From: Verrucomicrobiota bacterium
GTDB taxonomy: Bacteria; Verrucomicrobiota; Verrucomicrobiia; JADLBR01
Length of the DNA: 64,000 bases
Direction: 5' to 3'
Assembly (NCBI GenBank): GCA_029560585.1
Contig: JAKQKQ010000261.1
Coordinates: forward strand, 62,001 to 126,000
In this document: piece after piece, positions 1 through 64,000 of the stretch
Numbering within the stretch: position 1 is the first letter of the stretch
How the letters are laid out: each line of letters starts with the position of its first letter
Notes under the pieces: model-generated
The model's input: the letters and a program-made list of their open reading frames with translations, nothing else
What the model was told of the DNA's origin: nothing
Database searches by the model: none
Program-made: the position numbers and the translations under genes

Positions 1-441
1 GTCGCGTGCATGGGGATGTCGATGGGCGCGACCCGTTCGTGGTGGCTGGCGGCGATGGACGACCGGATCAAGGCTTGCGTGAGTGTCTCTTGCCTTACGC
101 GGTACCAGAATCTCATCGCCGCGGGCGCCGTGAACCAGCACGGCTTCTACTACTTTGTTCCGGGAATGCTGCGCCGAGGCATCGATGCGGAGGCCGTGAT
201 AGGCTGCATCGCCCCGCGGGCACATCTCACGCTTTCTGGCGACGAAGATGCGGGATCCCCCGTCGATGGCATTCGGATGATCAACGCGTTCCAGGAACGG
301 ATCTACGGCCTGTATGGCAGGGGCGACTGCTTCCGCGGCATCGTGTATGAGAAGACCGGCCATGTTTGGAGCCCCGCAATGTGGGATGAGACCATCGCTT
401 GGCTGAAGAGGCACATCGGGGAGCCGGAGAAGGGACGCTGA
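1..441 (+). CDS. Alpha/beta-hydrolase (dienelactone hydrolase/acetyl-esterase type), C-terminal part
   Basis: The reading frame is open from the first base, so the gene starts before the window; 146 codons remain. The visible part begins just before the nucleophile elbow GMSMG (Gly-x-Ser-x-Gly). GDEDAGSP follows as the likely acid strand, then TGHVW with the likely catalytic His near the end. This order is that of the secreted dienelactone-hydrolase-like esterases common next to glycosidases in PVC bacteria. The substrate is not readable from sequence; removal of acetyl or other ester groups from a polysaccharide is an inference from the three further esterases downstream on the same strand. 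The N-terminus and any signal peptide lie outside the window. Confidence 0.8.
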   Translation, partial: VACMGMSMGATRSWWLAAMDDRIKACVSVSCLTRYQNLIAAGAVNQHGFYYFVPGMLRRGIDAEAVIGCIAPRAHLTLSGDEDAGSPVDGIRMINAFQERIYGLYGRGDCFRGIVYEKTGHVWSPAMWDETIAWLKRHIGEPEKGR

Positions 442-513
442 TGCCGCGCGCCGATCGCGCGATAAGTAAATTGCGCTTTGACGATCCCGAATCATAAGGC
501 AAAATTGATATTG

Positions 514-1503
514 ATGGGGTTCGGGATGTTGGATTGTCCCGGTCGGTGGCCGTTGTTTGTCGCTGGCGCGCTGGGCATGGCGACCGCGGCGGGGTGCGGT
601 TTTGCGAGGGCGGAGCAGTCGGTCGTCACGATAGAAGCGACACAACCGATCGCGGAGGAGTACCAGCTCAAGCAGGCGGGCTTCATATTCCACCGGACCG
701 GTGACACGGCCCGGGATCTGTTCGTTATTATTGAACTGCCCGGTTCCGGCGATCCGCCCGAGCCTGGGATCGCGTCACCGGGTGTGGACTACATGGCTGG
801 CGGGGTCATCGTTGATCACGAGGAGGCCATTCCGGCGGCGGACGCGATTTCACCCATCGTGGGTTACCTGCAGATCCCCGCGGGGTCCGCCAGCGCCATG
901 TTGGTCATACTGCCTTTTTTTGACGAGGAGGCGGAGGGCACCGAAAGGGCCGTCATCAGGATTGTCCCCGACCCGAGCTACGCGGTGGGCGAACATTCAA
1001 CGGCGGAATTGGTGATCATGGATCGCGACTATGATTCTTGGGCGAGCCGACGATTCGGTGGCGCCGCACCTCCCGGAATGATGGCGGCTCCTGGAAACGT
1101 GGCCACGGCATTGGGCGATGGCGGCATGACCGGTGATCCAGACAGTGATGGCATCCCAAATCTTTTGGAGTACGCGCTTGTGGGCGATCCCATGGTCAGC
1201 GCGGTATCGTTGCGCCCATCCGTGGGACTGCTGGCCACGAATGGGGTGGCGATTCCGGCGATGACAACCCGAAGGCTCAAGGGGATATCCGATGTTGCGT
1301 ACGGCTTGGAAGGCTTAGAGGAGGGGGGGCGCTGGGTTCCGTTGCCATCCATCGATGCCGTGGAGCAGGACCATGGCGATGGCACCGTGACCGTCAGGAC
1401 ATGGCAGGATATCGGGGCGAGTCCGTCGCCACATCCGATAGTGCGGATCACCGTGACCCGCCTGGATGCGCGAACGACTTCTATGGGCGGAACGTCCAGG
1501 TAG
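514..1503 (+). CDS. Secreted Calx-beta-like protein with DGIPNLLEY tail motif
   Basis: A predicted exported protein of 329 residues. The first ~33 residues form a hydrophobic signal sequence ending near GFARAEQ. Residues ~35-180 look like one Calx-beta-type sandwich: GVDYMAGG, then IPAGSASAMLVILPF and DEEAEGTERAVIRI, matching the usual 'D-Y ... I-P-A-G ... D-x-x-x-E-G-x-E' pattern. After a Gly/Pro-rich link comes DPDSDGIPNLLEYALVGDP, a motif frequent in large secreted proteins of Verrucomicrobia-type bacteria. No catalytic residues are evident; a surface or adhesive role is a guess. The frame is open upstream to a TTG at 478, but the ATG at 514 gives a better signal peptide. No strong ribosome-binding site is seen for either. 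Confidence 0.65.
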   Translation: MGFGMLDCPGRWPLFVAGALGMATAAGCGFARAEQSVVTIEATQPIAEEYQLKQAGFIFHRTGDTARDLFVIIELPGSGDPPEPGIASPGVDYMAGGVIVDHEEAIPAADAISPIVGYLQIPAGSASAMLVILPFFDEEAEGTERAVIRIVPDPSYAVGEHSTAELVIMDRDYDSWASRRFGGAAPPGMMAAPGNVATALGDGGMTGDPDSDGIPNLLEYALVGDPMVSAVSLRPSVGLLATNGVAIPAMTTRRLKGISDVAYGLEGLEEGGRWVPLPSIDAVEQDHGDGTVTVRTWQDIGASPSPHPIVRITVTRLDARTTSMGGTSR

Positions 1504-1655
1504 TGCGCCGTTCGTGCGGCACTGAAGTCACATCTGAGGGGCTCGCCGCGGGATGCGTCGCGTCGATGCGCATGGGGCGTTGGGGCCCGACGGAATTGCG
1601 GCTTCCCTCGGGGCGGCGATGCGGCAAACTCTGAACTTTGGACCGAGGAGGCATT

Positions 1656-2558
1656 ATGAGCATGGTGCGATATTTTGTGGGACTGGGCTTCACCCTGTTG
1701 GTGGCGGTGGCGCCCGCGCAGGAGAAAAAGCAGGATTTCGATGCGCCGTACAAGAAACTGACGCCAGACTCCGAGGAGCACAAAGGGGTGCCCAAGGGGG
1801 AGGTCACGGAGTACGAGTGGAAAGACAGCAAGATCTATCCCGGGACGGTGCGCAAGTATTGGGTGTACGTGCCGAAACAATACCGGATCACGTCACGGGC
1901 GTGCCTTTACGTGTCTCAGGACGGGATCCTATACAACGCGCCGACGGTGTTCGACAACCTCATCCACAAGCGGGAGATGCCGGTGACGATCGGCATTTTC
2001 ATCAAGCCCGGCGATAAGCCGCTGAAACCGGGCGAGCCGCCGCGGAAACGCTCGGACGGGCGGCCGGCACCGCCAGCGAACCGAAGCGTCGAATACGACA
2101 CCCTGGGCGATACGTATGCCAAATTTCTGATTGAGGAGATCATTCCGCAGGTGGCCAAGAAGTATAACTTGACCAATGATCCGGACGGCAGGTGCATCGC
2201 CGGGAGCAGCTCGGGTGGCATCTGCGCGTTCACGGTCTGCTGGGAGCGGCCGGACTATTTCCGGAAGTGCTTCACGACCGTGGGGAGCTTCACGAACATC
2301 CGCGGCGGAAACAAGTACCCGGAGCTGGTCAGGAACTCGCCGAAAAAACCAATCCGCATTTTTCAGCAGGATGGCGCCAACGACATCGTGAATGAGTTTG
2401 GGAGCTGGCCGGAGGCGAACAAGGCGATGGCGGCAGCATTCGAGGAAAAGGGCTACGACCATAAATTCGTCTTTGGAGACGGGCCCCACAGTTCTGTTCA
2501 CGGCACGCAGATATTCCCGGACGCGATGCGGTGGATCTGGCGGGATTACCGCAAATAG
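1656..2558 (+). CDS. Secreted esterase, enterochelin-esterase (Esterase D) type
   Basis: A 300-residue alpha/beta hydrolase of the putative-esterase family (PF00756 type, as in enterochelin esterase and feruloyl/acetyl esterases). The N-terminus MSMVRYFVGLGF... is a signal peptide cleaved near VAPAQ. The nucleophile elbow is GSSSGG at residues ~183-188 (Ser ~185), and the C-terminal GPHSSVHG supplies the His. The ATG at 1656 follows GAGGAGG by a few bases, which decides the start over an in-frame TTG at 1638. It lies 30 bp before the next esterase gene on the same strand. In this family the substrates are ester side groups on sugars or aromatic acids; which one applies here cannot be read. 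Confidence 0.85.
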   Translation: MSMVRYFVGLGFTLLVAVAPAQEKKQDFDAPYKKLTPDSEEHKGVPKGEVTEYEWKDSKIYPGTVRKYWVYVPKQYRITSRACLYVSQDGILYNAPTVFDNLIHKREMPVTIGIFIKPGDKPLKPGEPPRKRSDGRPAPPANRSVEYDTLGDTYAKFLIEEIIPQVAKKYNLTNDPDGRCIAGSSSGGICAFTVCWERPDYFRKCFTTVGSFTNIRGGNKYPELVRNSPKKPIRIFQQDGANDIVNEFGSWPEANKAMAAAFEEKGYDHKFVFGDGPHSSVHGTQIFPDAMRWIWRDYRK

Positions 2559-2578
2559 GCGCTGGTGGGCCGGGACTT

Positions 2579-2649
2579 GAACCACGAATGAACACGAAGG
2601 GACGCAGATACGTTTCGAGAACCCGTTGGCATTCGTGCGCATCCGGCGG
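2579..2649. repeat. Imperfect inverted repeat of 'ACCACGAATG...CATTCGTG' type
   Basis: The left arm GAACCACGAATGAACACGAA (2579-2598) and the right arm GGCATTCGTGCGCATCCGG (2628-2646) are partly complementary. The left arm resembles an intergenic repeat seen in many environmental Verrucomicrobia-like sequences; this is from memory and was not searched. It overlaps the start of the esterase gene and would supply its first codons. Low confidence because only one copy is in the window. Confidence 0.35.
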
Positions 2650-3502
2650 CTGCTGGGGACTGGCTTTGATCAGTGCTGCGGTGTGCCTGGGGTTTGGATT
2701 TGCCCGTGCGGGCGACATTCGCGTCGAGCGGGATGTGCCGTATCTGGGCGAGGGCCGCGCCGAAAAAGCTGATCTGTACTTGCCCGGCGGTGGGGGTTCG
2801 GCCCTGCGCCCCGCGGTGGTGGACATTCATGGCGGCGGTTGGTCGGGCGGTGACAAGGGAGATCGTCGGGAGGTGAATATTTGCACCAATCTCGCCGCTA
2901 ACGGGTACGTGGCGATGAGCATCAACTATGTCTTGCAGCGCAAGGGTGGGCCGCCCGTTTGGCCGAAGAATCTGCATGACTGCAAGACGGCGATCCGATG
3001 GCTGCGCGCGAACGCCGCCCGATTACGGGTGGATGCCGGGCGGATTGGTGTCATCGGGGGGTCGGCGGGCGGGCATCTCGCGGCGATGGTGGGAGTCACG
3101 GGACCAGCGGATGGCCTCGATCCGGCGGGACCGTACGGCGATCAGCCCTGCAACGTCCAAGCGGTCGTGGATCTCTATGGCCCGGTGCTTTGGATGCAGA
3201 CGCGGGATCTTGCGATGATCGGGAAGACGCGCGCGGAGGCGCCGGACGTCTATCGGGCCGCCACGCCACTCAGTCACTTGGACAAGGGGGATCCGCCCAT
3301 CCTCATCGCCCATGGCACCGCGGACAAGACCGTGGATGTCGAGCAATCGCGCGTCTTTGACGCCGAACTGGCGAAGGCGGGCATCGCTCACCAGCTCGTG
3401 ATCGTTGAGGGGGCGCCGCACACATTCCACCTTCAGCCCAAGGAGATGGACCTGCGACCGACGGTGATCGGGTTTTTCGACAAATATCTTAAAGAGAAGT
3501 GA
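2588..3502 (+). CDS. Secreted alpha/beta-hydrolase (carbohydrate esterase / BD-FAE type)
   Basis: 304 residues. A signal peptide or signal anchor covers residues ~1-42 (hydrophobic core WGLALISAAVCLGFGF). The oxyanion-hole motif HGGGW is at residues 81-85, the nucleophile elbow GGSAGG at 157-162 (Ser 159), and HGTADKTVD and PHTFH near the end supply the Asp and His. This is the hormone-sensitive-lipase/BD-FAE-like architecture often attached to xylan or polysaccharide loci. The start sits inside an imperfect inverted repeat (2579-2649), so an alternative start further in is possible. The spacing to the next gene is 11 bp, suggesting co-transcription with the two flanking esterases. Confidence 0.82.
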   Translation: MNTKGRRYVSRTRWHSCASGGCWGLALISAAVCLGFGFARAGDIRVERDVPYLGEGRAEKADLYLPGGGGSALRPAVVDIHGGGWSGGDKGDRREVNICTNLAANGYVAMSINYVLQRKGGPPVWPKNLHDCKTAIRWLRANAARLRVDAGRIGVIGGSAGGHLAAMVGVTGPADGLDPAGPYGDQPCNVQAVVDLYGPVLWMQTRDLAMIGKTRAEAPDVYRAATPLSHLDKGDPPILIAHGTADKTVDVEQSRVFDAELAKAGIAHQLVIVEGAPHTFHLQPKEMDLRPTVIGFFDKYLKEK

Positions 3503-3513
3503 GGGCAGACGAC

Positions 3514-4848
3514 ATGAAGAAATCACATCTTGGGAGGTTCCGTTTGCTCGCGCTCGCGGCTGCGGCCGGATGGCCGCTGTTGCCTGCGGGCGCACTGTCC
3601 GACACGAACGGCATCCAGTTGTCGGTGGTGACCGATCATCCTGGCGCCGTGTATGCCGTGGGGGAGGATGCGAAGTTTTTGGTGACGCTCGGGCGCGACG
3701 GGCAACCGATAACGGATGCCGAGGTGAGTTACACGCTGGGGCAGGAGGGAATGCCGGAGCCCCAGCAGGGGAAGGTGCGGATATCGAGAGGTGCCGGCGC
3801 ATTCGGCGGGACGCTGAAGGAACCGGGGTTTCTCCAGTGCAAGGTATTCTATCGGACCGCCCCGGGGGCCACGAATGCGGTCGTGGCCATGGCGGGGGCG
3901 GGCTTTGATCCACTGAAGATCAAGCCGAGCATGCCCGTGCCAGAGGATTTCGATGCGTTTTGGGCGCGGCAGAAGCAACGGCTGGCGACGGTGCCGATGC
4001 GGCCCGAGCTGACGCCGATAAAATCACCGGTCGAAGGGGTGGAGTGTTTTGACGCGCAGATCCCGTGCGTGCCTCCCCGGCCCGTGTCGGGCTACTTCGC
4101 GCGACCAAGCGGCGCCAAGAAAAAGGGCCATCCCGCAATGCTCTTCGTGCATGGGGCGGGCGTGCGCGGTTCGATCTTGGTCGGCCCCGCGGGAGCGGCC
4201 AAACAGTTTGGGGCGCTGGCGATGGACATCAATGCCCACGGGATCCCGAACGGAAAACCGAAAGAGTTCTACGATGCATTGAACGCCGGCGAGCTAAAGG
4301 ACTATCGCGGCCAGGGACGCGAGGATCGCGAGCGATGCTATTTTCTGGGGATGTTTCTTCGGCTTGTGAGGGCGATGGAGTTCCTCAAGGCGCAGCCGGA
4401 ATGGGACGGCAAGGTCCTGATCGTGAGGGGCGGCAGCCAGGGCGGGGGGCAATCCATTGCCGCCGCGGGACTCGATCCCCAGGTCTCTTTCATCTCGGCC
4501 GGCGTGCCCGCGATCTGCGATCACTCTGGCAGAGTCGCGGGGCGGGTGGCGGGTTGGCCGAAGTTGGTGCCCGAGATCGACGGCAAGCCCGATCCCAAAG
4601 TGCTTGAGGTCGCGCGCTACTTCGATTGCATGAACTTCGCGACACGCGCAAAGGCCGAGGGCATATTCGACGTTGGCTTCATCGATGTGACCTGTCCGCC
4701 GAGCAGCGTGTACGCGATGTACAATAACTGGCCGGGCAAGAAAGAGATTCTGATCGAGCCACTCATGGGACACTCGACGTCTCCGCGTTTTGTCGAGGCG
4801 ACGAACAAGGCCATAGCCGAGCACATCGCAAAGATGACCGGGCGGTAG
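3514..4848 (+). CDS. Secreted acetylxylan esterase / cephalosporin-C deacetylase family (AXE1)
   Basis: 444 residues, longer than a bare AXE1 domain (~320) because of an N-terminal module. The signal peptide is MKKSHLGRFRLLALAAAAGW... Residues ~30-125 form a beta-rich domain (TDHPGAVYAVGEDAKFLV), as in other AXE1 proteins of this group. The hydrolase follows: a PVPEDFDAFW entry motif, an FVHGAG strand, the nucleophile elbow GGSQGGG with Ser ~307, and PLMGHSTSP with the catalytic His. The family removes acetyl groups from short xylo-oligosaccharides and similar acetylated sugars. ATG at 3514 is preferred over a GTG at 3499 because it starts a standard signal sequence. Last gene of the four-esterase run; the next gene is convergent. 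Confidence 0.88.
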   Translation: MKKSHLGRFRLLALAAAAGWPLLPAGALSDTNGIQLSVVTDHPGAVYAVGEDAKFLVTLGRDGQPITDAEVSYTLGQEGMPEPQQGKVRISRGAGAFGGTLKEPGFLQCKVFYRTAPGATNAVVAMAGAGFDPLKIKPSMPVPEDFDAFWARQKQRLATVPMRPELTPIKSPVEGVECFDAQIPCVPPRPVSGYFARPSGAKKKGHPAMLFVHGAGVRGSILVGPAGAAKQFGALAMDINAHGIPNGKPKEFYDALNAGELKDYRGQGREDRERCYFLGMFLRLVRAMEFLKAQPEWDGKVLIVRGGSQGGGQSIAAAGLDPQVSFISAGVPAICDHSGRVAGRVAGWPKLVPEIDGKPDPKVLEVARYFDCMNFATRAKAEGIFDVGFIDVTCPPSSVYAMYNNWPGKKEILIEPLMGHSTSPRFVEATNKAIAEHIAKMTGR

Positions 4849-4966
4849 CGGGCCCGTTGGAACCCGATCCGCGACGTTGAGCTATCTGGCTTGTGGGGCC
4901 ACGGGCCAACCCTCCCGACGGAATTCTGGGAGGGAGGGGAGACCGGCCCCGGCGTTGGAATGCGCT

Positions 4967-5914
4967 TCACTCCCCCGAGACGCGAGCGCCGCGCAGCACG
5001 AGGGGATCGAATCGGTGGACCGGCCCGTTGCCCGCCCATGCGATGCCGCGGAGCAACAGCAGACGGAACCACGGGTCATCAAACGTCCAGGTGTAATGGC
5101 CAGGGACGCACCCGAAAACCCGACCGCGGCCGCTTTCTGTCGTCCAGAACATGGGCTGGGGTGACGGACGTTTGGTGTCGGCGTTCTCTTCCGATGAAAC
5201 CGCCAGCGTCGTCACGAGGTTCTGGGCGATAGGTGGTGTCGGCGGCCAGTAGGGTTCATCCAGCAAGGAGAGCTGCCGGGGCAGTCCGCTGCAGATGGGA
5301 TGTCCGGACGCGACGATCTCCAATTGCATGGGGCCATGACGGAATCGCGTGAAGCCGCCCACCCCGACCAACGCCGCGACCCCGGCATCTGGCTTGGGCT
5401 TTGTCCACGTGGCCGAGTGGATCAGCGCGAGGCCCCCACCGCGATCGAGATACTCCCTGATCTGCTGCTTGCGGGCATCGTTCCAGTTGAGGTAACAAAA
5501 TGCCACGATCACGTTGGCCGATGCAAACTCTTGGTCGGAGGGCCAGCCGGTCGCAAATGACACCGTGACCCCATCGGCGCCCGAGAATGCCTTCTTGTGC
5601 GGAATCGCGGGACCGAAGAGGTTGACCTGCGCGGCGGCGGACGCCGTCTTGCCGCCCAGCAGCAAGCCCCATCGCTCCTGCCAGATCGGATAATCGTGCT
5701 CGTTCTCCTTGTGGTCTTTCTTGTCCGCGAGCAGGACGATGCGCATCGGGCGGAGCGGCCCGTTGGCCTCTGCGGGTTTTGCGAGCATGGCCACGACGGC
5801 GCTTTGTGGGGGCGGTGCAGGAGGTGCGGGCGAGGCGGAGAGGACACTTATCGCGCCCGCAAACATCGCGCTGTGAAAGATCCAAGCGATGGTTGGAAGT
5901 CTGTGCGTGCTCAT
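4967..5914 (-). CDS. Secreted ThuA-like domain protein
   Basis: 315 residues with a signal peptide (MSTHRLPTIAWIFHSAMFAG...). From residue ~55 it matches the ThuA-like (trehalose-utilization-like, class-I glutamine-amidotransferase-like) fold: PMRIVLLADKKDHK, then VAFCYLNWNDARKQQIREYL, GGGLALIHSATW and GRGRVFGCVPGHY. In PVC bacteria such proteins accompany sulfatases and glycosidases, but their reaction is not established. The start ATG overlaps the stop of the upstream sulfatase gene as ATGA (5911-5914), so the two are probably translationally coupled. It is the last gene of the minus-strand operon; no clear rho-independent terminator follows. Confidence 0.78.
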   Translation of the reverse strand: MSTHRLPTIAWIFHSAMFAGAISVLSASPAPPAPPPQSAVVAMLAKPAEANGPLRPMRIVLLADKKDHKENEHDYPIWQERWGLLLGGKTASAAAQVNLFGPAIPHKKAFSGADGVTVSFATGWPSDQEFASANVIVAFCYLNWNDARKQQIREYLDRGGGLALIHSATWTKPKPDAGVAALVGVGGFTRFRHGPMQLEIVASGHPICSGLPRQLSLLDEPYWPPTPPIAQNLVTTLAVSSEENADTKRPSPQPMFWTTESGRGRVFGCVPGHYTWTFDDPWFRLLLLRGIAWAGNGPVHRFDPLVLRGARVSGE

Positions 5915-7491
5915 TTGTTCTGTGCCCCCATGCGCCTCCACTTGTCAAACGCGGCCGCCATCGCCCGCACGCGCTCGGGGTGGACGGCCGCCAGATCGTT
6001 CGATTCGGCGCGATCCTTTTCCATGTCGTAGAGTTCCCATTCTTGGCCACTGGCCGCCACGAGCTTCCATTGGCCCATCCGGATCGCACGGCAGCCCGAG
6101 GTGGCCCATGCGAGCGCGTCGTGCCCTTCGCGGTGACCCGCCTTGAAAATCGGCAGGAGGCTCTTTCCCGACATCGGGAGCAGGTTTCGTCCATTGAACT
6201 CCGCGGGGTATGTGACGTTCGCGGCATCGATGCAGGTCGCCATGATATCCACGATGTGACCCGGCTCGCGCGTGATCCCACCGGTCGTTTGGATCACGGC
6301 CGGCCAGCGGACGATCAGGGGTGTCGCGATCCCTCCCTCGAAATTCGTATTCTTGTGTTGTCGAAAGGGGGCGTTGGACACGTTGGCCCACGGGGGACCG
6401 CCGGTCACGAAGGTGTCTGCCGGGCCGGGCATGATGGTCGGGTCGTTTCCGACGCGGGTGGGCGTGCCGTCGAGCCGCCAGGTTTCGCGCGGCTTGTCTA
6501 ACGCTCTCGGCCATGCCTGGTCCGACGCGCCGTTGTCGGAAAGGAACAGGACGAGCGTGTTATTGTCCGCATTCGCGCTGCGCAGGGCGCCAAGGATGCG
6601 TCCGACGCTCTGGTCGAGCGAGTCCACCTGCGCCGCGAAAGCGGCCATGCGCTCGGCCTCCCAGTCCTTGTGCGGCGCGTCCTGCCAGGGGGGCACGCGT
6701 TCGTCGCGGGGCGACAGTGGACAGTCCTTGTTGACCAGGCCCAGTTCGATCAGGCGCCGGTGGCGGCGTGCCCGCGCCTCGTCCCAACCGAGCTTCCGAT
6801 AGAGGCCGCGATAGGGGGCCATATCCTCCGGCTTGGCGTGCAACGGCCAGTGCGGCGCGTATTCGGCCACGTAGAGGAAGAAGGGCTCCGGCGTTGCCGC
6901 TGCCTCGGCAATGAATCTCACCGCGAAGTCCGTGATCAGATCCGTCTTGTAGCAACCTTCCGTTGGCAGCGTGTAGGGTTTGCCATCCATGAAGTATTTC
7001 ATGGTGCGCACCGCCTTGAAGTAGTGCCCCGGCCCGCCCCCGCCCGCGTTGCCCAGGAAGCGGTCCACGTGGTGGGCCACGCATGCCGGATCGTGCCAAT
7101 TCTCCGCCGTGACCATGTCCAGGCGGCCGACGGCGCATGTCGCATAACCCGCGCGTTTCAGCAGTTCGAATGCCGTGACGCAGCGGTCGTTCAGGAGGCC
7201 CGTCCACCTGCTTATCCCCACCTGGTGAGGGTGAAGGCCGGTCATCAGCGCGGCGCGCGAAGGTCCGCAGAGCGCGCAATTATAGAACTGCGAAAAGCGC
7301 AGCCCTTCTGCCGCGAGCCGGTCCAGATTTGGCGTGTGAATCTCACCACCATAGCAACCTATGTCGGAGAAACCCATGTCATCGGCGAGTATGACGATGA
7401 CATTGGGCCTGTCGCTGTGAACCGGGTCGGCGGCCCGCCCCGGATCGGGGAGGGCCGCCGCGGCCAGCAGCGCACATAGCGACAGGCGCAC
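5911..7491 (-). CDS. Secreted sulfatase (S1 family)
   Basis: An exported sulfatase of about 526 residues. The fold begins with RPNVIVILADDMGFSDIG (metal-binding Asp pair) and carries the formylglycine motif CGPSR (Cys ~75), followed by AALMTG. Further signature pieces are GRLDMVTAENW and FLSDNGAS with the second metal-ligand pair. The Cys must be converted to formylglycine, but no maturase gene is in this window. The frame is open far upstream into the preceding gene. GTG at 7491 is chosen because it gives a clean signal peptide (RLSLCALLAAAALPDPG) only 11 bases after the upstream stop; no strong ribosome-binding site is visible, so the start is uncertain. Likely substrate: a sulfated sugar. 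Confidence 0.88.
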   Translation of the reverse strand: MRLSLCALLAAAALPDPGRAADPVHSDRPNVIVILADDMGFSDIGCYGGEIHTPNLDRLAAEGLRFSQFYNCALCGPSRAALMTGLHPHQVGISRWTGLLNDRCVTAFELLKRAGYATCAVGRLDMVTAENWHDPACVAHHVDRFLGNAGGGGPGHYFKAVRTMKYFMDGKPYTLPTEGCYKTDLITDFAVRFIAEAAATPEPFFLYVAEYAPHWPLHAKPEDMAPYRGLYRKLGWDEARARRHRRLIELGLVNKDCPLSPRDERVPPWQDAPHKDWEAERMAAFAAQVDSLDQSVGRILGALRSANADNNTLVLFLSDNGASDQAWPRALDKPRETWRLDGTPTRVGNDPTIMPGPADTFVTGGPPWANVSNAPFRQHKNTNFEGGIATPLIVRWPAVIQTTGGITREPGHIVDIMATCIDAANVTYPAEFNGRNLLPMSGKSLLPIFKAGHREGHDALAWATSGCRAIRMGQWKLVAASGQEWELYDMEKDRAESNDLAAVHPERVRAMAAAFDKWRRMGAQNK

Positions 7492-7502
7492 GGCGCGGGG
7501 GA

Positions 7503-8333
7503 TCAGGCCACGAGCCGATTGAGGTGCTCGAGGCTTTTGGCCGCCTGCGCGGGCGTGCCGCATTCCACTGAGAACACGATATCGCGAGGGCATTTCTTTC
7601 GGACGATGTCGATGATCTTCTTCCAATCGAGGACCCCGTCACCGCAGGCGCAACCCACGGCGGTGCCCGTCACTTTTCCCCGCTCGGCTCCGGACTGTTC
7701 GACAGAGATGTCCTTGGCGTGGAGGTGGACCAGCCTTTCCGCCACACGCTCGAGCCACCCGTAGACATCGTGCCCGCACAGGTACGCGTTGCCGGTGTCG
7801 AAATTGATGCCGATTGCGGGCGATTTCACGAGGTTGTAGATGCGATCGAGGCCATCGGGCGTTCGCGAGTATTGGGCGTGTGGCTCGATGCCGATTTTGA
7901 TGCCCCGGCGCTCGGCGATGAATGCGGCCTCCTGGAGCGTGTATTTGATCAGGACGAAATCCTCCTCCTCGGTCGTCCACTTTGCCTTGATGCCCTCGTC
8001 GGTGTTGATGACTGGCACGCCGATCTCCGCGGCCACCCGGATGGCGAGCTTGATATACTCGCCGTGCACATCGGGTCGCCCGAGGGGTCCGTGCGACTGG
8101 AGACCCGAGATCTTGAGCTTGGCCTTGTCACACGCCTCCTTGATGCGCCATGGATCGTCGAACATCGAGACCGTGTGAAAATATCCGGCCTCGCTCATGA
8201 GTTCGCGACCGAAATGGACCATGGGCTCGAAGTATTTGTAGCCCATTTCTGCGGCGGCCTTGACGGCCCACTCGAACGGCTTGTCCGAGCTGCGGGAGAA
8301 TTCGGCGTTCAGGCCGATGTGTATCTTGCCCAT
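7503..8333 (-). CDS. Sugar phosphate isomerase/epimerase (xylose-isomerase-like TIM barrel)
   Basis: 276 residues, with no signal peptide, so probably cytoplasmic. It has the AP-endonuclease-2/xylose-isomerase-like barrel (PF01261 type): WAVKAAAEMGYKYFEPM, VPVINTDEG, IKIGIEPHAQY, INFDTGNAYLCG, LVHLHAKDI and IVFSVECG. The Glu, Asp, His and Glu residues in these strands are the usual divalent-metal ligands. Members epimerise or isomerise free or phosphorylated sugars and inositols; the substrate is unknown. ATG at 8333 is preceded by AAGGAG at good spacing. It lies between a ceramidase-like gene (65 bp upstream) and the sulfatase in the same operon, which suggests it processes the sugar released by them. 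Confidence 0.85.
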   Translation of the reverse strand: MGKIHIGLNAEFSRSSDKPFEWAVKAAAEMGYKYFEPMVHFGRELMSEAGYFHTVSMFDDPWRIKEACDKAKLKISGLQSHGPLGRPDVHGEYIKLAIRVAAEIGVPVINTDEGIKAKWTTEEEDFVLIKYTLQEAAFIAERRGIKIGIEPHAQYSRTPDGLDRIYNLVKSPAIGINFDTGNAYLCGHDVYGWLERVAERLVHLHAKDISVEQSGAERGKVTGTAVGCACGDGVLDWKKIIDIVRKKCPRDIVFSVECGTPAQAAKSLEHLNRLVA

Positions 8334-8398
8334 GTTTTTGCTCCTTTTGACTTGGGTTTGAGTGATGGTGCTCTGGGAGAGGGTTGAACCTTGTTCGG

Positions 8399-9886
8399 TT
8401 ACTTCGTCTTGGGCCACATGGCCCTGATCGCATCGACGGTTCGATCCACGAGGAGCTGGCCACCTTCGGGGCCGACCCGGCTGCTCTGGATCACGGCCCC
8501 GTAGCCACCGCCGCGCACGGCGCGCTCCGTCGGCAGATAGCCGCCGGATCCGCAGGCGAGTTGGATGACGAACGTCTGCACGGCAGGGCTGCGCGCCTTC
8601 ATCCGGACGCCGTAGTCCGTGTACAACTCGAAGTCATTCGTGGCGATCGCCACGTCGCCGAGGCGCAGGACATGCAGTTCCGTCTTGTGGGGTTCTTCGG
8701 CGCCGGTCTTTTGGGCCTCGTATCGTTCGACGACGCCCTGGTGCCAGCGATAATTCCAGCGCTGTTTTGGGTCGTCAGCGTACTTGGCTGCCTCCGCGCG
8801 GGCCTCCGCGACTTCGGCCTCGGTGACTTTTCGGTGTGGCAGATCAATTCCCTCGGCGCGGTGGGCCAGGGCGACGGCGCCCCGGACATCCTTTCTCGCC
8901 CCTTCATACGCGTCCTGCCAGCCGGCAACGATGCGGCGGGCGACCTCCTCCAGCCGCGTGAGGCCACGGAGGTCACGCATGCGCGCGTCGGCGGCCTTGC
9001 CGTACTGGGGCCTGGAGGTTTGATCTCCGCCGGCGCCGGCGCAGCAGAGAATGCAGAGGTCTTTGCCATGTCGCTCGCGCAGCGTCTGTCGGACCGGATC
9101 CCAAAAGTCCGAGTGGATCAAGAGGCCGCCTTCTGCCTCCTGCGCCGGGCAGGGGATGTTGATCAACGTCGCGATGAGGTGGTCCTGCTGGTCCCAGAAG
9201 AACAGGGCGTCGAGATCGTGATCCTCGTAACCCTCGATGCCGCGGAAGTCCTCACCGCCCGTGGCGCCGTACATCTTTGCGGTTCCGTCGGCGAACAGCG
9301 CGCGGCGATTGTGCGCCACGACCGCCTGACTTTGGCCCCAGCCGACCTTTCCGATCTGGCGTTTCTGCCAGCTCTGGGCGATCGCCTCGGCCAGTCGGGT
9401 GGTGAGAAACTCCGTGTATTCGGCCGGTTTCATGACGCCGCTTTCCGGCAGGGAATAGCGTCCCTCCACCGTCACCGGTGCATTATGGGTGTGCGTGGCG
9501 CACAGGATCAGCTTGTTGGTGTCGAAACCCTTTGTGATGGGCCCCACCTTCTCGCGCACCTTGTCCATGATGCCCGGTCGGATTGCCACGATATCACACG
9601 ACACGAGGATCGCGTGGTCGATGGGCTTGTCGCCGTCTCGCGATTCCAGTGCGAGCGCGGTCGCGGTGATGCGTGATTGGATGTTGGTCGATATCCTCAG
9701 GTTTCGGTGGCCGTCCAGGGCGACCGGTTGATCGGGCGTGATGTCGGTTGTCGCTGCCGCGACCCAGAGTTCCGCCGCTGGCGCTCCGGCCGTCACCAAA
9801 GTGATGGCGAGGGCGCCGGCTATCCCGGACGACAATGCCCCGGGGCGGAACAGGTGGAGGTATCGTCGCACGTGGGGCGGGTTCAT
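8399..9886 (-). CDS. Secreted neutral-ceramidase-like fold protein (copy 1)
   Basis: 495 residues. The signal peptide lies within residues 1-42 (ALSSGIAGALAITLVTAGAP). The body has the layout of the neutral/alkaline non-lysosomal ceramidase N-terminal domain: ATTDITPDQPVAL near the mature start, LILCATHTHNAPV with the zinc-type His-x-His, then GAGGDQTSRPQ and TNDFELYTDYG. True ceramidases carry a serine nucleophile in GDVSPN; here the matching site reads GDQTS, so ceramide hydrolysis is doubtful. ATG at 9886 lies just after the upstream stop; an in-frame GTG at 9904 is possible. The operon context with a sulfatase and sugar enzymes points to a carbohydrate-linked role. Confidence 0.8.
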   Translation of the reverse strand: MNPPHVRRYLHLFRPGALSSGIAGALAITLVTAGAPAAELWVAAATTDITPDQPVALDGHRNLRISTNIQSRITATALALESRDGDKPIDHAILVSCDIVAIRPGIMDKVREKVGPITKGFDTNKLILCATHTHNAPVTVEGRYSLPESGVMKPAEYTEFLTTRLAEAIAQSWQKRQIGKVGWGQSQAVVAHNRRALFADGTAKMYGATGGEDFRGIEGYEDHDLDALFFWDQQDHLIATLINIPCPAQEAEGGLLIHSDFWDPVRQTLRERHGKDLCILCCAGAGGDQTSRPQYGKAADARMRDLRGLTRLEEVARRIVAGWQDAYEGARKDVRGAVALAHRAEGIDLPHRKVTEAEVAEARAEAAKYADDPKQRWNYRWHQGVVERYEAQKTGAEEPHKTELHVLRLGDVAIATNDFELYTDYGVRMKARSPAVQTFVIQLACGSGGYLPTERAVRGGGYGAVIQSSRVGPEGGQLLVDRTVDAIRAMWPKTK

Positions 9887-9891
9887 GGGGA

Positions 9892-11196
9892 TCACAGTTT
9901 CCACCCGTTGTGCATGGGCCGGGTGAGCATCTTGTTGGCCTCGTCGTCACCTATGAACCTCTCGGCCTTCGGGTCCCATTTCAGTTTCCTGCGGAGGCGG
10001 GCTGCGATCTCGGCGGCCATGCCCGTGATCGTGGCCTTGTGGCCGGCTTCGACAGGCGACACAGGATCGCTCTTCCCGCGCACGGCTATCAGCCAGTCAT
10101 CGCCGTGGTTGAAGGACTCGTGGAGGCGCGTGTCGGACGGTTTCAGTTGGACCTTGAGGAGCGACTCGGGCTCCGCCCAGATTCCAGAACGATCGGCGCG
10201 GACCCAACCCTGGTCGCCTATGAACTTGCAGCCGATCTCACCCTGGCCGGCGTCCGTGAACAGCATCTTGAGGCCGCCGGGGTAGGTGAAGGTCGCGTTC
10301 CAGCCATTGATGTTATCGGTGAATCCCTCGTTCCGGTAGTCGCCCGAGCACTCGATATCGCACGTTTGTTCTCCGAGCGCGGGGCAGCCCCAGAGGGCGA
10401 TGTCGAGGTGGTGGACGCCCCAATTGACGATAAAGCCCGCGCAGTAGTCCCAGATGAGATACCAGTCGGGCCAGGCGACGCGGCCGGGGTTGTAAGGTTT
10501 TTCGGGGGCGGGTCCTCGCCACATGGCCCAGTCGAAGCCATCGGGCACGGGCTGCGGTTCCATGGGGCCGGTGTATTTGGGCCGATATTGCGGGCCTGGG
10601 GCCGCCACTTGAACGGTGTGGATTTTTCCGACGTATCCGTTGCGCGCGAGTTCGCAGGCGTCGCGGAACTTCTTGTCGGAGCGCTGCTGGGTGCCGGTTT
10701 GGAAGACGACGCCGGCCTTTCTGACGGCATCCACAATCGCACGGCTCTGTCCGATCGACACGCCCAGGGGTTTCTCGCAATACATCTGTTTTCCGGCCTC
10801 GGCGGCGGCCTTGGCGATGATGGCATGCCAGTGATCCTGGGCCGCGATCACCACTCCATCGATATCCTTGCGCGCGAGCACATCGCGAAAGTCCGCGAGC
10901 ATGGCGCAGTCGGAGTTCCGGTATTCCTTATCAACGATGCCCTTGGCCTTTTCTCGGCGGTCCTGATAGGCGTCGCAGACGGCGAGGATCCGGGCCTCTG
11001 GGAAGGCGACAAGGTTCTTGAGCAGCGCGGTGCCGCGGCCACCGACGCCGATGAATCCGATGGTCGTCATCTTCGACGGTGGCGTGGAGGCGCCCTGGCC
11101 GAGGACCCGGGCGGGGATGATGGCTGGGAAGCCTGTGGCGGCGAAGGCGCCGGTGGCGCGGGCCACAAACTGGCGGCGGGTCAGGGGGGTTCTCAT
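9892..11196 (-). CDS. Gfo/Idh/MocA family oxidoreductase with twin-arginine signal
   Basis: 434 residues. The N-terminus MRTPLTRRQFVARATGAF... is a twin-arginine signal, so the folded, cofactor-bound enzyme is probably exported to the periplasm. The NAD(P)-binding Rossmann motif is GFIGVGGRG at residues ~46-54, and CEKPLG carries the family's catalytic Lys (Glu-Lys-Pro motif). The C-terminal half is the alpha/beta substrate domain. Family members oxidise or isomerise sugars or act as NAD-dependent glycosidases (GH109 and relatives); the substrate here is unknown. The start ATG overlaps the upstream stop as ATGA (11193-11196), with AAAGGAAAGGAA upstream, so it is coupled to the preceding ceramidase-like gene. 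Confidence 0.88.
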   Translation of the reverse strand: MRTPLTRRQFVARATGAFAATGFPAIIPARVLGQGASTPPSKMTTIGFIGVGGRGTALLKNLVAFPEARILAVCDAYQDRREKAKGIVDKEYRNSDCAMLADFRDVLARKDIDGVVIAAQDHWHAIIAKAAAEAGKQMYCEKPLGVSIGQSRAIVDAVRKAGVVFQTGTQQRSDKKFRDACELARNGYVGKIHTVQVAAPGPQYRPKYTGPMEPQPVPDGFDWAMWRGPAPEKPYNPGRVAWPDWYLIWDYCAGFIVNWGVHHLDIALWGCPALGEQTCDIECSGDYRNEGFTDNINGWNATFTYPGGLKMLFTDAGQGEIGCKFIGDQGWVRADRSGIWAEPESLLKVQLKPSDTRLHESFNHGDDWLIAVRGKSDPVSPVEAGHKATITGMAAEIAARLRRKLKWDPKAERFIGDDEANKMLTRPMHNGWKL

Positions 11197-13382
11197 CGTG
11201 GGGTTCCTTTCCTTTGGTTCATCGTGACGGAGGTTGAGTTCAAATTGGCAGTCTCGTGATGGGCGCGGATCGTATCGGGGGTCAAGGGGTGCCCATAGAC
11301 CGCGATCTCGTCGATTTTGCCCTCGAGCGTCTCGGGGGAGGCGGCCCGTCCCCCGAACAGGATCTCCTTGGGCGGGTCGCCCGTCGCCGTCGGTACCTCA
11401 CCGGCTATTTCGGGTTGTGTCTGGCCGTTGAGGTAGCAGGTGATCCGGCGATCCTCTCGCACGATGACGACGTGATTCCATGTGCGCAGGGCGATGGGCG
11501 TGTTGCCGGCGATCGATGGGCCCCTCTCGAAACTGAAGACAAGTCTATCGGCGTGGCCGGAAGTCCCTCCGATCGCGAGGGCCTCCCGGTTGCCGCGGGC
11601 AAAGAGGTATCCCGTCACTGGGCGGGCATCCGCGGGCAGGCCGTTCCAGAACCAGAACTCTGCGGCATAGACGTTCCCGAGATCGGGGACTTTTGCGACG
11701 AGTTTTCCGCCCGCGAGGTGCGGGGCGCGGTTGATCGAGCGCGGCCCGGAGAATGCGGCGGAGGGCGGGCCCTCGAGATAGAGGGCGACGCCCTTCTCGA
11801 ATGTTGTGCGGTGGCCGGACCCGGTGGCATCGAATGCGTTTGGGCCATCGAATTCCTCGAGCCTCCAGTATGCGAGGGGTTTCTCTGCCAAGATCGCGCG
11901 GGCGTACGGACCATTCTCGGCCACGGCGTGGTGGCGGGGTTGGGCGGCGACCTCTTCCAAGAGGCTTAGCAGCGTGTCGACGATCTGCCTTTCGGCCCCG
12001 GGCTCGAGGCCGGCCGTGCGGCAAGCCCACGTATTGTAGCCGCCGAGGGGGTGGAGTTCCGCCGGGGGGATATAGCCCTCTTCGCCGTTGGCCAGCTCGA
12101 TGTCCATGATCAGTGGCAGCGGTTTCTGCGCCTTGATCTTGAGGCCCGTGATGGCGAAGACCTCGCATGGCGTCATCGTGATGCCAAGGTCACCGACCCT
12201 GAAGGCCTGCAACGGGACGGCGCGTTCCGGGTGATCCTTCAGCCAGAGTTGCTCCCAGGCGTACACCTCGGGCTGATTCTTCGGCTGTTGGCGCTCGCCC
12301 ATCGCTGCGACCGTTTCCTTGGCCCACTTGAGGCGCTGTTCGTCCGGTTGGCGGGTGCGGATGCGGAGGGTCTTTGCCGCCGCCTTGATCGGGACCGAAT
12401 CATGATACCCGATGCCGCGATAGGCATCGAAGGCGATGCCCGCGACCTCGTCCGCGTAGGTGTCGATCTTGATATCCTTTTTTGGGGCGCCGTAATCCAT
12501 CCAGTGCTGATCGCCACTGAAACCCTGCGACATGATCGCGACGAATCCCTTGGGCGCTTCGCCGCCGCCGATGCGCCGGGCGAGTTTTTCGCGGAACAGG
12601 CCGTAATAGTCGGCAGAAACCGGGGGCGAGCCGAAGTAGTGCATTGCGTAGTTGGCGAGGACCGCGATGGGCTTGCCGTCGACCGACTGGACCGCAAGCA
12701 GGGTCATTTCAGGATCTGATGGGCCGGAGGGGCCGATCGTATCGGGATTCTCGTAACCGGGATGCATGTTCGCGCGCACGGTGACGTCGCCGAACGGGTC
12801 CTTGAGCATCTTGTCGGGCCGGCGGACCCACACGCGCGTGTGCGTGTGCGCGGGGTCTTGGACCGAAGTCCAACCGACACGGGCCGGGGCCATGTGCTCC
12901 GCCGCGCGGCGCAGCCCATCCACGATCAGCGGCATTATGGAAGCCGGGTAATTGGGGGCGGGATCCGTCCCGAGCGCCCGCATGAGGGATGGGGCGCTGT
13001 GCGTATGGGTTGCCGAAATGGAGATGCACTCGTGGGGGATGCCCGTGGCCCGATGGCCCTGGGCCTTGACTTCGTCCGCGAATTCCCTCGGGATCAGGCA
13101 GGTGTCGAGGACGCCGATGGCGATCCGCGTCGCGCCATCGCCCAGGACGAGCCATCGGACGGACAGGGGGCTTGTGACGTTGGTCGCGGTTTTCGAAAGG
13201 AAGCCACCGTTTACGATGACCGGGAACTCCTTGGGCGTGACGTCCATGGCGGAGGCGCCGGCCCGCAGTGCCCGATTCTCCGATCGCGCCCGTTCCGCAG
13301 ATGTGACAGTGATGACAACAAGGATGGCACAGGCGATCCAAAATCGTCTTGGCCCGCCCTGGCATATCGTCTCTCGGCTCAT
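11193..13382 (-). CDS. Secreted neutral-ceramidase-like protein with C-terminal LamG-like domain (copy 2)
   Basis: 729 residues. Signal peptide at residues ~1-35. Residues ~40-490 are the ceramidase-like domain: SAMDVTPKEFPVIV, CISISATHTHSAPS (zinc-type His-x-His), GFSGDQHWMDYG at the place of the ceramidase nucleophile loop, and TPCEVFA. The serine of GDVSPN is absent. Residues ~510-715 are a concanavalin/LamG-type sandwich: LAYWRLEEFDGPNAFD, RTWNHVVIVREDR, ITCYLNGQ and GKIDEIAVYGHPLTPD. Such modules usually bind carbohydrate, so the fusion supports a sugar substrate. It is the first structural gene after the regulator (69-bp gap, A+T-rich) and its stop overlaps the next start. Confidence 0.82.
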   Translation of the reverse strand: MSRETICQGGPRRFWIACAILVVITVTSAERARSENRALRAGASAMDVTPKEFPVIVNGGFLSKTATNVTSPLSVRWLVLGDGATRIAIGVLDTCLIPREFADEVKAQGHRATGIPHECISISATHTHSAPSLMRALGTDPAPNYPASIMPLIVDGLRRAAEHMAPARVGWTSVQDPAHTHTRVWVRRPDKMLKDPFGDVTVRANMHPGYENPDTIGPSGPSDPEMTLLAVQSVDGKPIAVLANYAMHYFGSPPVSADYYGLFREKLARRIGGGEAPKGFVAIMSQGFSGDQHWMDYGAPKKDIKIDTYADEVAGIAFDAYRGIGYHDSVPIKAAAKTLRIRTRQPDEQRLKWAKETVAAMGERQQPKNQPEVYAWEQLWLKDHPERAVPLQAFRVGDLGITMTPCEVFAITGLKIKAQKPLPLIMDIELANGEEGYIPPAELHPLGGYNTWACRTAGLEPGAERQIVDTLLSLLEEVAAQPRHHAVAENGPYARAILAEKPLAYWRLEEFDGPNAFDATGSGHRTTFEKGVALYLEGPPSAAFSGPRSINRAPHLAGGKLVAKVPDLGNVYAAEFWFWNGLPADARPVTGYLFARGNREALAIGGTSGHADRLVFSFERGPSIAGNTPIALRTWNHVVIVREDRRITCYLNGQTQPEIAGEVPTATGDPPKEILFGGRAASPETLEGKIDEIAVYGHPLTPDTIRAHHETANLNSTSVTMNQRKGTPR

Positions 13383-13451
13383 TCGACCCCCAAAATAGTC
13401 CGGCTGCCGTCGGGCGCTATTGCGTTGTTTTCGAAAAAGAATTACGATATT

Positions 13452-14627
13452 TTAGATGGGTGAATTGGCCGCGTGGCGGCGGACCATTCCCGGCGACTTT
13501 CCGGTTTCGCGGCGGAACGCGTAACAGAAGTACTGCGCGGACCGGAAGCCGGTCCGCTGGGCGATGTCTTGGAGGGACAGGCGCGTGGCGAGCAGGAGGT
13601 CCCAGGCCATCAGGACCCGGGTGCGTTTTATCTCGGCGTGGACGGTGCGTCCGAGGACCCGCTGGAAGCAGTTGTCGAGCGTGGCGCGCGAGGCGCCGGC
13701 GGCGCGGGCGGCTTCGGGCGCGCCGATGCTCTCGTACGCGTGGTCTCGGATGAAGCGGATGGCGCGGTGGACCATGGGTTCCTTGACGGCGAAGAGATCC
13801 GAGGATTGGCGGGGGCGGACGCTGGCGGGTGGGATGACTACATCGGAGGGGCGGCGATGGTCGCCGGACATCAATTTGTCGAGCAGCCGGGCGGCCTGGT
13901 AGCCGAGCTCGCGGGTTGGGGGTGCGATGCTGGAGAGCGGGGGATCCGCCATATCACAGGTGAGCTCATCGTTGTCGACGCCGATCACCGCGATGTCCTC
14001 GGGAACGCGACGGTTCAGCTGTCGGGCGGCCTCGAGCACGTGCCGCGCGCGCCAGTCGTTGCACGCCATGATACCGACGGGGGTCGGGAGGCCGCGCAGC
14101 CAGTCGGCGAGCGCGCGGAGCATGCCCGTCCAGTGGCGGGCGGATATCTGCCTGCCGGTGTACTGGAAACAGGAAAAGCCACGTTCGCGCAGGCGCTGGC
14201 GAAACGAGTCGAACCGGACCTGAGACCACGGATCGGGGCCCCGCTGGCGGATGCCGCAATAGGCGAAATGGGTGAATCCGCATTCCATGAGATGATTTGC
14301 GGCCCATGCGCCGATCATCGCGTCATCTGGGGCGACGGCGCATGAGCGTTGGTTTGGTCGGCGGCATCCCCCGAAACGACCGATTCCGACGATCGGCACC
14401 GTGACGCCCTGCATTGCCCTGAAGAGGCGGTAATCGTCGAGGTCGACGATCAGCCCGTGGCCGCTCCACTGGGTGAAATCGGGAATTTTGTCGGCGGGTT
14501 CCTCCTCGACATAGAACCGCCAGTGGCAACCGGCTTCCCTGACGTAGCCGGAGATGCCGCGGAGCACCTCCCGGTCGTAGGGCCTGCTGAGGTTCATCAG
14601 AACGGCCACGTTCCGCGAAGGGGTCAT
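13452..14627 (-). CDS. XylR-type transcriptional regulator (periplasmic-binding-like domain + AraC HTH)
   Basis: 391 residues, cytoplasmic, no signal. Residues ~5-275 match the LacI/periplasmic-binding-like sensor fold: VAVLMNLSRPYDREVLRGI at the start, then VPIVGIGRFGG, GIMACNDWRARHVLEAA and IAVIGVDNDELTCDM. Residues ~285-390 hold two AraC-type helix-turn-helix units (GAPEAARAAGASRATLDNCF; LSLQDIAQRTGFRSAQYF followed by FRRETGKSPGMVRR). This is the architecture of E. coli XylR, which binds a sugar and activates nearby catabolic genes. It heads the minus-strand run and is divergent from the sulfatase at 14892, so it is the obvious candidate regulator for both. ATG at 14627 is preferred over an upstream in-frame start at 14693. 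Confidence 0.88.
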   Translation of the reverse strand: MTPSRNVAVLMNLSRPYDREVLRGISGYVREAGCHWRFYVEEEPADKIPDFTQWSGHGLIVDLDDYRLFRAMQGVTVPIVGIGRFGGCRRPNQRSCAVAPDDAMIGAWAANHLMECGFTHFAYCGIRQRGPDPWSQVRFDSFRQRLRERGFSCFQYTGRQISARHWTGMLRALADWLRGLPTPVGIMACNDWRARHVLEAARQLNRRVPEDIAVIGVDNDELTCDMADPPLSSIAPPTRELGYQAARLLDKLMSGDHRRPSDVVIPPASVRPRQSSDLFAVKEPMVHRAIRFIRDHAYESIGAPEAARAAGASRATLDNCFQRVLGRTVHAEIKRTRVLMAWDLLLATRLSLQDIAQRTGFRSAQYFCYAFRRETGKSPGMVRRHAANSPI

Positions 14628-14704
14628 GCCAGTTTGAGAATAGGGGTCAGGGCCCCCCACGGTAAAGCGTCGGCCGCGGGGGTGGATCGACAATGGGCAA
14701 AGGT

Positions 14705-14822
14705 CAGGGCTTTTGGTTCGCTCGACCGAAGCCGTTGGAGTCCAGGCTTTAGCCTGTTTCGTGCCCGAATCAGCCTAAAGGCTGAACTCCAACAGGTCGC
14801 TGTCGAATAACCAAAAACCCTG
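14705..14822. repeat. 118-bp dispersed palindromic element, copy 1
   Basis: Outer arms CAGGGCTTTTGGTTCGCTCG (14705-14724) and, on the other strand, CAGGGTTTTTGGTTATTCGA from 14822 inward are inverted repeats. Inner arms GTTGGAGTCCAGGCTTTAGC (14734-14753) and GCCTAAAGGCTGAACTCC (14772-14789, plus AAC) form a second inverted repeat. The same element occurs at 16323 and 49320. It lies in the 264-bp divergent gap between the regulator and a sulfatase gene. It has no coding capacity, so a non-autonomous mobile palindrome (REPIN or MITE-like) is likely. Confidence 0.85.
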
Positions 14823-14891
14823 GGGCAACGGTGCCGCCACGAAAAAAATGGTGGTCAAGTCCGACCGACTTCGCGGAGAATTCCGGGCACC

Positions 14892-16271
14892 ATGATACGG
14901 GGACACTTGATCAGGGCGGTTGGCGCGGCGATTGGCATCGCGTCGGGTAGTGCGCTGGCCTGGGCTGGCGAGAGGCCGAATATCCTCGTCATCCTTGCGG
15001 ACGATCTCGGCTATGCGGACGTGGGTTTTCAGGGCAGCAAGGAGATTCCGACGCCTCGTCTTGACCGGCTGTCGAAGGCGGGCATTCGATGCACGGATGG
15101 CTATGTGTCGCATCCTTTCTGTAGCCCGACCCGCGCGGGGCTGATGACGGGCCGCTACCAGCAGCGCTTCGGTCACGAGAACAACCCGGCGTGGTTGCCG
15201 CAGGATACGGTGGCGGGATTGCCCCTGGGCGAGACGGCGTTGCCGCAGGCCCTGAAGAAAGCGGGCTACGCCACGGGGATGGTGGGCAAGTGGCATCTCG
15301 GGGCGCACCCGCAGTTCCACCCGTGCGCGCGCGGGTTCGATGAGTACTTTGGCCTGCGCGGCGGCGGGCACGATTACTTTGATCTCAACATGTTCAAGAC
15401 GGATCCGGTGGGCGCGGAGAAGATCGAATATAAGATCCCGCTGCACCGAAACCGGGAACCGGTCGAGGAGGCCGAGTATCTGACGGACGCGTTCGGGCGG
15501 GAGGCGGCGGCGTTCGTTTCGAGGCACAGTGGTGACACGTGGTTTCTGTATCTCGCATTCAATGCGCCCCACAGCCCCTTGCAGGTGCCGCCGAAATACC
15601 TGGAGCGGGTGAAGGGCATCGCCAGCGAGAAGCGACGGACGTACGCCGCGATGATCTGCGCCATGGACGATGCGATCGGCAGGACGCTCGACGCGGTTAG
15701 CGAGTCGGGCAAAGAAAAGGACACGCTGGTTTTCTTCTTCAGCGACAATGGCGGGCCGGTTGCGGTGACCGAGGCAGACAATTCGCCGCTGAAGGGTGGG
15801 AAAGGCCAGGTCTATGAGGGCGGTATCCGCGTGCCGTTCCTCGTGAGCTGGCCGGCGGTGCTGAAGCCCGGGGAATACAGCCAGCCTGTTTCTTCATTGG
15901 ATGTGTTCGCGACGTGTGCCGCGCTCGCGGGAGCCCCGGCGCCCGATAAGCCACTGGATGGCGCGAACATCATCCCCTTCCTGTCGGGCGAAAGGAGCGG
16001 TCCACCGCACGGGAGGCTTTTCTGGCGAACGGGCGGCGGTGCGACATACGCCGTCCGCGAGGGCAACTGGAAACTGGCGTGCCCGAAGGACGGGCAGCCC
16101 GAGTTGTATGACCTTGGGACAGATATCGGCGAGCAGAAGAACGTCGCCCAGTCGCAGCCGGAGAAAGTGGCCGCAATGCTGAAGGCGTACGCGGCGTGGA
16201 ATTCCGAGCTGATCCAGCCGCTGTTTCAGAGCCCGAAGGCCGGGAAAAAGCAGGGGAAGAAAAGAAGATAG
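14892..16271 (+). CDS. Secreted sulfatase (S1 family)
   Basis: 459 residues with a signal peptide (MIRGHLIRAVGAAIGIASGSALAWA). The fold starts RPNILVILADDLGYADVG, the formylglycine motif is CSPTR (Cys 77), then AGLMTGRYQQRFG, GMVGKWHLG and FFFSDNGGPV. GKWHLG and the Asp-Asn pair are the usual active-site elements. The C-terminal ~20 residues are Lys-rich. The start codon is preceded by GGAGAA. It is divergent from the XylR-type regulator, with one copy of the 118-bp element on each side of the gene. It probably desulfates a sugar in the periplasm; position specificity is not readable. Confidence 0.9.
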   Translation: MIRGHLIRAVGAAIGIASGSALAWAGERPNILVILADDLGYADVGFQGSKEIPTPRLDRLSKAGIRCTDGYVSHPFCSPTRAGLMTGRYQQRFGHENNPAWLPQDTVAGLPLGETALPQALKKAGYATGMVGKWHLGAHPQFHPCARGFDEYFGLRGGGHDYFDLNMFKTDPVGAEKIEYKIPLHRNREPVEEAEYLTDAFGREAAAFVSRHSGDTWFLYLAFNAPHSPLQVPPKYLERVKGIASEKRRTYAAMICAMDDAIGRTLDAVSESGKEKDTLVFFFSDNGGPVAVTEADNSPLKGGKGQVYEGGIRVPFLVSWPAVLKPGEYSQPVSSLDVFATCAALAGAPAPDKPLDGANIIPFLSGERSGPPHGRLFWRTGGGATYAVREGNWKLACPKDGQPELYDLGTDIGEQKNVAQSQPEKVAAMLKAYAAWNSELIQPLFQSPKAGKKQGKKRR

Positions 16272-16322
16272 CGAGCGGGGTGGGGAAGGCGAAGTCGGCG
16301 CGCCTCGTGGCGCCCCGCGATC

Positions 16323-16440
16323 CAAGGCTTTTGGTTCGCTCGACCGAAGCCGTTGGAGTCCAGGCTTTGGCCTGTTTCGTGCCCGAATCAGCCTAAAGGC
16401 TGAACTCCAACAGGTTGCCGTCGAATAACCAAGAACCCTG
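16323..16440. repeat. 118-bp dispersed palindromic element, copy 2
   Basis: Same outer (GGCTTTTGGTTCGCTCGACC at the left, its partial complement ending in AACCCTG at the right) and inner inverted arms as copies at 14705 and 49320, with a few base changes. It occupies most of the gap between the sulfatase and the downstream glycosidase gene. The glycosidase reading frame runs back into its right end (TTG at 16415), so that upstream start is probably repeat-derived. Confidence 0.85.
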
Positions 16441-16513
16441 CTCCGCGATCGGCATGGGCCCTGAATTCAAAACGGATTTGCGCGTGGGCCAATCCACTCG
16501 CATTGTTTGCGGC

Positions 16514-18916
16514 GTGAGGGCGCGCCAGTTCCTCAAGATTCTGCCGATTGCGGCCGGCGTGATGCTTGGGACCCGCGCGACCGTCCTTGCGTCGAGCGGC
16601 GAATTTTTTGTGCTCTGGGGGGACGAGGGAAAGTGGGAAGGCCGGTTCGAAGTGAGGGAGGGCCGATTTGAATCGGTCGAACCATACAGCTTTGAAGCGC
16701 CCTATGGCGACCGCTTTGGCCCGTCGGATGAGCGCCATGTCGAGTGGTCTTCGGGCACCGGGGGGCAGTTGGACGGGATTCGTTTTCGGGCGACCGTCAC
16801 GGATCGGACAGTTTTCGTTTTTAAGGCGGGGAGGTTCTCCCGGGAGTGGAGGCCGTCGGATTTCCCCGTGGGGAGCGACGCCGTCGTCTTTCTGGGGGGC
16901 GAGCACGAATTTGCCGTGCTTGGGCGCGGCAATCCGGAGCGAGGACCGCTGCTGCCGCGTCAGTTGCCGCTGCCAGAACTCTATCGGGCGCCGAAGCCGC
17001 CAGCGGATGCGATTTTTTTGCCCGGTGACTGGTCGAAGTCGGACGGCGCTGCGGTGGTGCGGCTTTCTGAGGCGCCGCCCGGGGATGTTGCGGTTCGGCG
17101 CGTGGCCAACGGTGCGAGCCGACTGTATCTTGAGATTTGGTCGAAGGCGGGACCGATGAAGGGTCGGGCGACCGTGGAATTCGGGGGTCAGGCCGTGGCC
17201 ACGTGCGGGGTCAATGGATCCCTGTGGCTGGCGCTGCGACCGAGGATCGGCGTTCTGAAGCTCTCCATCTGCTACCCTGTCCCGGGGGGCGCGGCGGTGT
17301 CGCGCGACTTAGGAGTTCCCGCATCGCTTGTCGAGACTCGGGGGAGAGACCTGTTGTTTAACGGCGAGCCATTTCTCATCAAGGGTTCATTGCCCCGGGG
17401 CCTAAACGACGCGGATGCCGCATACCTGAAATCGCTCGGTGCGAACACGATCCGGATTCGGGCGGGGGATCTCGATTGGCTGGGAAGATACGGATTCATG
17501 GGAATCGTCATGGTCGGGGAGTGGCCCGCGCAGTTCATCGTGAAAGCGAAGACGGACCAGGAATTCTTGGATATCCTCAACAGGGGTTTGGAGGGGCATG
17601 CGGCACGCGTTGCGAAAACGGTGTCCGAGCCGCGCGCCCTGATCCTCCAGCACGCCAACGAGCTGACGTTTGGTGTCGATCCGTGGGAAAGGATGACGGG
17701 GCGCAACACTCGCGAGCGCCTGGATTATACGCTCGCGACCTGTTTCAACATTGCCGAGCCCCTCGAGCCCATGCTGCCGCAGGGTTATTCCAACTGTGCC
17801 CTGACCTATCGGACGCCAGATTTTCTGGATGCATACTTGCACAACACGTATCTGGATAGGGACCGAGGATGGCCGCCGCTGGCCGAGTTCATGCGATTCC
17901 AGGGGTGCGATCGGCGGCCTTTCATCAGCACCGAGTTTGGCGCGAACGTCTACATGCCGCAGGCGCACCTCGCCGGCAAGAACACGCCCGTGTTGGAAAA
18001 GATCCACGCCTGGAACTATCCCCATCGATGGAAGGGTTATCTCGGCGCGGGCGCGTGCGGCGGCACCTGCTATTGTCTCTACGATTACGATTACGAGAAA
18101 TTCGAGCGGATGCTCCGGGAGACCCCCGAGAAGCTTCAGGATGCCTGGGACAAGGGGTTCACGAACTTTGGCATCATGACATTCGATCGAAGGCCGAAGC
18201 TCGCGTGCTGGGAATTGGGAAGGCTCTGGCGCGACTTCGAGGTCGCGTCGGCCGCCGGTGGGAAATTGCTCGCCCGCTACGTCCGCGATTACTGGGCACG
18301 GGATTGCCGCCTCACCATTCGGGGCAAAGGGGGCGAGGAGGAACTCCCGCAGGTGGATTTCGGACCCATGGCCGAAAGGCTGGTCGATACGAAATACGAC
18401 TCGAGCGAATTCCGCTGGAGGATGGACTACACGACACACGGCGGGCTGCCGATGGTCGCATGTGGCGCGTGGCCTCCGGCGCTGGAGGCTGAGGATTTTC
18501 TCAAACGGCTGGAGCCGCGCGAGGGCTATCTGTTCCTCCGGGAGCTGTTCGATGCCGAGGTCGTCGGGGCGGACGGACGGACGGGGGCCACGACCTTGAA
18601 GGATCTGGAGCGGGATGATGGAATCGTGACGGTGGTATTTCGGAAGCCGAACGGTGTCGCCTATGTCACGGCCCTGGCTCATCGGGGGAAGGGGCCGTAC
18701 GCCGAGGGCGTGAGCATCGAGCTGGCGTTTCGCGGGCGCGCCGAGATGGTGGATGAAATGACCGGCAAGCCAACCGGGGAACCGCTGGAGACAGAGACCG
18801 TGGCGACCGGGATGCGCCTAAAGAACCTCAGGGTCCCGTTGGTTTCGCCCACGTATACCCAGCGCTCGAAGAGCCCCGTCCGCATGCCTGTGGTGAGGAT
18901 CGAGCCGGGCGGCTGA
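16514..18916 (+). CDS. Secreted clan GH-A glycoside hydrolase (GH2/GH5-like)
   Basis: About 800 residues from the GTG at 16514, chosen because it begins a typical signal peptide (RARQFLKILPIAAGVMLGTRA). The frame is open back to 16415, with an ATG at 16454. Residues ~30-275 are beta-rich and not assigned. A TIM barrel starts at GRDLLFNGEPFLIKGSLPRG, which is the GH2-type entry. The acid/base candidate is Glu ~383 in HANELTFG and the nucleophile candidate Glu ~474 in ISTEFGANV, the right strands for clan A. The C-terminal ~150 residues are again beta-rich. It is followed by a hairpin and then a sulfatase operon. The sugar linkage cut is not known. Confidence 0.75.
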   Translation: MRARQFLKILPIAAGVMLGTRATVLASSGEFFVLWGDEGKWEGRFEVREGRFESVEPYSFEAPYGDRFGPSDERHVEWSSGTGGQLDGIRFRATVTDRTVFVFKAGRFSREWRPSDFPVGSDAVVFLGGEHEFAVLGRGNPERGPLLPRQLPLPELYRAPKPPADAIFLPGDWSKSDGAAVVRLSEAPPGDVAVRRVANGASRLYLEIWSKAGPMKGRATVEFGGQAVATCGVNGSLWLALRPRIGVLKLSICYPVPGGAAVSRDLGVPASLVETRGRDLLFNGEPFLIKGSLPRGLNDADAAYLKSLGANTIRIRAGDLDWLGRYGFMGIVMVGEWPAQFIVKAKTDQEFLDILNRGLEGHAARVAKTVSEPRALILQHANELTFGVDPWERMTGRNTRERLDYTLATCFNIAEPLEPMLPQGYSNCALTYRTPDFLDAYLHNTYLDRDRGWPPLAEFMRFQGCDRRPFISTEFGANVYMPQAHLAGKNTPVLEKIHAWNYPHRWKGYLGAGACGGTCYCLYDYDYEKFERMLRETPEKLQDAWDKGFTNFGIMTFDRRPKLACWELGRLWRDFEVASAAGGKLLARYVRDYWARDCRLTIRGKGGEEELPQVDFGPMAERLVDTKYDSSEFRWRMDYTTHGGLPMVACGAWPPALEAEDFLKRLEPREGYLFLRELFDAEVVGADGRTGATTLKDLERDDGIVTVVFRKPNGVAYVTALAHRGKGPYAEGVSIELAFRGRAEMVDEMTGKPTGEPLETETVATGMRLKNLRVPLVSPTYTQRSKSPVRMPVVRIEPGG

Positions 18917-18932
18917 CCCGGGGCTTCAACTC

Positions 18933-18972
18933 AGCCTGCATGTTTCACGCGCCCGCGTGAAACATGCAGGCT
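18933..18972. repeat. Perfect 19-bp hairpin of the TTTCAC/GTGAAA family
   Basis: The stem AGCCTGCATGTTTCACGCG (18933-18951) and its exact complement (18954-18972) enclose a 2-base loop, CC. No T-tract follows, so it is not a standard rho-independent terminator. An almost identical hairpin is at 50333-50372 and a relative at 50147-50190, which makes a dispersed REP-type element likely. It sits 17 bp after the glycosidase stop. Confidence 0.85.
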
Positions 18973-19115
18973 CAATGGTCGGGGCGTGACCGCGTCCGGC
19001 GGGACATGGGGCCCGGTTGGCCAAAGGCATTTGCGTTTTTGGTGGTGCCAACTTTTTCGTTCCCACTGGCGATCGGTCGGGATAAGAGGAATCCGGATTC
19101 GCTAGGAGGTAGACG

Positions 19116-20627
19116 ATGCCAATGCGTCACTGTGCCATATTCGCCATCCTTTCCTGTGGGGCTTTTGCGGAAGCCGCGCCCACGAAGCCGAACATCATCT
19201 TTGTCCTCGCCGATGACATAGGCTACGGGGACTTCGGGTGCTATGGCGCGACGCGGATCAGGACTCCGAACCTCGATCGCCTCGCCAGCGAGGGGGTTCG
19301 GTTCACCGATGCGCACGCGGCCTCGGCGACATGCACGCCGACCCGGTACGCGTTGCTCGCCGGAGAGTATCCCTGGCGAAGGAAAGGCACGGGCATCCTG
19401 CCGGGCGATGCGGCGCTCATCATCGAACCGGGGCGCCTGACGTTGCCGTCGATGCTGAAGGCCGCGGGCTACACGACGGGAGTTGTGGGGAAATGGCATC
19501 TCGGCCTTGGCGCTGGCGCCGTGGATTGGAATGGTGACATCAAGCCGGGCCCCCTCGAGATCGGCTTCGATTACGCCTTCCTGATACCTGCGACCGGCGA
19601 TCGGGTGCCCTGCGTCTATGTGGAAAACCACCGCGTGGTGGGTCTCGATCCGGCCGACCCCATCCAGATCAGCTACGGGAAACCCGTGGGCGACGAGCCC
19701 ACGGGCAAAGCGCATCCGGAGCTGCTGAAAGTGAAACCCAGCCATGGGCACGATCAGACCATCATCAATGGCATCAGCCGGATTGGTTATATGTCGGGAG
19801 GCAAGGCGGCCCGATGGGTGGACGAGGATATCGCGGGCACCATAACGGGCAAGGCCGTCGGCTTTATCGAACGCGCGAATGGGCGGCCGTTCTTCCTCTA
19901 CTTTCCGACGCACGATGTGCACGTGCCGCGCGCCCCCAACGCGCGTTTCGTCGGAACCAGCGGTTGCGGCATCCGCGGGGATGCGGTCCAGGAGTTTGAC
20001 TGGAGCGTCGGGCAATTGATGGGGACGGTCGAGCGGCTCGGGATAGCGAAGGACACCCTTTTCATTGTCACCAGCGACAATGGCCCTGTCGTGGACGACG
20101 GTTATGCCGACGGGGCGGTGGAGAACCTTCACGGCCATACGCCCGCGGGGCCGTGGCGCGGCGGCAAGTACAGCCACTTTGAGGGGGGCACGCGCATGCC
20201 TTTCATCGCCCGCTGGCCCTCCCGAATAAGGCCCGGCGTGTCCGATGCCCTCGTCTGCCAGATCGACATGCTGGCATCGTTCGCCAGTCTCACGGGCCAG
20301 GCCCTGCCAGCCGACGCCGCACCAGACAGCTTCGACGTCCTGCCCGCGCTCTTGGGCGAATCGAAGGCCGGCCGCGATCATCTCGTCGAGCACGCCAAGG
20401 ACACGGCCCTCAGGAAGGGCCCGTGGAAATTCATACCACCCAACAAAGGTCCGAAGATACTCAGGTACACAAACATCGAATCGGGCGCGGACGACGGCCC
20501 GCAGCTCTACAACCTGGCCGAAGATGTTGGCGAGAGGCGCAACCTCGCGTCGGATCGGCCAGAACTCGTGTCCGAACTGGGCGGGCTTTTGCGGCGGTTG
20601 CACGAACGAGGAAGGAGTCGGCCCTGA
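19116..20627 (+). CDS. Secreted sulfatase (S1 family)
   Basis: 503 residues with a signal peptide (MPMRHCAIFAILSCGAFAEA). KPNIIFVLADDIGYGDFG opens the fold and CTPTR is the formylglycine motif (Cys 73), followed by YALLAGEYPWRRKGTGIL. Then come GVVGKWHLGLG and IVTSDNGPVVDDGY. The YPWRR and DWNGDIKPGPLEIGFDYAF blocks recur nearly unchanged in the sulfatase half of the fusion at 25909, so the two are close paralogues. AGGAGGT sits ahead of ATG 19116. The stop overlaps the start of the GH106-like gene as TGATG, which argues that desulfation and rhamnose removal are made together. Confidence 0.92.
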   Translation: MPMRHCAIFAILSCGAFAEAAPTKPNIIFVLADDIGYGDFGCYGATRIRTPNLDRLASEGVRFTDAHAASATCTPTRYALLAGEYPWRRKGTGILPGDAALIIEPGRLTLPSMLKAAGYTTGVVGKWHLGLGAGAVDWNGDIKPGPLEIGFDYAFLIPATGDRVPCVYVENHRVVGLDPADPIQISYGKPVGDEPTGKAHPELLKVKPSHGHDQTIINGISRIGYMSGGKAARWVDEDIAGTITGKAVGFIERANGRPFFLYFPTHDVHVPRAPNARFVGTSGCGIRGDAVQEFDWSVGQLMGTVERLGIAKDTLFIVTSDNGPVVDDGYADGAVENLHGHTPAGPWRGGKYSHFEGGTRMPFIARWPSRIRPGVSDALVCQIDMLASFASLTGQALPADAAPDSFDVLPALLGESKAGRDHLVEHAKDTALRKGPWKFIPPNKGPKILRYTNIESGADDGPQLYNLAEDVGERRNLASDRPELVSELGGLLRRLHERGRSRP

Positions 20628-23434
20628 TGGCATCGCGCGTCGGGCTCTGGTTCATCGCGATGGGATTGTCCTCGGCCGTCTGTTTTTCGGCGGATAGCCG
20701 ATTGGAATGGCCGGAGATCACGCGCGAACAGCGGCCCTGGGCGTACAACTGGTGGTTGGGCGGCGCCGTCGATCGCGACAATCTCTCGCGCGAACTCCAG
20801 CGTTACAGTGAGGCGGGCCTTGGAGGGATCCACGTCATCCCAATCTATGGTGCGAAGGGTGCCGAGACTCGCTATCTGCCGTATCTGAGTGAGGCGTGGG
20901 TGGAGATGCTGCGTTTCGCGGTGGAGGAGGGCGGGCGCCTCGGTCTGGGCGTCGACATGACCACGGGCAGCGGCTGGTGTTTCGGCGGTCCGGACATCAC
21001 GCCCGACCTGGGGAACATGGGCGCCGGCGTTATCAGGACAAACATTCCGCCCGGTGGCGTCTACAGCGGGCGCCCGGATTCGCTTGCCGCCGCCGTGGCT
21101 GTCGCGACCAACGGCCGGACCGCAGATCTCATGCGATCCACAAACAGCGCCGGGGCCATCGAGTTTCGTGCGGACGGCGGGCCGTGGGACGTGTATGCGC
21201 TCTTGGTCAAACCGACGGGGCGAAAGGTGAAGCGCGCCGCGCCGGGCGGGGAGGGGCTGATGATCAACCCGTTTTCGCCGGCGTCGATGCGCGCCTACCT
21301 GAAGGGATTCGATCGGCGCATGCCAGCGGATTCCGCCCCGAGGATCCGGGCGATGTACCACGACTCGTACGAGTATTACCATGGGGCCAAAGAATTCGAC
21401 GCGGGTTGGTCGCCCGAGTTTTTGGGCGCTTTCGCGAGCCGTCGCGGCTATCGGTTTCAGGATCACCTGCGCGAGCTTGGGGGAGGAGGGGACGCCGAGG
21501 TCGCCAATCGTATCCTTGCGGATTACCGCGAGACGCTTTCGGATCTGATGATCGAGGACGTGTTTCCCCAATGGACGCGATGGTGCCAGCGACGGGGCAT
21601 CCTCACGCGCGACCAGGCCCATGGGTCTCCGGCCAACCTCCTTGATCTGTACGCTCTCGCCGATATCCCCGAGACCGAGATGTTCGGCCGTGGCGACCGC
21701 GATCCACTGGCGTCGGGATTCGACGCGCGCTTTGGCGAGGGGGACCGCGAGCCGCTGGTCTCCAAGTTCGCGTCGTCGGCGGCACACGTCGCGGGTCATC
21801 GGCTGGTGGCCGCCGAGACGGGCACGTGGTTGGCGGAGCATTTCTGCGAAGCGCTAGAGGAGATGAAATGCCTCGTGGATCTGCTCTTCGTCTCGGGCGT
21901 CAATCACGTGGTGTACCACGGCTGCTGCTATTCGCCCGATGACGCCGCTTGGCCCGGCTGGCTTTTCTATGCCGCGACACAGATGAACCCCAGGAATACG
22001 ATATGGAGGGACGCGTCGGCGCTCAACGCGTACATCGCCCGATGCGAGTCCATTCTGCAATCGGGCGAGCCTGACAACGATGTTCTGCTGTACTGGCCGA
22101 TCCACGATCTGTGGCATCAGGCAGCCGAAAAGCCGGGCGTGCTGGATACCATCGAATGCGGTGTCCACACACGGGAATGGTTGACCGGCCAAGCGATCGG
22201 GGTTGCGGCGAGGCGAATGTGGGAACGCGGCTGGAGCTTTGACTACGTTTCCGACCGACAGCTCGCATCGGCGCAGGCAAGGGATGGCGGCATCGCGGTG
22301 GCCGGGGGCGCATACGGGGCCGTTGTCGTGCCTCCCACCACACACATGCCCATCGGGACATTGAGCCGCCTGATCGAACTCGCGCGCGGCGGGGCCACCA
22401 TCATATTCGAGGAGAGGTTGCCGATGGATGTGCCGGGCTTCGCGGATCTGGAGCGCCGCCGCGGCGAACTCGGGCGGCTGCTGGGCGAGTTGCACATCCC
22501 GAGCGGGGGAGGAACATCAGTGCGGTCGGCATCGGTCGGAAAAGGCAGGGTGCTGGTGGGTGAACTGGAGGGCGCGCTGGGCGCAGCAGGCATTGGGCGG
22601 GAGACGCTGGCGGACCCGCCGGGAGTCCGGTTCATCCGCCGGAGGCATGCGGGGGGCCGGCACTACTTCATCGCAAATCAGGGCACCGTCACCCTCGACA
22701 CGTGGTTTGCGCCCGCGAGGCCATCGGCAGCGGCCGGGTTGCTGGATCCGATGACTGGACGGGTGGATGGCGCAGCGATGTGCCATCGGGAGCGGGGGAA
22801 TGCCTTTCGGGTCCGCCTTGATCCCGGCCACTCGATCATCGTGCGCACGTTCGAAGGTGCCGGCGCAACCGTGTCGGCTCCGGTGCGCGAGTGGTTCGTC
22901 CCCGGCTTCGAGGGGGACGCCCTGCCTGGACCGTGGCGCGTGGAATTCATTTCGGGTGGGCCCGTGCTCCCCGCCGCATACGAGGCCAGAGAATTGCGTT
23001 CGTGGACCGAGAATGGAGATCCGGAGACCCCCCGGATTGGCGGCACCGCCATCTATCGCACGCGATTCGATGCCTCCGGCGAGGGTCCGTGGATCCTTGA
23101 CCTCGGGAGCGTCCGCCACAGCGCGCGCATTCGCGTCAACGGCCGCGAAGCGGGCGTTTTGTTTATGGCGCCGTATCGCGTCACTCTCGATGCGTTGCGG
23201 CCCAGGGACAACCTGCTGGAGGTGGAGGTCACCAACTTGGCTGCCAATCGGATACGCGACATGGACCAGCGCAAGATCCCGTGGCGCGTGTTCCACGACG
23301 CGAATCTCGTCAGCATCCGGTACAAACCCTTTGACGCATCGGGTTGGCCGATTCGTGAATCAGGGCTCCTTGGGCCGGTGCGGCTTTCGGCTGCTGTGCC
23401 CGCGCCTTCGCCGAGCAACCCGTCGGATAAGTGA
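20627..23434 (+). CDS. Secreted GH106-like alpha-L-rhamnosidase
   Basis: 935 residues. The signal peptide is within residues 1-22. The opening REQRPWAYNWWLGGAVD, then LSRELQRYSEAGLGGIHVIP and GLGVDMTTGSGWCFGGP, is typical of the GH106 barrel. Further blocks are ARIRAMYHDSYEYY-like text and the long SSAAHVAGHRLVAAETGTW segment. The C-terminus has a galactose-binding-like jelly roll (WILDLGSVRHSARIRVNGRE, VEVTNLAANRIRDMD), also usual in this family. GH106 enzymes release alpha-L-rhamnose from glycosides and polysaccharides. The start overlaps the sulfatase stop by one base, with GAGGAAGGAG just upstream. Length and order fit the family; activity is inferred. Confidence 0.82.
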   Translation: MASRVGLWFIAMGLSSAVCFSADSRLEWPEITREQRPWAYNWWLGGAVDRDNLSRELQRYSEAGLGGIHVIPIYGAKGAETRYLPYLSEAWVEMLRFAVEEGGRLGLGVDMTTGSGWCFGGPDITPDLGNMGAGVIRTNIPPGGVYSGRPDSLAAAVAVATNGRTADLMRSTNSAGAIEFRADGGPWDVYALLVKPTGRKVKRAAPGGEGLMINPFSPASMRAYLKGFDRRMPADSAPRIRAMYHDSYEYYHGAKEFDAGWSPEFLGAFASRRGYRFQDHLRELGGGGDAEVANRILADYRETLSDLMIEDVFPQWTRWCQRRGILTRDQAHGSPANLLDLYALADIPETEMFGRGDRDPLASGFDARFGEGDREPLVSKFASSAAHVAGHRLVAAETGTWLAEHFCEALEEMKCLVDLLFVSGVNHVVYHGCCYSPDDAAWPGWLFYAATQMNPRNTIWRDASALNAYIARCESILQSGEPDNDVLLYWPIHDLWHQAAEKPGVLDTIECGVHTREWLTGQAIGVAARRMWERGWSFDYVSDRQLASAQARDGGIAVAGGAYGAVVVPPTTHMPIGTLSRLIELARGGATIIFEERLPMDVPGFADLERRRGELGRLLGELHIPSGGGTSVRSASVGKGRVLVGELEGALGAAGIGRETLADPPGVRFIRRRHAGGRHYFIANQGTVTLDTWFAPARPSAAAGLLDPMTGRVDGAAMCHRERGNAFRVRLDPGHSIIVRTFEGAGATVSAPVREWFVPGFEGDALPGPWRVEFISGGPVLPAAYEARELRSWTENGDPETPRIGGTAIYRTRFDASGEGPWILDLGSVRHSARIRVNGREAGVLFMAPYRVTLDALRPRDNLLEVEVTNLAANRIRDMDQRKIPWRVFHDANLVSIRYKPFDASGWPIRESGLLGPVRLSAAVPAPSPSNPSDK

Positions 23435-23438
23435 CGAC

Positions 23439-24791
23439 ATGACCCATGCCTGGCAGCAGGATTCCCTCCCCATGCGACATTATCCAACCTGCGAGAATGT
23501 GGGGGGGATCGCCGGTGCGATGCTGGTGTTACTGTCGTTCATGGGGATGGCCGCGGCCCAAGAGGCCTCGCGAAATGATGTGCTGGCTTGGAAGGCGGGG
23601 CGATTCTATCTGGAGGGCCAACCATTTGCGGAGATCAGTTTCAACAAGTTCGACCTGTTTTGGGCGGTGAATGATGCCCGGCTGGCGGCAGCGAAGGAGG
23701 GGACCCGCGCGGGGCTGGACAAGGCGCTGGCCGCCCAAGAGGAAGCACTGTGCGAGATTCGTGAGATCGGCTGTCGCACCATACGGATCTTTGGCAGTCC
23801 GTGGGGCACGGTCTCGGGGGTCTATGACGATCCGGCGCAACGCGCGGAGATGTTCGCGGCGATGGACGCTGTATTGGCGATGTGCGAACGCCAAGGAGTC
23901 AAGGTCATCTATAGCCTCGGGGCCGCAGGGTTTCATGATCAGCAGCCAAGAAAGAAGAAGGTTGGTGAGGTGTCGCGCGACGATGCGACCAGGCCAGAGG
24001 GACTCTACGAACTGGTGGCGGATGCCCATTCGCGCAGCCGGACGCGCCTCTGCGCCTATATCGATGAGGTCATCGCGCGTTATCGGCACAGCAGGGCCAT
24101 CGCCATGTGGGAGATAACAAACGAGCTGACAAACCAGGCCGACATCGGAAAGCGGGAGTGGGGCCAGAGCCCGACGCTCGCGCAGGTCGCCGCCTTCTCC
24201 GATCAGGTCGCGGCGCGCATCAAGGCCGGGGATCCCATGCGGCTCGTGAGCAATGGCGGATCACACCTTCGCGAGTCCGCATGGAATCTATTCCAGCGGA
24301 AGGGGTGGAGGAAAGACTCGATGGAGGAGCATGGGAACGCCTTTGGGCTCGTCTTCGCAAAGTCCGCCGTGGATGTGATCGACATCCACTATTACGCCGT
24401 GCGAACCGGTGGCTATGAGATTGTTGGAACCGCCGGAAGGACACTGCCGCTAACGCCCTCGAGATATATGGAGTTCGCGCGCGGGTTGGGCAAAGCACTT
24501 ATTTTCGGCGAATTCGCCGCCCTGCCCAGCAAGTTCGATGGGGATAAATCGCCCGAGGCGGGATGGTTTTCGGGTTACGACGACCCGGGCGCCAAAGCCT
24601 GGGTCCAGAAGGCGGTGGATTCGGTCGTTGAGGCTGGCATCCCGCTGTCGTACTACTGGGCCTATGGTTCGGATCGGCCGATGGACCAAAACCCGAATCC
24701 GACGTATCTCGACAAGAAACGCACGCCTGCCCTGATCCAGATTATCGTCGAAGCGAACCATCGACTGAAGGCCAAGCTCGGAACGATGTGA
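23439..24791 (+). CDS. Secreted GH5-like (clan GH-A) glycoside hydrolase
   Basis: 450 residues. A signal sequence covers residues ~1-41 (core IAGAMLVLLSFMGMAAA). The TIM barrel carries RTIRIFGSP, VKVIYSLGAAG, MWEITNELTNQ with acid/base candidate Glu 229, DVIDIHYYAV, and ALIFGEFAALP with nucleophile candidate Glu 358. These are in the strand positions expected of clan A (cellulase/mannanase-like). The ATG at 23439 lies 4 bp after the stop of the GH106-like gene; an alternative ATG is at 23472. The polysaccharide cut cannot be told. It is part of the same plus-strand operon. Confidence 0.82.
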   Translation: MTHAWQQDSLPMRHYPTCENVGGIAGAMLVLLSFMGMAAAQEASRNDVLAWKAGRFYLEGQPFAEISFNKFDLFWAVNDARLAAAKEGTRAGLDKALAAQEEALCEIREIGCRTIRIFGSPWGTVSGVYDDPAQRAEMFAAMDAVLAMCERQGVKVIYSLGAAGFHDQQPRKKKVGEVSRDDATRPEGLYELVADAHSRSRTRLCAYIDEVIARYRHSRAIAMWEITNELTNQADIGKREWGQSPTLAQVAAFSDQVAARIKAGDPMRLVSNGGSHLRESAWNLFQRKGWRKDSMEEHGNAFGLVFAKSAVDVIDIHYYAVRTGGYEIVGTAGRTLPLTPSRYMEFARGLGKALIFGEFAALPSKFDGDKSPEAGWFSGYDDPGAKAWVQKAVDSVVEAGIPLSYYWAYGSDRPMDQNPNPTYLDKKRTPALIQIIVEANHRLKAKLGTM

Positions 24792-24800
24792 GGTGTAAGA

Positions 24801-25880
24801 GTGACCCCGAAAGAGCGAGTGATGGCGATCTTGGGTCGCAAGCCGGTGGACCGGATCCCGGTGGACCTCTGGCATACGCCCGAGGTGGCGGCGGCGCTGC
24901 GGGCCCATTTCGGGGCGGCGGACGATTTTGCGATGTGGCGGGCGCTGGGTCTGGACAAGGTCGTCTGGGATTTCATGGACTATCGGATGCCGGAAGGGGA
25001 TCGCGCCGGGGCGCAGTCTGGCGCCGGCGCGGAGACCGCGGGTGGGCGCACGATGTGGGGCGTGCCGCTCAAGGGAGTACAGAGCGGCCAGGCGCACTAC
25101 ATGGAGTTCGGGGCGGCACCGCTGGTGGGATACGACACAGCGGCGAGTTTGGACGACTACCCCTGGTGGCCGGAGATCGAGCGATTTGATTATGGCGCGG
25201 CTGCGGCGCTGGCGGCGCGGGCGTCGGGCGAGTTTGCCGCCATAGGGCCGTGGGTGTCGTTTTTCGAGATCTACTGCCAGCTGCGGGGCCTGGACACCGC
25301 GCTGATGGATCTGATCGAGGATCCGGACTACGTCGACGCGGTGCTGGATCGCATCGAGCACATCCAGACCGAGATGATGCGTCGCTTCTTCGCGCGCTCC
25401 GCGAAACACCTGGACCTCGTGTTCGTGAGCGACGATATCGCGGGGCAACAGAACCTGCTGATCTCGCCCGCGATGTGGCACCGGCATCTGGAACCGAGGA
25501 TGCGGCGCTGGTGCGAGCTGATCCACGGGCACGGCCTGCGCGTGTTCTATCACACGGACGGCGCGGCGCGGCCCCTCATAGGACCGTTGATCAACTGCGG
25601 CATCGACGTCCTCAATCCTATCCAGCACGTTTGTCCGGGCATGGATACCGCTGATCTTAAGCGCGAATTCGGCGACCGCGTCATCTTCCACGGGGGCATT
25701 GACAACCAGTTCGCGCTGCCGCGCGGGACGGTTGACGACGTGCGCCGCGAGACGCGCCGATGCCTGGAGACCCTGGGCGCTGGGCGCGGGGGCTACATCT
25801 GCTGCTCGTGCCACAACGCGCAGGCCGGTACTCCCGTGGAGAACATCCTGGCGATGGTGGAGACGGTGAAGGCGTGGTGA
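24801..25880 (+). CDS. Uroporphyrinogen-decarboxylase (URO-D) family protein, putative methyltransferase
   Basis: 359 residues, no signal peptide, so cytoplasmic. It has the URO-D barrel: TPKERVMAILGRKPVDRIPV at the N-terminus (the conserved 'R-P-x-D-R-x-P' start), FVSDDIAGQQNLLISPAMW, FYHTDGAARPLI, IDVLNPIQHVCPGMD, FHGGIDNQFALP and GGYICCSCHN. True HemE proteins carry other substrate-binding residues and sit in heme loci. Proteins of this type are more often corrinoid-linked methyltransferases (MtaA/MtbA-like), and the late Cys-Cys-Ser-Cys-His could bind zinc. It lies 9 bp after a glycosidase and before the fusion gene, suggesting methyl-group handling on sugars; that is inference. Start is GTG. 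Confidence 0.8.
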   Translation: MTPKERVMAILGRKPVDRIPVDLWHTPEVAAALRAHFGAADDFAMWRALGLDKVVWDFMDYRMPEGDRAGAQSGAGAETAGGRTMWGVPLKGVQSGQAHYMEFGAAPLVGYDTAASLDDYPWWPEIERFDYGAAAALAARASGEFAAIGPWVSFFEIYCQLRGLDTALMDLIEDPDYVDAVLDRIEHIQTEMMRRFFARSAKHLDLVFVSDDIAGQQNLLISPAMWHRHLEPRMRRWCELIHGHGLRVFYHTDGAARPLIGPLINCGIDVLNPIQHVCPGMDTADLKREFGDRVIFHGGIDNQFALPRGTVDDVRRETRRCLETLGAGRGGYICCSCHNAQAGTPVENILAMVETVKAW

Positions 25881-25908
25881 GAAAGTCCGCCCAAGTGGGG
25901 GTTCCGCA

Positions 25909-28900
25909 ATGATCCGTTCGCTGTTCATGTGGTTGCTGCCAGTATCCGTGATGACCACAGGCGCGCGCGGCGCTGGCCCCGATTTCGAATCGAAATATCA
26001 GGCCATCGGTTTTTCGCGCGGTGCGCCAAGATTCATGTGGTTCGCGGTGGATTCGCTCGGGCGGGGAAGGGTGGGGCAAAACCCCATATCAGAGGAGACG
26101 GATGCCGCGGGTGCGCTGCGGTTTGATGCGCGCGAGTCGGGACGATTCGCCTATGTGCAACGAGGCGTGGAGGGCAAGGAGGAGTTGGCGTGGGCCATCG
26201 ATGCCGAGGAGAGGGCGATCACCCTGCGCTCGGAGTTCGTGCCGGGGGCGCCGATCCCGCCCTTTGTGCTGGCCTTCGACCAGAAGGCGAACCACGCGAC
26301 GCTGCTTGGGATGATGGCGCCGGGCGAGAGGCGGATGTCCTTGCCGTGCGTCCTGCACATGCCGGACATGGGGACGATGCGGATCACGTGCGATGCGCCG
26401 GGCGCAGAGATCGATTACGATGCCCGGCGCCGCGTTCAGACACCGTTCGTGCGCGTGGCGTTTCCGGCCGCGACCGCAGCTCGGCCAAAGATCGCGTATC
26501 GCCTTGAGGTCGTGTCAATCTATCCCGCGATGCCGGGCATTGAGGGGCAGCCCCTGTACGATGGCTTCCGACGGGATTTCCTAAACATATTTCAGGTCAA
26601 TCCGCGGGTCGGGATGCTGGCGAACAACGCGTCGAGCGATCCGGTCACCTTCACGGTATTCAAGTATGCGGAGGTGGCTCGCCATGCGCCGCCGCTGGCC
26701 GAGGGATTGACCTGCCTCGATCTCGTTCGGATGACGCTGGACCGCTATCTTTCCGGCGCGCTGGGCTATGGCCAGAAGGGGTACGCCATGGCGCCGACCG
26801 ACGCGGACCTGATCCCGTGGCCAACGCCATGGACCACCACCGATTCGTTGCCGTCGCTGATCATCGCCGCGTGCGCCTACGCGGACGGTGCCAAAGATCC
26901 CGGGTGGGCCCGAAAGAACTATGGGAGATTGGACGCGTGGGCGCGCGAGATGATGGCACCCGATGCCGACGACGATGGACTGATCGAATACCCCGCGACG
27001 GGCAATTATGGGGATCGTCCCGCGCGCGACAAGCGGCCCTCAAACTGGTGGGACACGATCAATTTCGGTCACGAGGATGCTTACTCGAATGCGCTGGCCT
27101 ACCACGCCTGCCGGGAGTGGGCCGCGCTGGCGCGGAAACTCGGGCATGAGCCGGATGCCACGTGGGCCGAGGGCCGGGCGGAGAAGTTGCGCGCGTCGTA
27201 CGTCGCCGGCTTCCTGAATCCCGAGACGGGGGTGTTGGCCGGCTGGCGGAGCGCGGACGGGCAGTTGCACGACTACTGGTTCACCTTCGTTAACGGCGTC
27301 GCGATAGCGTACGGGTTGGTGGACGAGGCCACGGGCAACGCCATCATGGATCGGCTGTTCCAGAAGATGGCCGAGGTCGGATACACGAACTTCTCCCTTG
27401 GCCTGCCCGGTAACCTCGTTCCCATACGTAAGGGCGACTACGTGCATCACGACACCCCGCCCGAAAAGTTCGGCGAGCCGCAGCGCGAGGATGGTTCAGA
27501 CGGATTCCAGTTCTACGAAAATGGTGGGACCACCGGCTGCTATGCCTACTTCACCGTCAAGGCGCTCTATAGACTGGGCCGGATCGCAGATGCGCGCAGG
27601 ATTCTGTACCCGATGCTCGACGGCTACGCGCGAGGGGAGTTCCAGGGGTTTGGCGAAAACGGGATGTCCCGCGATTGGCGCGATTGGAAGGGAGGCTGCC
27701 ACGGCTACGAGGGGCTGCTGGTTGACAACTATTTTGCGCTGCTGGCGGTTCTGGATGATGCGGCGATGAGGCCAAACATCGTATTCATCATGGCCGACGA
27801 TCTCGGCTACAATGATCTTTCCTGTCAGGGGGCGGCCAAGATACGGACGCCGGGCATCGACCGTCTCGCCAAGGAGGGCATCCGGTTGACCGACGCGCAT
27901 ACCCCGTCTGGGCTGTGCTGCCCCAGTCGCTACGGCGTTCTGACGGGACGGTATCCGTGGCGCAGGAAGCAGACGTGCTGGGCGTCACCCGGCGCGGGAC
28001 TTTTGATTGAGCCTGGGCGCGAGACCACGGCCTCGCTACTGAAGAAAGCCGGATACACGTGTGGGATTGTTGGCAAGTGGCACCTCGGGTTCGGCGATGC
28101 GACGCGCCCATTCGACTGGAATGGGGACCTGAAGCCGGGTCCGCTCGAGGTGGGTTTCGATTATGCCTTCGTCGATATTGCCAACCGCACCGGCTGTTAC
28201 GTGGAGAATCATCGCATCGTGGGGCTGGATCCGGCGGACCCGATCAGGCACGAGGGCAGGAAGAGGGTCGGGGGTCGGGCGGCATTCTCGATGGTGAACG
28301 AGGAGAACGCCCGCGTGCTTCACGAGAAAGCCGTGGCATTCTTGGAGCTGCACGCCGGGGGGGGAGCCGGCCCATTCTATCTCCACTACGTTCCCAACAA
28401 CATCCACACGCCCCTGACGCCGAACCCCCGCTTCAAGGGCAAGAATCAATGCGGCAAGTACGGCGACTTCGTGGCGGAGCTGGACTGGTCGGTCGGGGAC
28501 ATCCTGACGACCCTTGACCGGCTCAGATTAGCTGATCGGACGTTGGTCATCTTCACCAGCGACAATGGCGGCGTTTACGAGAACGAGGGTTTTGGGGCTG
28601 GGCACCGGAGCTGCGCCCCTTTCAATGGGCAGAAGGGTGATGTCTGGGAGGGGGGCAACCGGGTGCCGTTCTTGGCGCGCTGGCCGGGGCATATCCGGGC
28701 GGGAACCACGTCGGATCGGATGCTGTGCCTTACGGACATGCTCGCAACGTTTGCGACATTGACGGGACAATCGCTCGCCGCGCAGGCGGGGCCAGACAGT
28801 CTTGATGCGTTGCCGATTCTCCTCGGGCGCGAGGGCGCGACGGATGGAAGGACGAACCTCATCATGCAGTCGGGGTCATCTAGTCTCTTTGAACGGAGGA

Positions 28901-29202
28901 AGGAAGGCCTCTGGGCCGTGCGTGAGGCGAATTGGAAGTTGGTCTTGGGGCGGGGTTCCGGATACTCGACGGTCCAGGGGGCGGAAAGAAACCCGTATCT
29001 GCGGTTCGCGGAGGTCGGCATGGTCAACAGCGACTACCTCCCTGATGGCAAGTTGAAACCTGATGCGCCGCCCATGCAGCTCTATGATTTGGACAGTGAC
29101 GCGGGTGAGAGGTGTAATGTTTTTCGTGAGCGGCCGGAGGTGGTCGATCGCCTGATGGCTTTATTTGAGAAATTGCGCGAGTCGGGGTGCAGTCGGCGCT
29201 GA
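25909..29202 (+). CDS. Fusion: secreted (alpha/alpha)6-type glycosidase domain plus sulfatase domain
   Basis: 1097 residues in one frame. Signal peptide at residues 1-22. Residues ~25-250 are a beta-rich domain and ~260-618 a helical toroid-like domain (PTDADLIPWPTPWTTTDSLP, DADDDGLIEYPATG, NWWDTINFGHEDAYSNALAY, YENGGTTGCYAYF), like glycogen-debranching/GH63-type glycosidases. At residue 620, with no linker, a sulfatase begins: MRPNIVFIMADDLGYNDL, formylglycine motif CCPSR (Cys 670), GIVGKWHLGFG and VIFTSDNGG. The sulfatase half has no signal of its own and starts with ATG at 27766, as if two genes had merged. It is closely similar in sequence to the sulfatase at 19116. A single exported bifunctional enzyme is the simplest reading. 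Confidence 0.85.
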   Translation: MIRSLFMWLLPVSVMTTGARGAGPDFESKYQAIGFSRGAPRFMWFAVDSLGRGRVGQNPISEETDAAGALRFDARESGRFAYVQRGVEGKEELAWAIDAEERAITLRSEFVPGAPIPPFVLAFDQKANHATLLGMMAPGERRMSLPCVLHMPDMGTMRITCDAPGAEIDYDARRRVQTPFVRVAFPAATAARPKIAYRLEVVSIYPAMPGIEGQPLYDGFRRDFLNIFQVNPRVGMLANNASSDPVTFTVFKYAEVARHAPPLAEGLTCLDLVRMTLDRYLSGALGYGQKGYAMAPTDADLIPWPTPWTTTDSLPSLIIAACAYADGAKDPGWARKNYGRLDAWAREMMAPDADDDGLIEYPATGNYGDRPARDKRPSNWWDTINFGHEDAYSNALAYHACREWAALARKLGHEPDATWAEGRAEKLRASYVAGFLNPETGVLAGWRSADGQLHDYWFTFVNGVAIAYGLVDEATGNAIMDRLFQKMAEVGYTNFSLGLPGNLVPIRKGDYVHHDTPPEKFGEPQREDGSDGFQFYENGGTTGCYAYFTVKALYRLGRIADARRILYPMLDGYARGEFQGFGENGMSRDWRDWKGGCHGYEGLLVDNYFALLAVLDDAAMRPNIVFIMADDLGYNDLSCQGAAKIRTPGIDRLAKEGIRLTDAHTPSGLCCPSRYGVLTGRYPWRRKQTCWASPGAGLLIEPGRETTASLLKKAGYTCGIVGKWHLGFGDATRPFDWNGDLKPGPLEVGFDYAFVDIANRTGCYVENHRIVGLDPADPIRHEGRKRVGGRAAFSMVNEENARVLHEKAVAFLELHAGGGAGPFYLHYVPNNIHTPLTPNPRFKGKNQCGKYGDFVAELDWSVGDILTTLDRLRLADRTLVIFTSDNGGVYENEGFGAGHRSCAPFNGQKGDVWEGGNRVPFLARWPGHIRAGTTSDRMLCLTDMLATFATLTGQSLAAQAGPDSLDALPILLGREGATDGRTNLIMQSGSSSLFERRKEGLWAVREANWKLVLGRGSGYSTVQGAERNPYLRFAEVGMVNSDYLPDGKLKPDAPPMQLYDLDSDAGERCNVFRERPEVVDRLMALFEKLRESGCSRR

Positions 29203-29214
29203 GCAAAGAAGGAC

Positions 29215-30564
29215 ATGAACCAGCTCAGACATGGGGTCAGCCTGCTGCTCGGACTGATGGCTTGGGTGCAAGTCGGGTCGGCAGAGGCCCAGTGGCGCGC
29301 TGGAATCGCGAGGCAGGATATCACGCCCGCCGGGTCGATCTGGATGGGTGGCTACGCATCGCGCGATCATTCATCGGAGGGCGTGCTGCAGCCACTATCG
29401 GCGAAGGCCCTGATTTTAGAGGACCAGCAGGGCAGCCGTATGGCCTTCGTGTGCATGGATCTCATCGGTGTCGATTTCCGGTTTTGCGAGGCGATCGGGC
29501 GCCGGACTCTCGCCTCCACGGGCATCGCGCGCGAGCGCATCGTGTTCAACAGCTCGCACACGCACTGTGGACCGGTGGTCGCGGGGGTCACGCCCATTGT
29601 CTATGATCTCGATCGCCAGCAGCAGGCTGTGGTCGACGCGTACGCCGAGAAACTGAAGGATCAACTCGTCATCCTGATCGAGACGGCGGTGAAGGATTTG
29701 CGCCCCGCTGATCTTTCGTATGGCGAGGGCAAGGCCACGTTCGGTGCAAATCGCCGCGCCATGCGCGGCAAGAAGGATCCGAGACCTGATCCGACGGCCC
29801 CCTGCGACCATGGCGTGCCCGTGATGGCGGTGCGGGATTGCCGGGGTGAACTGCACGCGGTGCTGTTTGGGTATGCCTGCCACGGCACGACAACAGGCAT
29901 CTACCAGATCAACGGCGACTATCCGGGCTATGCCCAGGTCGCCATCGAAACCGGACATCGGGGTGTGACGGCGCTTTTCATGGCCGGCTGCGGAGGAGAC
30001 ATCAACCCATATCCCCGCGGCGAGATCGCCCTTACCGGACAGCACGGCCAAGCCCTGGCCGCCGCCGTCGAGGCGGTTTTAAGCGGTCCGATGCGCCCCT
30101 TGCGCGGCCCGCTCCACATTGCCTGTGAGCGCATCGAGCTGAAACTTGCCGATCCACCGGGCAGAGAGGAACTCGAACAGGCCCTGAAAGACAAGAGCGT
30201 CTATAGGCAGCGACTGGCCAGGCACCTGCTGGCGGAGTTATCGGCGGGTCGTCCGTTGGCCTCTTCCTGTCCTTGCACGGTTCAGGTTGCGCGCTTCGGC
30301 GAGGATCTGGCGATGATCGCCATGCCCGGCGAGCCGGTGATCGACTATGCCTTGCGGTTGCGCAGGGAGCTCTCGGGTCAAAGTGTCTGGGTGCCCGGTT
30401 ACTGCAATGAGATCTTCGCCTATCTGCCCACGGAGCGCGTGCTGAAAGAAGGTGGCTACGAAGGGGGCGAGGCCATGGTCTACTTCGGCTTATGCGGCCC
30501 CTTCCAGCCGGGTCTGGAACAGAAGATCATCGATGCGGTCAAACGTCTGGCCGCCCAGAGATAG
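29215..30564 (+). CDS. Secreted neutral-ceramidase-like fold protein (copy 3)
   Basis: 449 residues with a signal peptide (QLRHGVSLLLGLMAWVQVGSAEA). IARQDITPAGSIWMGGYASR opens the domain; then come FNSSHTHCGPVV with the His-x-His, FGYACHGTTTG with a further likely zinc His, FMAGCGGDINPYP, and a late MPGEPVIDYAL and EIFAYLPTERV. This is the closest of the four copies to real ceramidases, but the nucleophile Ser of GDVSPN is replaced by Asn (GDINP). The ATG is preceded by AGAAGGA. It sits 12 bp after the fusion gene and 6 bp before the next glycosidase, so it belongs to the same operon. Confidence 0.82.
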   Translation: MNQLRHGVSLLLGLMAWVQVGSAEAQWRAGIARQDITPAGSIWMGGYASRDHSSEGVLQPLSAKALILEDQQGSRMAFVCMDLIGVDFRFCEAIGRRTLASTGIARERIVFNSSHTHCGPVVAGVTPIVYDLDRQQQAVVDAYAEKLKDQLVILIETAVKDLRPADLSYGEGKATFGANRRAMRGKKDPRPDPTAPCDHGVPVMAVRDCRGELHAVLFGYACHGTTTGIYQINGDYPGYAQVAIETGHRGVTALFMAGCGGDINPYPRGEIALTGQHGQALAAAVEAVLSGPMRPLRGPLHIACERIELKLADPPGREELEQALKDKSVYRQRLARHLLAELSAGRPLASSCPCTVQVARFGEDLAMIAMPGEPVIDYALRLRRELSGQSVWVPGYCNEIFAYLPTERVLKEGGYEGGEAMVYFGLCGPFQPGLEQKIIDAVKRLAAQR

Positions 30565-30570
30565 GCGCTG

Positions 30571-31800
30571 ATGAGGGCAAGCTGGATTTCGGCAATGATA
30601 GTTCTCGCGGCCGGGGTGGTGGGATGGCCCGTCCGCGCGGTCGCGGGCATCGTTGTACGTGACGGCCAATTCGTTCAACCCGGTGGCAGGGTGTTATTGC
30701 CGCGTGGGTTCAATTACATCCGTCTCTATCCTGGACGGAGCCACGACACTTTCGATCCCGAACAGTACGATCCGGCTGCGGCGGAGAGAGCGATGCGACG
30801 GTGGAGGGCGGACAAATTCAACGTCGTGCGCGTATTCATCAATACTGCGGCCCATGTGCCCGGCACGATCGCACAGAAGGAGGGCCGCGGTTTGTCGGGG
30901 ACGTATGTGGCGAACATTGCCGATTTCCTGGCGCGCGCGCGTCAGAATGAGATCGGGGTAATGCTTTGCACCGAATCTTTTCCGCGGGTGGCGCCGTACA
31001 GCGATGGATTGCGCAAACCCGGGCCGATGGTAAGCGCGGCCAACGCGGCCTATCTTGAGGCCGGGCATGTCAGGGCAAAGGCCCAGTTTCTCAAGGACCT
31101 TATTGGCGCACTCCACTTGGCGCGTCCGGGATGCCTCGATGCCATCTTCTCGTATGATCTGCAAAATGAATTCTGTTTTCATGGGGGTCCCCCCTTCACG
31201 CTCGATGCTGGCTCGTTTGTTGCATTGGATGGCAAGGCCTATGCGTTGCCGGGGCGGAGGCAGGATCTCGCCGATGGTGCGGCCATCCACTTCATTGACC
31301 GGATGGCCGACGCGATTCACGGGGTGCACGCCGGTGCCCTCGTGAGCGCGAGCGTCTTCACGTATGCCGCCGTGGGTCGTGTTGGCCCCGGGGATTTCGG
31401 CATCAAGAAGGCCGAGTGGCAGAATCGGATCCCGTTTCGTCCTCTGGCCATCCTGAGATCGAAGGCGGACTTTTTGGACCTTCACTTCTATCCAGCAGAT
31501 GCCAAAGGGTGGGAGAGGGATCTAGCTTCGGTGGAGTTTGACGAGGTCCGGAAGCTGGCGCAGGAACTGGGCAAACCTCTATTGGTTGGCGAGTTTGGTG
31601 GTTTCAAGCGAATGTTGCAGACACCCGAGTCCGCGGCTGTGTGGATGGGCGAACTGGCCGGGCGGTTTGAGGGACGTGGCTTCGCGGGCTGGCTCTATTG
31701 GACTTACGATACCCATGAGCAGGGCGACGAACTGTGGCACGCATGCGAGCGGGATGGGATGATCTACGGCCAACTCAAGCGTGCGCTTGGGTTTCGGTGA
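30571..31800 (+). CDS. Secreted GH5-like (clan GH-A) glycoside hydrolase
   Basis: 409 residues. The signal peptide is MRASWISAMIVLAAGVVGWPVRAVA. The barrel begins FVQPGGRVLLPRGFNYIRLYP. It carries FNVVRVFINTA, IFSYDLQNEFCF with acid/base candidate Glu 200, FLDLHFYPAD, PLLVGEFGGFK with nucleophile candidate Glu 341, and GWLYWTYDT. These positions match clan GH-A. It differs from the GH5-like protein at 23439 and is not a simple duplicate. It lies 6 bp downstream of a ceramidase-like gene and 28 bp upstream of a sulfatase, within one transcription unit by spacing. Confidence 0.82.
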   Translation: MRASWISAMIVLAAGVVGWPVRAVAGIVVRDGQFVQPGGRVLLPRGFNYIRLYPGRSHDTFDPEQYDPAAAERAMRRWRADKFNVVRVFINTAAHVPGTIAQKEGRGLSGTYVANIADFLARARQNEIGVMLCTESFPRVAPYSDGLRKPGPMVSAANAAYLEAGHVRAKAQFLKDLIGALHLARPGCLDAIFSYDLQNEFCFHGGPPFTLDAGSFVALDGKAYALPGRRQDLADGAAIHFIDRMADAIHGVHAGALVSASVFTYAAVGRVGPGDFGIKKAEWQNRIPFRPLAILRSKADFLDLHFYPADAKGWERDLASVEFDEVRKLAQELGKPLLVGEFGGFKRMLQTPESAAVWMGELAGRFEGRGFAGWLYWTYDTHEQGDELWHACERDGMIYGQLKRALGFR

Positions 31801-31828
31801 AAGCCATGGCAGCATCGGTGGCGTGAGG

Positions 31829-33742
31829 ATGACGAAAGCAAGGTTGTCCGCCCTGACAGTCATGGCGGCAGCGGTGGTCGGATGCAGCTCGGCGGAGGGT
31901 GGTGGCAATGCGGGGCCCAATTTCGTCATGATCTTCATAGACGATATGGGGTATGGGGACATCGGGCCCTTTGGTGCGACGAAACAGAAGACGCCCAATC
32001 TGGATCGGATGGCGCGGGAGGGGGTGCGGATGACGAGTTTCTATGCTGCCCCGGTCTGTTCTGTTTCACGCGCACAGCTGATGACGGGATGCTATGGCGC
32101 GAGGATTTCGGTGCCCGGCGTGTATCCGCCGGGCAACAAGAGCGGGTTGAATCCCGATGAGCACACGATTGCCGAAAGATTGAAGGAGCGAGGCTACGCC
32201 ACGGCGTGCATTGGCAAGTGGCACCTGGGCGACCAGCCAGTATTCCTGCCGACGCGCCAGGGGTTCGATCGGTATCTCGGAATCCCGTATTCCAACGACA
32301 TGCAGAAGAAATCGACCGAGACCGGCGAAAAGGTCGTGCCGCTCGTGCGCGATGAAAAGGTCATCGAATTGCTGACGGAAGAGGCGCAAGGCCGCATCGA
32401 GGAGAGGTACACGGAGGAAGCCATCGACTTCATCCGGGCCAACAGGGGGCGCCCTTTCTTCCTCTATCTTCCGCACACGGCGGTGCACACGCCGATTCAC
32501 CCCGGGGCGGCCTTTGCCGGGAAGTCTGCCAACGGGCGTTTCGGTGATTGGGTGGAAGAGGTCGACTGGAGCACCGGGCGCATCCTGGATACCTTGAGGG
32601 AACTGAATTTGGACAAGGGGACCCTGGTGATGTTCTCGAGCGACAATGGGCCGTGGCTGATCAAAGGGGCGGATGGCGGGAGCGCGGGACCCTTGCGCGG
32701 CGGCAAGGGAAGCACTTGGGAGGGTGGCGTCCGGGTGCCCACCGTCGTGTGGTGGCCGGGGCGGATCCCGGCGGGGACCACATGCGATGCGGTGGCGGGG
32801 ACGATTGACGTGCTGCCAACCTTCGTGGCATTGGCCGGGGGTCAGGTGCCGCCCGAACCGACCATCGATGGTAGGGACATCTCGGCATTGTTCTTCGGGG
32901 GGACCCGGGAGTCGCCCCGCGAGGCGCACTATTATTTTGCGGGATACAATCTTCAGGCGGTGAGGCAGGGGCCGTGGAAACTCGCCATCGCGCCGCAGCC
33001 CGAGACAATGGGAAAGAAAACGGCGGCCGATGCCGCGGGGAAGGAACCACGACTTTACAACCTCGATGTGGAAATAGGCGAGCGGACGAATGTCGCGGAC
33101 AAGCATCCCGAGATCGTGGCCCGGCTCCAGAAACTGATTGAGACTATGGGCGCGGAGATTGGGGGAAAGAACCCCAGGGCGCGGCGCCCGGCGGGGGAGG
33201 TCGCCGATCCGCGGACGCTCTATGCGTCGGAGGGGGACCATGTGCGGCGCAAGTCGGGGAAGGGCGAGCTGGGGGTTGGCGATCTGAGTTCACTGAAGGC
33301 GGGTGACACGCTGGCCGCGGGGAGCGCGCCGCAGGTGGGGAATGTGCCTTTCGAAATCTCCTGCACGGTGGATTCCAAACAGCGGGACGCGGTCCTCATA
33401 GCGCATGGGGGCACCGCCGTGGGTTACGCCTTGCACATCAGGGGAGGGCGCATTGCTTTCGCCGTTCGGGCGGGCGGCGGCGATGCCGTCGCCGAGGTGA
33501 TCGCGCCCGAGTCTGTTGAGGGTCCGGTGCGGGTCGCCGTCGCGCTGGCCGCCGATGGCGCCATGACCCTCCGCCTGAACGGGAAGGTCGTCGCCTCGGG
33601 GAGATCGGCCGGGCTGATCCGTCGCCAGCCGCAGGAGGATTTCTGCGTCGGGCACGACGGTGGAAAACCGCTCACGCAGTATTCGGGCCGGAGACCATTT
33701 GAGGGCACGATCAGCGATATTGAGATCCGAACGAAACCGTGA
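31829..33742 (+). CDS. Sulfatase, predicted lipoprotein, with C-terminal LamG-like domain
   Basis: 637 residues. The N-terminus ALTVMAAAVVGCSS ends in a plausible lipobox (Val-Val-Gly-Cys, Cys 19), so membrane-anchored export is likely. The sulfatase domain starts PNFVMIFIDDMGYGDIG. The formylglycine site reads CSVSR (Cys 77), with Val where Pro or Ala is usual, followed by AQLMTGCYGAR. CIGKWHLG and FSSDNGPWL are present. Residues ~480-635 add a beta-sandwich (LGVGDLSSLKAGDTLAAGSA, FEISCTVDSKQRDAVLIAHG, MTLRLNGKVVASGRSAGLI) similar to LamG-type additions on sulfatases. ATG at 31829 is chosen; a GTG six bases earlier is possible. Last intact gene of the long plus-strand run. Confidence 0.85.
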   Translation: MTKARLSALTVMAAAVVGCSSAEGGGNAGPNFVMIFIDDMGYGDIGPFGATKQKTPNLDRMAREGVRMTSFYAAPVCSVSRAQLMTGCYGARISVPGVYPPGNKSGLNPDEHTIAERLKERGYATACIGKWHLGDQPVFLPTRQGFDRYLGIPYSNDMQKKSTETGEKVVPLVRDEKVIELLTEEAQGRIEERYTEEAIDFIRANRGRPFFLYLPHTAVHTPIHPGAAFAGKSANGRFGDWVEEVDWSTGRILDTLRELNLDKGTLVMFSSDNGPWLIKGADGGSAGPLRGGKGSTWEGGVRVPTVVWWPGRIPAGTTCDAVAGTIDVLPTFVALAGGQVPPEPTIDGRDISALFFGGTRESPREAHYYFAGYNLQAVRQGPWKLAIAPQPETMGKKTAADAAGKEPRLYNLDVEIGERTNVADKHPEIVARLQKLIETMGAEIGGKNPRARRPAGEVADPRTLYASEGDHVRRKSGKGELGVGDLSSLKAGDTLAAGSAPQVGNVPFEISCTVDSKQRDAVLIAHGGTAVGYALHIRGGRIAFAVRAGGGDAVAEVIAPESVEGPVRVAVALAADGAMTLRLNGKVVASGRSAGLIRRQPQEDFCVGHDGGKPLTQYSGRRPFEGTISDIEIRTKP

Positions 33743-33898
33743 GAACTATCCCGGTTGTGGAGGAGATCACATTCCGGGGTTTTCTGGTGGACTGGCTGCG
33801 GCGGCGGTTTTCTTGGGGATGGGCCATCGCCATCGATTCTGCTTCACGGACTGAACAACGGCGTGGTGATCACGTTGTTGTGGTTGGACAAGACATGA
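33743..33898 (+). pseudogene. Relic of a CPBP (CAAX/Abi-type) membrane protease
   Basis: Directly after the sulfatase stop the frame reads RTIPVVEEITFRGFLVDWL, which contains the glutamic-protease motif Glu-Glu-x-x-x-Arg of CPBP proteases. About 80 bases later, in the next frame, the text is PSILLHGLNNGVVITLLWL ending in a TGA at 33896-33898, which matches the second His-containing motif and a membrane helix. The two pieces are joined only by a frameshift near 33822-33833. The N-terminal membrane helices are missing. It is therefore a 5'-truncated, frameshifted remnant. The product would have been an intramembrane protease; nothing functional is expected now. Confidence 0.6.
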
Positions 33899-33991
33899 CG
33901 GTTTGCGAAGTCCAAACAAGTGGGGCGACCGCGTTGGCGTCCGGACGCCGCCCTTGGCGGCCGGAGGTTCTGACGGCCGGGGGGCGCTCGG

Positions 33992-35220
33992 TCAAGGTGC
34001 GACGCGGATCTCGCCCAGCCGGTACCTTCGTGCGCCATCGCGAGTCTTAATCGGAAGGGCGATGATCGGTGTTCCGTCCCGCCTCCCCACCGAAACGTAC
34101 AGGCCATAGTCTCCCAGCTTGAGCGTCGGGACGTTTTCCCCGAACGGGTACTGGTTGTTTCGCCTGAGGTTGTTTATGACCCCATCGTTGATGGTGGGAA
34201 TGGGCGCGACCAATCCGGCCGAGCATCTCGATATCACAGCTTTCTCGATGGATTTTCCGGGTCCGGCGACGGGCAGAGTCTGAACGTCGAAGGATTCGTC
34301 GGCGGATATCCACGCGATCTTGCCGTTTCCATCGACCAGCGTATACGCGACAAAACCGCCACCGTAGCATGGAGCCACACCCACATTCGACCACGTGGAT
34401 TCAACCAGAAAGGGTTCGCCGAGCTTCACGGTTTTTGGATACGAGAATCTCCGGGGCTCAAGGCGGTATCCCAGCCGCCTGTTGATGCGATCCACGGCAT
34501 CCCGGGTGGTTTCGAGAAATTCTTTTGGCCACCAATGGGTGGACATGCAGCTGGCATGATACTGCTCGACGGACTCGACCAGCAGGTCCTTGTCCCACGC
34601 CCCGCGATCCCGCGACAGTCCGAAGTGCTCGTGTTCAATGATCACGGGCAGCGTTGGCCAAAACTGGCCGGCCAGTTCCGCGTGGTACCACTGCCTGGGA
34701 GCCTTCTGGACCAGGATGCTGTCATCGCGAAGCGTCACGCCCTTGGACAGGGCGTAGTCCGTGGAGGGGAAATGCGAGCCGGGCCTTGATGAGCCGGCGA
34801 CGTCATCGCTGATGCAGAGCTGGGTGTTGGAAAAGTGTTTCTTGTGCAGGTCGACGTGGATCTTGACGATCCGGTCGGTTTGTTCCTGGTTCAACTTTGA
34901 CGTTCCGCCGGTATGGCCTTCGCCCCACATGCCGAACGTTCCGATGTCGATGAAGGCGACGTCCGGGTTGCCATCGTATCATTTGGCCATCGCGGCGAGG
35001 AAGTGGTCGAGTTTCGCCAGAAAGACGGGGTCGTCGCAGTCGGGTTCCCAGAGGATGGCCAGAGGCGGTTCGAATAATGAAAACAGACCCGACCCATGCC
35101 GGGATTGATCAGGGCGTCACCGATGATCTCCGGGCGCACTTTGATTCTCGCATCATCGGAGGGCGCGGGCGGGGCAGCCAGGACCAAGAATGGCGTCAGG
35201 AGCAGGAGCAGTGTTCGCAC
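33992..35220 (-). pseudogene. Broken DUF4832-type secreted protein
   Basis: Read on the minus strand from a GTG at 35220, it begins with a signal peptide (RTLLLLLTPFLVLAAPPAPS) and then DALINPGMGRVCFHYS, the usual start of DUF4832-containing proteins. Near 35065-35075 the frame shifts; the continuing text is PPLAILWEPDCDDPVFLAKL. A TGA at 34979-34981 then stops it after MAK, before YDGNPDVAFIDIGTFGMWGE in the same frame. The remaining 310 residues run on to 33992 with the typical barrel (SDDVAGSSRPGSHFPSTDY) and C-terminal DUF4832 sandwich (STWSNVGVAPCYGGG). With the two lesions it should not make a full protein. A shortened product from 34930 could be made but would lack export. Confidence 0.75.
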
Positions 35221-35384
35221 CGTGGGTGGCTTGCGGCATTTTGAAATGCGGCGAACGACGATCTGGGGGGATGTTCAACATGACGGGTGTATTGGGTGGC
35301 CCCGGGGATCCGGTATTGCCACGAGTCGGTATTTGCGTCAATGGGTGATCCGTGTCGGCCGCGTTGAATGACAGAAGGGGCATT

Positions 35385-36635
35385 GTGGTGTATCCGCGGC
35401 ATCTCATGGTTCTTGCGCTGCTGGTGCTGGCCGTGGGCATCAATTACATTGATCGCGGCAGCCTTTCCGTCGCGAAACCAGAGCTGGCGCGGGAGTTCGG
35501 TCTGGACAACGCCCGAATGGGTTTGCTGTTTTCCGCGTTTTTCTGGAGCTATGCCCTGTTTCAATTGGTGTCGGGTTGGCTGGTGGACCGGCTGGACGTC
35601 AAATGGGTCTATGCCGCCGGTTTTCTCGTCTGGTCGTTGGCGGCCGCCGCGATGGGCATGGTTTCCGGTTTCGCCACGTTTCTGGCCCTGCGTCTGATGT
35701 TGGGGATCGGGGAGAGCGTTGCGTACCCCGCGACGTCGCGGTTGCTCGCAGCCAGTTTCCCGGAAGAGCGGCGTGGCGTCGCCAATGCGCTGGTGGACGC
35801 TGCATCCAAGATCGGGCCCGCGCTGAGCACATTGATCGGCGGGCTCGTGGTCGCGCATCATGGCTGGCGCGTGTTGTTTGTGTCGGTGGGATTGGGAAGC
35901 CTGTTATGGCTCATCCCGTGGGTGGCATTGGTGCCATCGCAGGGGGGTTCTTTGAGAAGATGTCCCGGCACAGTGCGGGAGCGGCAAGTCACGCTAATTG
36001 ATCTGTTGGGTCGGCGCGAATTATGGGGGACATCGCTGGGCATGTTTTGTCTGGGCTATGCCTGGTATTTCCTCGTGTCATGGCTGCCATCGTATCTGGT
36101 GGAAGAGCGAAAGTTCTCCATGGGGGTGATGGCTATTCTGGGCTCGCTGCCATTTTGGGCGATGGCCGCCGCCTCGGTGATGGCCGGGTGGCTTTCGGAT
36201 TCATTGATTCGCCGAGGAGGGTCGGCCACCCGCGTGCGCAAGACATTCCTGCTGGCGGGACTCGGCCTCTGCGCGGCCCTGGTATGGCCGGCGGTTGTCA
36301 CACGCAGTCCGGGCATGTCGGTGGGGCTGCTGACGGCGGCATGCGCCGCGCTTGGCCTTTTTACTTCCAACGTGTGGGCGGTGACGCAGACGCTTGCGGG
36401 GGAGCGTGCCGCCGGCAAATGGACCGGCGTTCAGAATGCGGTCGGCAACCTTGGCGGGGTGGTGTCGCCGGCGCTCACGGGATGGATTGTTGCCGTGACA
36501 GGGTCGTTTCAACTGGCCTTTGCTGCCACCTCGGTCGCGCTGATCATTGGCATGGGAGCGTACGTCCTGTTCGTCGGGCGAATCTGCCCCTTGACCTGGC
36601 CCGAACGGTCACCAACGGCATCGACGGCAGGCTGA
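35385..36635 (+). CDS. MFS transporter, anion:cation symporter (sugar-acid) type
   Basis: About 416 residues with roughly 12 membrane helices. The opening LMVLALLVLAVGINYIDRGS and the loop VSGWLVDRLDVKWVY fit the anion:cation symporter branch of the major facilitator superfamily, as do GIGESVAYPATSRLLAASFPEERRG and GNLGGVVSPALTGWIVAVTG. Known relatives import hexuronates, galactonate or glucarate by proton symport. It is the only transporter in the window, so it is the candidate importer for the sugar or sugar acid released by the surrounding enzymes. GTG 35385 has AAGGGG upstream; an in-frame GTG at 35352 is the alternative. The stop overlaps a possible ATG of the next gene as TGATG (36633-36637). 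Confidence 0.85.
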   Translation: MVYPRHLMVLALLVLAVGINYIDRGSLSVAKPELAREFGLDNARMGLLFSAFFWSYALFQLVSGWLVDRLDVKWVYAAGFLVWSLAAAAMGMVSGFATFLALRLMLGIGESVAYPATSRLLAASFPEERRGVANALVDAASKIGPALSTLIGGLVVAHHGWRVLFVSVGLGSLLWLIPWVALVPSQGGSLRRCPGTVRERQVTLIDLLGRRELWGTSLGMFCLGYAWYFLVSWLPSYLVEERKFSMGVMAILGSLPFWAMAAASVMAGWLSDSLIRRGGSATRVRKTFLLAGLGLCAALVWPAVVTRSPGMSVGLLTAACAALGLFTSNVWAVTQTLAGERAAGKWTGVQNAVGNLGGVVSPALTGWIVAVTGSFQLAFAATSVALIIGMGAYVLFVGRICPLTWPERSPTASTAG

Positions 36636-36775
36636 TGTCTGCCGCGATTGGACTCGACCCGCATCATCCCGTCCATCACCCTGATCACATGGTCGGAGAG
36701 GTTCGGTCTGGGGTTCCGGTCACCGGGAGATCGCTGGGGGCCGGGATCTCCCGCGGGGCGACCAGTGGAGGATCC

Positions 36776-38281
36776 TTGTCGGCTGTCATTCTCGCGGCGT
36801 TCCTGATCGATTCTGGTGCCGCGATGGCGGCGGATGCGTCGGCGACGTTCCGGGTCGGGTTTGCGGAACGCGAGATCACTCCAGAAATCGGCATGGAGGT
36901 ACCGGGAGGATATTCGAAGGCGTTCTGTCGCGAGATACATGATCCGTGCAAGGTTCGCGCGGTGGTGTTTGACGATGGCAAGACGCGGATCGCGCTGGTG
37001 AGCATCGACGGTGGTTTTGTTTTCCGGCCAGAGGTCCAGAGGGCAAGGGCGGAGATACAAAGGCGCTGCGGTATTCCACCAGACGCGGTATTGATCGCCG
37101 CAACCCATTCGCATTCCTCCGGGCCGTTGGGAATCGTGCAGCCCGGCGAATATGACCATGCCTCGCCGGAGGTTCAGAGGTTGGCCTACGAGGAATCCTC
37201 GTGTGCGGATCCCGGGTACCTGAATATGGTCTTTGAGCGGACGGTGGCGGCGGTTTGCGCGGCGGACGAGGGCCGGGCTGACGCTCGTGCCGGCGTAGGG
37301 AAGGGGCTCGCGGAGAAGGTGGCCTTTTGTCGGCGCCTGCGCATGAAGGGGGGCCACACGTTCACCCATCCGGGCCAGGGTAATCCCGACGCCCTGGACT
37401 ACGCGGCCCCGGGCGATCCGGAGGTCGGCGTTCTGGGGGTTTGGAATGGGGAGGGCAAGCTGCTTGGTTGCGTCGTCAATTTTGCGTGCCACGCCACGAC
37501 CAGCCCAAAGGGCATCTCGGCCAATTACGTCTACTATCTTGAAAAGGTGATTCGCGGGTTCTACGGGGGCGGGGTGATCATCATCTTTCTGCCCGGTTAC
37601 TCTGGTGACATGACGCAGGTTGATAACCTAAGCCCTTACGCGAACCCGGACGGCGATCGCTGGGCGCAGATCGTGGGCGGGCAAATTGGTGCGGAGGCGC
37701 TGAAGGTGCTCTTGAAGATCCAGCCGGGAGCCCTTTTGCCGCTGGAGGCGCGGTCGAGGGTTCTCGAGATCCCCCGGCGAGTGCCTCGGCCCGAACGGGT
37801 CGAGGCGGCGTATGCGGTCATCCGAAAGGAACCGAAGGAGACGAATCCGACGACGTGGGCTTTCGCCAAGGAGATCGTGCTCTTGAATGCGCTATTGGAA
37901 AAGGCACCCCGCGCGGAGGTGGAGGTGCAGGCGATTCAGGTGGGGCCCGCGGTGTTTCTGACCAGCCCTGGTGAGATGTTTTGCGAATACCAATTGGAAG
38001 AGAAAAAGAAGAGCCCGTTTCCTCTCACGTTCTGTGTGAGCGTGGCGAACGGCTTCAATGGCTATGTGCCCACCGCGGAGGCGTTCGCCTCCACTGGCGG
38101 GGGCTATGAGACGCGGCTGACCAGTTGCAGCAATCTCGAAGTGGGCGCGGGAGGGAAGATGGTCGGGGCGGGACTGGAACTCGCCGCCAAGATGAGGCCG
38201 GGTGAGGTGTCACAGCGGCCCGCTGCGCCCGCGTATCGGCAACCGTGGTCCTACGGTAACGTTCCCCCGGAACTGGACTGA
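36776..38281 (+). CDS. Secreted neutral-ceramidase-like fold protein (copy 4)
   Basis: About 501 residues from a TTG at 36776 that follows GGAGGA and starts a clean signal peptide (SAVILAAFLIDSGAAMA). An ATG at 36635 overlapping the transporter stop is the alternative and would add 47 residues before the signal. The domain carries FAEREITPEIGMEVPGGY, LIAATHSHSSGPL with the His-x-His, VNFACHATTSPKG with a further likely zinc His, FLPGYSGDMTQ at the nucleophile loop, SPGEMFCEYQ and GYVPTAEAFASTGGGYE. The Ser nucleophile of ceramidases is again absent (GDMT). Pairing with a sugar-acid transporter argues for a carbohydrate-related substrate. Confidence 0.8.
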   Translation: MSAVILAAFLIDSGAAMAADASATFRVGFAEREITPEIGMEVPGGYSKAFCREIHDPCKVRAVVFDDGKTRIALVSIDGGFVFRPEVQRARAEIQRRCGIPPDAVLIAATHSHSSGPLGIVQPGEYDHASPEVQRLAYEESSCADPGYLNMVFERTVAAVCAADEGRADARAGVGKGLAEKVAFCRRLRMKGGHTFTHPGQGNPDALDYAAPGDPEVGVLGVWNGEGKLLGCVVNFACHATTSPKGISANYVYYLEKVIRGFYGGGVIIIFLPGYSGDMTQVDNLSPYANPDGDRWAQIVGGQIGAEALKVLLKIQPGALLPLEARSRVLEIPRRVPRPERVEAAYAVIRKEPKETNPTTWAFAKEIVLLNALLEKAPRAEVEVQAIQVGPAVFLTSPGEMFCEYQLEEKKKSPFPLTFCVSVANGFNGYVPTAEAFASTGGGYETRLTSCSNLEVGAGGKMVGAGLELAAKMRPGEVSQRPAAPAYRQPWSYGNVPPELD

Positions 38282-38418
38282 CCGGACCGGAGCGTTTGAC
38301 GCGAGAGTAGCGCAGGCTGTCGTTTGCCCGGCGCGAACGTTGGGTTGGCAAGGGCATGCCGCGGTGATTCAACAGCGATAATTCACGATCGAGGGCCGTG
38401 CTGTATCCGGTCGGCGTG

Positions 38419-41400
38419 TCATTCGTACACCTTGACCAGTTTGACCTGTGCCCGGTCGGGCGCGGCGCAGGTGAACGTGATGCGGTTCTGGCCTCCCTGC
38501 AGAACGGGCGGAGTCTGGGCAAGTTCGCCTTCTGCGATCTTCGCGCGATCGGCGCCCAGGACAAACCAGTGGCGCTGGTCGCGGCAGATCAGTCTCTGGG
38601 AGGCCTGAAGTGTCACGGGGAAACGCAGAGTTCGGTCACGCACGGTCAGGGCGGGTGACTGCATCGCGCCGCAGAGTTCTATCTCCAACTTTGCCTCGGC
38701 TCCGGGGCGGACGAGGATGTCCCACGCGTTGTCCTCGCCGTCGGGCGAAGTGATCACCCGCGTCATCTCGTATTCGCGGGTCAGGTGTTCCCAACCGATT
38801 TTCTTGCGCGGGTTTCGTGCGCCGAAGGGCGCCCCGAAAGTGTTGAGGGTGACCTCGGCGCGGGCGCTGACGCCCTGGGGTCTGTCGCAATCGAACGCGA
38901 CCGAGTTTTCGCCGGCCTGCATGAGCGGCCAAGTCGGGGCGGGGGCCGGGCGCATCCGTCCCAGGAGGTCGCCCTTGTCGTTGTGGTGCGTGACCTTGCC
39001 ATCGGGTTCGACCTCAAGGAAGTCGCCGGATTTCAGTGCGACGGGAACGACGAGGGTTTGGCCGTTCAGCGTGATCGTCGGATTCTTGAATTCGGCGGAT
39101 TGGACCGGCAGCGCCATGAGCGGACCGACGACGACTTCGGTGCTCTCGCCGGGCGGGATGTTGTTGATGTACAGACTCACGTCGGAGATGTGCGCCATGT
39201 CGAGGTGGTTCCGGTAGAGACTATAGCCGTGGTCGTAGGGCCACGTGTATTTTGTCATCTGGTCCACGTCGCGCTCCCGAACGAGGAGCTCGACGTAGCG
39301 CCAGCCCGTGAAGTCGACGGTGACGTAGTGGTCCGAGAGCGCCTGGGAGTATTCGCGCGGGGTGCCGAGCTGGACGTTGAGCAGCGCCCCTCTGCCGTCA
39401 CCTTTGATCCAGACGCCGAGGGCGCCGGCGCCAGCGAGGCTGCGGTAGGGCGCTGGAAAGGGGAGGCTCGCGCGCGCCCAGGCGCCATTGCGCTCGGCGC
39501 CCCTGTTTTCCGCGCGCAGGCGCAGGTTGCGATTTCCGCCTTTGGTGTCGGTGGTTTCTTCGTCCAACCGGAGGGACACCGTCGCGGATGCGGTGGTTTT
39601 TTTGAATGCCGCGAGGTCGCCGAAGTCAGTGACGCAGATGCGTTTCGGGCTGTCGAACGGGGCGACGGAGTAGAGCGCTTCGATGCGCGCGGCGAGCGGC
39701 TGCTGCGCGTAGGGGTTGCGGGTCGTCCAGTGTTCGGAGCCATTGCCGAGGGAGCTGATGCGATGGGCATCCATCGTGACGGGTGTGAATTGCCACAGGC
39801 CGTCGGGATTCTGCCGGAGGCGGAACTCGTCGCCCGGCACGGACACTCGCGCGACAGTCCGCGCATCGAAATAGCGTGCCAGGCGAAGGTGCTCGTACCA
39901 GCCGAGGAGGGTGAACTGATTTTCGATATGGAGGGGCAGCGGGTTTCGCGAGACGTTCACGCCCTGGATCGACATGGCGGAATCGAGGCCGAGGTTCTTG
40001 GCGGCGAAGTATTCCATCTCGTCGAGGAAATGGCCGCGCGCGAAGGGCGATGGCCCGCGGGGCGCCCACCATCCCATCTGGGGTTCGAGGAGATCCGTGG
40101 CGCGGTATTTCGAGGACACCTCGATGTGCTTGTCGTGAAAACGTTTTGCGGCCCAGACGGGGTGGTCCCATGCGCCGAGGCGCGAGTGAAACCACCAGTT
40201 GTGGGCGCCGTGGCAACTGGCCTCGACCAATGTTTCGCCGCGCAGGCGCTTGAAGATCGCATGGCGCATGGCGTCGATGCCGTAGCGGCTCATCATGCCC
40301 TCGGAGCCATCGAAGTAGATCTGATCGAGGCCGCAGGTGTTGAAGACGTTGGCGATGTGGTCGGCGAGATCGGCGGCCAGCGGTGAGTCCGGTTCGGGGT
40401 AAAATGCGAGATAGCGCTGTTGGAGGTAGTCGGCGCGGTCGCCCGCCGCGTGGGCGGCGGGTATTGTCTTGAATGCCCCGCGCTGGCACTTCGCGAAGGC
40501 GTAGGGTGTTTCAGAGACGACCTCGCCATACTGAATGATTTCAGAACCGATGCGGATGGCATTGCCATTCCCGGAATACGTGAAGACGACATCGTGGCGG
40601 GAGGAGGGTTTCTCGTTCACGTAGAGCACGGTGTTGGTGGGCGACATGGGCTTGGCCAGCGTGTAGCTGTCGGTCGCGATCAGGTGAGGGCTGGCCTCGG
40701 GCGTCACCCAGGCGTCGCGCGTGTCGATGCAGCCGGTGAGGGTGTGTATGCCGGCCTTAAGCCCCGCAGCGTGGATGCGCGCCACGGTGTCCTTCATGTC
40801 CGCGATCCCGCTCGGGAATAGGTTGGTGTTGACGCCGTAATGCCCGAGCGTGCGCCACCATCCGTGGATGTGGATGTGGGTGAACCCGCCGCGGCGCGCG
40901 AGTTCGATCCAGTCATCGGTGGCGGCGTGCGCGAGGTCGGCGAAGAGATATGACCCGCGGTTTGCGCCCGCGCCCAGGGACCAGGGGCCGCCCAGTTTGG
41001 AGGTTGGCGCACCGGCATCTTTGGCCATGGCGCGCAGGATTTCGGGCATCGCCTTTTTTGGGCCCACCGCCAGACCGGCGCGGAAGCCCGTGAGGCCGTG
41101 CTCGGAAGTGGTCCACACGCGCAGACTGGCGGGAATGCCACCCGTGCCCATTTCGACGGGCAGCTCATAGCCGCGCAGGCAGACGGCGTCCGAATCGTCT
41201 GAGAGCATGTTGGCCATTGCGCCGCGATATGTCGCGGCCGTCACCGGCAGATTGACGAATGTGAGTGAGGCGACGTCTGGCAATGTCAGCGACCGGATGG
41301 TGAAGGTGAAGAAGTCGTCATGCGCATCCACGGCGATGACCGCGTTCCCAAGGCCGCGCGCGAACTCGAAGGTGAGGACACCATCGTTTGACGTGGCCTT

Positions 41401-42315
41401 GCGGGCGGTGAGCTGGCGGCCATCCTTAAGGCGTGCGGACACGAGCGGCTGGGGTCGGGCCAGCAGTTCCCGGTCCGACGCTTTGCAGCGGACGGACATT
41501 GCGCGGCCCTGCCTGTCGATGGCGAGGACGGCGCGGCGGTTCTCGAAAGTCGCCGCCAATGGTCGGACGATCTTTGATTCATCGACCAGCGCGCAGGTGG
41601 CATTGGTGCGCGTGGAGGGATCCGCGAGCGCGGTGATCTCGGCTTCGGAGAGGGCGCGCCCGTAGATTTTCACGTCGTCGATCAAACCGGTATGAGAGAC
41701 GGGCCCGGTCCACGCGCCCAGGCGCAGGCCATCGGCCTCCACGGGGTAATTCCATGTCCCCTTTGCGACGGTTTTCCCGTTCACGTACGTGGTGATGTTT
41801 GGGAGGGAGAAAACGACGCAGAGGTGGGTCCATTGCCGTAGCGGGAGTGTTTTCAGAAGGGGGACGCTGGTTTCGGTCCAGGCACTACCGGGTTCTCCGG
41901 CGCGGTGGCCGGGGCGCCCCAATCGGAACGAGCACGAGTCATCGCGCACGAAGAGCATCAGGCCGCCGGGGCTCCAGGTGCGCGTGGTCAGGAGGTTGGG
42001 ATATCGGCCCGTGCCCTCCCAGGTGGCCCAGAGCGCGAGCGTGAATTGTGTTGCGCCATTCAGGGCGGGGATCGCGGGAAGGTCGATGAAAGCGTTTGTG
42101 CCGCCAAAATGTGGGGCCGTGCCGAAAGCACCTTTCGCCCACTGGACGTTGGTGAGTTCGGCCTCCAGGGCGTTCGTCGAGACGTCGGCGGCAAGGGCGC
42201 CGGAGCCTTCGTCGAACGGCAGATTAAGCAGGAGAGAGGAATCGGGTGGTGGGCTGGCGCGCAGGATCGTGAACAACCCCAAGGACAACAGCGTGCTCAA
42301 TTGTGACAATTTCAT
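38419..42315 (-). CDS. Giant secreted LamG plus TIM-barrel glycoside-hydrolase-like protein
   Basis: 1298 residues. The signal peptide is MKLSQLSTLLSLGLFTILRA. Residues ~25-225 are a LamG-like sandwich (LLLNLPFDEGSGALAADVST, LPLRQWTHLCVVFSLPN, GLIDDVKIYGRALSEAEI). Residues ~235-420 are beta-rich. From ~440 a barrel-like region reads RRGGFTHIHIHGWWRTLG, AAGLKAGIHTLTGC, LDQIYFDGSEGM and FHSRLGAWDHP; the Asp in YFDGSEG is in the place of a catalytic Asp in alpha-galactosidase-like barrels. The last ~450 residues are further beta domains. It is not assignable to a numbered GH family by eye. ATG 42315 has GGGGAG upstream. It is divergent from the GH116-like gene across a 276-bp gap. Confidence 0.7.
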   Translation of the reverse strand: MKLSQLSTLLSLGLFTILRASPPPDSSLLLNLPFDEGSGALAADVSTNALEAELTNVQWAKGAFGTAPHFGGTNAFIDLPAIPALNGATQFTLALWATWEGTGRYPNLLTTRTWSPGGLMLFVRDDSCSFRLGRPGHRAGEPGSAWTETSVPLLKTLPLRQWTHLCVVFSLPNITTYVNGKTVAKGTWNYPVEADGLRLGAWTGPVSHTGLIDDVKIYGRALSEAEITALADPSTRTNATCALVDESKIVRPLAATFENRRAVLAIDRQGRAMSVRCKASDRELLARPQPLVSARLKDGRQLTARKATSNDGVLTFEFARGLGNAVIAVDAHDDFFTFTIRSLTLPDVASLTFVNLPVTAATYRGAMANMLSDDSDAVCLRGYELPVEMGTGGIPASLRVWTTSEHGLTGFRAGLAVGPKKAMPEILRAMAKDAGAPTSKLGGPWSLGAGANRGSYLFADLAHAATDDWIELARRGGFTHIHIHGWWRTLGHYGVNTNLFPSGIADMKDTVARIHAAGLKAGIHTLTGCIDTRDAWVTPEASPHLIATDSYTLAKPMSPTNTVLYVNEKPSSRHDVVFTYSGNGNAIRIGSEIIQYGEVVSETPYAFAKCQRGAFKTIPAAHAAGDRADYLQQRYLAFYPEPDSPLAADLADHIANVFNTCGLDQIYFDGSEGMMSRYGIDAMRHAIFKRLRGETLVEASCHGAHNWWFHSRLGAWDHPVWAAKRFHDKHIEVSSKYRATDLLEPQMGWWAPRGPSPFARGHFLDEMEYFAAKNLGLDSAMSIQGVNVSRNPLPLHIENQFTLLGWYEHLRLARYFDARTVARVSVPGDEFRLRQNPDGLWQFTPVTMDAHRISSLGNGSEHWTTRNPYAQQPLAARIEALYSVAPFDSPKRICVTDFGDLAAFKKTTASATVSLRLDEETTDTKGGNRNLRLRAENRGAERNGAWARASLPFPAPYRSLAGAGALGVWIKGDGRGALLNVQLGTPREYSQALSDHYVTVDFTGWRYVELLVRERDVDQMTKYTWPYDHGYSLYRNHLDMAHISDVSLYINNIPPGESTEVVVGPLMALPVQSAEFKNPTITLNGQTLVVPVALKSGDFLEVEPDGKVTHHNDKGDLLGRMRPAPAPTWPLMQAGENSVAFDCDRPQGVSARAEVTLNTFGAPFGARNPRKKIGWEHLTREYEMTRVITSPDGEDNAWDILVRPGAEAKLEIELCGAMQSPALTVRDRTLRFPVTLQASQRLICRDQRHWFVLGADRAKIAEGELAQTPPVLQGGQNRITFTCAAPDRAQVKLVKVYE

Positions 42316-42591
42316 AGGAACTCCCCGCGTGGGCGAAACGTGTCCAGGAAACACATGGATTAAGGAATAGTTTCATGGCAGTTAACAAAACTGGCAAGGG
42401 CAAAACGGTGGCTGCGGGCAATTGGGAATCGGAAGGGATCGGATACCGAGCCGCAGCGATCACATTCCCGAGGGCCGCAATCGATTGCCGTTGGCGTTCG
42501 GCCGCGCGCCGAACGCTCACGAGCGAAAGAAGAGGCGTGATGTGTTGGGTGGGCGGTGGCAAAATGGGGGCCGAAAGGGGCGATCGATGAG

Positions 42592-45500
42592 ATGAATGCT
42601 CGAAACAGACGTTTTCGTGAAATGTTGGCAGTGCTCGTGGTTGGGGCGGCGGGTGTTTTGTGGGGGGCGGATGAGCATGGGGGTCACTCGTTCAATGGCA
42701 CATACGGTGGGGCGGCACTGAGTCGGGTTGCGTTTCCAATAGGTGGCATTGGGGCGGGGATGTTCTGTCTGGAGGGAAGCGGTGCTATTTCGCACCTGTC
42801 GGTTCGCCACCAGATGGAGGCATTCAACGAGCCGACGGCCTTCGCGGCGATCTGCGTGTTGGGGGACCGGCCCGAGGAGAACGTGGCACGGGTCGTGGAG
42901 GGGCCGGTGCCGGATTGGAAATACTTTGGGAGGCCTGGGACTGGCAACGGCGGGGCGGGGACAACATACGGCCTGCCACGATTTCGGCGGGCGGAATTCC
43001 TGGCGCGATTTCCATTCGCGAACATCGCGCTGACCGATCCAGACGTGCCATTTGGGGCGGAGATCGTTGGATGGAGCCCGTTCACGCCGCCCGATCCCGA
43101 TCCCTCGAGCCTGCCGGTCGGTGCCGTTGAATATCGGTTCCGCAATCGCGCTGAAAAGGCAAGGCGTGCGATCTTCTCTTTCCACGCCCGAAATTTCATG
43201 GGCAAGGGGCCGGTTGAGGTGATCGAGAATGGTTTTGTTCTGCGTGGAACCTCGGGGGGCGCGGCCTTCGCGATCTTCGTCCTGGGGGATGGGGCTGTGG
43301 TGGATCACTGCTGGTTTCGCGGCGGATGGTGGGATGCGCTCACGATCGCCTGGCGCAACGTGGAGCGCGGGCTGGCCGTAAATAATCCGCCCGCGAAGGG
43401 CGAGGCACCGGGCGCGTCACTTTCGGTGCCGTTTGAATTGAAGCCGGGGGAGGAGAAGACGATCCGGTTGCTCATGTGCTGGCATGTTCCGAACAGTGAT
43501 TTGCGCTACGGGAAGGAGACGGATCGGCCCGCGTTCAGAGGGGGCCCATCGAAAGGCACGGCGAAAAACGGGCAACAGCCGGTATCGGGATTCCTTGGGA
43601 GGGGTTTGGCGAACAGTTTCGACCCCGGTGGCGACGGTCCGGTCGGCACGCTGTGCTCGCCAGAATTCACGATATCCAGACGATATCTGCATTTCCTGAT
43701 TGGCGGCGGGGGTTTTGCGGGAGAGACGTGCGTCGATCTCCTGATTGGCGACAAGGTGGTGCGGACGGCGACGGGCAAGCGCAGCGAGCATCTGGCCTGG
43801 GCGACGTTCGATCTGGCCGAATTCGCCGGGCGCCGCGCCCGCCTCCGTTTGGTGGATCGGCAGAGCGCCGCATGGGGGCATCTGCTGGCCGATCATTTCG
43901 TGCTCAGCGATGAGCCGGTCGAGTCTCTCCGCACGGGGCCCGACAACGTGATAACCGACGACCCCGGGCGCCAGACGCTCCTTCAGGACTTCGAGGGCCG
44001 CGACTACGGCGCATGGAAGACCGATTGCTCGAGCGGGGGCGGGGCCTGTGGCGGGGGCGGCTGCGAGGCGGTCCCGCGGCCGGACACCTATGTCCCTTGG
44101 TACACGACGCGTTTCTCGGACGTGCGCAAGGTCGCGGCGCACTGGCGCGAGAACTTTTCCGACTATCGGCGGAAGAGCGAAGTGTTCCGCGATGCGTTTT
44201 ATGACACGACGTTGGCGCCAGAGGTCGTCGAGGCCGTCGCGGCAAATCTGACGATCCTGAAGACGCCCACGGTGCTGCGGCAGCATGACGGTCGGCTGTG
44301 GTGCTGGGAGGGCTGTGGCGACAGCAGCGGCTGTTGCGCCGGATCCTGCACCCACGTCTGGAATTACGCGCAGGCGATCTGCCATCTCTTTCCGGTGTTA
44401 GAGCGGGGCCTGCGCCAGACGGAATTTGGAGAGTCGCTGGACTCGGCGGGGCGCCAGGCATTCCGGGCGAATCTGCCCCTGGCTCCAGGGGGCGGCATGT
44501 TCGATGCCTGCGACGGGCAGTTGGGCGGCATCATGAAGGCCCACCGCGAATGGCGGATATCGGGCGACGGCGCGTGGCTGAAGGAGCATTGGCCGCGGAT
44601 CAAGCGCAGCCTGGATTACGCGATCGAGAAATGGGACCCCCGTCACACGGGACTGCTTGAGGAGGAGCACCACAATACCTACGACATCAACTATTTTGGC
44701 CCGGACGGGCACTGCGGCAGTTTTTATCTGGGGGCCTTGGCGGCGGCCATTCGCATGGGGGAGGCCGCCGGCGATGATGTCGCGCGATACCGCGAACTGT
44801 TGGCCAAGGGGCGGGAGCGGATGGAGAGAGAACTCTACAACGGTGAGTACTTCATCCAGATCGTGAGCAAGGATGGGCTGGCGAAGGACTTCACCCCAGT
44901 CCGTCCGGAGGACCAGAGCGAGGCATATCGAGCCGTGGCCGAAGAGGTGAATCGGGAGGGTCCGAAATACCAATATGGCACCGGCTGCCTGTCTGACGGC
45001 GTCCTCGGCCTGTGGATGGCGCGCGTGTGTGGGATTGACGAGCCGATCATCGATCCCGCCAAGGTGCGGAGTCATCTGCTCGCCGTCCACCGCCACAACC
45101 TCAGAAAGGATCTCTCCGCGCATGCCAACCCCCAGCGACCCACGTACGCGATGGGCGATGACGGGGGCCTGCTCCTTTGCACGTGGCCGCGCGGTGGAAA
45201 ACTGCTGCTGCCGTTCGTGTACAGCGATGAGGTGTGGACCGGCATCGAGTACCAAGTGGCGTCTCACCTGATGATGACCGGTTGTGTGGATCAGGGTCTT
45301 GAGATCGTGCGGATCTGTCGGCGGCGCTACGATGGCAGGCGCCGGAACCCATTCAACGAATACGAGTGCGGGCATTGGTATGCTCGCGCGATGTCGAGCT
45401 ACGGGCTGCTCCAAGGCCTGACGGGCCTGCAGTATGATGCCGCCACCAAGACACTGCTCGTGGATTCGCGGGTCGGCGATTTCCGGGCGTTTCTCGCAAC

Positions 45501-45606
45501 GGCCACGGGCATTGGCACCGTGGCCCTGGAGGGCGAAACCGTGACGGTGGATGTCAGGTCGGGCAACATCCCGGTGGCGAAAACGGTCAACCGCGCGGGG
45601 CGGTGA
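42592..45606 (+). CDS. Secreted GH116-type glycoside hydrolase with inserted beta domain
   Basis: 1004 residues with a signal peptide (FREMLAVLVVGAAGVLWG). The N-terminal GH116 sandwich starts AALSRVAFPIGGIGAGMFCL. The (alpha/alpha)6 catalytic part follows from ~500 with CAGSCTHVWNYAQAI, GQLGGIMKAHREWRISGD, and EEHHNTYDINYFGPDG containing the likely acid/base Asp 698. Between them, residues ~315-475 hold an insertion (QQPVSGFLGRGLANSF, GTLCSPEFTISRRYLHFLIG, WGHLLADHFVLSDE, then FEGRDYGAW) that looks like the N-terminal module of GH32-type proteins. A Cys-rich CSSGGGACGGGGC follows. GH116 enzymes are beta-glucosidases or xylosidases; activity here is inferred. ATG 42592 is preferred over a frame start at 42556. 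Confidence 0.85.
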   Translation: MNARNRRFREMLAVLVVGAAGVLWGADEHGGHSFNGTYGGAALSRVAFPIGGIGAGMFCLEGSGAISHLSVRHQMEAFNEPTAFAAICVLGDRPEENVARVVEGPVPDWKYFGRPGTGNGGAGTTYGLPRFRRAEFLARFPFANIALTDPDVPFGAEIVGWSPFTPPDPDPSSLPVGAVEYRFRNRAEKARRAIFSFHARNFMGKGPVEVIENGFVLRGTSGGAAFAIFVLGDGAVVDHCWFRGGWWDALTIAWRNVERGLAVNNPPAKGEAPGASLSVPFELKPGEEKTIRLLMCWHVPNSDLRYGKETDRPAFRGGPSKGTAKNGQQPVSGFLGRGLANSFDPGGDGPVGTLCSPEFTISRRYLHFLIGGGGFAGETCVDLLIGDKVVRTATGKRSEHLAWATFDLAEFAGRRARLRLVDRQSAAWGHLLADHFVLSDEPVESLRTGPDNVITDDPGRQTLLQDFEGRDYGAWKTDCSSGGGACGGGGCEAVPRPDTYVPWYTTRFSDVRKVAAHWRENFSDYRRKSEVFRDAFYDTTLAPEVVEAVAANLTILKTPTVLRQHDGRLWCWEGCGDSSGCCAGSCTHVWNYAQAICHLFPVLERGLRQTEFGESLDSAGRQAFRANLPLAPGGGMFDACDGQLGGIMKAHREWRISGDGAWLKEHWPRIKRSLDYAIEKWDPRHTGLLEEEHHNTYDINYFGPDGHCGSFYLGALAAAIRMGEAAGDDVARYRELLAKGRERMERELYNGEYFIQIVSKDGLAKDFTPVRPEDQSEAYRAVAEEVNREGPKYQYGTGCLSDGVLGLWMARVCGIDEPIIDPAKVRSHLLAVHRHNLRKDLSAHANPQRPTYAMGDDGGLLLCTWPRGGKLLLPFVYSDEVWTGIEYQVASHLMMTGCVDQGLEIVRICRRRYDGRRRNPFNEYECGHWYARAMSSYGLLQGLTGLQYDAATKTLLVDSRVGDFRAFLATATGIGTVALEGETVTVDVRSGNIPVAKTVNRAGR

Positions 45607-45641
45607 TGGCCTTTGGCCGGGCACTGGCCGAATGGGCGTTT

Positions 45642-46874
45642 CTATCCCGCGGGCGATGAGGCGCGGAGGTGTGCGCAGCCGCTTTGGCGCATGAGATCGA
45701 TGACCTTGGCTTCGTCCACCTCGATGCCAAGCCCCGGGCCGGCGGGTGGATGCGCGATGCCGTTTTCGATGCGCAGGGGAGTCTTGAGCACATCGGCGGC
45801 GAGGAATTGCGGGCCGTTGAGTGCGGCGGGCTTCTTGAGGCCGTAGGCGGAGTAGAGCGCCAGCGACGCGACGAGAGAGATGTCGGGATCGGTCAAGCCG
45901 CTGCCGAGCCACATCAGATTATTTGCGAGGCAGAACTCGATCTGCCTGCGGTTCGAGAGGAGTCCGCCGCAGCGGGCGGGTTTCATGGCGACACCGTCGA
46001 GCATGCCGAGTTTGAAGAACTCCTCGACTTCGGTTGGGGTGATCACGCCCTCGTCCATGAGTATGGGAAGCGCGCCCTGTTTCTTGAGGGCCTGATAGCC
46101 GGAGATCCGGTTGGGGCGCAGGGGGGCCTCGAGCACATCGGCGCCTGCCTTGGCGAGCATGGGCGCGGCCTCGAGCGCCGAGGCGGGGTCATAGCCGCCA
46201 TTGGCATCGGCCCAGAGGAACGTGTCGGGGGCGATGCGCCGGACCTCCTTGGTGAGGGCGGCGTCAAACTTTGGGTCGGGCGCGACCTTGATGTTGAAAT
46301 GGCGGTAACCCCGGCGGCGGCCCTCATCGATGAGCGGGCCAACCTCGTCGAGCGTCTTGACGTTGACCGTCCAGCTCAGGGTGACCGGGGCGGTGGATTC
46401 GCGGCCCCAGAGCGCCGCGGCGGGTTTGCCCGCGAGTTTCCCGGCGAGATCGTGGAGGGCGATGTCGAGGCCGGCGCGCGCGATCGGCATCCCCGTGGTG
46501 AAGGCCGGGGCTATGGTGCCGTCCATAGCCGCGTGGGCGCCCGGGATGTCGGCGGGGTCACGTCCGACGAGAACGGGCACGAAATAATCGCGCATCGCGA
46601 TGAATGCGGTCTCGAGGGTCTCGTCGCTCCACTTCGCGATGGGGACCGACTGCCCCCAGCCGATGGTGCCGTCGGCAGCCGTGATCTTCACCACGATCGC
46701 GGCGCGCCCCTTGGAGCCGCGGGCGTCGGAGAAGAACTTGAAATATCCCACCGTGGGGTAGCGGAGCGGGAAGAGATCGATGCGGTCGATGGTTGTCATG
46801 GGATTGGATCTGGCGGGAAGCGCAGTGCCCATGGCGCCTGCGGCAACAGTTCTGAGGAAAGTGCGGCGGTTCAT
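45642..46874 (-). CDS. Mandelate racemase/muconate lactonizing enzyme family protein with Tat signal
   Basis: 410 residues. The N-terminus MNRRTFLRTVAAGAMGTAL is a twin-arginine signal. An enolase-superfamily fold follows: capping domain, then the barrel with YRHFNIKVAP (catalytic-Lys strand), LWADANGGYD, VLEAPLRP and ILMDEGV carrying the Asp, Glu and Asp/Glu metal ligands. The family includes sugar-acid dehydratases (for example rhamnonate, galactonate and fuconate) and dipeptide epimerases; the subgroup cannot be fixed by eye. With a GH106-like rhamnosidase and a sugar-acid-type transporter nearby, a dehydratase on a sugar acid is attractive, but the export signal is odd for that role. Upstream neighbour is the oxidoreductase, 27 bp away. 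Confidence 0.82.
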   Translation of the reverse strand: MNRRTFLRTVAAGAMGTALPARSNPMTTIDRIDLFPLRYPTVGYFKFFSDARGSKGRAAIVVKITAADGTIGWGQSVPIAKWSDETLETAFIAMRDYFVPVLVGRDPADIPGAHAAMDGTIAPAFTTGMPIARAGLDIALHDLAGKLAGKPAAALWGRESTAPVTLSWTVNVKTLDEVGPLIDEGRRRGYRHFNIKVAPDPKFDAALTKEVRRIAPDTFLWADANGGYDPASALEAAPMLAKAGADVLEAPLRPNRISGYQALKKQGALPILMDEGVITPTEVEEFFKLGMLDGVAMKPARCGGLLSNRRQIEFCLANNLMWLGSGLTDPDISLVASLALYSAYGLKKPAALNGPQFLAADVLKTPLRIENGIAHPPAGPGLGIEVDEAKVIDLMRQSGCAHLRASSPAG

Positions 46875-46901
46875 CCAAGGTGCGGCGTCATCCGACGCCG
46901 A

Positions 46902-48254
46902 TCAGATGGTCCACGGTTTTCGGTGCGGGTAATCGAGCAGGCCATTGGCATCGTCGTCGCCGACGAATCTTTCGGCCTTCGGGTCCCACTTCAGCTTGCG
47001 GCCGAGTTTCATGGCGATGTGGGCGAGGATGCAGACGGTATTGGAGCGGTGGCCGACCTCGACGGGCGCCACGGGATCCTTTCGGCTACGGATGCACTCC
47101 AGGAAGTTGAGCATGTGGTTCTTGCTCTCGTAGAGGCGGATTTCGCCATCCTTGATCCTGTCGCGGACAAGGTCTGCGGGTTCGGCCTGTATCTTGCCAC
47201 GGGCGACGAAGATGCGGCCCTTATCGCCCTCGAACCAGACCCCCGCGTTCTTGCCGGACTCCTCGGACAGTCCGGTGGTTTCCATGATCAGACGAACGCC
47301 GTTGGCGTAGGTCGCCTCCGCGTGGAAGTTCGTATGGACGTCGAATATGCCGCGTTTCGGGAACTCGCCGGTGCCCTGGATTTCGACGGGGCCCGTGCCA
47401 TCGGCGCCGTTGCCCCACTGGGCGATGTCGTTCATGTGGGCGCCCCATCCGGTGATCATGCCGCGGCAGTACGCCTCGATCTGAAGCCAGCCGGGACGCC
47501 CGTAGTCCTTCTGGGGATGGACCCTGTGCTCCGTGTAGGGGACCTCGGGCGTTGGCCCGAGCCAGGATTCATAATCCAGGTTTTCGGGCACCTGCATGGG
47601 CGTCGGGTCGCCGGTTCCCTTGTCCGACGGCATGACGGCGCGGATGGTGTGGATTTTACCGAGTCGGCCGTTGAGCGCGAACTCGCAGGCCATGCGGAAG
47701 TGCTGGTCGGAGCGCTGCTGGGAACCGACCTGGAGGATGCGTTTGTTCCGGCGGACGGCTTCCACGAGTTTCACGCCCTCGGCGTGGGAATAGGTGAGGG
47801 GTTTTTCCAGATAGACATCTTTGCCGGCATTGACCGCTGCGATGGCCGGTATCGCGTGCCAGTGGTCGGGGGTCACGATGGTGACGCCATCGATATCCTT
47901 GCGGGCCAGCAGTTCGCGGAAGTCGCGATAGACATCGCAGGACTTGGGGGCACCGGCACCAAATTTCTCGCCGTTGAACTTTTCGACCAGGGACTTCGCG
48001 TCCTTGGCTCGTTTCGAGTCAAAATCGCAGACGGCGACGACGCGGACACCGATGTCGGCGCCTTGAGTCATCAGTTGCTTCATGTCGGTTTGCCCCTGGC
48101 GGCCGACGCCGATGCATCCGAAGCGGACGAGGTTGGAGGGGGCGTCCTGTCCGAAGAAGCGCGCGGGCGCAAACATGGGCGCGATGCCGGCGGCGAGCGC
48201 GGACTTGAGGAACGAGCGACGGGTGGGGGATGAGATAATGGCGCGCGTGTGCAT
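46902..48254 (-). CDS. Gfo/Idh/MocA family oxidoreductase with twin-arginine signal
   Basis: 450 residues. SPTRRSFLKSALAAGIAPMF is a twin-arginine signal near the N-terminus. The Rossmann motif is GCIGVGRQGQ at ~46-55, and LEKPLT holds the catalytic Glu-Lys-Pro. The C-terminal part (MITGWGAHMNDIAQWG, DPVAPVEVGHRSNTVCILAH, KWDPKAERFVGDDDAN) is shared almost block for block with the oxidoreductase at 9892, so these two are paralogues of one periplasmic subfamily frequent in PVC genomes. The substrate is unknown; sugar oxidation or NAD-dependent glycoside cleavage are options. First gene of a two-gene unit with the enolase-superfamily gene; divergent from the gene at 48417. Confidence 0.88.
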   Translation of the reverse strand: MHTRAIISSPTRRSFLKSALAAGIAPMFAPARFFGQDAPSNLVRFGCIGVGRQGQTDMKQLMTQGADIGVRVVAVCDFDSKRAKDAKSLVEKFNGEKFGAGAPKSCDVYRDFRELLARKDIDGVTIVTPDHWHAIPAIAAVNAGKDVYLEKPLTYSHAEGVKLVEAVRRNKRILQVGSQQRSDQHFRMACEFALNGRLGKIHTIRAVMPSDKGTGDPTPMQVPENLDYESWLGPTPEVPYTEHRVHPQKDYGRPGWLQIEAYCRGMITGWGAHMNDIAQWGNGADGTGPVEIQGTGEFPKRGIFDVHTNFHAEATYANGVRLIMETTGLSEESGKNAGVWFEGDKGRIFVARGKIQAEPADLVRDRIKDGEIRLYESKNHMLNFLECIRSRKDPVAPVEVGHRSNTVCILAHIAMKLGRKLKWDPKAERFVGDDDANGLLDYPHRKPWTI

Positions 48255-48416
48255 ATGGTAACGTCTATCAGGAATCGGCCGTGGAGGGAACGCAAAATGG
48301 GCACCGAGCCCTGGGTCGCTTGCGTTTTTGGTGTTTCCAGCCCAGCCTTATCGGCAGCGCGACGACACCTGGGCCGGATCATCGGTTCCGGGTCGGCGCG
48401 ATGTGTGGAGGAACAG

Positions 48417-49253
48417 ATGAGAGCGGTGCATTTTTTCTCGGTGGCGGCGATGTTCGTGTGCGTGGCGAGACCAGACGCCCGCGCGGAGAGGATCCAGGTG
48501 CTGGAGGCATCATATGGCATAGAGGGGCGATACGCGGACGTGACGCAACGGGTGCAGCGGATCGCGGATTCGGGCAGGCGCGAGTTCGAGGTCTCCAACG
48601 AGATCCTGGGCGTCGACCCGTACAAAGGCGAGGGGAAGAGGTTGCGGGTTTCGTACGTTGCCGGGGGGAAAAGGTACTCTGACGAAGCGAGGGAGGGCAG
48701 GGCGTTCAGGTTCGAGCGGGGCGGAGGCTGGGCGTGCTGGGATCCGTGGTTCCAGGGCTCTTGGCCGGGTGCGACATACGGTAGGATCGAGTTTCGGAAT
48801 GAATTCGGCGACCAGCTCGACATCTATCACGTGAATGATTTCGGGCGTTGGGTTTTCGTAAGGCAGCTGTTTGACGGGGAGGGGTTCTCCGCACGATCAC
48901 CTCACGGCCAGACCTGGGTAGTCACCGACAAGCGAAACCGGATCGTCCGCCAGATCCTCTGCGGGCGTGGCGAGGCGACCATCGTGATTCGGAGGGGCGA
49001 TAGCGGCCCATGGTGGGGGGATCGCGGCGGCGGAACCGAGATTCGTTTCACAAACAAGACCGGCGACAGGATCCGCGTGAGCCGCGTGGACCGCAATGGG
49101 GGCTGGGATCGTGCAGCCGAGATAGGGGGCGGCGGCTCGGACAGGGTGAGGTTCTCACCGGGTGAGCCTTGGGTGGTCACGGACTTGCGCGGCCGCCTGA
49201 TCCTTAGTGGCCGGGCCGGCCGGGAGAGCCAGAAGGTCGAGGTCCGGGATTGA
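48417..49253 (+). CDS. Secreted DUF3395-like protein with two VHL-beta-like domains
   Basis: 278 residues; signal peptide within residues 1-24 (HFFSVAAMFVCVA). Residues ~25-100 resemble DUF3395, the C-terminal domain of DnaJC11-type proteins: IQVLEASYGIEGRYADVTQR, SNEILGVDPYKGEGKRLRV. Two repeats then follow, ~120-180 (YGRIEFRNEFGDQLDIYHVN ... GQTWVVTDKRNR) and ~205-265 (EIRFTNKTGDRIRVSRVDRN ... GEPWVVTDLRGR). These share the von Hippel-Lindau beta-domain pattern of 'F-x-N-x-[ST]-G-x-x-[VI]-x-[VI]-x-[WR]-[VI]-D ... P-W-V-V-T-D'. No enzyme motif is visible, so a binding or structural role outside the cytoplasm is likely. GGAGG stands just before ATG 48417, which rules against the longer frame. 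Confidence 0.68.
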   Translation: MRAVHFFSVAAMFVCVARPDARAERIQVLEASYGIEGRYADVTQRVQRIADSGRREFEVSNEILGVDPYKGEGKRLRVSYVAGGKRYSDEAREGRAFRFERGGGWACWDPWFQGSWPGATYGRIEFRNEFGDQLDIYHVNDFGRWVFVRQLFDGEGFSARSPHGQTWVVTDKRNRIVRQILCGRGEATIVIRRGDSGPWWGDRGGGTEIRFTNKTGDRIRVSRVDRNGGWDRAAEIGGGGSDRVRFSPGEPWVVTDLRGRLILSGRAGRESQKVEVRD

Positions 49254-49319
49254 TGGCGCCTAGGAATCTGTGGGACTTTCTGAAGTCCGCCAGGCTGCTA
49301 GGGCGGCGCCCTTGGAACG

Positions 49320-49437
49320 CAGGGCTTTTGGTTCGCTCGACCGAAGCCGTTGGAGTCCAGGCTTTAGCCTGTTTCGTGCCCGATTCGGCCTAAAGGCTGA
49401 ACTCCAACAGGTTGCTGTCGCATAACCAAGAGCCCCC
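49320..49437. repeat. 118-bp dispersed palindromic element, copy 3
   Basis: It repeats the outer arm AGGGCTTTTGGTTCGCTCGA, the inner arm GTTGGAGTCCAGGCTTTAGC, and the complementary right halves of the copies at 14705 and 16323. Its right outer end has drifted (GAGCCCCCC in place of GAACCCTG). It takes up most of the first half of the 307-bp gap before the small Cys-rich protein gene. Confidence 0.85.
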
Positions 49438-49460
49438 CGGGAACGGGGTAAAGACCCTAG

Positions 49461-49488
49461 TTGCGGGTCAACGAATAATGCGCATAGT
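49461..49488 (+). promoter_or_regulatory. Possible sigma-70-type promoter for the small Cys-rich protein gene
   Basis: TTGCGG (49461-49466) and CATAGT (49483-49488) are separated by 16 bp, in a locally A+T-rich stretch about 70 bp before the gene at 49561, and downstream of the 118-bp element. The match to consensus is only partial and no transcript data exist, so this is a weak call. Confidence 0.25.
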
Positions 49489-49560
49489 AGTTTTCCAAAT
49501 ATCGTGGGCCGGATCTGGCGGTATGTCGCCGCGGGAATGGCCCACAGAAGGAGATAGCCG

Positions 49561-49938
49561 ATGAAATCGTTTAGTCGTGTTCTGGCGATCGCCGGGCTTG
49601 GTCTGGGGTTCGCCTTTGCGGCCAACGCCGCGACCGTAAGATCCACCGTCAGCTTCGAGGGTGACCTCATGCAGTGCGGCGGCTGCGGGAAGGGCAAGAA
49701 GGAAGGCGACAAGAAAGAAGAGCCCAAGCAGCAGAGCGCGCTGGTGGGCGGCCTCCAGGCAGACGTGATGCATTGCGGTCACTGCGGCAAGGACAAGAAA
49801 GAGTGCCCGAAGGATGGGGATAAGAAGAAGGAGGGCGACAAGAAGACCTCCACCATGTCCAATCTCGGGGACTGCAACAAGGACAAGAAGGATGGCAGTT
49901 GCCCCGACGGCGGCTGCGGCAAAAAGAAGCAGAACTGA
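49561..49938 (+). CDS. Small secreted Cys/Lys-rich protein
   Basis: 125 residues. A signal peptide covers 1-23 (MKSFSRVLAIAGLGLGFAFAANA). The mature part is Lys/Asp/Gly-rich and has paired cysteines: MQCGGCGKGKK, VMHCGHCGKDKKEC, LGDCNKDKK and CPDGGCGKKK. The first two are repeats of a Cys-x-x-Cys knuckle preceded by 'GDLM' or 'ADVM'. This suggests metal binding or disulfide-stapled repeats; no family is recognised. AGAAGGAGA lies before the ATG, and a strong hairpin terminator follows 31 bp after the stop. It looks like a single-gene, well-expressed unit, unlike the operons around it. Confidence 0.8.
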   Translation: MKSFSRVLAIAGLGLGFAFAANAATVRSTVSFEGDLMQCGGCGKGKKEGDKKEEPKQQSALVGGLQADVMHCGHCGKDKKECPKDGDKKKEGDKKTSTMSNLGDCNKDKKDGSCPDGGCGKKKQN

Positions 49939-49969
49939 GTTCCTGCTAGTTCCGCAATCTTTTCAAAAG

Positions 49970-49996
49970 CGCCCGCTTCGGCGGGCGTTTTTTTTT
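49970..49996 (+). terminator. Rho-independent terminator
   Basis: The stem CGCCCGC (49970-49976) and GCGGGCG (49981-49987) close a TTCG tetraloop and are followed by nine T residues (49988-49996). This is the best terminator in the window and ends the small Cys-rich protein gene. The rest of the 501-bp gap to 50439 holds two hairpin repeats (50147-50190 and 50333-50372) and no convincing gene. Confidence 0.9.
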
Positions 49997-50146
49997 GGGG
50001 GCGGCGCATGGCGTCCGCCGTGCCTTGTGGCGCCCCACGGAGACGCCCTCCAAGATCGTGGGCGCGCCACGCGGGCATCCTGGGGAGGGCCCGCGGCCTC
50101 GCGGTCCGGGTTGGCTTTTTTTCAAACAGCGAGCCGACAGACTCCT

Positions 50147-50190
50147 AGCCCGGATATTTCACAGCCTTGCGGGCTGTGAAATTCCGGGCT
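50147..50190. repeat. Hairpin repeat related to the TTTCAC/GTGAAA family
   Basis: The left arm AGCCCGGATATTTCACAGCC (50147-50166) and the right arm GGGCTGTGAAATTCCGGGCT (50171-50190) pair with one bulged base around the loop TTGC. The architecture (AGCC-G ... TTTCAC ... GTGAAA ... GGCT) is the same as in the hairpins at 18933 and 50333, but the sequence has diverged. Confidence 0.7.
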
Positions 50191-50332
50191 CAGGGAAAAC
50201 CGCGCCACGAGAGCCATTTATTGGGAAAGGTCTGGCAAAGACTGGGATTTTTCGCGGTTGCAGAGTGTGTTTCGCGGATCGGTGGCACCAGACCCTCCAA
50301 AATCGCGTTTTTCGGAGCGCGGTTTTCTTTTG

Positions 50333-50372
50333 AGCCTGCATGTTTCACGCGGAAGCGTGAAACATGCAGGCT
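50333..50372. repeat. Perfect 18-bp hairpin of the TTTCAC/GTGAAA family
   Basis: The stem AGCCTGCATGTTTCACGC (50333-50350) and its exact complement (50355-50372) enclose GGAA. It is identical in the stem to the hairpin at 18933, differing only in the loop. It lies upstream of the BNR-protein gene. A run of TTTTCTTTTG precedes rather than follows it, so a terminator on the minus strand is possible but no gene needs it. Confidence 0.85.
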
Positions 50373-50439
50373 AGACACGGGACCTGCACGTGGGGACAAT
50401 TGAGAGGGTGGATTTGTCCGCGGAAGCAGGAGGCGCCCG

Positions 50440-52071
50440 GTGCACGGATCTTTCAGTGTCACGTTGCCGCTGATCATCGCGTTGGCGGGGGCGCCATCAT
50501 CCGCCGACGGTGAGGCCCGGCAGGGACTGCAGAGGATCGAGGTTCCAGAGTGCCGTGTGAATGAGCCTGTTTCACTGGGGATGGGGGCATTGCTGGAGTC
50601 CGGCGCGGTGCAGCCACGCGATGCGGTCACCATCGACGCGGAGAGGGATGGGTGCTGGCTCCTGCGGACCCCCCGGGGACCGACGAAACTGCGCTGGCAA
50701 AGGCCGCTGCTTAATGCCAGGCCGGGTGTCGCGCCGTTGATCATCGATCCTGGACTCAGGGGCGTATTCGATATCCACGTCGAGGTCCGTGCGGTGGACG
50801 CGGCGGGCGATGGGGGCGCGGGAAATGATGCCGCGCCAATGGCTTTCCAGATCGCGTTGGATGACGGCTCGCGCCGCGAACTCGTCGGCGCCAAGGGCTT
50901 TCGCGACTATCATTTTGACACGGAGGTTTTTGCTGGTCGGGCATGGGATCTCTCCGGTCGAACGATCATTCTCTCGAGTGTCGGCAAGCCGGTTTATCTG
51001 TACGGGTTTCGCTTCATGCCCGCGCAGGGGGCGACAGCGGGTGGCGTCGCATCGCGTTGGCTGGCGACGGACCACGTAAATATCGCGGTCGATCCGGAAA
51101 GACACTTCGCGTTCCCCGGGGTGGCCAGAATGAAGAACGGGGATCTGGTGGTGGTGTACAGGGAGGCGTCCATCCACATGGATGATCCGGAGGGCAAGAT
51201 CAGCCTGAGCCGTTCGACCGACGGCGGTAGGAACTGGCTGCCGCGCGTGACCGCGGTCGATCGCGCGGGGATCGACGACCGGGATCCCGCCATCTTTCAG
51301 ATGTCCGATGGCACGGCCATCCTGACATTCGCTGATTGCCTGTGTGTTTCGGGGGACAATGGGTTGACCTGGGGCAAGCCGCGGCCGACGCCGGTGTTCG
51401 GTCCGCGGGGCGCGGTGGAAGATGAGGGCGGGCACATCGTCTACGGCGGTCTCCAACGATGTGTGCAGCGGGAACTCACGAAGATTGAGGGGCGGGCCAT
51501 CACACTTCAGGCGGATGCGGCATGCCGGTCGCGTGACAAGGGCATGACTTGGGAACGGGTCGGCGTCGCCGCATACACGGCGTATATGCCGGGAGCGCGG
51601 GATTTCATCTGGTACGATGAGCCGTTCATGTGCGTCATGCCCCGGCGGTACTGGATTTTTGCGGCGCGAGTCGATCTCGATGGCCTGGCGCGGATCATCC
51701 GCTCGTCGGATCGTGGGGCGACATGGGAACCGATCATCACCACGTCGGTCTGGGGCTATCCGCAGCATCTCTTGCCGCTGAGGGACGGGCGCCTTCTCAT
51801 GAGCTACGGTTATCGGCGGCCTCCCTACGGCATTCGCGCCTGCCTCAGTTCTGATTGTGGCAAGACCTGGGATCTCGACAACGAGATCGTCATCCGCATG
51901 GACGGCGGGACTCCTGGAGGTCGGCCGCGCAAGGTCGGTGACACCGACTTGGGTTATCCTGCTTCGATACAGCTTGAGGACGACACCATCCTCACTGTCT
52001 ACTATCATAATAGGGCGGGCTCTAACTGCTTCATTGCGGGGACGTTCTGGCGCCTGCCGCCGAAACCATGA
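50440..52071 (+). CDS. Secreted BNR/sialidase-like protein
   Basis: 543 residues. A short signal peptide ends near residue 22 (PLIIALAGAPSSA). Residues ~30-200 are a jelly-roll-like domain. Residues ~210-540 form a six-bladed-propeller-type domain with Asp-box repeats: SRSTDGGRNW, VSGDNGLTW, SRDKGMTW, RSSDRGATW and SSDCGKTW. FPGVARMKNGDLVVVYREA and the YREAS and YYHN segments are typical of exo-sialidase-like glycosidases and of BNR proteins of unknown substrate. The catalytic Arg triad cannot be confirmed by eye. The start is a GTG with AGGAGG at good spacing. It lies 18 bp before the next propeller-type gene. Confidence 0.8.
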   Translation: MHGSFSVTLPLIIALAGAPSSADGEARQGLQRIEVPECRVNEPVSLGMGALLESGAVQPRDAVTIDAERDGCWLLRTPRGPTKLRWQRPLLNARPGVAPLIIDPGLRGVFDIHVEVRAVDAAGDGGAGNDAAPMAFQIALDDGSRRELVGAKGFRDYHFDTEVFAGRAWDLSGRTIILSSVGKPVYLYGFRFMPAQGATAGGVASRWLATDHVNIAVDPERHFAFPGVARMKNGDLVVVYREASIHMDDPEGKISLSRSTDGGRNWLPRVTAVDRAGIDDRDPAIFQMSDGTAILTFADCLCVSGDNGLTWGKPRPTPVFGPRGAVEDEGGHIVYGGLQRCVQRELTKIEGRAITLQADAACRSRDKGMTWERVGVAAYTAYMPGARDFIWYDEPFMCVMPRRYWIFAARVDLDGLARIIRSSDRGATWEPIITTSVWGYPQHLLPLRDGRLLMSYGYRRPPYGIRACLSSDCGKTWDLDNEIVIRMDGGTPGGRPRKVGDTDLGYPASIQLEDDTILTVYYHNRAGSNCFIAGTFWRLPPKP

Positions 52072-52089
52072 CGTGAGAGGACGACGCGA

Positions 52090-53301
52090 ATGAACAGGGA
52101 ACCGATCAAACGGCGCGCTTTTCTCGCGGGATCTTTGGGCATCCCGGCGGTCGCGGCGCTGGCGGCGCGGGCCGAGGGGGGAGGCGGGGGGGCGAGGTGG
52201 GCTATGAAGGCGTATGATGTGACGGAATTGCGTGTGCCGGTGACCGGTGCGAACGCGGTGACCGCGATGGTGCTGGGCGACGATGGCATCCTGTACTGCG
52301 GGCTCACCGGACAGCGCCGCGTGCTCGTGGCGCTCGATCCGCGATCGGATGTGATTAGAGATTTTGGCGAGATCTTCCCCGATGATCCGAAGACGCGGGG
52401 CATCGACGACAAGATCCACAACGCGCTGGTGAAGGCGCAGGATGGCAGCCTGTACATCGGGCAGGGACTGAACATTTCCGACGGGTATCCGCGCGAATTC
52501 CACGCGCATGGTTACGAGGGTGGCCACCTGTTTCGGTACGAGCCAGGGACCGGCCGCGTCGCTGACCTCGGGCCCCAGGTGCCAGGCGAAGCCATCCAGG
52601 GGATGACCATGGATCCGAGGGGGCGCTACATCGCCGGCTACACGATCCCGGGCAATCACTTCTTCGTGCACGACCTCGGCACGCATGAGGTGGCCGATTA
52701 CGGGCGGATCTCGCAGCCGGCCCACCACAATCTCGTTTGCGACAGTGCGGGGGTGACGTGGGGCTGCTGGAACTGTGCCCTGGCGCGCGAGGGCATGCCG
52801 GTGCGAACCGGGGCATGCTACCTGATGCGGTACGACCACGAGGGGCGGACGTTCGAGCGCACCTGCGTGGAGGTGCCGACGGAGTCGTTCGCCGCCGTCT
52901 CGCCGGCCAAGAACAAGTCTTGGAACAACGGGTTCGACTCTGCGTGCCGCGCGCGCGACGGAGCGATCTATTTCGGAACATCGCTGCCGGCGAACCTCTG
53001 CCGGATGCGGCCCGGGGCCGACAACGTGGAGTTGCTGGGCCAACCCGTCCCGTCATCGCGGATCCCCGCGCTCGCGGAGACCGCGGACGGGCGCATCGTC
53101 GGACTGGGCGGTTTCCCGCAGATGCAGCTTTTTCAATATGACCCTGCGAAGGCTACGATCCAGAACTTTGGTGTCGTGGCGCCGCAATATCCCCTGTGCC
53201 TCTTTCACGCGATGGCGGTGCTGCCCGATGGGCGGATCTATGCCGGGGAGACGGATAGCGGGCGGGCGAACATTTATCGGTTGGAGCCGCGCAAAGGCTA
53301 A
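52090..53301 (+). CDS. Exported beta-propeller protein (NHL/SMP-30/lyase-like) with Tat-like signal
   Basis: 403 residues. The N-terminus EPIKRRAFLAGSLGIPAVAAL is a twin-arginine-like signal. The rest is repetitive beta text with blade ends such as GDDGILYCGLTGQRRVLVALD, AQDGSLYIGQGLN, DPRGRYIAGYTIPGNHFFVH, DGAIYFGTSLPANLCRM and PDGRIYAGETDSGRANIYRL, consistent with a seven-bladed-type propeller. AFHAHGYEGGHLFRYE-like and AHHNLVCD segments supply conserved His residues. No family with known reaction is recognised; similarity in style to oligogalacturonate-lyase or gluconolactonase propellers is only suggestive. Co-directional with the BNR gene upstream. Confidence 0.72.
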   Translation: MNREPIKRRAFLAGSLGIPAVAALAARAEGGGGGARWAMKAYDVTELRVPVTGANAVTAMVLGDDGILYCGLTGQRRVLVALDPRSDVIRDFGEIFPDDPKTRGIDDKIHNALVKAQDGSLYIGQGLNISDGYPREFHAHGYEGGHLFRYEPGTGRVADLGPQVPGEAIQGMTMDPRGRYIAGYTIPGNHFFVHDLGTHEVADYGRISQPAHHNLVCDSAGVTWGCWNCALAREGMPVRTGACYLMRYDHEGRTFERTCVEVPTESFAAVSPAKNKSWNNGFDSACRARDGAIYFGTSLPANLCRMRPGADNVELLGQPVPSSRIPALAETADGRIVGLGGFPQMQLFQYDPAKATIQNFGVVAPQYPLCLFHAMAVLPDGRIYAGETDSGRANIYRLEPRKG

Positions 53302-53364
53302 TGCGGAGCTTCGTCTGGTTTTGGCGCATCCATTCTGTTGAGGTGGTCCGCGGTCATCCCACAG

Positions 53365-53461
53365 CCGTTCGTCCTGAGCGCGAGCGCAGCGAGCGGTCGA
53401 AGGGCGGACGACGTGTTTGTCTTCAGCTAGCCTCGTCCTTCGACAAGCTCAGGACGAACGG
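53365..53461. repeat. Inverted-repeat element 'CCGTTCGTCCTGAGC / GCTCAGGACGAACGG'
   Basis: Perfect 15-bp arms at 53365-53379 and 53447-53461 flank a core with GCGAGCGGTCGAAGGGC and TCGTCCTTCGACAAGC. This sequence type is widespread in many unrelated bacterial genomes as an intergenic palindrome (recalled, not searched). It fills part of the 475-bp gap between the propeller gene and the sulfatase at 53777. A weaker inverted repeat, GCCAAACGC/GCGTTCGGC, lies at 53539-53560; the rest of the gap shows nothing clear. Confidence 0.8.
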
Positions 53462-53776
53462 TGGAAATGGCTGCCCCGAAAAACGAAATTGCGTCATGAG
53501 CGTCGCCTGTCCGTGAGGGGCGCGGGGCCGGTGGGACGGCCAAACGCTCGCGCGTTCGGCTACGTCCGGGCGAACCATTCCGTCGGAAGGATCGGCGGTC
53601 GTCGCACGGCGTCCCTCCCGGCTGATGCGGGCGGCAAATGCTCTGCGGCTCGCCTTGGCATCGACGTCCGGAATCCTGACCGCTACAGTGCTTCCATGAT
53701 TAGACCGACCCGACCTACTGAACTGGCAGGCGATTTGCTTTTGACGCAAACACGCAAGGGAGGGAAGCGCTCGGCG

Positions 53777-55528
53777 ATGCGCGCTATTCCCATGATCCTG
53801 GCGCTCGGGTGCACCTGCCTCGTCCACGCGGCGGACCAGAAACCGAACGTCGTCATCATCCTCACCGATGACCATGGCTTTGGTGAGCTTGGGGTGACTG
53901 GCAATCCGATCGTGCGCACCCCGCAGATCAACCGCTTTGCCGCGCAGGGCGCGTCGCTCGTCAAGTTCAACGTCATGCCCGTCTGCTCGCCCACGCGAGC
54001 ATGTCTGATGACGGGACGATACAACTATCGCACCGGCGTCACGGATACGTACTTGGGCCGATCGATGATGCACCCGGATGAGACGACCCTGGCGGAAATG
54101 TTTGCCGCCGGGGGCTACCGGACCGGGATCTTCGGCAAATGGCACCTGGGCGACAATTACCCGATGCGGGCCATGGACAAGGGTTTTCAGGAGTCGCTCG
54201 TGCTCAATGGCGGCGGCCTGGCGCAACCCGGCGACTCGCCCGACCCGGCGGACGAGCGGGGCGCCTACTTCAATGCCACGCTCCGCCACAACGGCGCGTG
54301 GGTAAAAACGAAAGGCTATGTCAGCGATGTCATTACGGAGGCGGCCACGCAGTTCGTCGCAAAGAACGATGGCCATCCATTCTTCGTCTATTTGCCCTTC
54401 AACTGCCCGCACTTGCCGCATCAGGTGCCCGACGAGTATCGCCGTCGCTACGAGGGCAAGGATTTTGGCGCCGCGGCGTTTCCGACGAATGGGCACCCGA
54501 TGACCGGGAAGATAGACACGGATGACCTGGCGCGCGTCTATGGAATGATCGAGAACATCGACGACAACGTCGGCCGGCTACTGGCGAGACTCGAGGAACT
54601 CAAGATGGCCGACAACACCATCGTCGTCCTCTTCTCCGACAATGGCTGCCAGAAGCACAACGGGTACAACGCGGGATTCCAGGGTTGGAAAGGCTCGACG
54701 TTCGAGGGCGGCATCCACCAATTCTGTTTCCTTCGCTGGCCCGCGGGGGTCAAGGCGGGCCGCCAGGTGGACCGGATCGCCGCCCACATCGACATCGCCC
54801 CGACGCTGCTCGATCTCTGCGGGGTGCCGAAACCCGCGCCCGTGAAATTCGACGGCGTCAGCCTGGCGCCACTCTTGCGGGGCGAGAGTGTCCAATGGAA
54901 AGACCGCGCGCTGTTCTTCCAATGGCACCGCGGTGACGCGCCGGAGCGCTATCGGGCCTTCGCCGCGCGCTCTCAGGATTGGAAACTCGTTCAACCGCTC
55001 GGCGTCGGCGAACGGAAATGGGATGGCAGGACCGACTTCAAACTATTCGATATGGCCAACGATCCGTTCGAACTGAAGGATGTCGCCGCCGAGAGGCCGG
55101 ACGTCGTCGCGAAACTCAAGGCCGAGTATGACGCGTGGTTCAACGATGTCACCAGCGGGCGCGATTACGCCGTGCCCGCGCGCATCTATATCGGGGCGCC
55201 GCAGGAGAACCCGGTGCTGCTCACCCGCCAGGATTGGCGCGGCGTCGACGCGAACTGGGGTCCGAAAGGGCACGGTTTTTGGGAGGTGAAGGTCGTCGCC
55301 GGCGTCCGATATGACGTGAGGCTGATCTTCGACCCCCTTCAGGCGGACGGTGACGCGACGCTGTCCCTTGGCGGAGTGTCGTTGCGGCAATCCGTCAAGG
55401 CGGACGCGACGGAATGCGCGTTCAAGGGAGTCGCTCTTCCGGTGGGCCCCGGTCGCCTTCAAGCCAGTCTTGAGACGGGCTCGGCCGATCTCGGTGTGAA
55501 ATACGTGGAGGTGAAGCGGCTCGACTGA
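53777..55528 (+). CDS. Secreted sulfatase (S1 family) with C-terminal beta domain
   Basis: 583 residues. The signal peptide is MRAIPMILALGCTCLVHA. PNVVIILTDDHGFGELG opens the fold, CSPTR is the formylglycine motif (Cys 70), then ACLMTGRYNYRTGV, GIFGKWHLGD and VLFSDNGCQ. Residues ~475-583 form an extra beta sandwich (GFWEVKVVAGVRYDVRLIF, GDATLSLGGVSL, VGPGRLQASLETG), which many PVC arylsulfatases carry. The frame runs open to 53417 through the intergenic repeat, so the start is set at the ATG before the signal peptide; an ATG at 53697 is possible. It is convergent with the metallo-hydrolase gene 29 bp downstream. Confidence 0.88.
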   Translation: MRAIPMILALGCTCLVHAADQKPNVVIILTDDHGFGELGVTGNPIVRTPQINRFAAQGASLVKFNVMPVCSPTRACLMTGRYNYRTGVTDTYLGRSMMHPDETTLAEMFAAGGYRTGIFGKWHLGDNYPMRAMDKGFQESLVLNGGGLAQPGDSPDPADERGAYFNATLRHNGAWVKTKGYVSDVITEAATQFVAKNDGHPFFVYLPFNCPHLPHQVPDEYRRRYEGKDFGAAAFPTNGHPMTGKIDTDDLARVYGMIENIDDNVGRLLARLEELKMADNTIVVLFSDNGCQKHNGYNAGFQGWKGSTFEGGIHQFCFLRWPAGVKAGRQVDRIAAHIDIAPTLLDLCGVPKPAPVKFDGVSLAPLLRGESVQWKDRALFFQWHRGDAPERYRAFAARSQDWKLVQPLGVGERKWDGRTDFKLFDMANDPFELKDVAAERPDVVAKLKAEYDAWFNDVTSGRDYAVPARIYIGAPQENPVLLTRQDWRGVDANWGPKGHGFWEVKVVAGVRYDVRLIFDPLQADGDATLSLGGVSLRQSVKADATECAFKGVALPVGPGRLQASLETGSADLGVKYVEVKRLD

Positions 55529-55557
55529 CCCCGGCGATGCGCGGCGCGCGCCGGCCA

Positions 55558-56481
55558 TCAGAGCCCGAGGCGCATGCCGTCGTGCGGCAGGATCATTCCC
55601 TCGTTCGCCAACTTGGGCGCGAGGATATCATGGGGCTCGCACCAGTGGAGACTGGTGTGCGTGACGGAGAATCGGCCCCCGGCCTTCATCACTTTCTGCT
55701 CGAACAGAAATCGCCTGACGAGGCGGACAAAGGGCAGGTTCATGTGCGCGGTGAGTAGCTCGGGCTTGTCGATTTCCCCGAACGTGGCCTCGACAATCGC
55801 GAGGTCCAGGTGCTCGGACTTCAGCGCATTGAACGTCGCCGCGGGCAGCCAGGAGGTGTCCGTGGCATAGAGGAGCGCCCGGTCCTTGCGCCGCAGCACA
55901 TAGAGCAGCGCGTCTTCGCCGGGGGCGTGGCTTGCGGGCAAGGGGATGCATCGCCATTCGTCTACATCGCAGCCTTGGAAGGGCTTCAGTTCGTGGACCA
56001 TCACGTCGGGCTTATCCTCCAAGGCGTCGAGGTGCTTCCGCATGGCCGCAACGACACGCGCATTCCCGTGGAGGGTGATGCGCCCGCCCTTTTCTTTGGC
56101 GAGCGCCGAGATCGACGCGGGGTCAAAATGGTCGCCGTGCGAGTGGGTGATGAGCACGTGCGCGACGGCCGAGGGCGCGACGCCCGATGCTTTCAGCGAT
56201 TCAAGTCCAGTGGTTGTGAAGTCGATCACAATATCCGGTGCCACGAAGAGCGAGGAGTACCGTCGGGCATTCTTGCCGCCATGTTCGCGGATGTGGGTGC
56301 AGTTGGCGCAACCGTCGGTTTTGGGCCGGTTGATGTCGGCGGCCCCCGTGCCGAGAAACACCACGTGGGATGCGGTGTCGGCATGCTGTACCGGAGCAGG
56401 AGGACCCGCCGCGAAGAGAAGGGGAGGCGTCAGGATCAGCGCGAGAATGGCCAGAAAAAGGATACGTCGTGCGGCAAACAT
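55558..56481 (-). CDS. Exported metallo-beta-lactamase-fold hydrolase (PhnP-like)
   Basis: 307 residues with a signal peptide (MFAARRILFLAILALILTPPLLFAA). The zinc motif is ITHSHGDHFD. HVVFLGTGAADINRP precedes it, and further ligands are in ASHAPGED, LLYATDTSW and TAHMNLP. DGCANCTHIREHGGKNARRYSS resembles the Cys-containing loop of the PhnP branch of phosphodiesterases. Known relatives cleave cyclic phosphodiesters (PhnP) or act as cofactor-biosynthesis hydrolases (PqqB); neither pathway is seen here, so the role is unknown. ATG at 56481 begins the signal peptide. It stands alone on this strand between two plus-strand genes. Confidence 0.82.
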   Translation of the reverse strand: MFAARRILFLAILALILTPPLLFAAGPPAPVQHADTASHVVFLGTGAADINRPKTDGCANCTHIREHGGKNARRYSSLFVAPDIVIDFTTTGLESLKASGVAPSAVAHVLITHSHGDHFDPASISALAKEKGGRITLHGNARVVAAMRKHLDALEDKPDVMVHELKPFQGCDVDEWRCIPLPASHAPGEDALLYVLRRKDRALLYATDTSWLPAATFNALKSEHLDLAIVEATFGEIDKPELLTAHMNLPFVRLVRRFLFEQKVMKAGGRFSVTHTSLHWCEPHDILAPKLANEGMILPHDGMRLGL

Positions 56482-56589
56482 AAGAGTTGTCTTGAGCGCG
56501 ACTATAGGAGAGCAGGCGGCACGATTGCAATGGTGAGGCAATCAGTCCGGTCATCGGTTGAAGCGCGGCAGAAATAGGGCGCGCAGCGC

Positions 56590-56691
56590 CTTGGAGTTCG
56601 GCGGCGACGCTGCCGCTTTTGCGTTCCGCTAGAGGCGGGAGCCCGCGCTCCGCGCTGTTCCAAAGCGGTGGCGTTGCCACCGCACTCCAAG
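56590..56691. repeat. Inverted-repeat element with ~32-bp arms
   Basis: The left arm CTTGGAGTTCGGCGGCGACG... (56590-56621) and the right arm ...GTTGCCACCGCACTCCAAG (56660-56691) are complementary with a few mismatches. Each arm is itself a small palindrome (GCGGTGGC/GCCACCGC). The 'TTGGAGT ... ACTCCAA' frame is also used in the 118-bp element, which suggests related mobility. It lies in the 346-bp gap between the metallo-hydrolase start and the oxidoreductase gene; nothing else is seen there. Confidence 0.75.
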
Positions 56692-56827
56692 AGCTGGCGC
56701 ATCCACCAGGGGGCCATGACCCACGCGAAGCGTTTTTGTGCGGTGGTCTCGTGCCGCCCTCCCAGAAATTCTCGACGGCAGTCATTAGAACGGCCAGCCT
56801 TAGGATCCAACGCTCAAAGGAGGCATC

Positions 56828-58048
56828 ATGGATCTATCCCGCCGACATTTCATTTCCACGGCCGGCCTGGTTGCGGGAGCGCCGCTCCTGAGATCCGCCT
56901 GCGAGGCGGGCGAGGCCATCAAGGGATTCGACCAGACCCAGACCGATGTCGACAAGGCGCAGGCATGGAGACCATTCAGCGACCGGAAGGTCCGTGTGGG
57001 CATCGTCGGCCACGGCGTCTGCAAATTCGGACTGCAGTTCGGTCTGCAGCATCATCCGAATGTCGAACTGATTGCGGTGAGCGATCTTTTCCCCGACCGC
57101 TGTGCCGAAATGGCGAAGCAGGCCAAGTGCGCGAAGACCTATCCCTCGTTGGAGGAGATGGTCAAGGACGACAGGATCGAGGCGATCTATTGCGCGACCG
57201 ACGCGCCGGCGCACGCCAAGCACGCGATCCTCTGCATGGAGCACGGAAAGCACGTCGCTACCGCCGTGCCGGCCTTCCGCGGGGACATCGAGGATGCCGG
57301 GAGGCTGCTGGAATGCTGCAAGAAGAACAGGGGCCTGGTCTACGCGATGTTCGAGACATCGGTTTTCAGGGACGACCTCTACGCGATGGAAAAGCTCTTT
57401 TCGGCGGGGGTGTTCGGCAGGATCGTCTATTCCGAGGGGGAGTACTGCCATCCCCATGTGATCGGCGCGCCGCCACTGGGCTCATACAAGGACTGGAGAA
57501 AGAACGGTTGCCCCATGTGGTATCCGACCCACGCCACGGCGTACTATGTCGGTGTCACGCACAAGAGCTTCGTGGACGTCTCGTGTCAGGGGACGGCGGC
57601 ATTCGATGAATCGGAGCGAGTTCCCAACGCGATAGGAAATATCTTCAAGTCGGAGGTGGGGCTTTTCAGGACGGCCGAGGGCGGGATCGCCCGCATGATG
57701 GTGTGCAATTCACAGGGGGAGTATCTGGAGGCGGGGCGAATCCGCGGGGAATACGGCGGGTACAACAAGACCTTCGTGGGCGACAAGACGGGCGAGAGGC
57801 GATACTACGACGCCATCAAGGGCGGACTGCGATTGAAGAAGGGAGCGTTGCCCCCGGGGGTAGAGGCGGGTGGTCACGGGGGATCCCACGGCTACCTGGG
57901 CGACGACTTTATCGATGCGATCCTGAGGGGACGCAAACCGGCCGTGGGCGTGATCGACGCCCTGAACATGACGACGCCCGGCTATTACGCCCACATTTCT
58001 GCCACGAAGGACGGGGAAACGGTCAAGATCCCACAGTATTCCCTCTAG
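56828..58048 (+). CDS. Gfo/Idh/MocA-like oxidoreductase lacking the Glu-Lys-Pro motif
   Basis: 406 residues. MDLSRRHFISTAGLVAGAPLL is a twin-arginine-type signal. The Rossmann motif is GIVGHGVCKFG at ~58-68, with VELIAVSDLFPDRC next. Where the family normally has 'GKHVxxEKP', this protein reads GKHVATAVPAFRGD, so the catalytic Lys is missing. The substrate domain (FGRIVYSEGEYCHP, WYPTHATAYYVG, GGSHGYLGDDFIDAILRGRK) is otherwise complete. It could be a non-redox binding protein or use another base. AAAGGAGGCATC precedes the ATG. The stop is the TAG of a CTAG at 58045-58048 that also ends the convergent ankyrin gene. Confidence 0.82.
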   Translation: MDLSRRHFISTAGLVAGAPLLRSACEAGEAIKGFDQTQTDVDKAQAWRPFSDRKVRVGIVGHGVCKFGLQFGLQHHPNVELIAVSDLFPDRCAEMAKQAKCAKTYPSLEEMVKDDRIEAIYCATDAPAHAKHAILCMEHGKHVATAVPAFRGDIEDAGRLLECCKKNRGLVYAMFETSVFRDDLYAMEKLFSAGVFGRIVYSEGEYCHPHVIGAPPLGSYKDWRKNGCPMWYPTHATAYYVGVTHKSFVDVSCQGTAAFDESERVPNAIGNIFKSEVGLFRTAEGGIARMMVCNSQGEYLEAGRIRGEYGGYNKTFVGDKTGERRYYDAIKGGLRLKKGALPPGVEAGGHGGSHGYLGDDFIDAILRGRKPAVGVIDALNMTTPGYYAHISATKDGETVKIPQYSL

Positions 58049-60867
58049 CGCTTTTGCCCCGTTTCCGTGGGGCGGGGTTCTCCGAAGGCACCCGTGCCCC
58101 CATGCCGTCGGAGTAATTCCTTGATGCGGGCCCCGGCCCCGTGGCTGTCCGCATAATACATGGGGGTGCGTCCCTGGCCGTCGCGCGCGTCAATTTGCGC
58201 GCCCTTCGACAGCAGGTATTCCACCAGCTCGATTTGGTTTTCCTCGACGGCGGCGTGGAGAGGAGCCCGGCCGTATTGGTCTCGTATGTTGACGTCCGCC
58301 CCATGGGCGAGGAGGACATCCACGAGTCCCCTCGATCCCTGGCGCACGGCCTGAATCAGGGGAGGGGGCTTCTGCTTTCCGCCGCGATCGACGTTAGCGC
58401 CCCGGCCAATCAAGAGTTCCACGATCCTCTTTTTGTCGGGGGTCCAGTCGCCTGGTGGGGAGATGGCCTCGTCGAGCGGGGTCATCCCGCGGTGTTCGAT
58501 GGCGCTGACGTCGGCCCCGCGATCGAGGAGCAGTGCGGCCACATCAGCGTGTGCGAATCGGACGGCCAGGTGGAGCGGGCAATTGTACTCGCTGCGCGCG
58601 TTCACGTCGGCCCCTCTGTCCAAGAGGATCTGGGCGATTTCCAGGCGGCCATGCATGGCGGCGTCGTGGAGTGGTGTGCCGCCGCCGTCATTGCGGAGGT
58701 CCGCGTTTGGCATGTGATCCAACAGAAGCCTGACGGCATCGGCATAGCCCTGGGATGCCGCCAGATGGAGGGGCGTGAGGCCGAGGATTTCGCGGGCTTG
58801 GGGATCCGCGCCGCCGCCCAGCAGCAGGGCCACGACCTGACGGCGGCCAGCCGTCATGGGCCCGGGCGGTTCCCGGCCGTCGGGATACTCGATGGCCCGG
58901 TGAAGGGGGGTCGCGCCGTGGCTGTCGCGGGCACGGACGTTGGCACCGTGGCCCAGGAGCGTTCGAACGACCTCTTCCGCGCCAACATAGGCGGCGAGAT
59001 GGAGGGGAGTCGTGCCCCCCGGGGCTACGCCAACTGACGCGCCAGCATCGAGAAGGGCATCCGCGGCTTCGGCGTGAGCCGCCTGCACCGCATGCAGCAA
59101 CGGTGTCCGGCCGCACGCGTCTTGAGCCCCCAAGTCTGCCCCGCGCTTTAGCAGCAAGCGGACACTTTCAAGGGAGGGGCTTGCCGCGGCGAAATGGAGG
59201 GGGGTTTCACCGCCGGTCCGCAGGAGGCCCATGGGAGTAGGGAGAAGGCGAATGGGGACGCGGGCGTCAACGCCAGCCCCCTTATCTAGAAGAAGGCCGA
59301 TCAAGGCCGTGTGCCCGCGGATGGCCGCCTCATGGATGGGGGCGATTGGCGCCTTTCTCGGTCCTGCGCAGCCGTCCACAGGAGCGGCCATGGCCAGCAA
59401 CTCTGCTGCGGCCCCCGCGTGGTCGAGGCGCGCGGCCAGGTGAAGCGGCGTGATCCCCGACGCGTCCGGCGCGTCGATTCGCGCTCCTTTCGACACGAGG
59501 AATCTCACCGCATCGACCGCGTTGAATCGTGCCGCCGCGTGGAGCGCTGTCTCCGCGCCGGCGAAGGTCGTGGAGACAGATGCGCCGTTGTGGTCGATGA
59601 GATCCGCGAGCGAGTCGACGCGGTTCAGCGCGGCCGCGGCGTATGGGTCGAGTGTGGCGCCGCCCGACACGAGGAGCCGTGCGATTTCGCGGTGTTGCGC
59701 GAGGATTGCGCGCTGGAGCACGGGCACCTTTTCGGCGTCCCTCGCGTTGGGGTTTGCGCCGTGTGCCAGCAGGACTGCTGCGACATCCGCGTGCCCCATC
59801 GCCGCCGCATCGAACAGGGGGGTCCAGCCTGTTTTCTTCGTCGCGTTTGGTGGCGCATGGGTGGCCAGGAGGAGTCGCGCCACTTCCGCGTGCCCGGCCG
59901 ATGCGGCCAGATGCAGGGGGGTGGCCCCCGTCGGTTCGTCGGCCAGACTGGGGTTTGCGCCGTGTGCCAGGAGCAAGCGCACGGCCCCGATACGACCTCC
60001 TTCTGCCGCATAATGCAGCGGGGTGCGTTTCTGACTATCCAGCGGATCAACCCGCATCTTTGCGCCCAGCAACCTTTCGACCTCGTCCGTTCGTCCTTCT
60101 TGGGCGGCCCCGTGCAGCCGTGTCCACGTCGGCCATTTGGGGTCGAGCACCTCTGGGTCTTTGGACATCAGCAGGGCCACGATCGCACTGTGGTTGTTGG
60201 CGGCAGCCGCCTGGAGGGGCGTCATTCCCGCGATGTCCTGGGCGCGCACGTCGGCACCCTTCGCGAGCAGTGCCTCCACCATGTCCTTATTCCCGCGTTG
60301 CGCGGCCACGTGCAGCGGCGTCCAGCGCTCCTTGGAAGCGACGTTCACGTTGGCGCCGCGGGCCGCGAGGAGTTGAACAACGTCCGCGTATCCGCCTTTT
60401 GCGGCAGCCTGTAGCGGCGTTTCGCCCGCACCGGTTTTGGCTTCCATCGGCGCACCGCTATTCAGGAGCAGGTCGGTAATCTTCAGGTACCCATAGAAAG
60501 AGGCCCAGTACAAGGCGGTGAAACCGTTCGGATCCCGCGCTTTCGCATCGGCGCCTCGAGAGAGCAGGCCCGCCACGATCTCTTCCCGGCTCTTCGTGGC
60601 GGTGGTCGCCGCGATTATTGGCGTCCGGCCATAGCGGTCCCGGCGCTCGATGAGGCTTGGGTCCTTCGCGAGCAGTCGGTCCGCCGCGCGCCAGTCGCCA
60701 GCGGAAATCGCGTTTTGGAACTCGGCCACATCGCCCCCCGGGGCGACGAGCGGCATCCAGATGGAAAACACCGGTCCGAAGAGGCGGACAAATCCAAGAA
60801 ACGCGAGGGCAAGCACGACTGCGATCGTGGCCGTGAGAACATTCAACGATGGATTTCTCGGAGCCAT
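58045..60867 (-). CDS. Membrane-anchored ankyrin-repeat protein
   Basis: 940 residues. One membrane helix at ~10-32 (LTATIAVVLALAFLGFVRLF) acts as a signal anchor, so the repeats probably lie outside the cytoplasm. From ~45 to the end there are about 25 ankyrin repeats of ~33 residues, with strong consensus such as GKTPLHxAAxxGHxxVAxLLLxxGADVNARD-like units (for example EGRTDEVERLLGAK, DTRGxTPLH variants, YDRGADVNARSEYNCPLHLA). Some have longer loops carrying extra Pro and Gly. Such arrays bind proteins; no enzyme domain is present. Its place in a polysaccharide locus is unexplained. The ATG at 60867 is set from the start of the anchor; the longer frame to 61014 is low-complexity Arg-rich. 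Confidence 0.85.
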   Translation of the reverse strand: MAPRNPSLNVLTATIAVVLALAFLGFVRLFGPVFSIWMPLVAPGGDVAEFQNAISAGDWRAADRLLAKDPSLIERRDRYGRTPIIAATTATKSREEIVAGLLSRGADAKARDPNGFTALYWASFYGYLKITDLLLNSGAPMEAKTGAGETPLQAAAKGGYADVVQLLAARGANVNVASKERWTPLHVAAQRGNKDMVEALLAKGADVRAQDIAGMTPLQAAAANNHSAIVALLMSKDPEVLDPKWPTWTRLHGAAQEGRTDEVERLLGAKMRVDPLDSQKRTPLHYAAEGGRIGAVRLLLAHGANPSLADEPTGATPLHLAASAGHAEVARLLLATHAPPNATKKTGWTPLFDAAAMGHADVAAVLLAHGANPNARDAEKVPVLQRAILAQHREIARLLVSGGATLDPYAAAALNRVDSLADLIDHNGASVSTTFAGAETALHAAARFNAVDAVRFLVSKGARIDAPDASGITPLHLAARLDHAGAAAELLAMAAPVDGCAGPRKAPIAPIHEAAIRGHTALIGLLLDKGAGVDARVPIRLLPTPMGLLRTGGETPLHFAAASPSLESVRLLLKRGADLGAQDACGRTPLLHAVQAAHAEAADALLDAGASVGVAPGGTTPLHLAAYVGAEEVVRTLLGHGANVRARDSHGATPLHRAIEYPDGREPPGPMTAGRRQVVALLLGGGADPQAREILGLTPLHLAASQGYADAVRLLLDHMPNADLRNDGGGTPLHDAAMHGRLEIAQILLDRGADVNARSEYNCPLHLAVRFAHADVAALLLDRGADVSAIEHRGMTPLDEAISPPGDWTPDKKRIVELLIGRGANVDRGGKQKPPPLIQAVRQGSRGLVDVLLAHGADVNIRDQYGRAPLHAAVEENQIELVEYLLSKGAQIDARDGQGRTPMYYADSHGAGARIKELLRRHGGTGAFGEPRPTETGQKR

Positions 60868-61244
60868 ATCTCGCCGGAGGCGCGTTGTTGGCGGGGGGAA
60901 TCCGACGGTGGGGTGGCGACGGGGATTGGAGTTGCGGGGCCGTCTTTCCGCGCCCGTCTGCCGACGAGCATCGCACCCACCCGCGCGACGACCTGCAGGG
61001 TCGCGCCCATACAATTAGAATATATGGGGATGGACGGGCGAAACAAGGGGGCGGACTTACGGCGAGTGCCGTCGCGGTTCGTGCTTGTAGCGGGATCGGA
61101 CGTCGGCGGCGATTTTTTTCCGGCATTTGCGATGTGGCATTCGACCTTGCGCCCATGGGCGGTTGATCCGCACGCTTATCGGGTGGCACCGGCACCTCCT
61201 TTCGTAGGGTTGGTCGGCGCTGCTGCGGAGAGCGCGGAGGAAGC
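60868..61244. other. Divergent intergenic region between ankyrin and GH42-like genes
   Basis: This 377-bp gap holds no gene that can be supported: its open frames are Arg-rich and lack ribosome-binding sites. One A+T-rich patch (ACAATTAGAATATATGGGG at 61011-61029) may contain a promoter for one or both flanking genes, but no clear -35/-10 pair can be set. GGAGGA just before 61245 belongs to the GH42-like gene. Confidence 0.4.
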
Positions 61245-63989
61245 ATGGCGGTGAGCTGGTTCCCTGTGGCGATGGCGCTGACGGTCTTGCCGGTGGCGGC
61301 GTTGGCGGATTGGTCGCTGCACGAGCATCTGGATGACGTCGTTGTCTACGACGGCCAGTTTTTCCGCGAATACGAATACAAGCCTGGGAACATCCGGGGA
61401 CCGAACGGGGGGCTGCTGATCCTTGCGGCGCTGCCACAGAAGGGCGGGGGAGTGAAACCGTACTCCAAGGGCATGGAGGTCAAGGGAGAGCTGCGGCCCG
61501 GCCAGTTGCTCCTATCCGGCGAATCCGTGATGAATCCGACGGTCGTGGAGTTTGTCGTGACGGGTGGCAGTCGGCTCGAGTTGGAGTTCGGCCTGTGTGA
61601 TCTGGCGCTGGCCAAGGGGAACAAGGGCACCCTGCTGAAGATCGAGGTGCTGGCCGATGGTAAGTCGCAGTCCGAAAGCCTGGTGATCGAGGAGAACGGC
61701 TGGGGGACGAAATCGCTGGCCTTCCCGAGGGCGGGGCGAGCGCTCGTTCGGCTTATGGCGTCCCGGCGCGGCGGGGGCACGAACTGGACCGGCCTGCTGG
61801 TCCGTGGCGATGGCGAGATTGGGACGCGCGAGCAGACGCGCGAACTGTCGCCGAACCGCGATCGGATCGGCAAGGTCGACGCGGCACTGGGATCATCGCC
61901 GCATCGCGTTACCGCGCGGCCCGGTTGCGATATCCTGTTCTATCGCGACAAACCGTTTTTGAGTTTCGCCACCAAGGGCAATCCCGCGGGCTCCGAGGAG
62001 ATGCAGGGGCGACTGGGTTTCAACACGTTCTATGTCGAAGGGATGACCTTCACGCGCTACTGGCCGAAAGGGGCGTCCGGGGTGGTGATCCCCCCCGATT
62101 CGGTCATCCATCATGACCTGCGGCTGAGCCAGCAGTTCGACATGCCCTTCAAGGCGACGATCAGCATGGCGCACTGCTGCCCTTTTCTGCCGCCGTGGCT
62201 GGTGGCACAGGAGAATCTCGGACTCGAGGGGCATCAGCTCCGCCGCGGCGGGGACACGCACACGTCCTTTATCAAGGCAGCGACGCTCCGTTTCCACGAG
62301 CTGGGCCTCAATGGCTGGGTGAAGCCATTCCTCGATCAGCCGGCGCTCTTCGTTTTCGGCCAGGAGGACGACGCGAGCCTGTGGGACGATTATTCGGGCG
62401 AAGCGGTGGCGAGCTGGCGCGGGTGGCTGCGGAAGCGGTTCGGAGGGGATTTCCGCGCCTTCGGCGAGTACGTCGGCGGGGCGCGGGGCATCGGGGCGTT
62501 TGATGACGTGCCGCAGCCGAAGCGGTTCGAGGCGGACGGGCGCTTCGGATTCCCGATGCGGCTCGCCTATCTGAAGCTCCAATGGATCACCGAGAGCTAT
62601 GGCGATTATCTGGCAGCGCTTTTCGGGCACATGCGAAAGATCGCGCCGGGCGTGCCGCTGACGCAGCGTTTCGTGAACTGGGCCGGAGCGCCCGCGGTCT
62701 GCAAGCGCGTCGGCTTCGATTACAATTACACGTTCGGCCACCTGACCGAGGAGGGCGTGCCCAACAGTTATGGTATCGGGCGGAAGATCTGGACAGGCAT
62801 CTACGCCCACATGGGCACGCTGCCGCTGCCGCGCGGCGGGTCCATCGGCAAGACGTACAGCCGGAAGATCCGCCGCGGCCCGATGACGCGCGCCGAATGG
62901 GAGATGAACGCCTTCACCGTGCTGGCCAACGGCGGCAGCGGTTTCGAGTACTCGACCCTCGTGCCGACCTGGGGACCGGAGTGGGAGCAATCGGCGCTGT
63001 ACGATGCCGATGGCAAGCTCACCCCGACGGGCGAGGCGGGCGCGCCTGTGATCAGGGCCGCGCTCGAGAACGCGCGCCACATGATGCATTATGAACAATT
63101 CGCCGACGTTGCGGTTTATCACGACGCGGCTTTCAACTCTGGACCTTTTGCGGGCCCATGGGGGCAATCGAAGGTCGGCATCTACACCTTGATCCGGGAG
63201 ACCGGCTTCCAGTTTGACCCGCTGACCGAGCGCGACATGACCGATGATGGCCTGCGCGCCCGCAAGGTGCTGGTGCTGGCGGGAAGCATCTCGATCGCGC
63301 CTGAGGTGCAATCGGCCATCCGCGAATACGTACGTGGCGGCGGCACGCTGGTGACGGTCTTCTGTTCCGACGGCAAGGGTTTCCCTGGTTGCAACAGCTA
63401 TGATTATGGGTGCAATCCTCGGGAGAGCGCCGCGGAGCGTTCGTTCGACGGGCCGAAGTCCTCCGCGCACCTCGGGGACGTGCTGGGCATCCGCGCCGGC
63501 GGCGGGGTGGGGGCCCGCGGTCGGGCGAGCGCGGAGGGGCGCGAGGCGGTCAATTTTGGGGGTTTCAACGCGCTCGCAAAGGAGGGTCGCTGGGTGAAGC
63601 AGGATGCATGCTGCGCGGTGCTTGCGCCGTTGCCCGATGCCAAAGTGCTTGCGGCCTTTGACGATGGCACGCCCGCCGTCATTGAGCACCGTTTTGGGAC
63701 GGGCCGGGCCATCACATTGGGATTCGATGCTGGCCTCATCGCGAACAACCTGACCGTGCCGCCGATGTACGCCTGGTGGTCGGACATGCTGGCGTCGGCC
63801 GGGTGCCGTAAGGCGGTGGACACTGGAAACTGGTCTGTCGAGGGCGGTGCCTGGCACGACGATGCGGGGAATCGGCTGATCATCCTCGTGAACCACGACG
63901 CTGCAAACCCGCAGGAGGCGAGGTTGCCCGACGGGAAGACGATCCAACTCGATGCCGGACGGGCCAAGACGATCGTGTTGCCGAGGTAG
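61245..63989 (+). CDS. Secreted GH42-like glycoside hydrolase
   Basis: 914 residues with a signal peptide (MAVSWFPVAMALTVLPVAALA). Residues ~25-200 are a beta domain. From ~220 a barrel reads ILFYRDKPFLSFATKGNP, MQGRLGFNTFYVEGMTF, KPFLDQPALFVFGQEDDASL and ASWRGWLRKRFGGDFRAFGE, the last typical of GH42-like enzymes. The later DGLRARKVLVLAGSISIAPE with EVQSAIREYVRGGGTLV is the trimerisation-like (glutamine-amidotransferase-fold) domain of that family. The Glu in FGQED is where GH42 has its acid/base. The exact family is uncertain, since many PVC members are distant. GGAGGA precedes ATG 61245; the stop is at 63987-63989, 11 bp before the window ends. Confidence 0.72.
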   Translation: MAVSWFPVAMALTVLPVAALADWSLHEHLDDVVVYDGQFFREYEYKPGNIRGPNGGLLILAALPQKGGGVKPYSKGMEVKGELRPGQLLLSGESVMNPTVVEFVVTGGSRLELEFGLCDLALAKGNKGTLLKIEVLADGKSQSESLVIEENGWGTKSLAFPRAGRALVRLMASRRGGGTNWTGLLVRGDGEIGTREQTRELSPNRDRIGKVDAALGSSPHRVTARPGCDILFYRDKPFLSFATKGNPAGSEEMQGRLGFNTFYVEGMTFTRYWPKGASGVVIPPDSVIHHDLRLSQQFDMPFKATISMAHCCPFLPPWLVAQENLGLEGHQLRRGGDTHTSFIKAATLRFHELGLNGWVKPFLDQPALFVFGQEDDASLWDDYSGEAVASWRGWLRKRFGGDFRAFGEYVGGARGIGAFDDVPQPKRFEADGRFGFPMRLAYLKLQWITESYGDYLAALFGHMRKIAPGVPLTQRFVNWAGAPAVCKRVGFDYNYTFGHLTEEGVPNSYGIGRKIWTGIYAHMGTLPLPRGGSIGKTYSRKIRRGPMTRAEWEMNAFTVLANGGSGFEYSTLVPTWGPEWEQSALYDADGKLTPTGEAGAPVIRAALENARHMMHYEQFADVAVYHDAAFNSGPFAGPWGQSKVGIYTLIRETGFQFDPLTERDMTDDGLRARKVLVLAGSISIAPEVQSAIREYVRGGGTLVTVFCSDGKGFPGCNSYDYGCNPRESAAERSFDGPKSSAHLGDVLGIRAGGGVGARGRASAEGREAVNFGGFNALAKEGRWVKQDACCAVLAPLPDAKVLAAFDDGTPAVIEHRFGTGRAITLGFDAGLIANNLTVPPMYAWWSDMLASAGCRKAVDTGNWSVEGGAWHDDAGNRLIILVNHDAANPQEARLPDGKTIQLDAGRAKTIVLPR

Positions 63990-64000
63990 GATCTGGTTCG

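Follow-up and report, generated by a model that had tools for sequence, protein, structure and literature searches.

Does the reading frame at 25909-29202 (+) encode one exported protein with two enzyme domains, or have two coupled genes been run together by an error, and what would such a protein act on? The frame lies in a 64,000-nucleotide stretch (the window) of contig JAKQKQ010000261.1 from a Verrucomicrobiota bacterium, which a named relative of the same genus (isolate SJ186) places near Verrucomicrobiia. It runs from ATG to stop over 1097 aa with zero internal stops, as the preliminary description had stated. Sequence, Pfam matches, homologue ends, structural modelling and a check of individual residues all indicate that a glycosidase half and a sulfatase half are both complete within it. 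The glycosidase half (residues 1-618, 25909-27762, +) comprises a beta-sandwich followed by an (alpha/alpha)6-type catalytic domain, as judged from the model, fold matches, Pfam matches in relatives and 79 public homologous loci. It opens with a leader (signal) peptide, MIRSLFMWLLPVSVMTTGARGA, read by eye at about residues 1-22 (25909-25974, +). The pLDDT is below 50 over residues 1-20, and low values are usual over leader peptides. The S1 sulfatase half (residues 620-1097, 27766-29199, +) has no leader of its own and is S1_15-like, on the basis of Pfam, its nearest solved structures and orthologues of 67-74% identity.

A model of the glycosidase half (pLDDT 88, pTM 0.90) places the beta-sandwich at about residues 26-205 and the helical domain at 215-617, in agreement with the (alpha/alpha)6-type domain reaching to about residue 618 that had been described behind the leader. 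Fold matches in the PDB were (alpha/alpha)6 glycosidases of families GH63, GH78, GH116, GH94 and GH52 at 8-13% identity, with TM-scores of only 0.40-0.45 and with GH63, GH78 and GH116 structures scoring alike. A PDB sequence search found no convincing relative for this half, and an NCBIfam search gave no family name. The Pfam model Bac_rhamnosid6H matches the fusion protein with 22.8-24.2 bits, just under its cut-off of 24.5, and an MGH1-like model matches equally; the same rhamnosidase model was found in 15 of 22 relatives, above the cut-off in several. In the fold of its catalytic domain, and distantly by Pfam, the fusion protein resembles GH78 alpha-L-rhamnosidases and GH63 YgjK, at 8-13% identity and under the family cut-off. 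The carboxylates D382, D390 and E601 of this half are invariant.

The natural end of the glycosidase was located by aligning homologues through the conserved LLAVLDD. At 76 of the 79 public loci its last residue lies 1-24 aa beyond the matched region; of the other three loci, two are fused and one is truncated where its contig ends. Ends in further genomes fall likewise 1-24 aa past the matched region, and the glycosidase of the same-genus genome G001 is unfused. In the protein studied here the junction is Ala619-Met620 (27763-27768, +), with the ATG for Met620 at 27766; its placement follows from the sequence, the homologue ends, the model and its uniqueness in the genome. In a full-length model (mean pLDDT 70, sulfatase half of low confidence, domain packing left uninterpreted) the final glycosidase helix ends at residue 619 and the first sulfatase strand begins at 623. 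Since the two nearly abut, a linker appears to be absent, in line with the linkerless junction proposed earlier, with the reservation that the sulfatase half of this model is poor.

The sulfatase half matches Pfam Sulfatase over residues 622-953 (E 1e-45, 156.7 bits against a cut-off of 25). Its active site carries the formylglycine motif C-C-P-S-R (residues 670-674, 27916-27930, +), in which C, P and R are invariant in the sulfatase alignment. Residues D630, D631, C670, R674, K723, H725, H833, D885, N886 and K909 are identical across seven aligned sulfatases, so that the description of a full sulfatase from residue 620 with a CCPSR motif holds for every catalytic residue checked. The genome has 34 matches over the cut-off to PF03781, the candidate FGE domain. 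A 3472-aa frame on its contig C111 contains two FGE-type domains.

Among solved structures, the top sequence matches of this half are S1_15 enzymes, including BT3333, BT1624 and the carrageenan sulfatases S1_15A and S1_15B. The S1_15 galacto-6-O-sulfatases BT3333 and BT1624 of Bacteroides thetaiotaomicron, the best of these matches, are similar over the full length and have the catalytic residues in common with the fused sulfatase; they are themselves unfused. They act on 6-sulfated Gal/GalNAc via an Asp-Arg pair and a His (PMC6994673, PMC10154612). In our alignment this galacto-6-sulfate recognition triad is not kept: the fused sulfatase and four orthologues have an Asn-Arg pair and lack the His-bearing insertion. 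For this comparison the published D173/R174/H225 were mapped to the PDB chain by eye from the alignment, which has an offset of two at the D-R pair. The substrate is therefore probably something other than galacto-6-sulfate, and six-sulfated galactose, considered as a candidate, was dropped because the triad is not conserved. By its sequence, the enzyme is an S1_15-like sulfatase whose specificity has probably shifted.

The nearest sulfatases to this half are orthologues in other genomes, 67-74% identical. Those in G007, G016 and G023 stand alone, each with its own leader, and the one in G039 is fused behind another sulfatase. The latter frame (L044, contig C250, 7333-11202) joins two different sulfatases by a short Gly/Ser-type stretch, the second being the 74% orthologue. 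Within the window, the sulfatase at 19116-20627 (+) is S1_15-like by Pfam and alignment, has a leader and retains both the D-R pair and the His-bearing insertion. It had been called a close paralogue with a normal signal peptide; a leader-bearing paralogue it is, but not a close one, with an identity of 43% (tblastn) or 51% (alignment) to the fused sulfatase. A leader-like stretch precedes the PN motif in all 24 other sulfatases of this genome that were read, and the fused sulfatase alone is without one, which bears out the earlier remark on its missing signal peptide. More than 150 sulfatase-like matches are listed for the genome. Two of them are joined to other domains in frames that run off the stretch fetched: ThuA-sulfatase-HEAT-F5/8C-DUF6807 (L135, contig C236) and sulfatase-nucleoside hydrolase (L136, contig C177).

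Directly upstream of the fusion lies a URO-D/MtaA-CmuA-like gene (24801-25880, +; Pfam). Its gene order with the glycosidase is shared with G023, where a 71% identical gene stands just before the glycosidase. Weaker relatives of this gene occur at L059 and L123, and a link to methylated sugars is conceivable. The same gene run includes a frame with a GH106 alpha-L-rhamnosidase match (20423-23434, +), whose true start is probably after 20627. This frame and that at 22767-24791 overlap by 668 bases, and both listed starts are probably too early. The downstream run (29215-33742) encodes a ceramidase-like protein, a protein with a weak likeness to GH5 and a sulfatase whose C-terminal part gives a weak LamG-like match. 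Across the 81 glycosidase loci, GH106-like frames occur in the flanks of 10, and a sulfatase occurs in the flanks covered at 14, one of these being fused. At three loci from Lentisphaerae-labelled MAGs (L062, L064 and L065) the unfused glycosidase is preceded by an S1_15-like sulfatase that shares 40-41% identity with the fused one.

Fusions of the same glycosidase family were also found in other genomes. In G023 a SASA-type esterase is fused at the glycosidase end that matches the junction side here. A 1858-aa frame of the Akkermansiaceae MAG LJ-7-9m_bin-1240 (L058, 2631-8207) encodes the glycosidase, 67% identical to ours, followed in the same frame by a sulfatase, as here; it differs in having a Pro/Ala linker, a different sulfatase subfamily and added calcineurin-like metallophosphoesterase and type I phosphodiesterase domains. 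This chain would contain four putative enzymes. In L048 (G185, contig C22, 513-4049; 1179 aa) a GH20 hexosaminidase is fused in front of the glycosidase. At L061 an N-extension of 334 residues resembles untranslated frame and was left out of the fusion count. In a tree of 81 rows, four fusions fall on separate branches and four changes are needed, with moderate branch support (84) near our genome and with all cases drawn from metagenome assemblies. A single shared origin of the fusions here and in L058 is disfavoured, as the sulfatase subfamilies differ and L058 has a linker. Relatives therefore do not always keep the two domains apart, since L058 joins a glycosidase to a sulfatase independently; among the genomes searched, no other has this exact pair in fused form.

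Could the frame itself be an artefact? A base-calling or assembly indel might have joined what are really two coupled genes that overlap by the four bases ATGA, with a glycosidase that terminates a few residues beyond LDD and a sulfatase that begins at Met620. A TGA in the +1 frame does overlap the junction ATG, so that inserting a single base into GCGGCG would suffice to convert such a pair into the frame seen here. Four-base overlaps of this type are seen between sulfatase and glycosidase in L062 (a stop-start overlap) and between the glycosidase and a GH99-like gene in G001, and the genome is a 336-contig assembly. Such a sulfatase would, however, be leaderless, unlike its stand-alone orthologues and the 24 other sulfatases read in this genome, and the glycosidase end carries fusions in other genomes too, which makes an indel unlikely. 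A chimeric contig, with unrelated genome pieces misjoined at 27766, is very improbable. The draft state of the assembly and an estimated contamination of 4% would allow it, but the junction is in frame and coincides exactly with the borders of the two domains, GC and GC3 are similar to its left and right with no GC step, and the upstream URO-D order is common with G023. A misjoin through a repeat is ruled out: in the 7.06 Mb genome the DNA across the junction is single-copy and has no near-identical repeat, and elsewhere it matches only sulfatase starts, weakly and at about 69% identity.

It is also possible, at rather low probability, that the fusion is real but that its halves are independent, sharing one leader while each acts on its own, perhaps unrelated, substrate. 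The varied partners of other sulfatases in this genome would fit this, as would the frequent gene fusion and rearrangement in sulfatase-rich planctomycetes (PMC4807772) and the location of the orthologues of the two halves on different contigs in both G039 and G023. Against it, sulfatases and further hydrolases that remove decorations recur as neighbours or fusion partners of this glycosidase, and the sulfatase retains all its catalytic residues. A genuine gene fusion giving one exported two-enzyme protein is the probable explanation, and is favoured over a frame error by the homologue ends, the leader-bearing orthologues and the leaders of the other 24 sulfatases. In this respect the preliminary description, which had proposed a glycosidase joined to a leaderless sulfatase, is well supported, and the product is probably exported as one enzyme.

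In the sequence, the glycosidase domain is complete to its natural C-terminus and is followed by a complete S1 core minus only the leader. So precise a joint suggests a deletion that took out the glycosidase stop and the sulfatase leader together. That two operon neighbours merged in this way, as had been suggested, is plausible to the extent that several relatives carry a sulfatase next to the unfused glycosidase, but none turned up with the 67-74% orthologue in that position. The glycosidase leader would then export both domains, and an FGE would convert Cys670 to formylglycine. The substrate would be a sulfated glycan, probably with rhamnose in it, whose terminal sugar may be desulfated by the sulfatase and then, once bare, removed by the (alpha/alpha)6 domain. 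By analogy, such strip-then-cut action on one terminal sugar of a sulfated glycan is the most likely mode of action. In P36 from Formosa agariphila KMM 3901, a terminal rhamnose is first desulfated by the S1_25 domain and next cut off by the GH78 in the same chain (PMC8511951), and in a lambda-carrageenan cascade S1_15B desulfates the terminal galactose, which GH110B then removes (PMC12549532).

As to the substrate, a sulfated rhamnose-containing glycan is our best guess, because GH106 is encoded in the gene run and GH106-like frames recur in the flanks of the family. The indication of rhamnose is drawn from neighbouring genes and distant similarity, and because the S1_15 recognition residues are not conserved the guess at the substrate is weak.

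Hybrids of this general kind have been described before, contrary to the initial impression that the pairing was undescribed. P36 is a biochemically characterised GH78|S1_25 hybrid for which both activities have been shown (PMC8511951). Like the protein here, it has an S1 sulfatase in the same chain as a glycosidase of (alpha/alpha)6 type, and it acts in consecutive steps on ulvan oligosaccharides. P36 is a GH78/S1_25 protein of a marine Bacteroidota, whereas ours pairs an unassigned glycosidase family with an S1_15-like sulfatase, both of predicted activity. Among PVC bacteria, fusions of S1_15 with GH29, S1_7 with GH10 and S1_7 with GH32 have been reported (PMC6388578). Of these, PDESU_05015 (Kiritimatiellales strain F1) and RRSWK_03833 (Rhodopirellula rubra SWK7) are S1_15 sulfatase-glycosidase fusions as here, but with a GH29 fucosidase as partner and known only from annotation. 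Many multi-domain sulfatases with GH domains occur in planctomycetes (PMC4807772). Since glycosidase-sulfatase hybrids are already described, no new kind of system is opened; what appears to be new, as far as searched, is which partners are combined and that one uncharacterised glycosidase family has been fused repeatedly and independently.

We tentatively raise the possibility that this widely distributed, uncharacterised (alpha/alpha)6 glycosidase family (Verrucomicrobiota, Planctomycetota, Acidobacteriota, Bacteroidota) is a repeated independent docking point for decoration removers (a sulfatase, an esterase, a sulfatase with phosphoesterases). Different lineages would thereby have built their own strip-then-cut enzymes, each in a single chain, for rhamnose-rich glycans bearing different decorations. 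The sulfatase here might then belong to a clade in which the S1_15 recognition loop has been lost, and act on a new sulfated sugar. Fusion partners reveal which decorations a glycosidase meets, and the four separate fusions offer a direct, testable hint that this family takes off terminal sugars lying close to sulfate, acetyl or phosphate groups. Such fusions offer natural two-step biocatalysts, and the loop-deleted sulfatase clade would show how S1_15-type enzymes change specificity.
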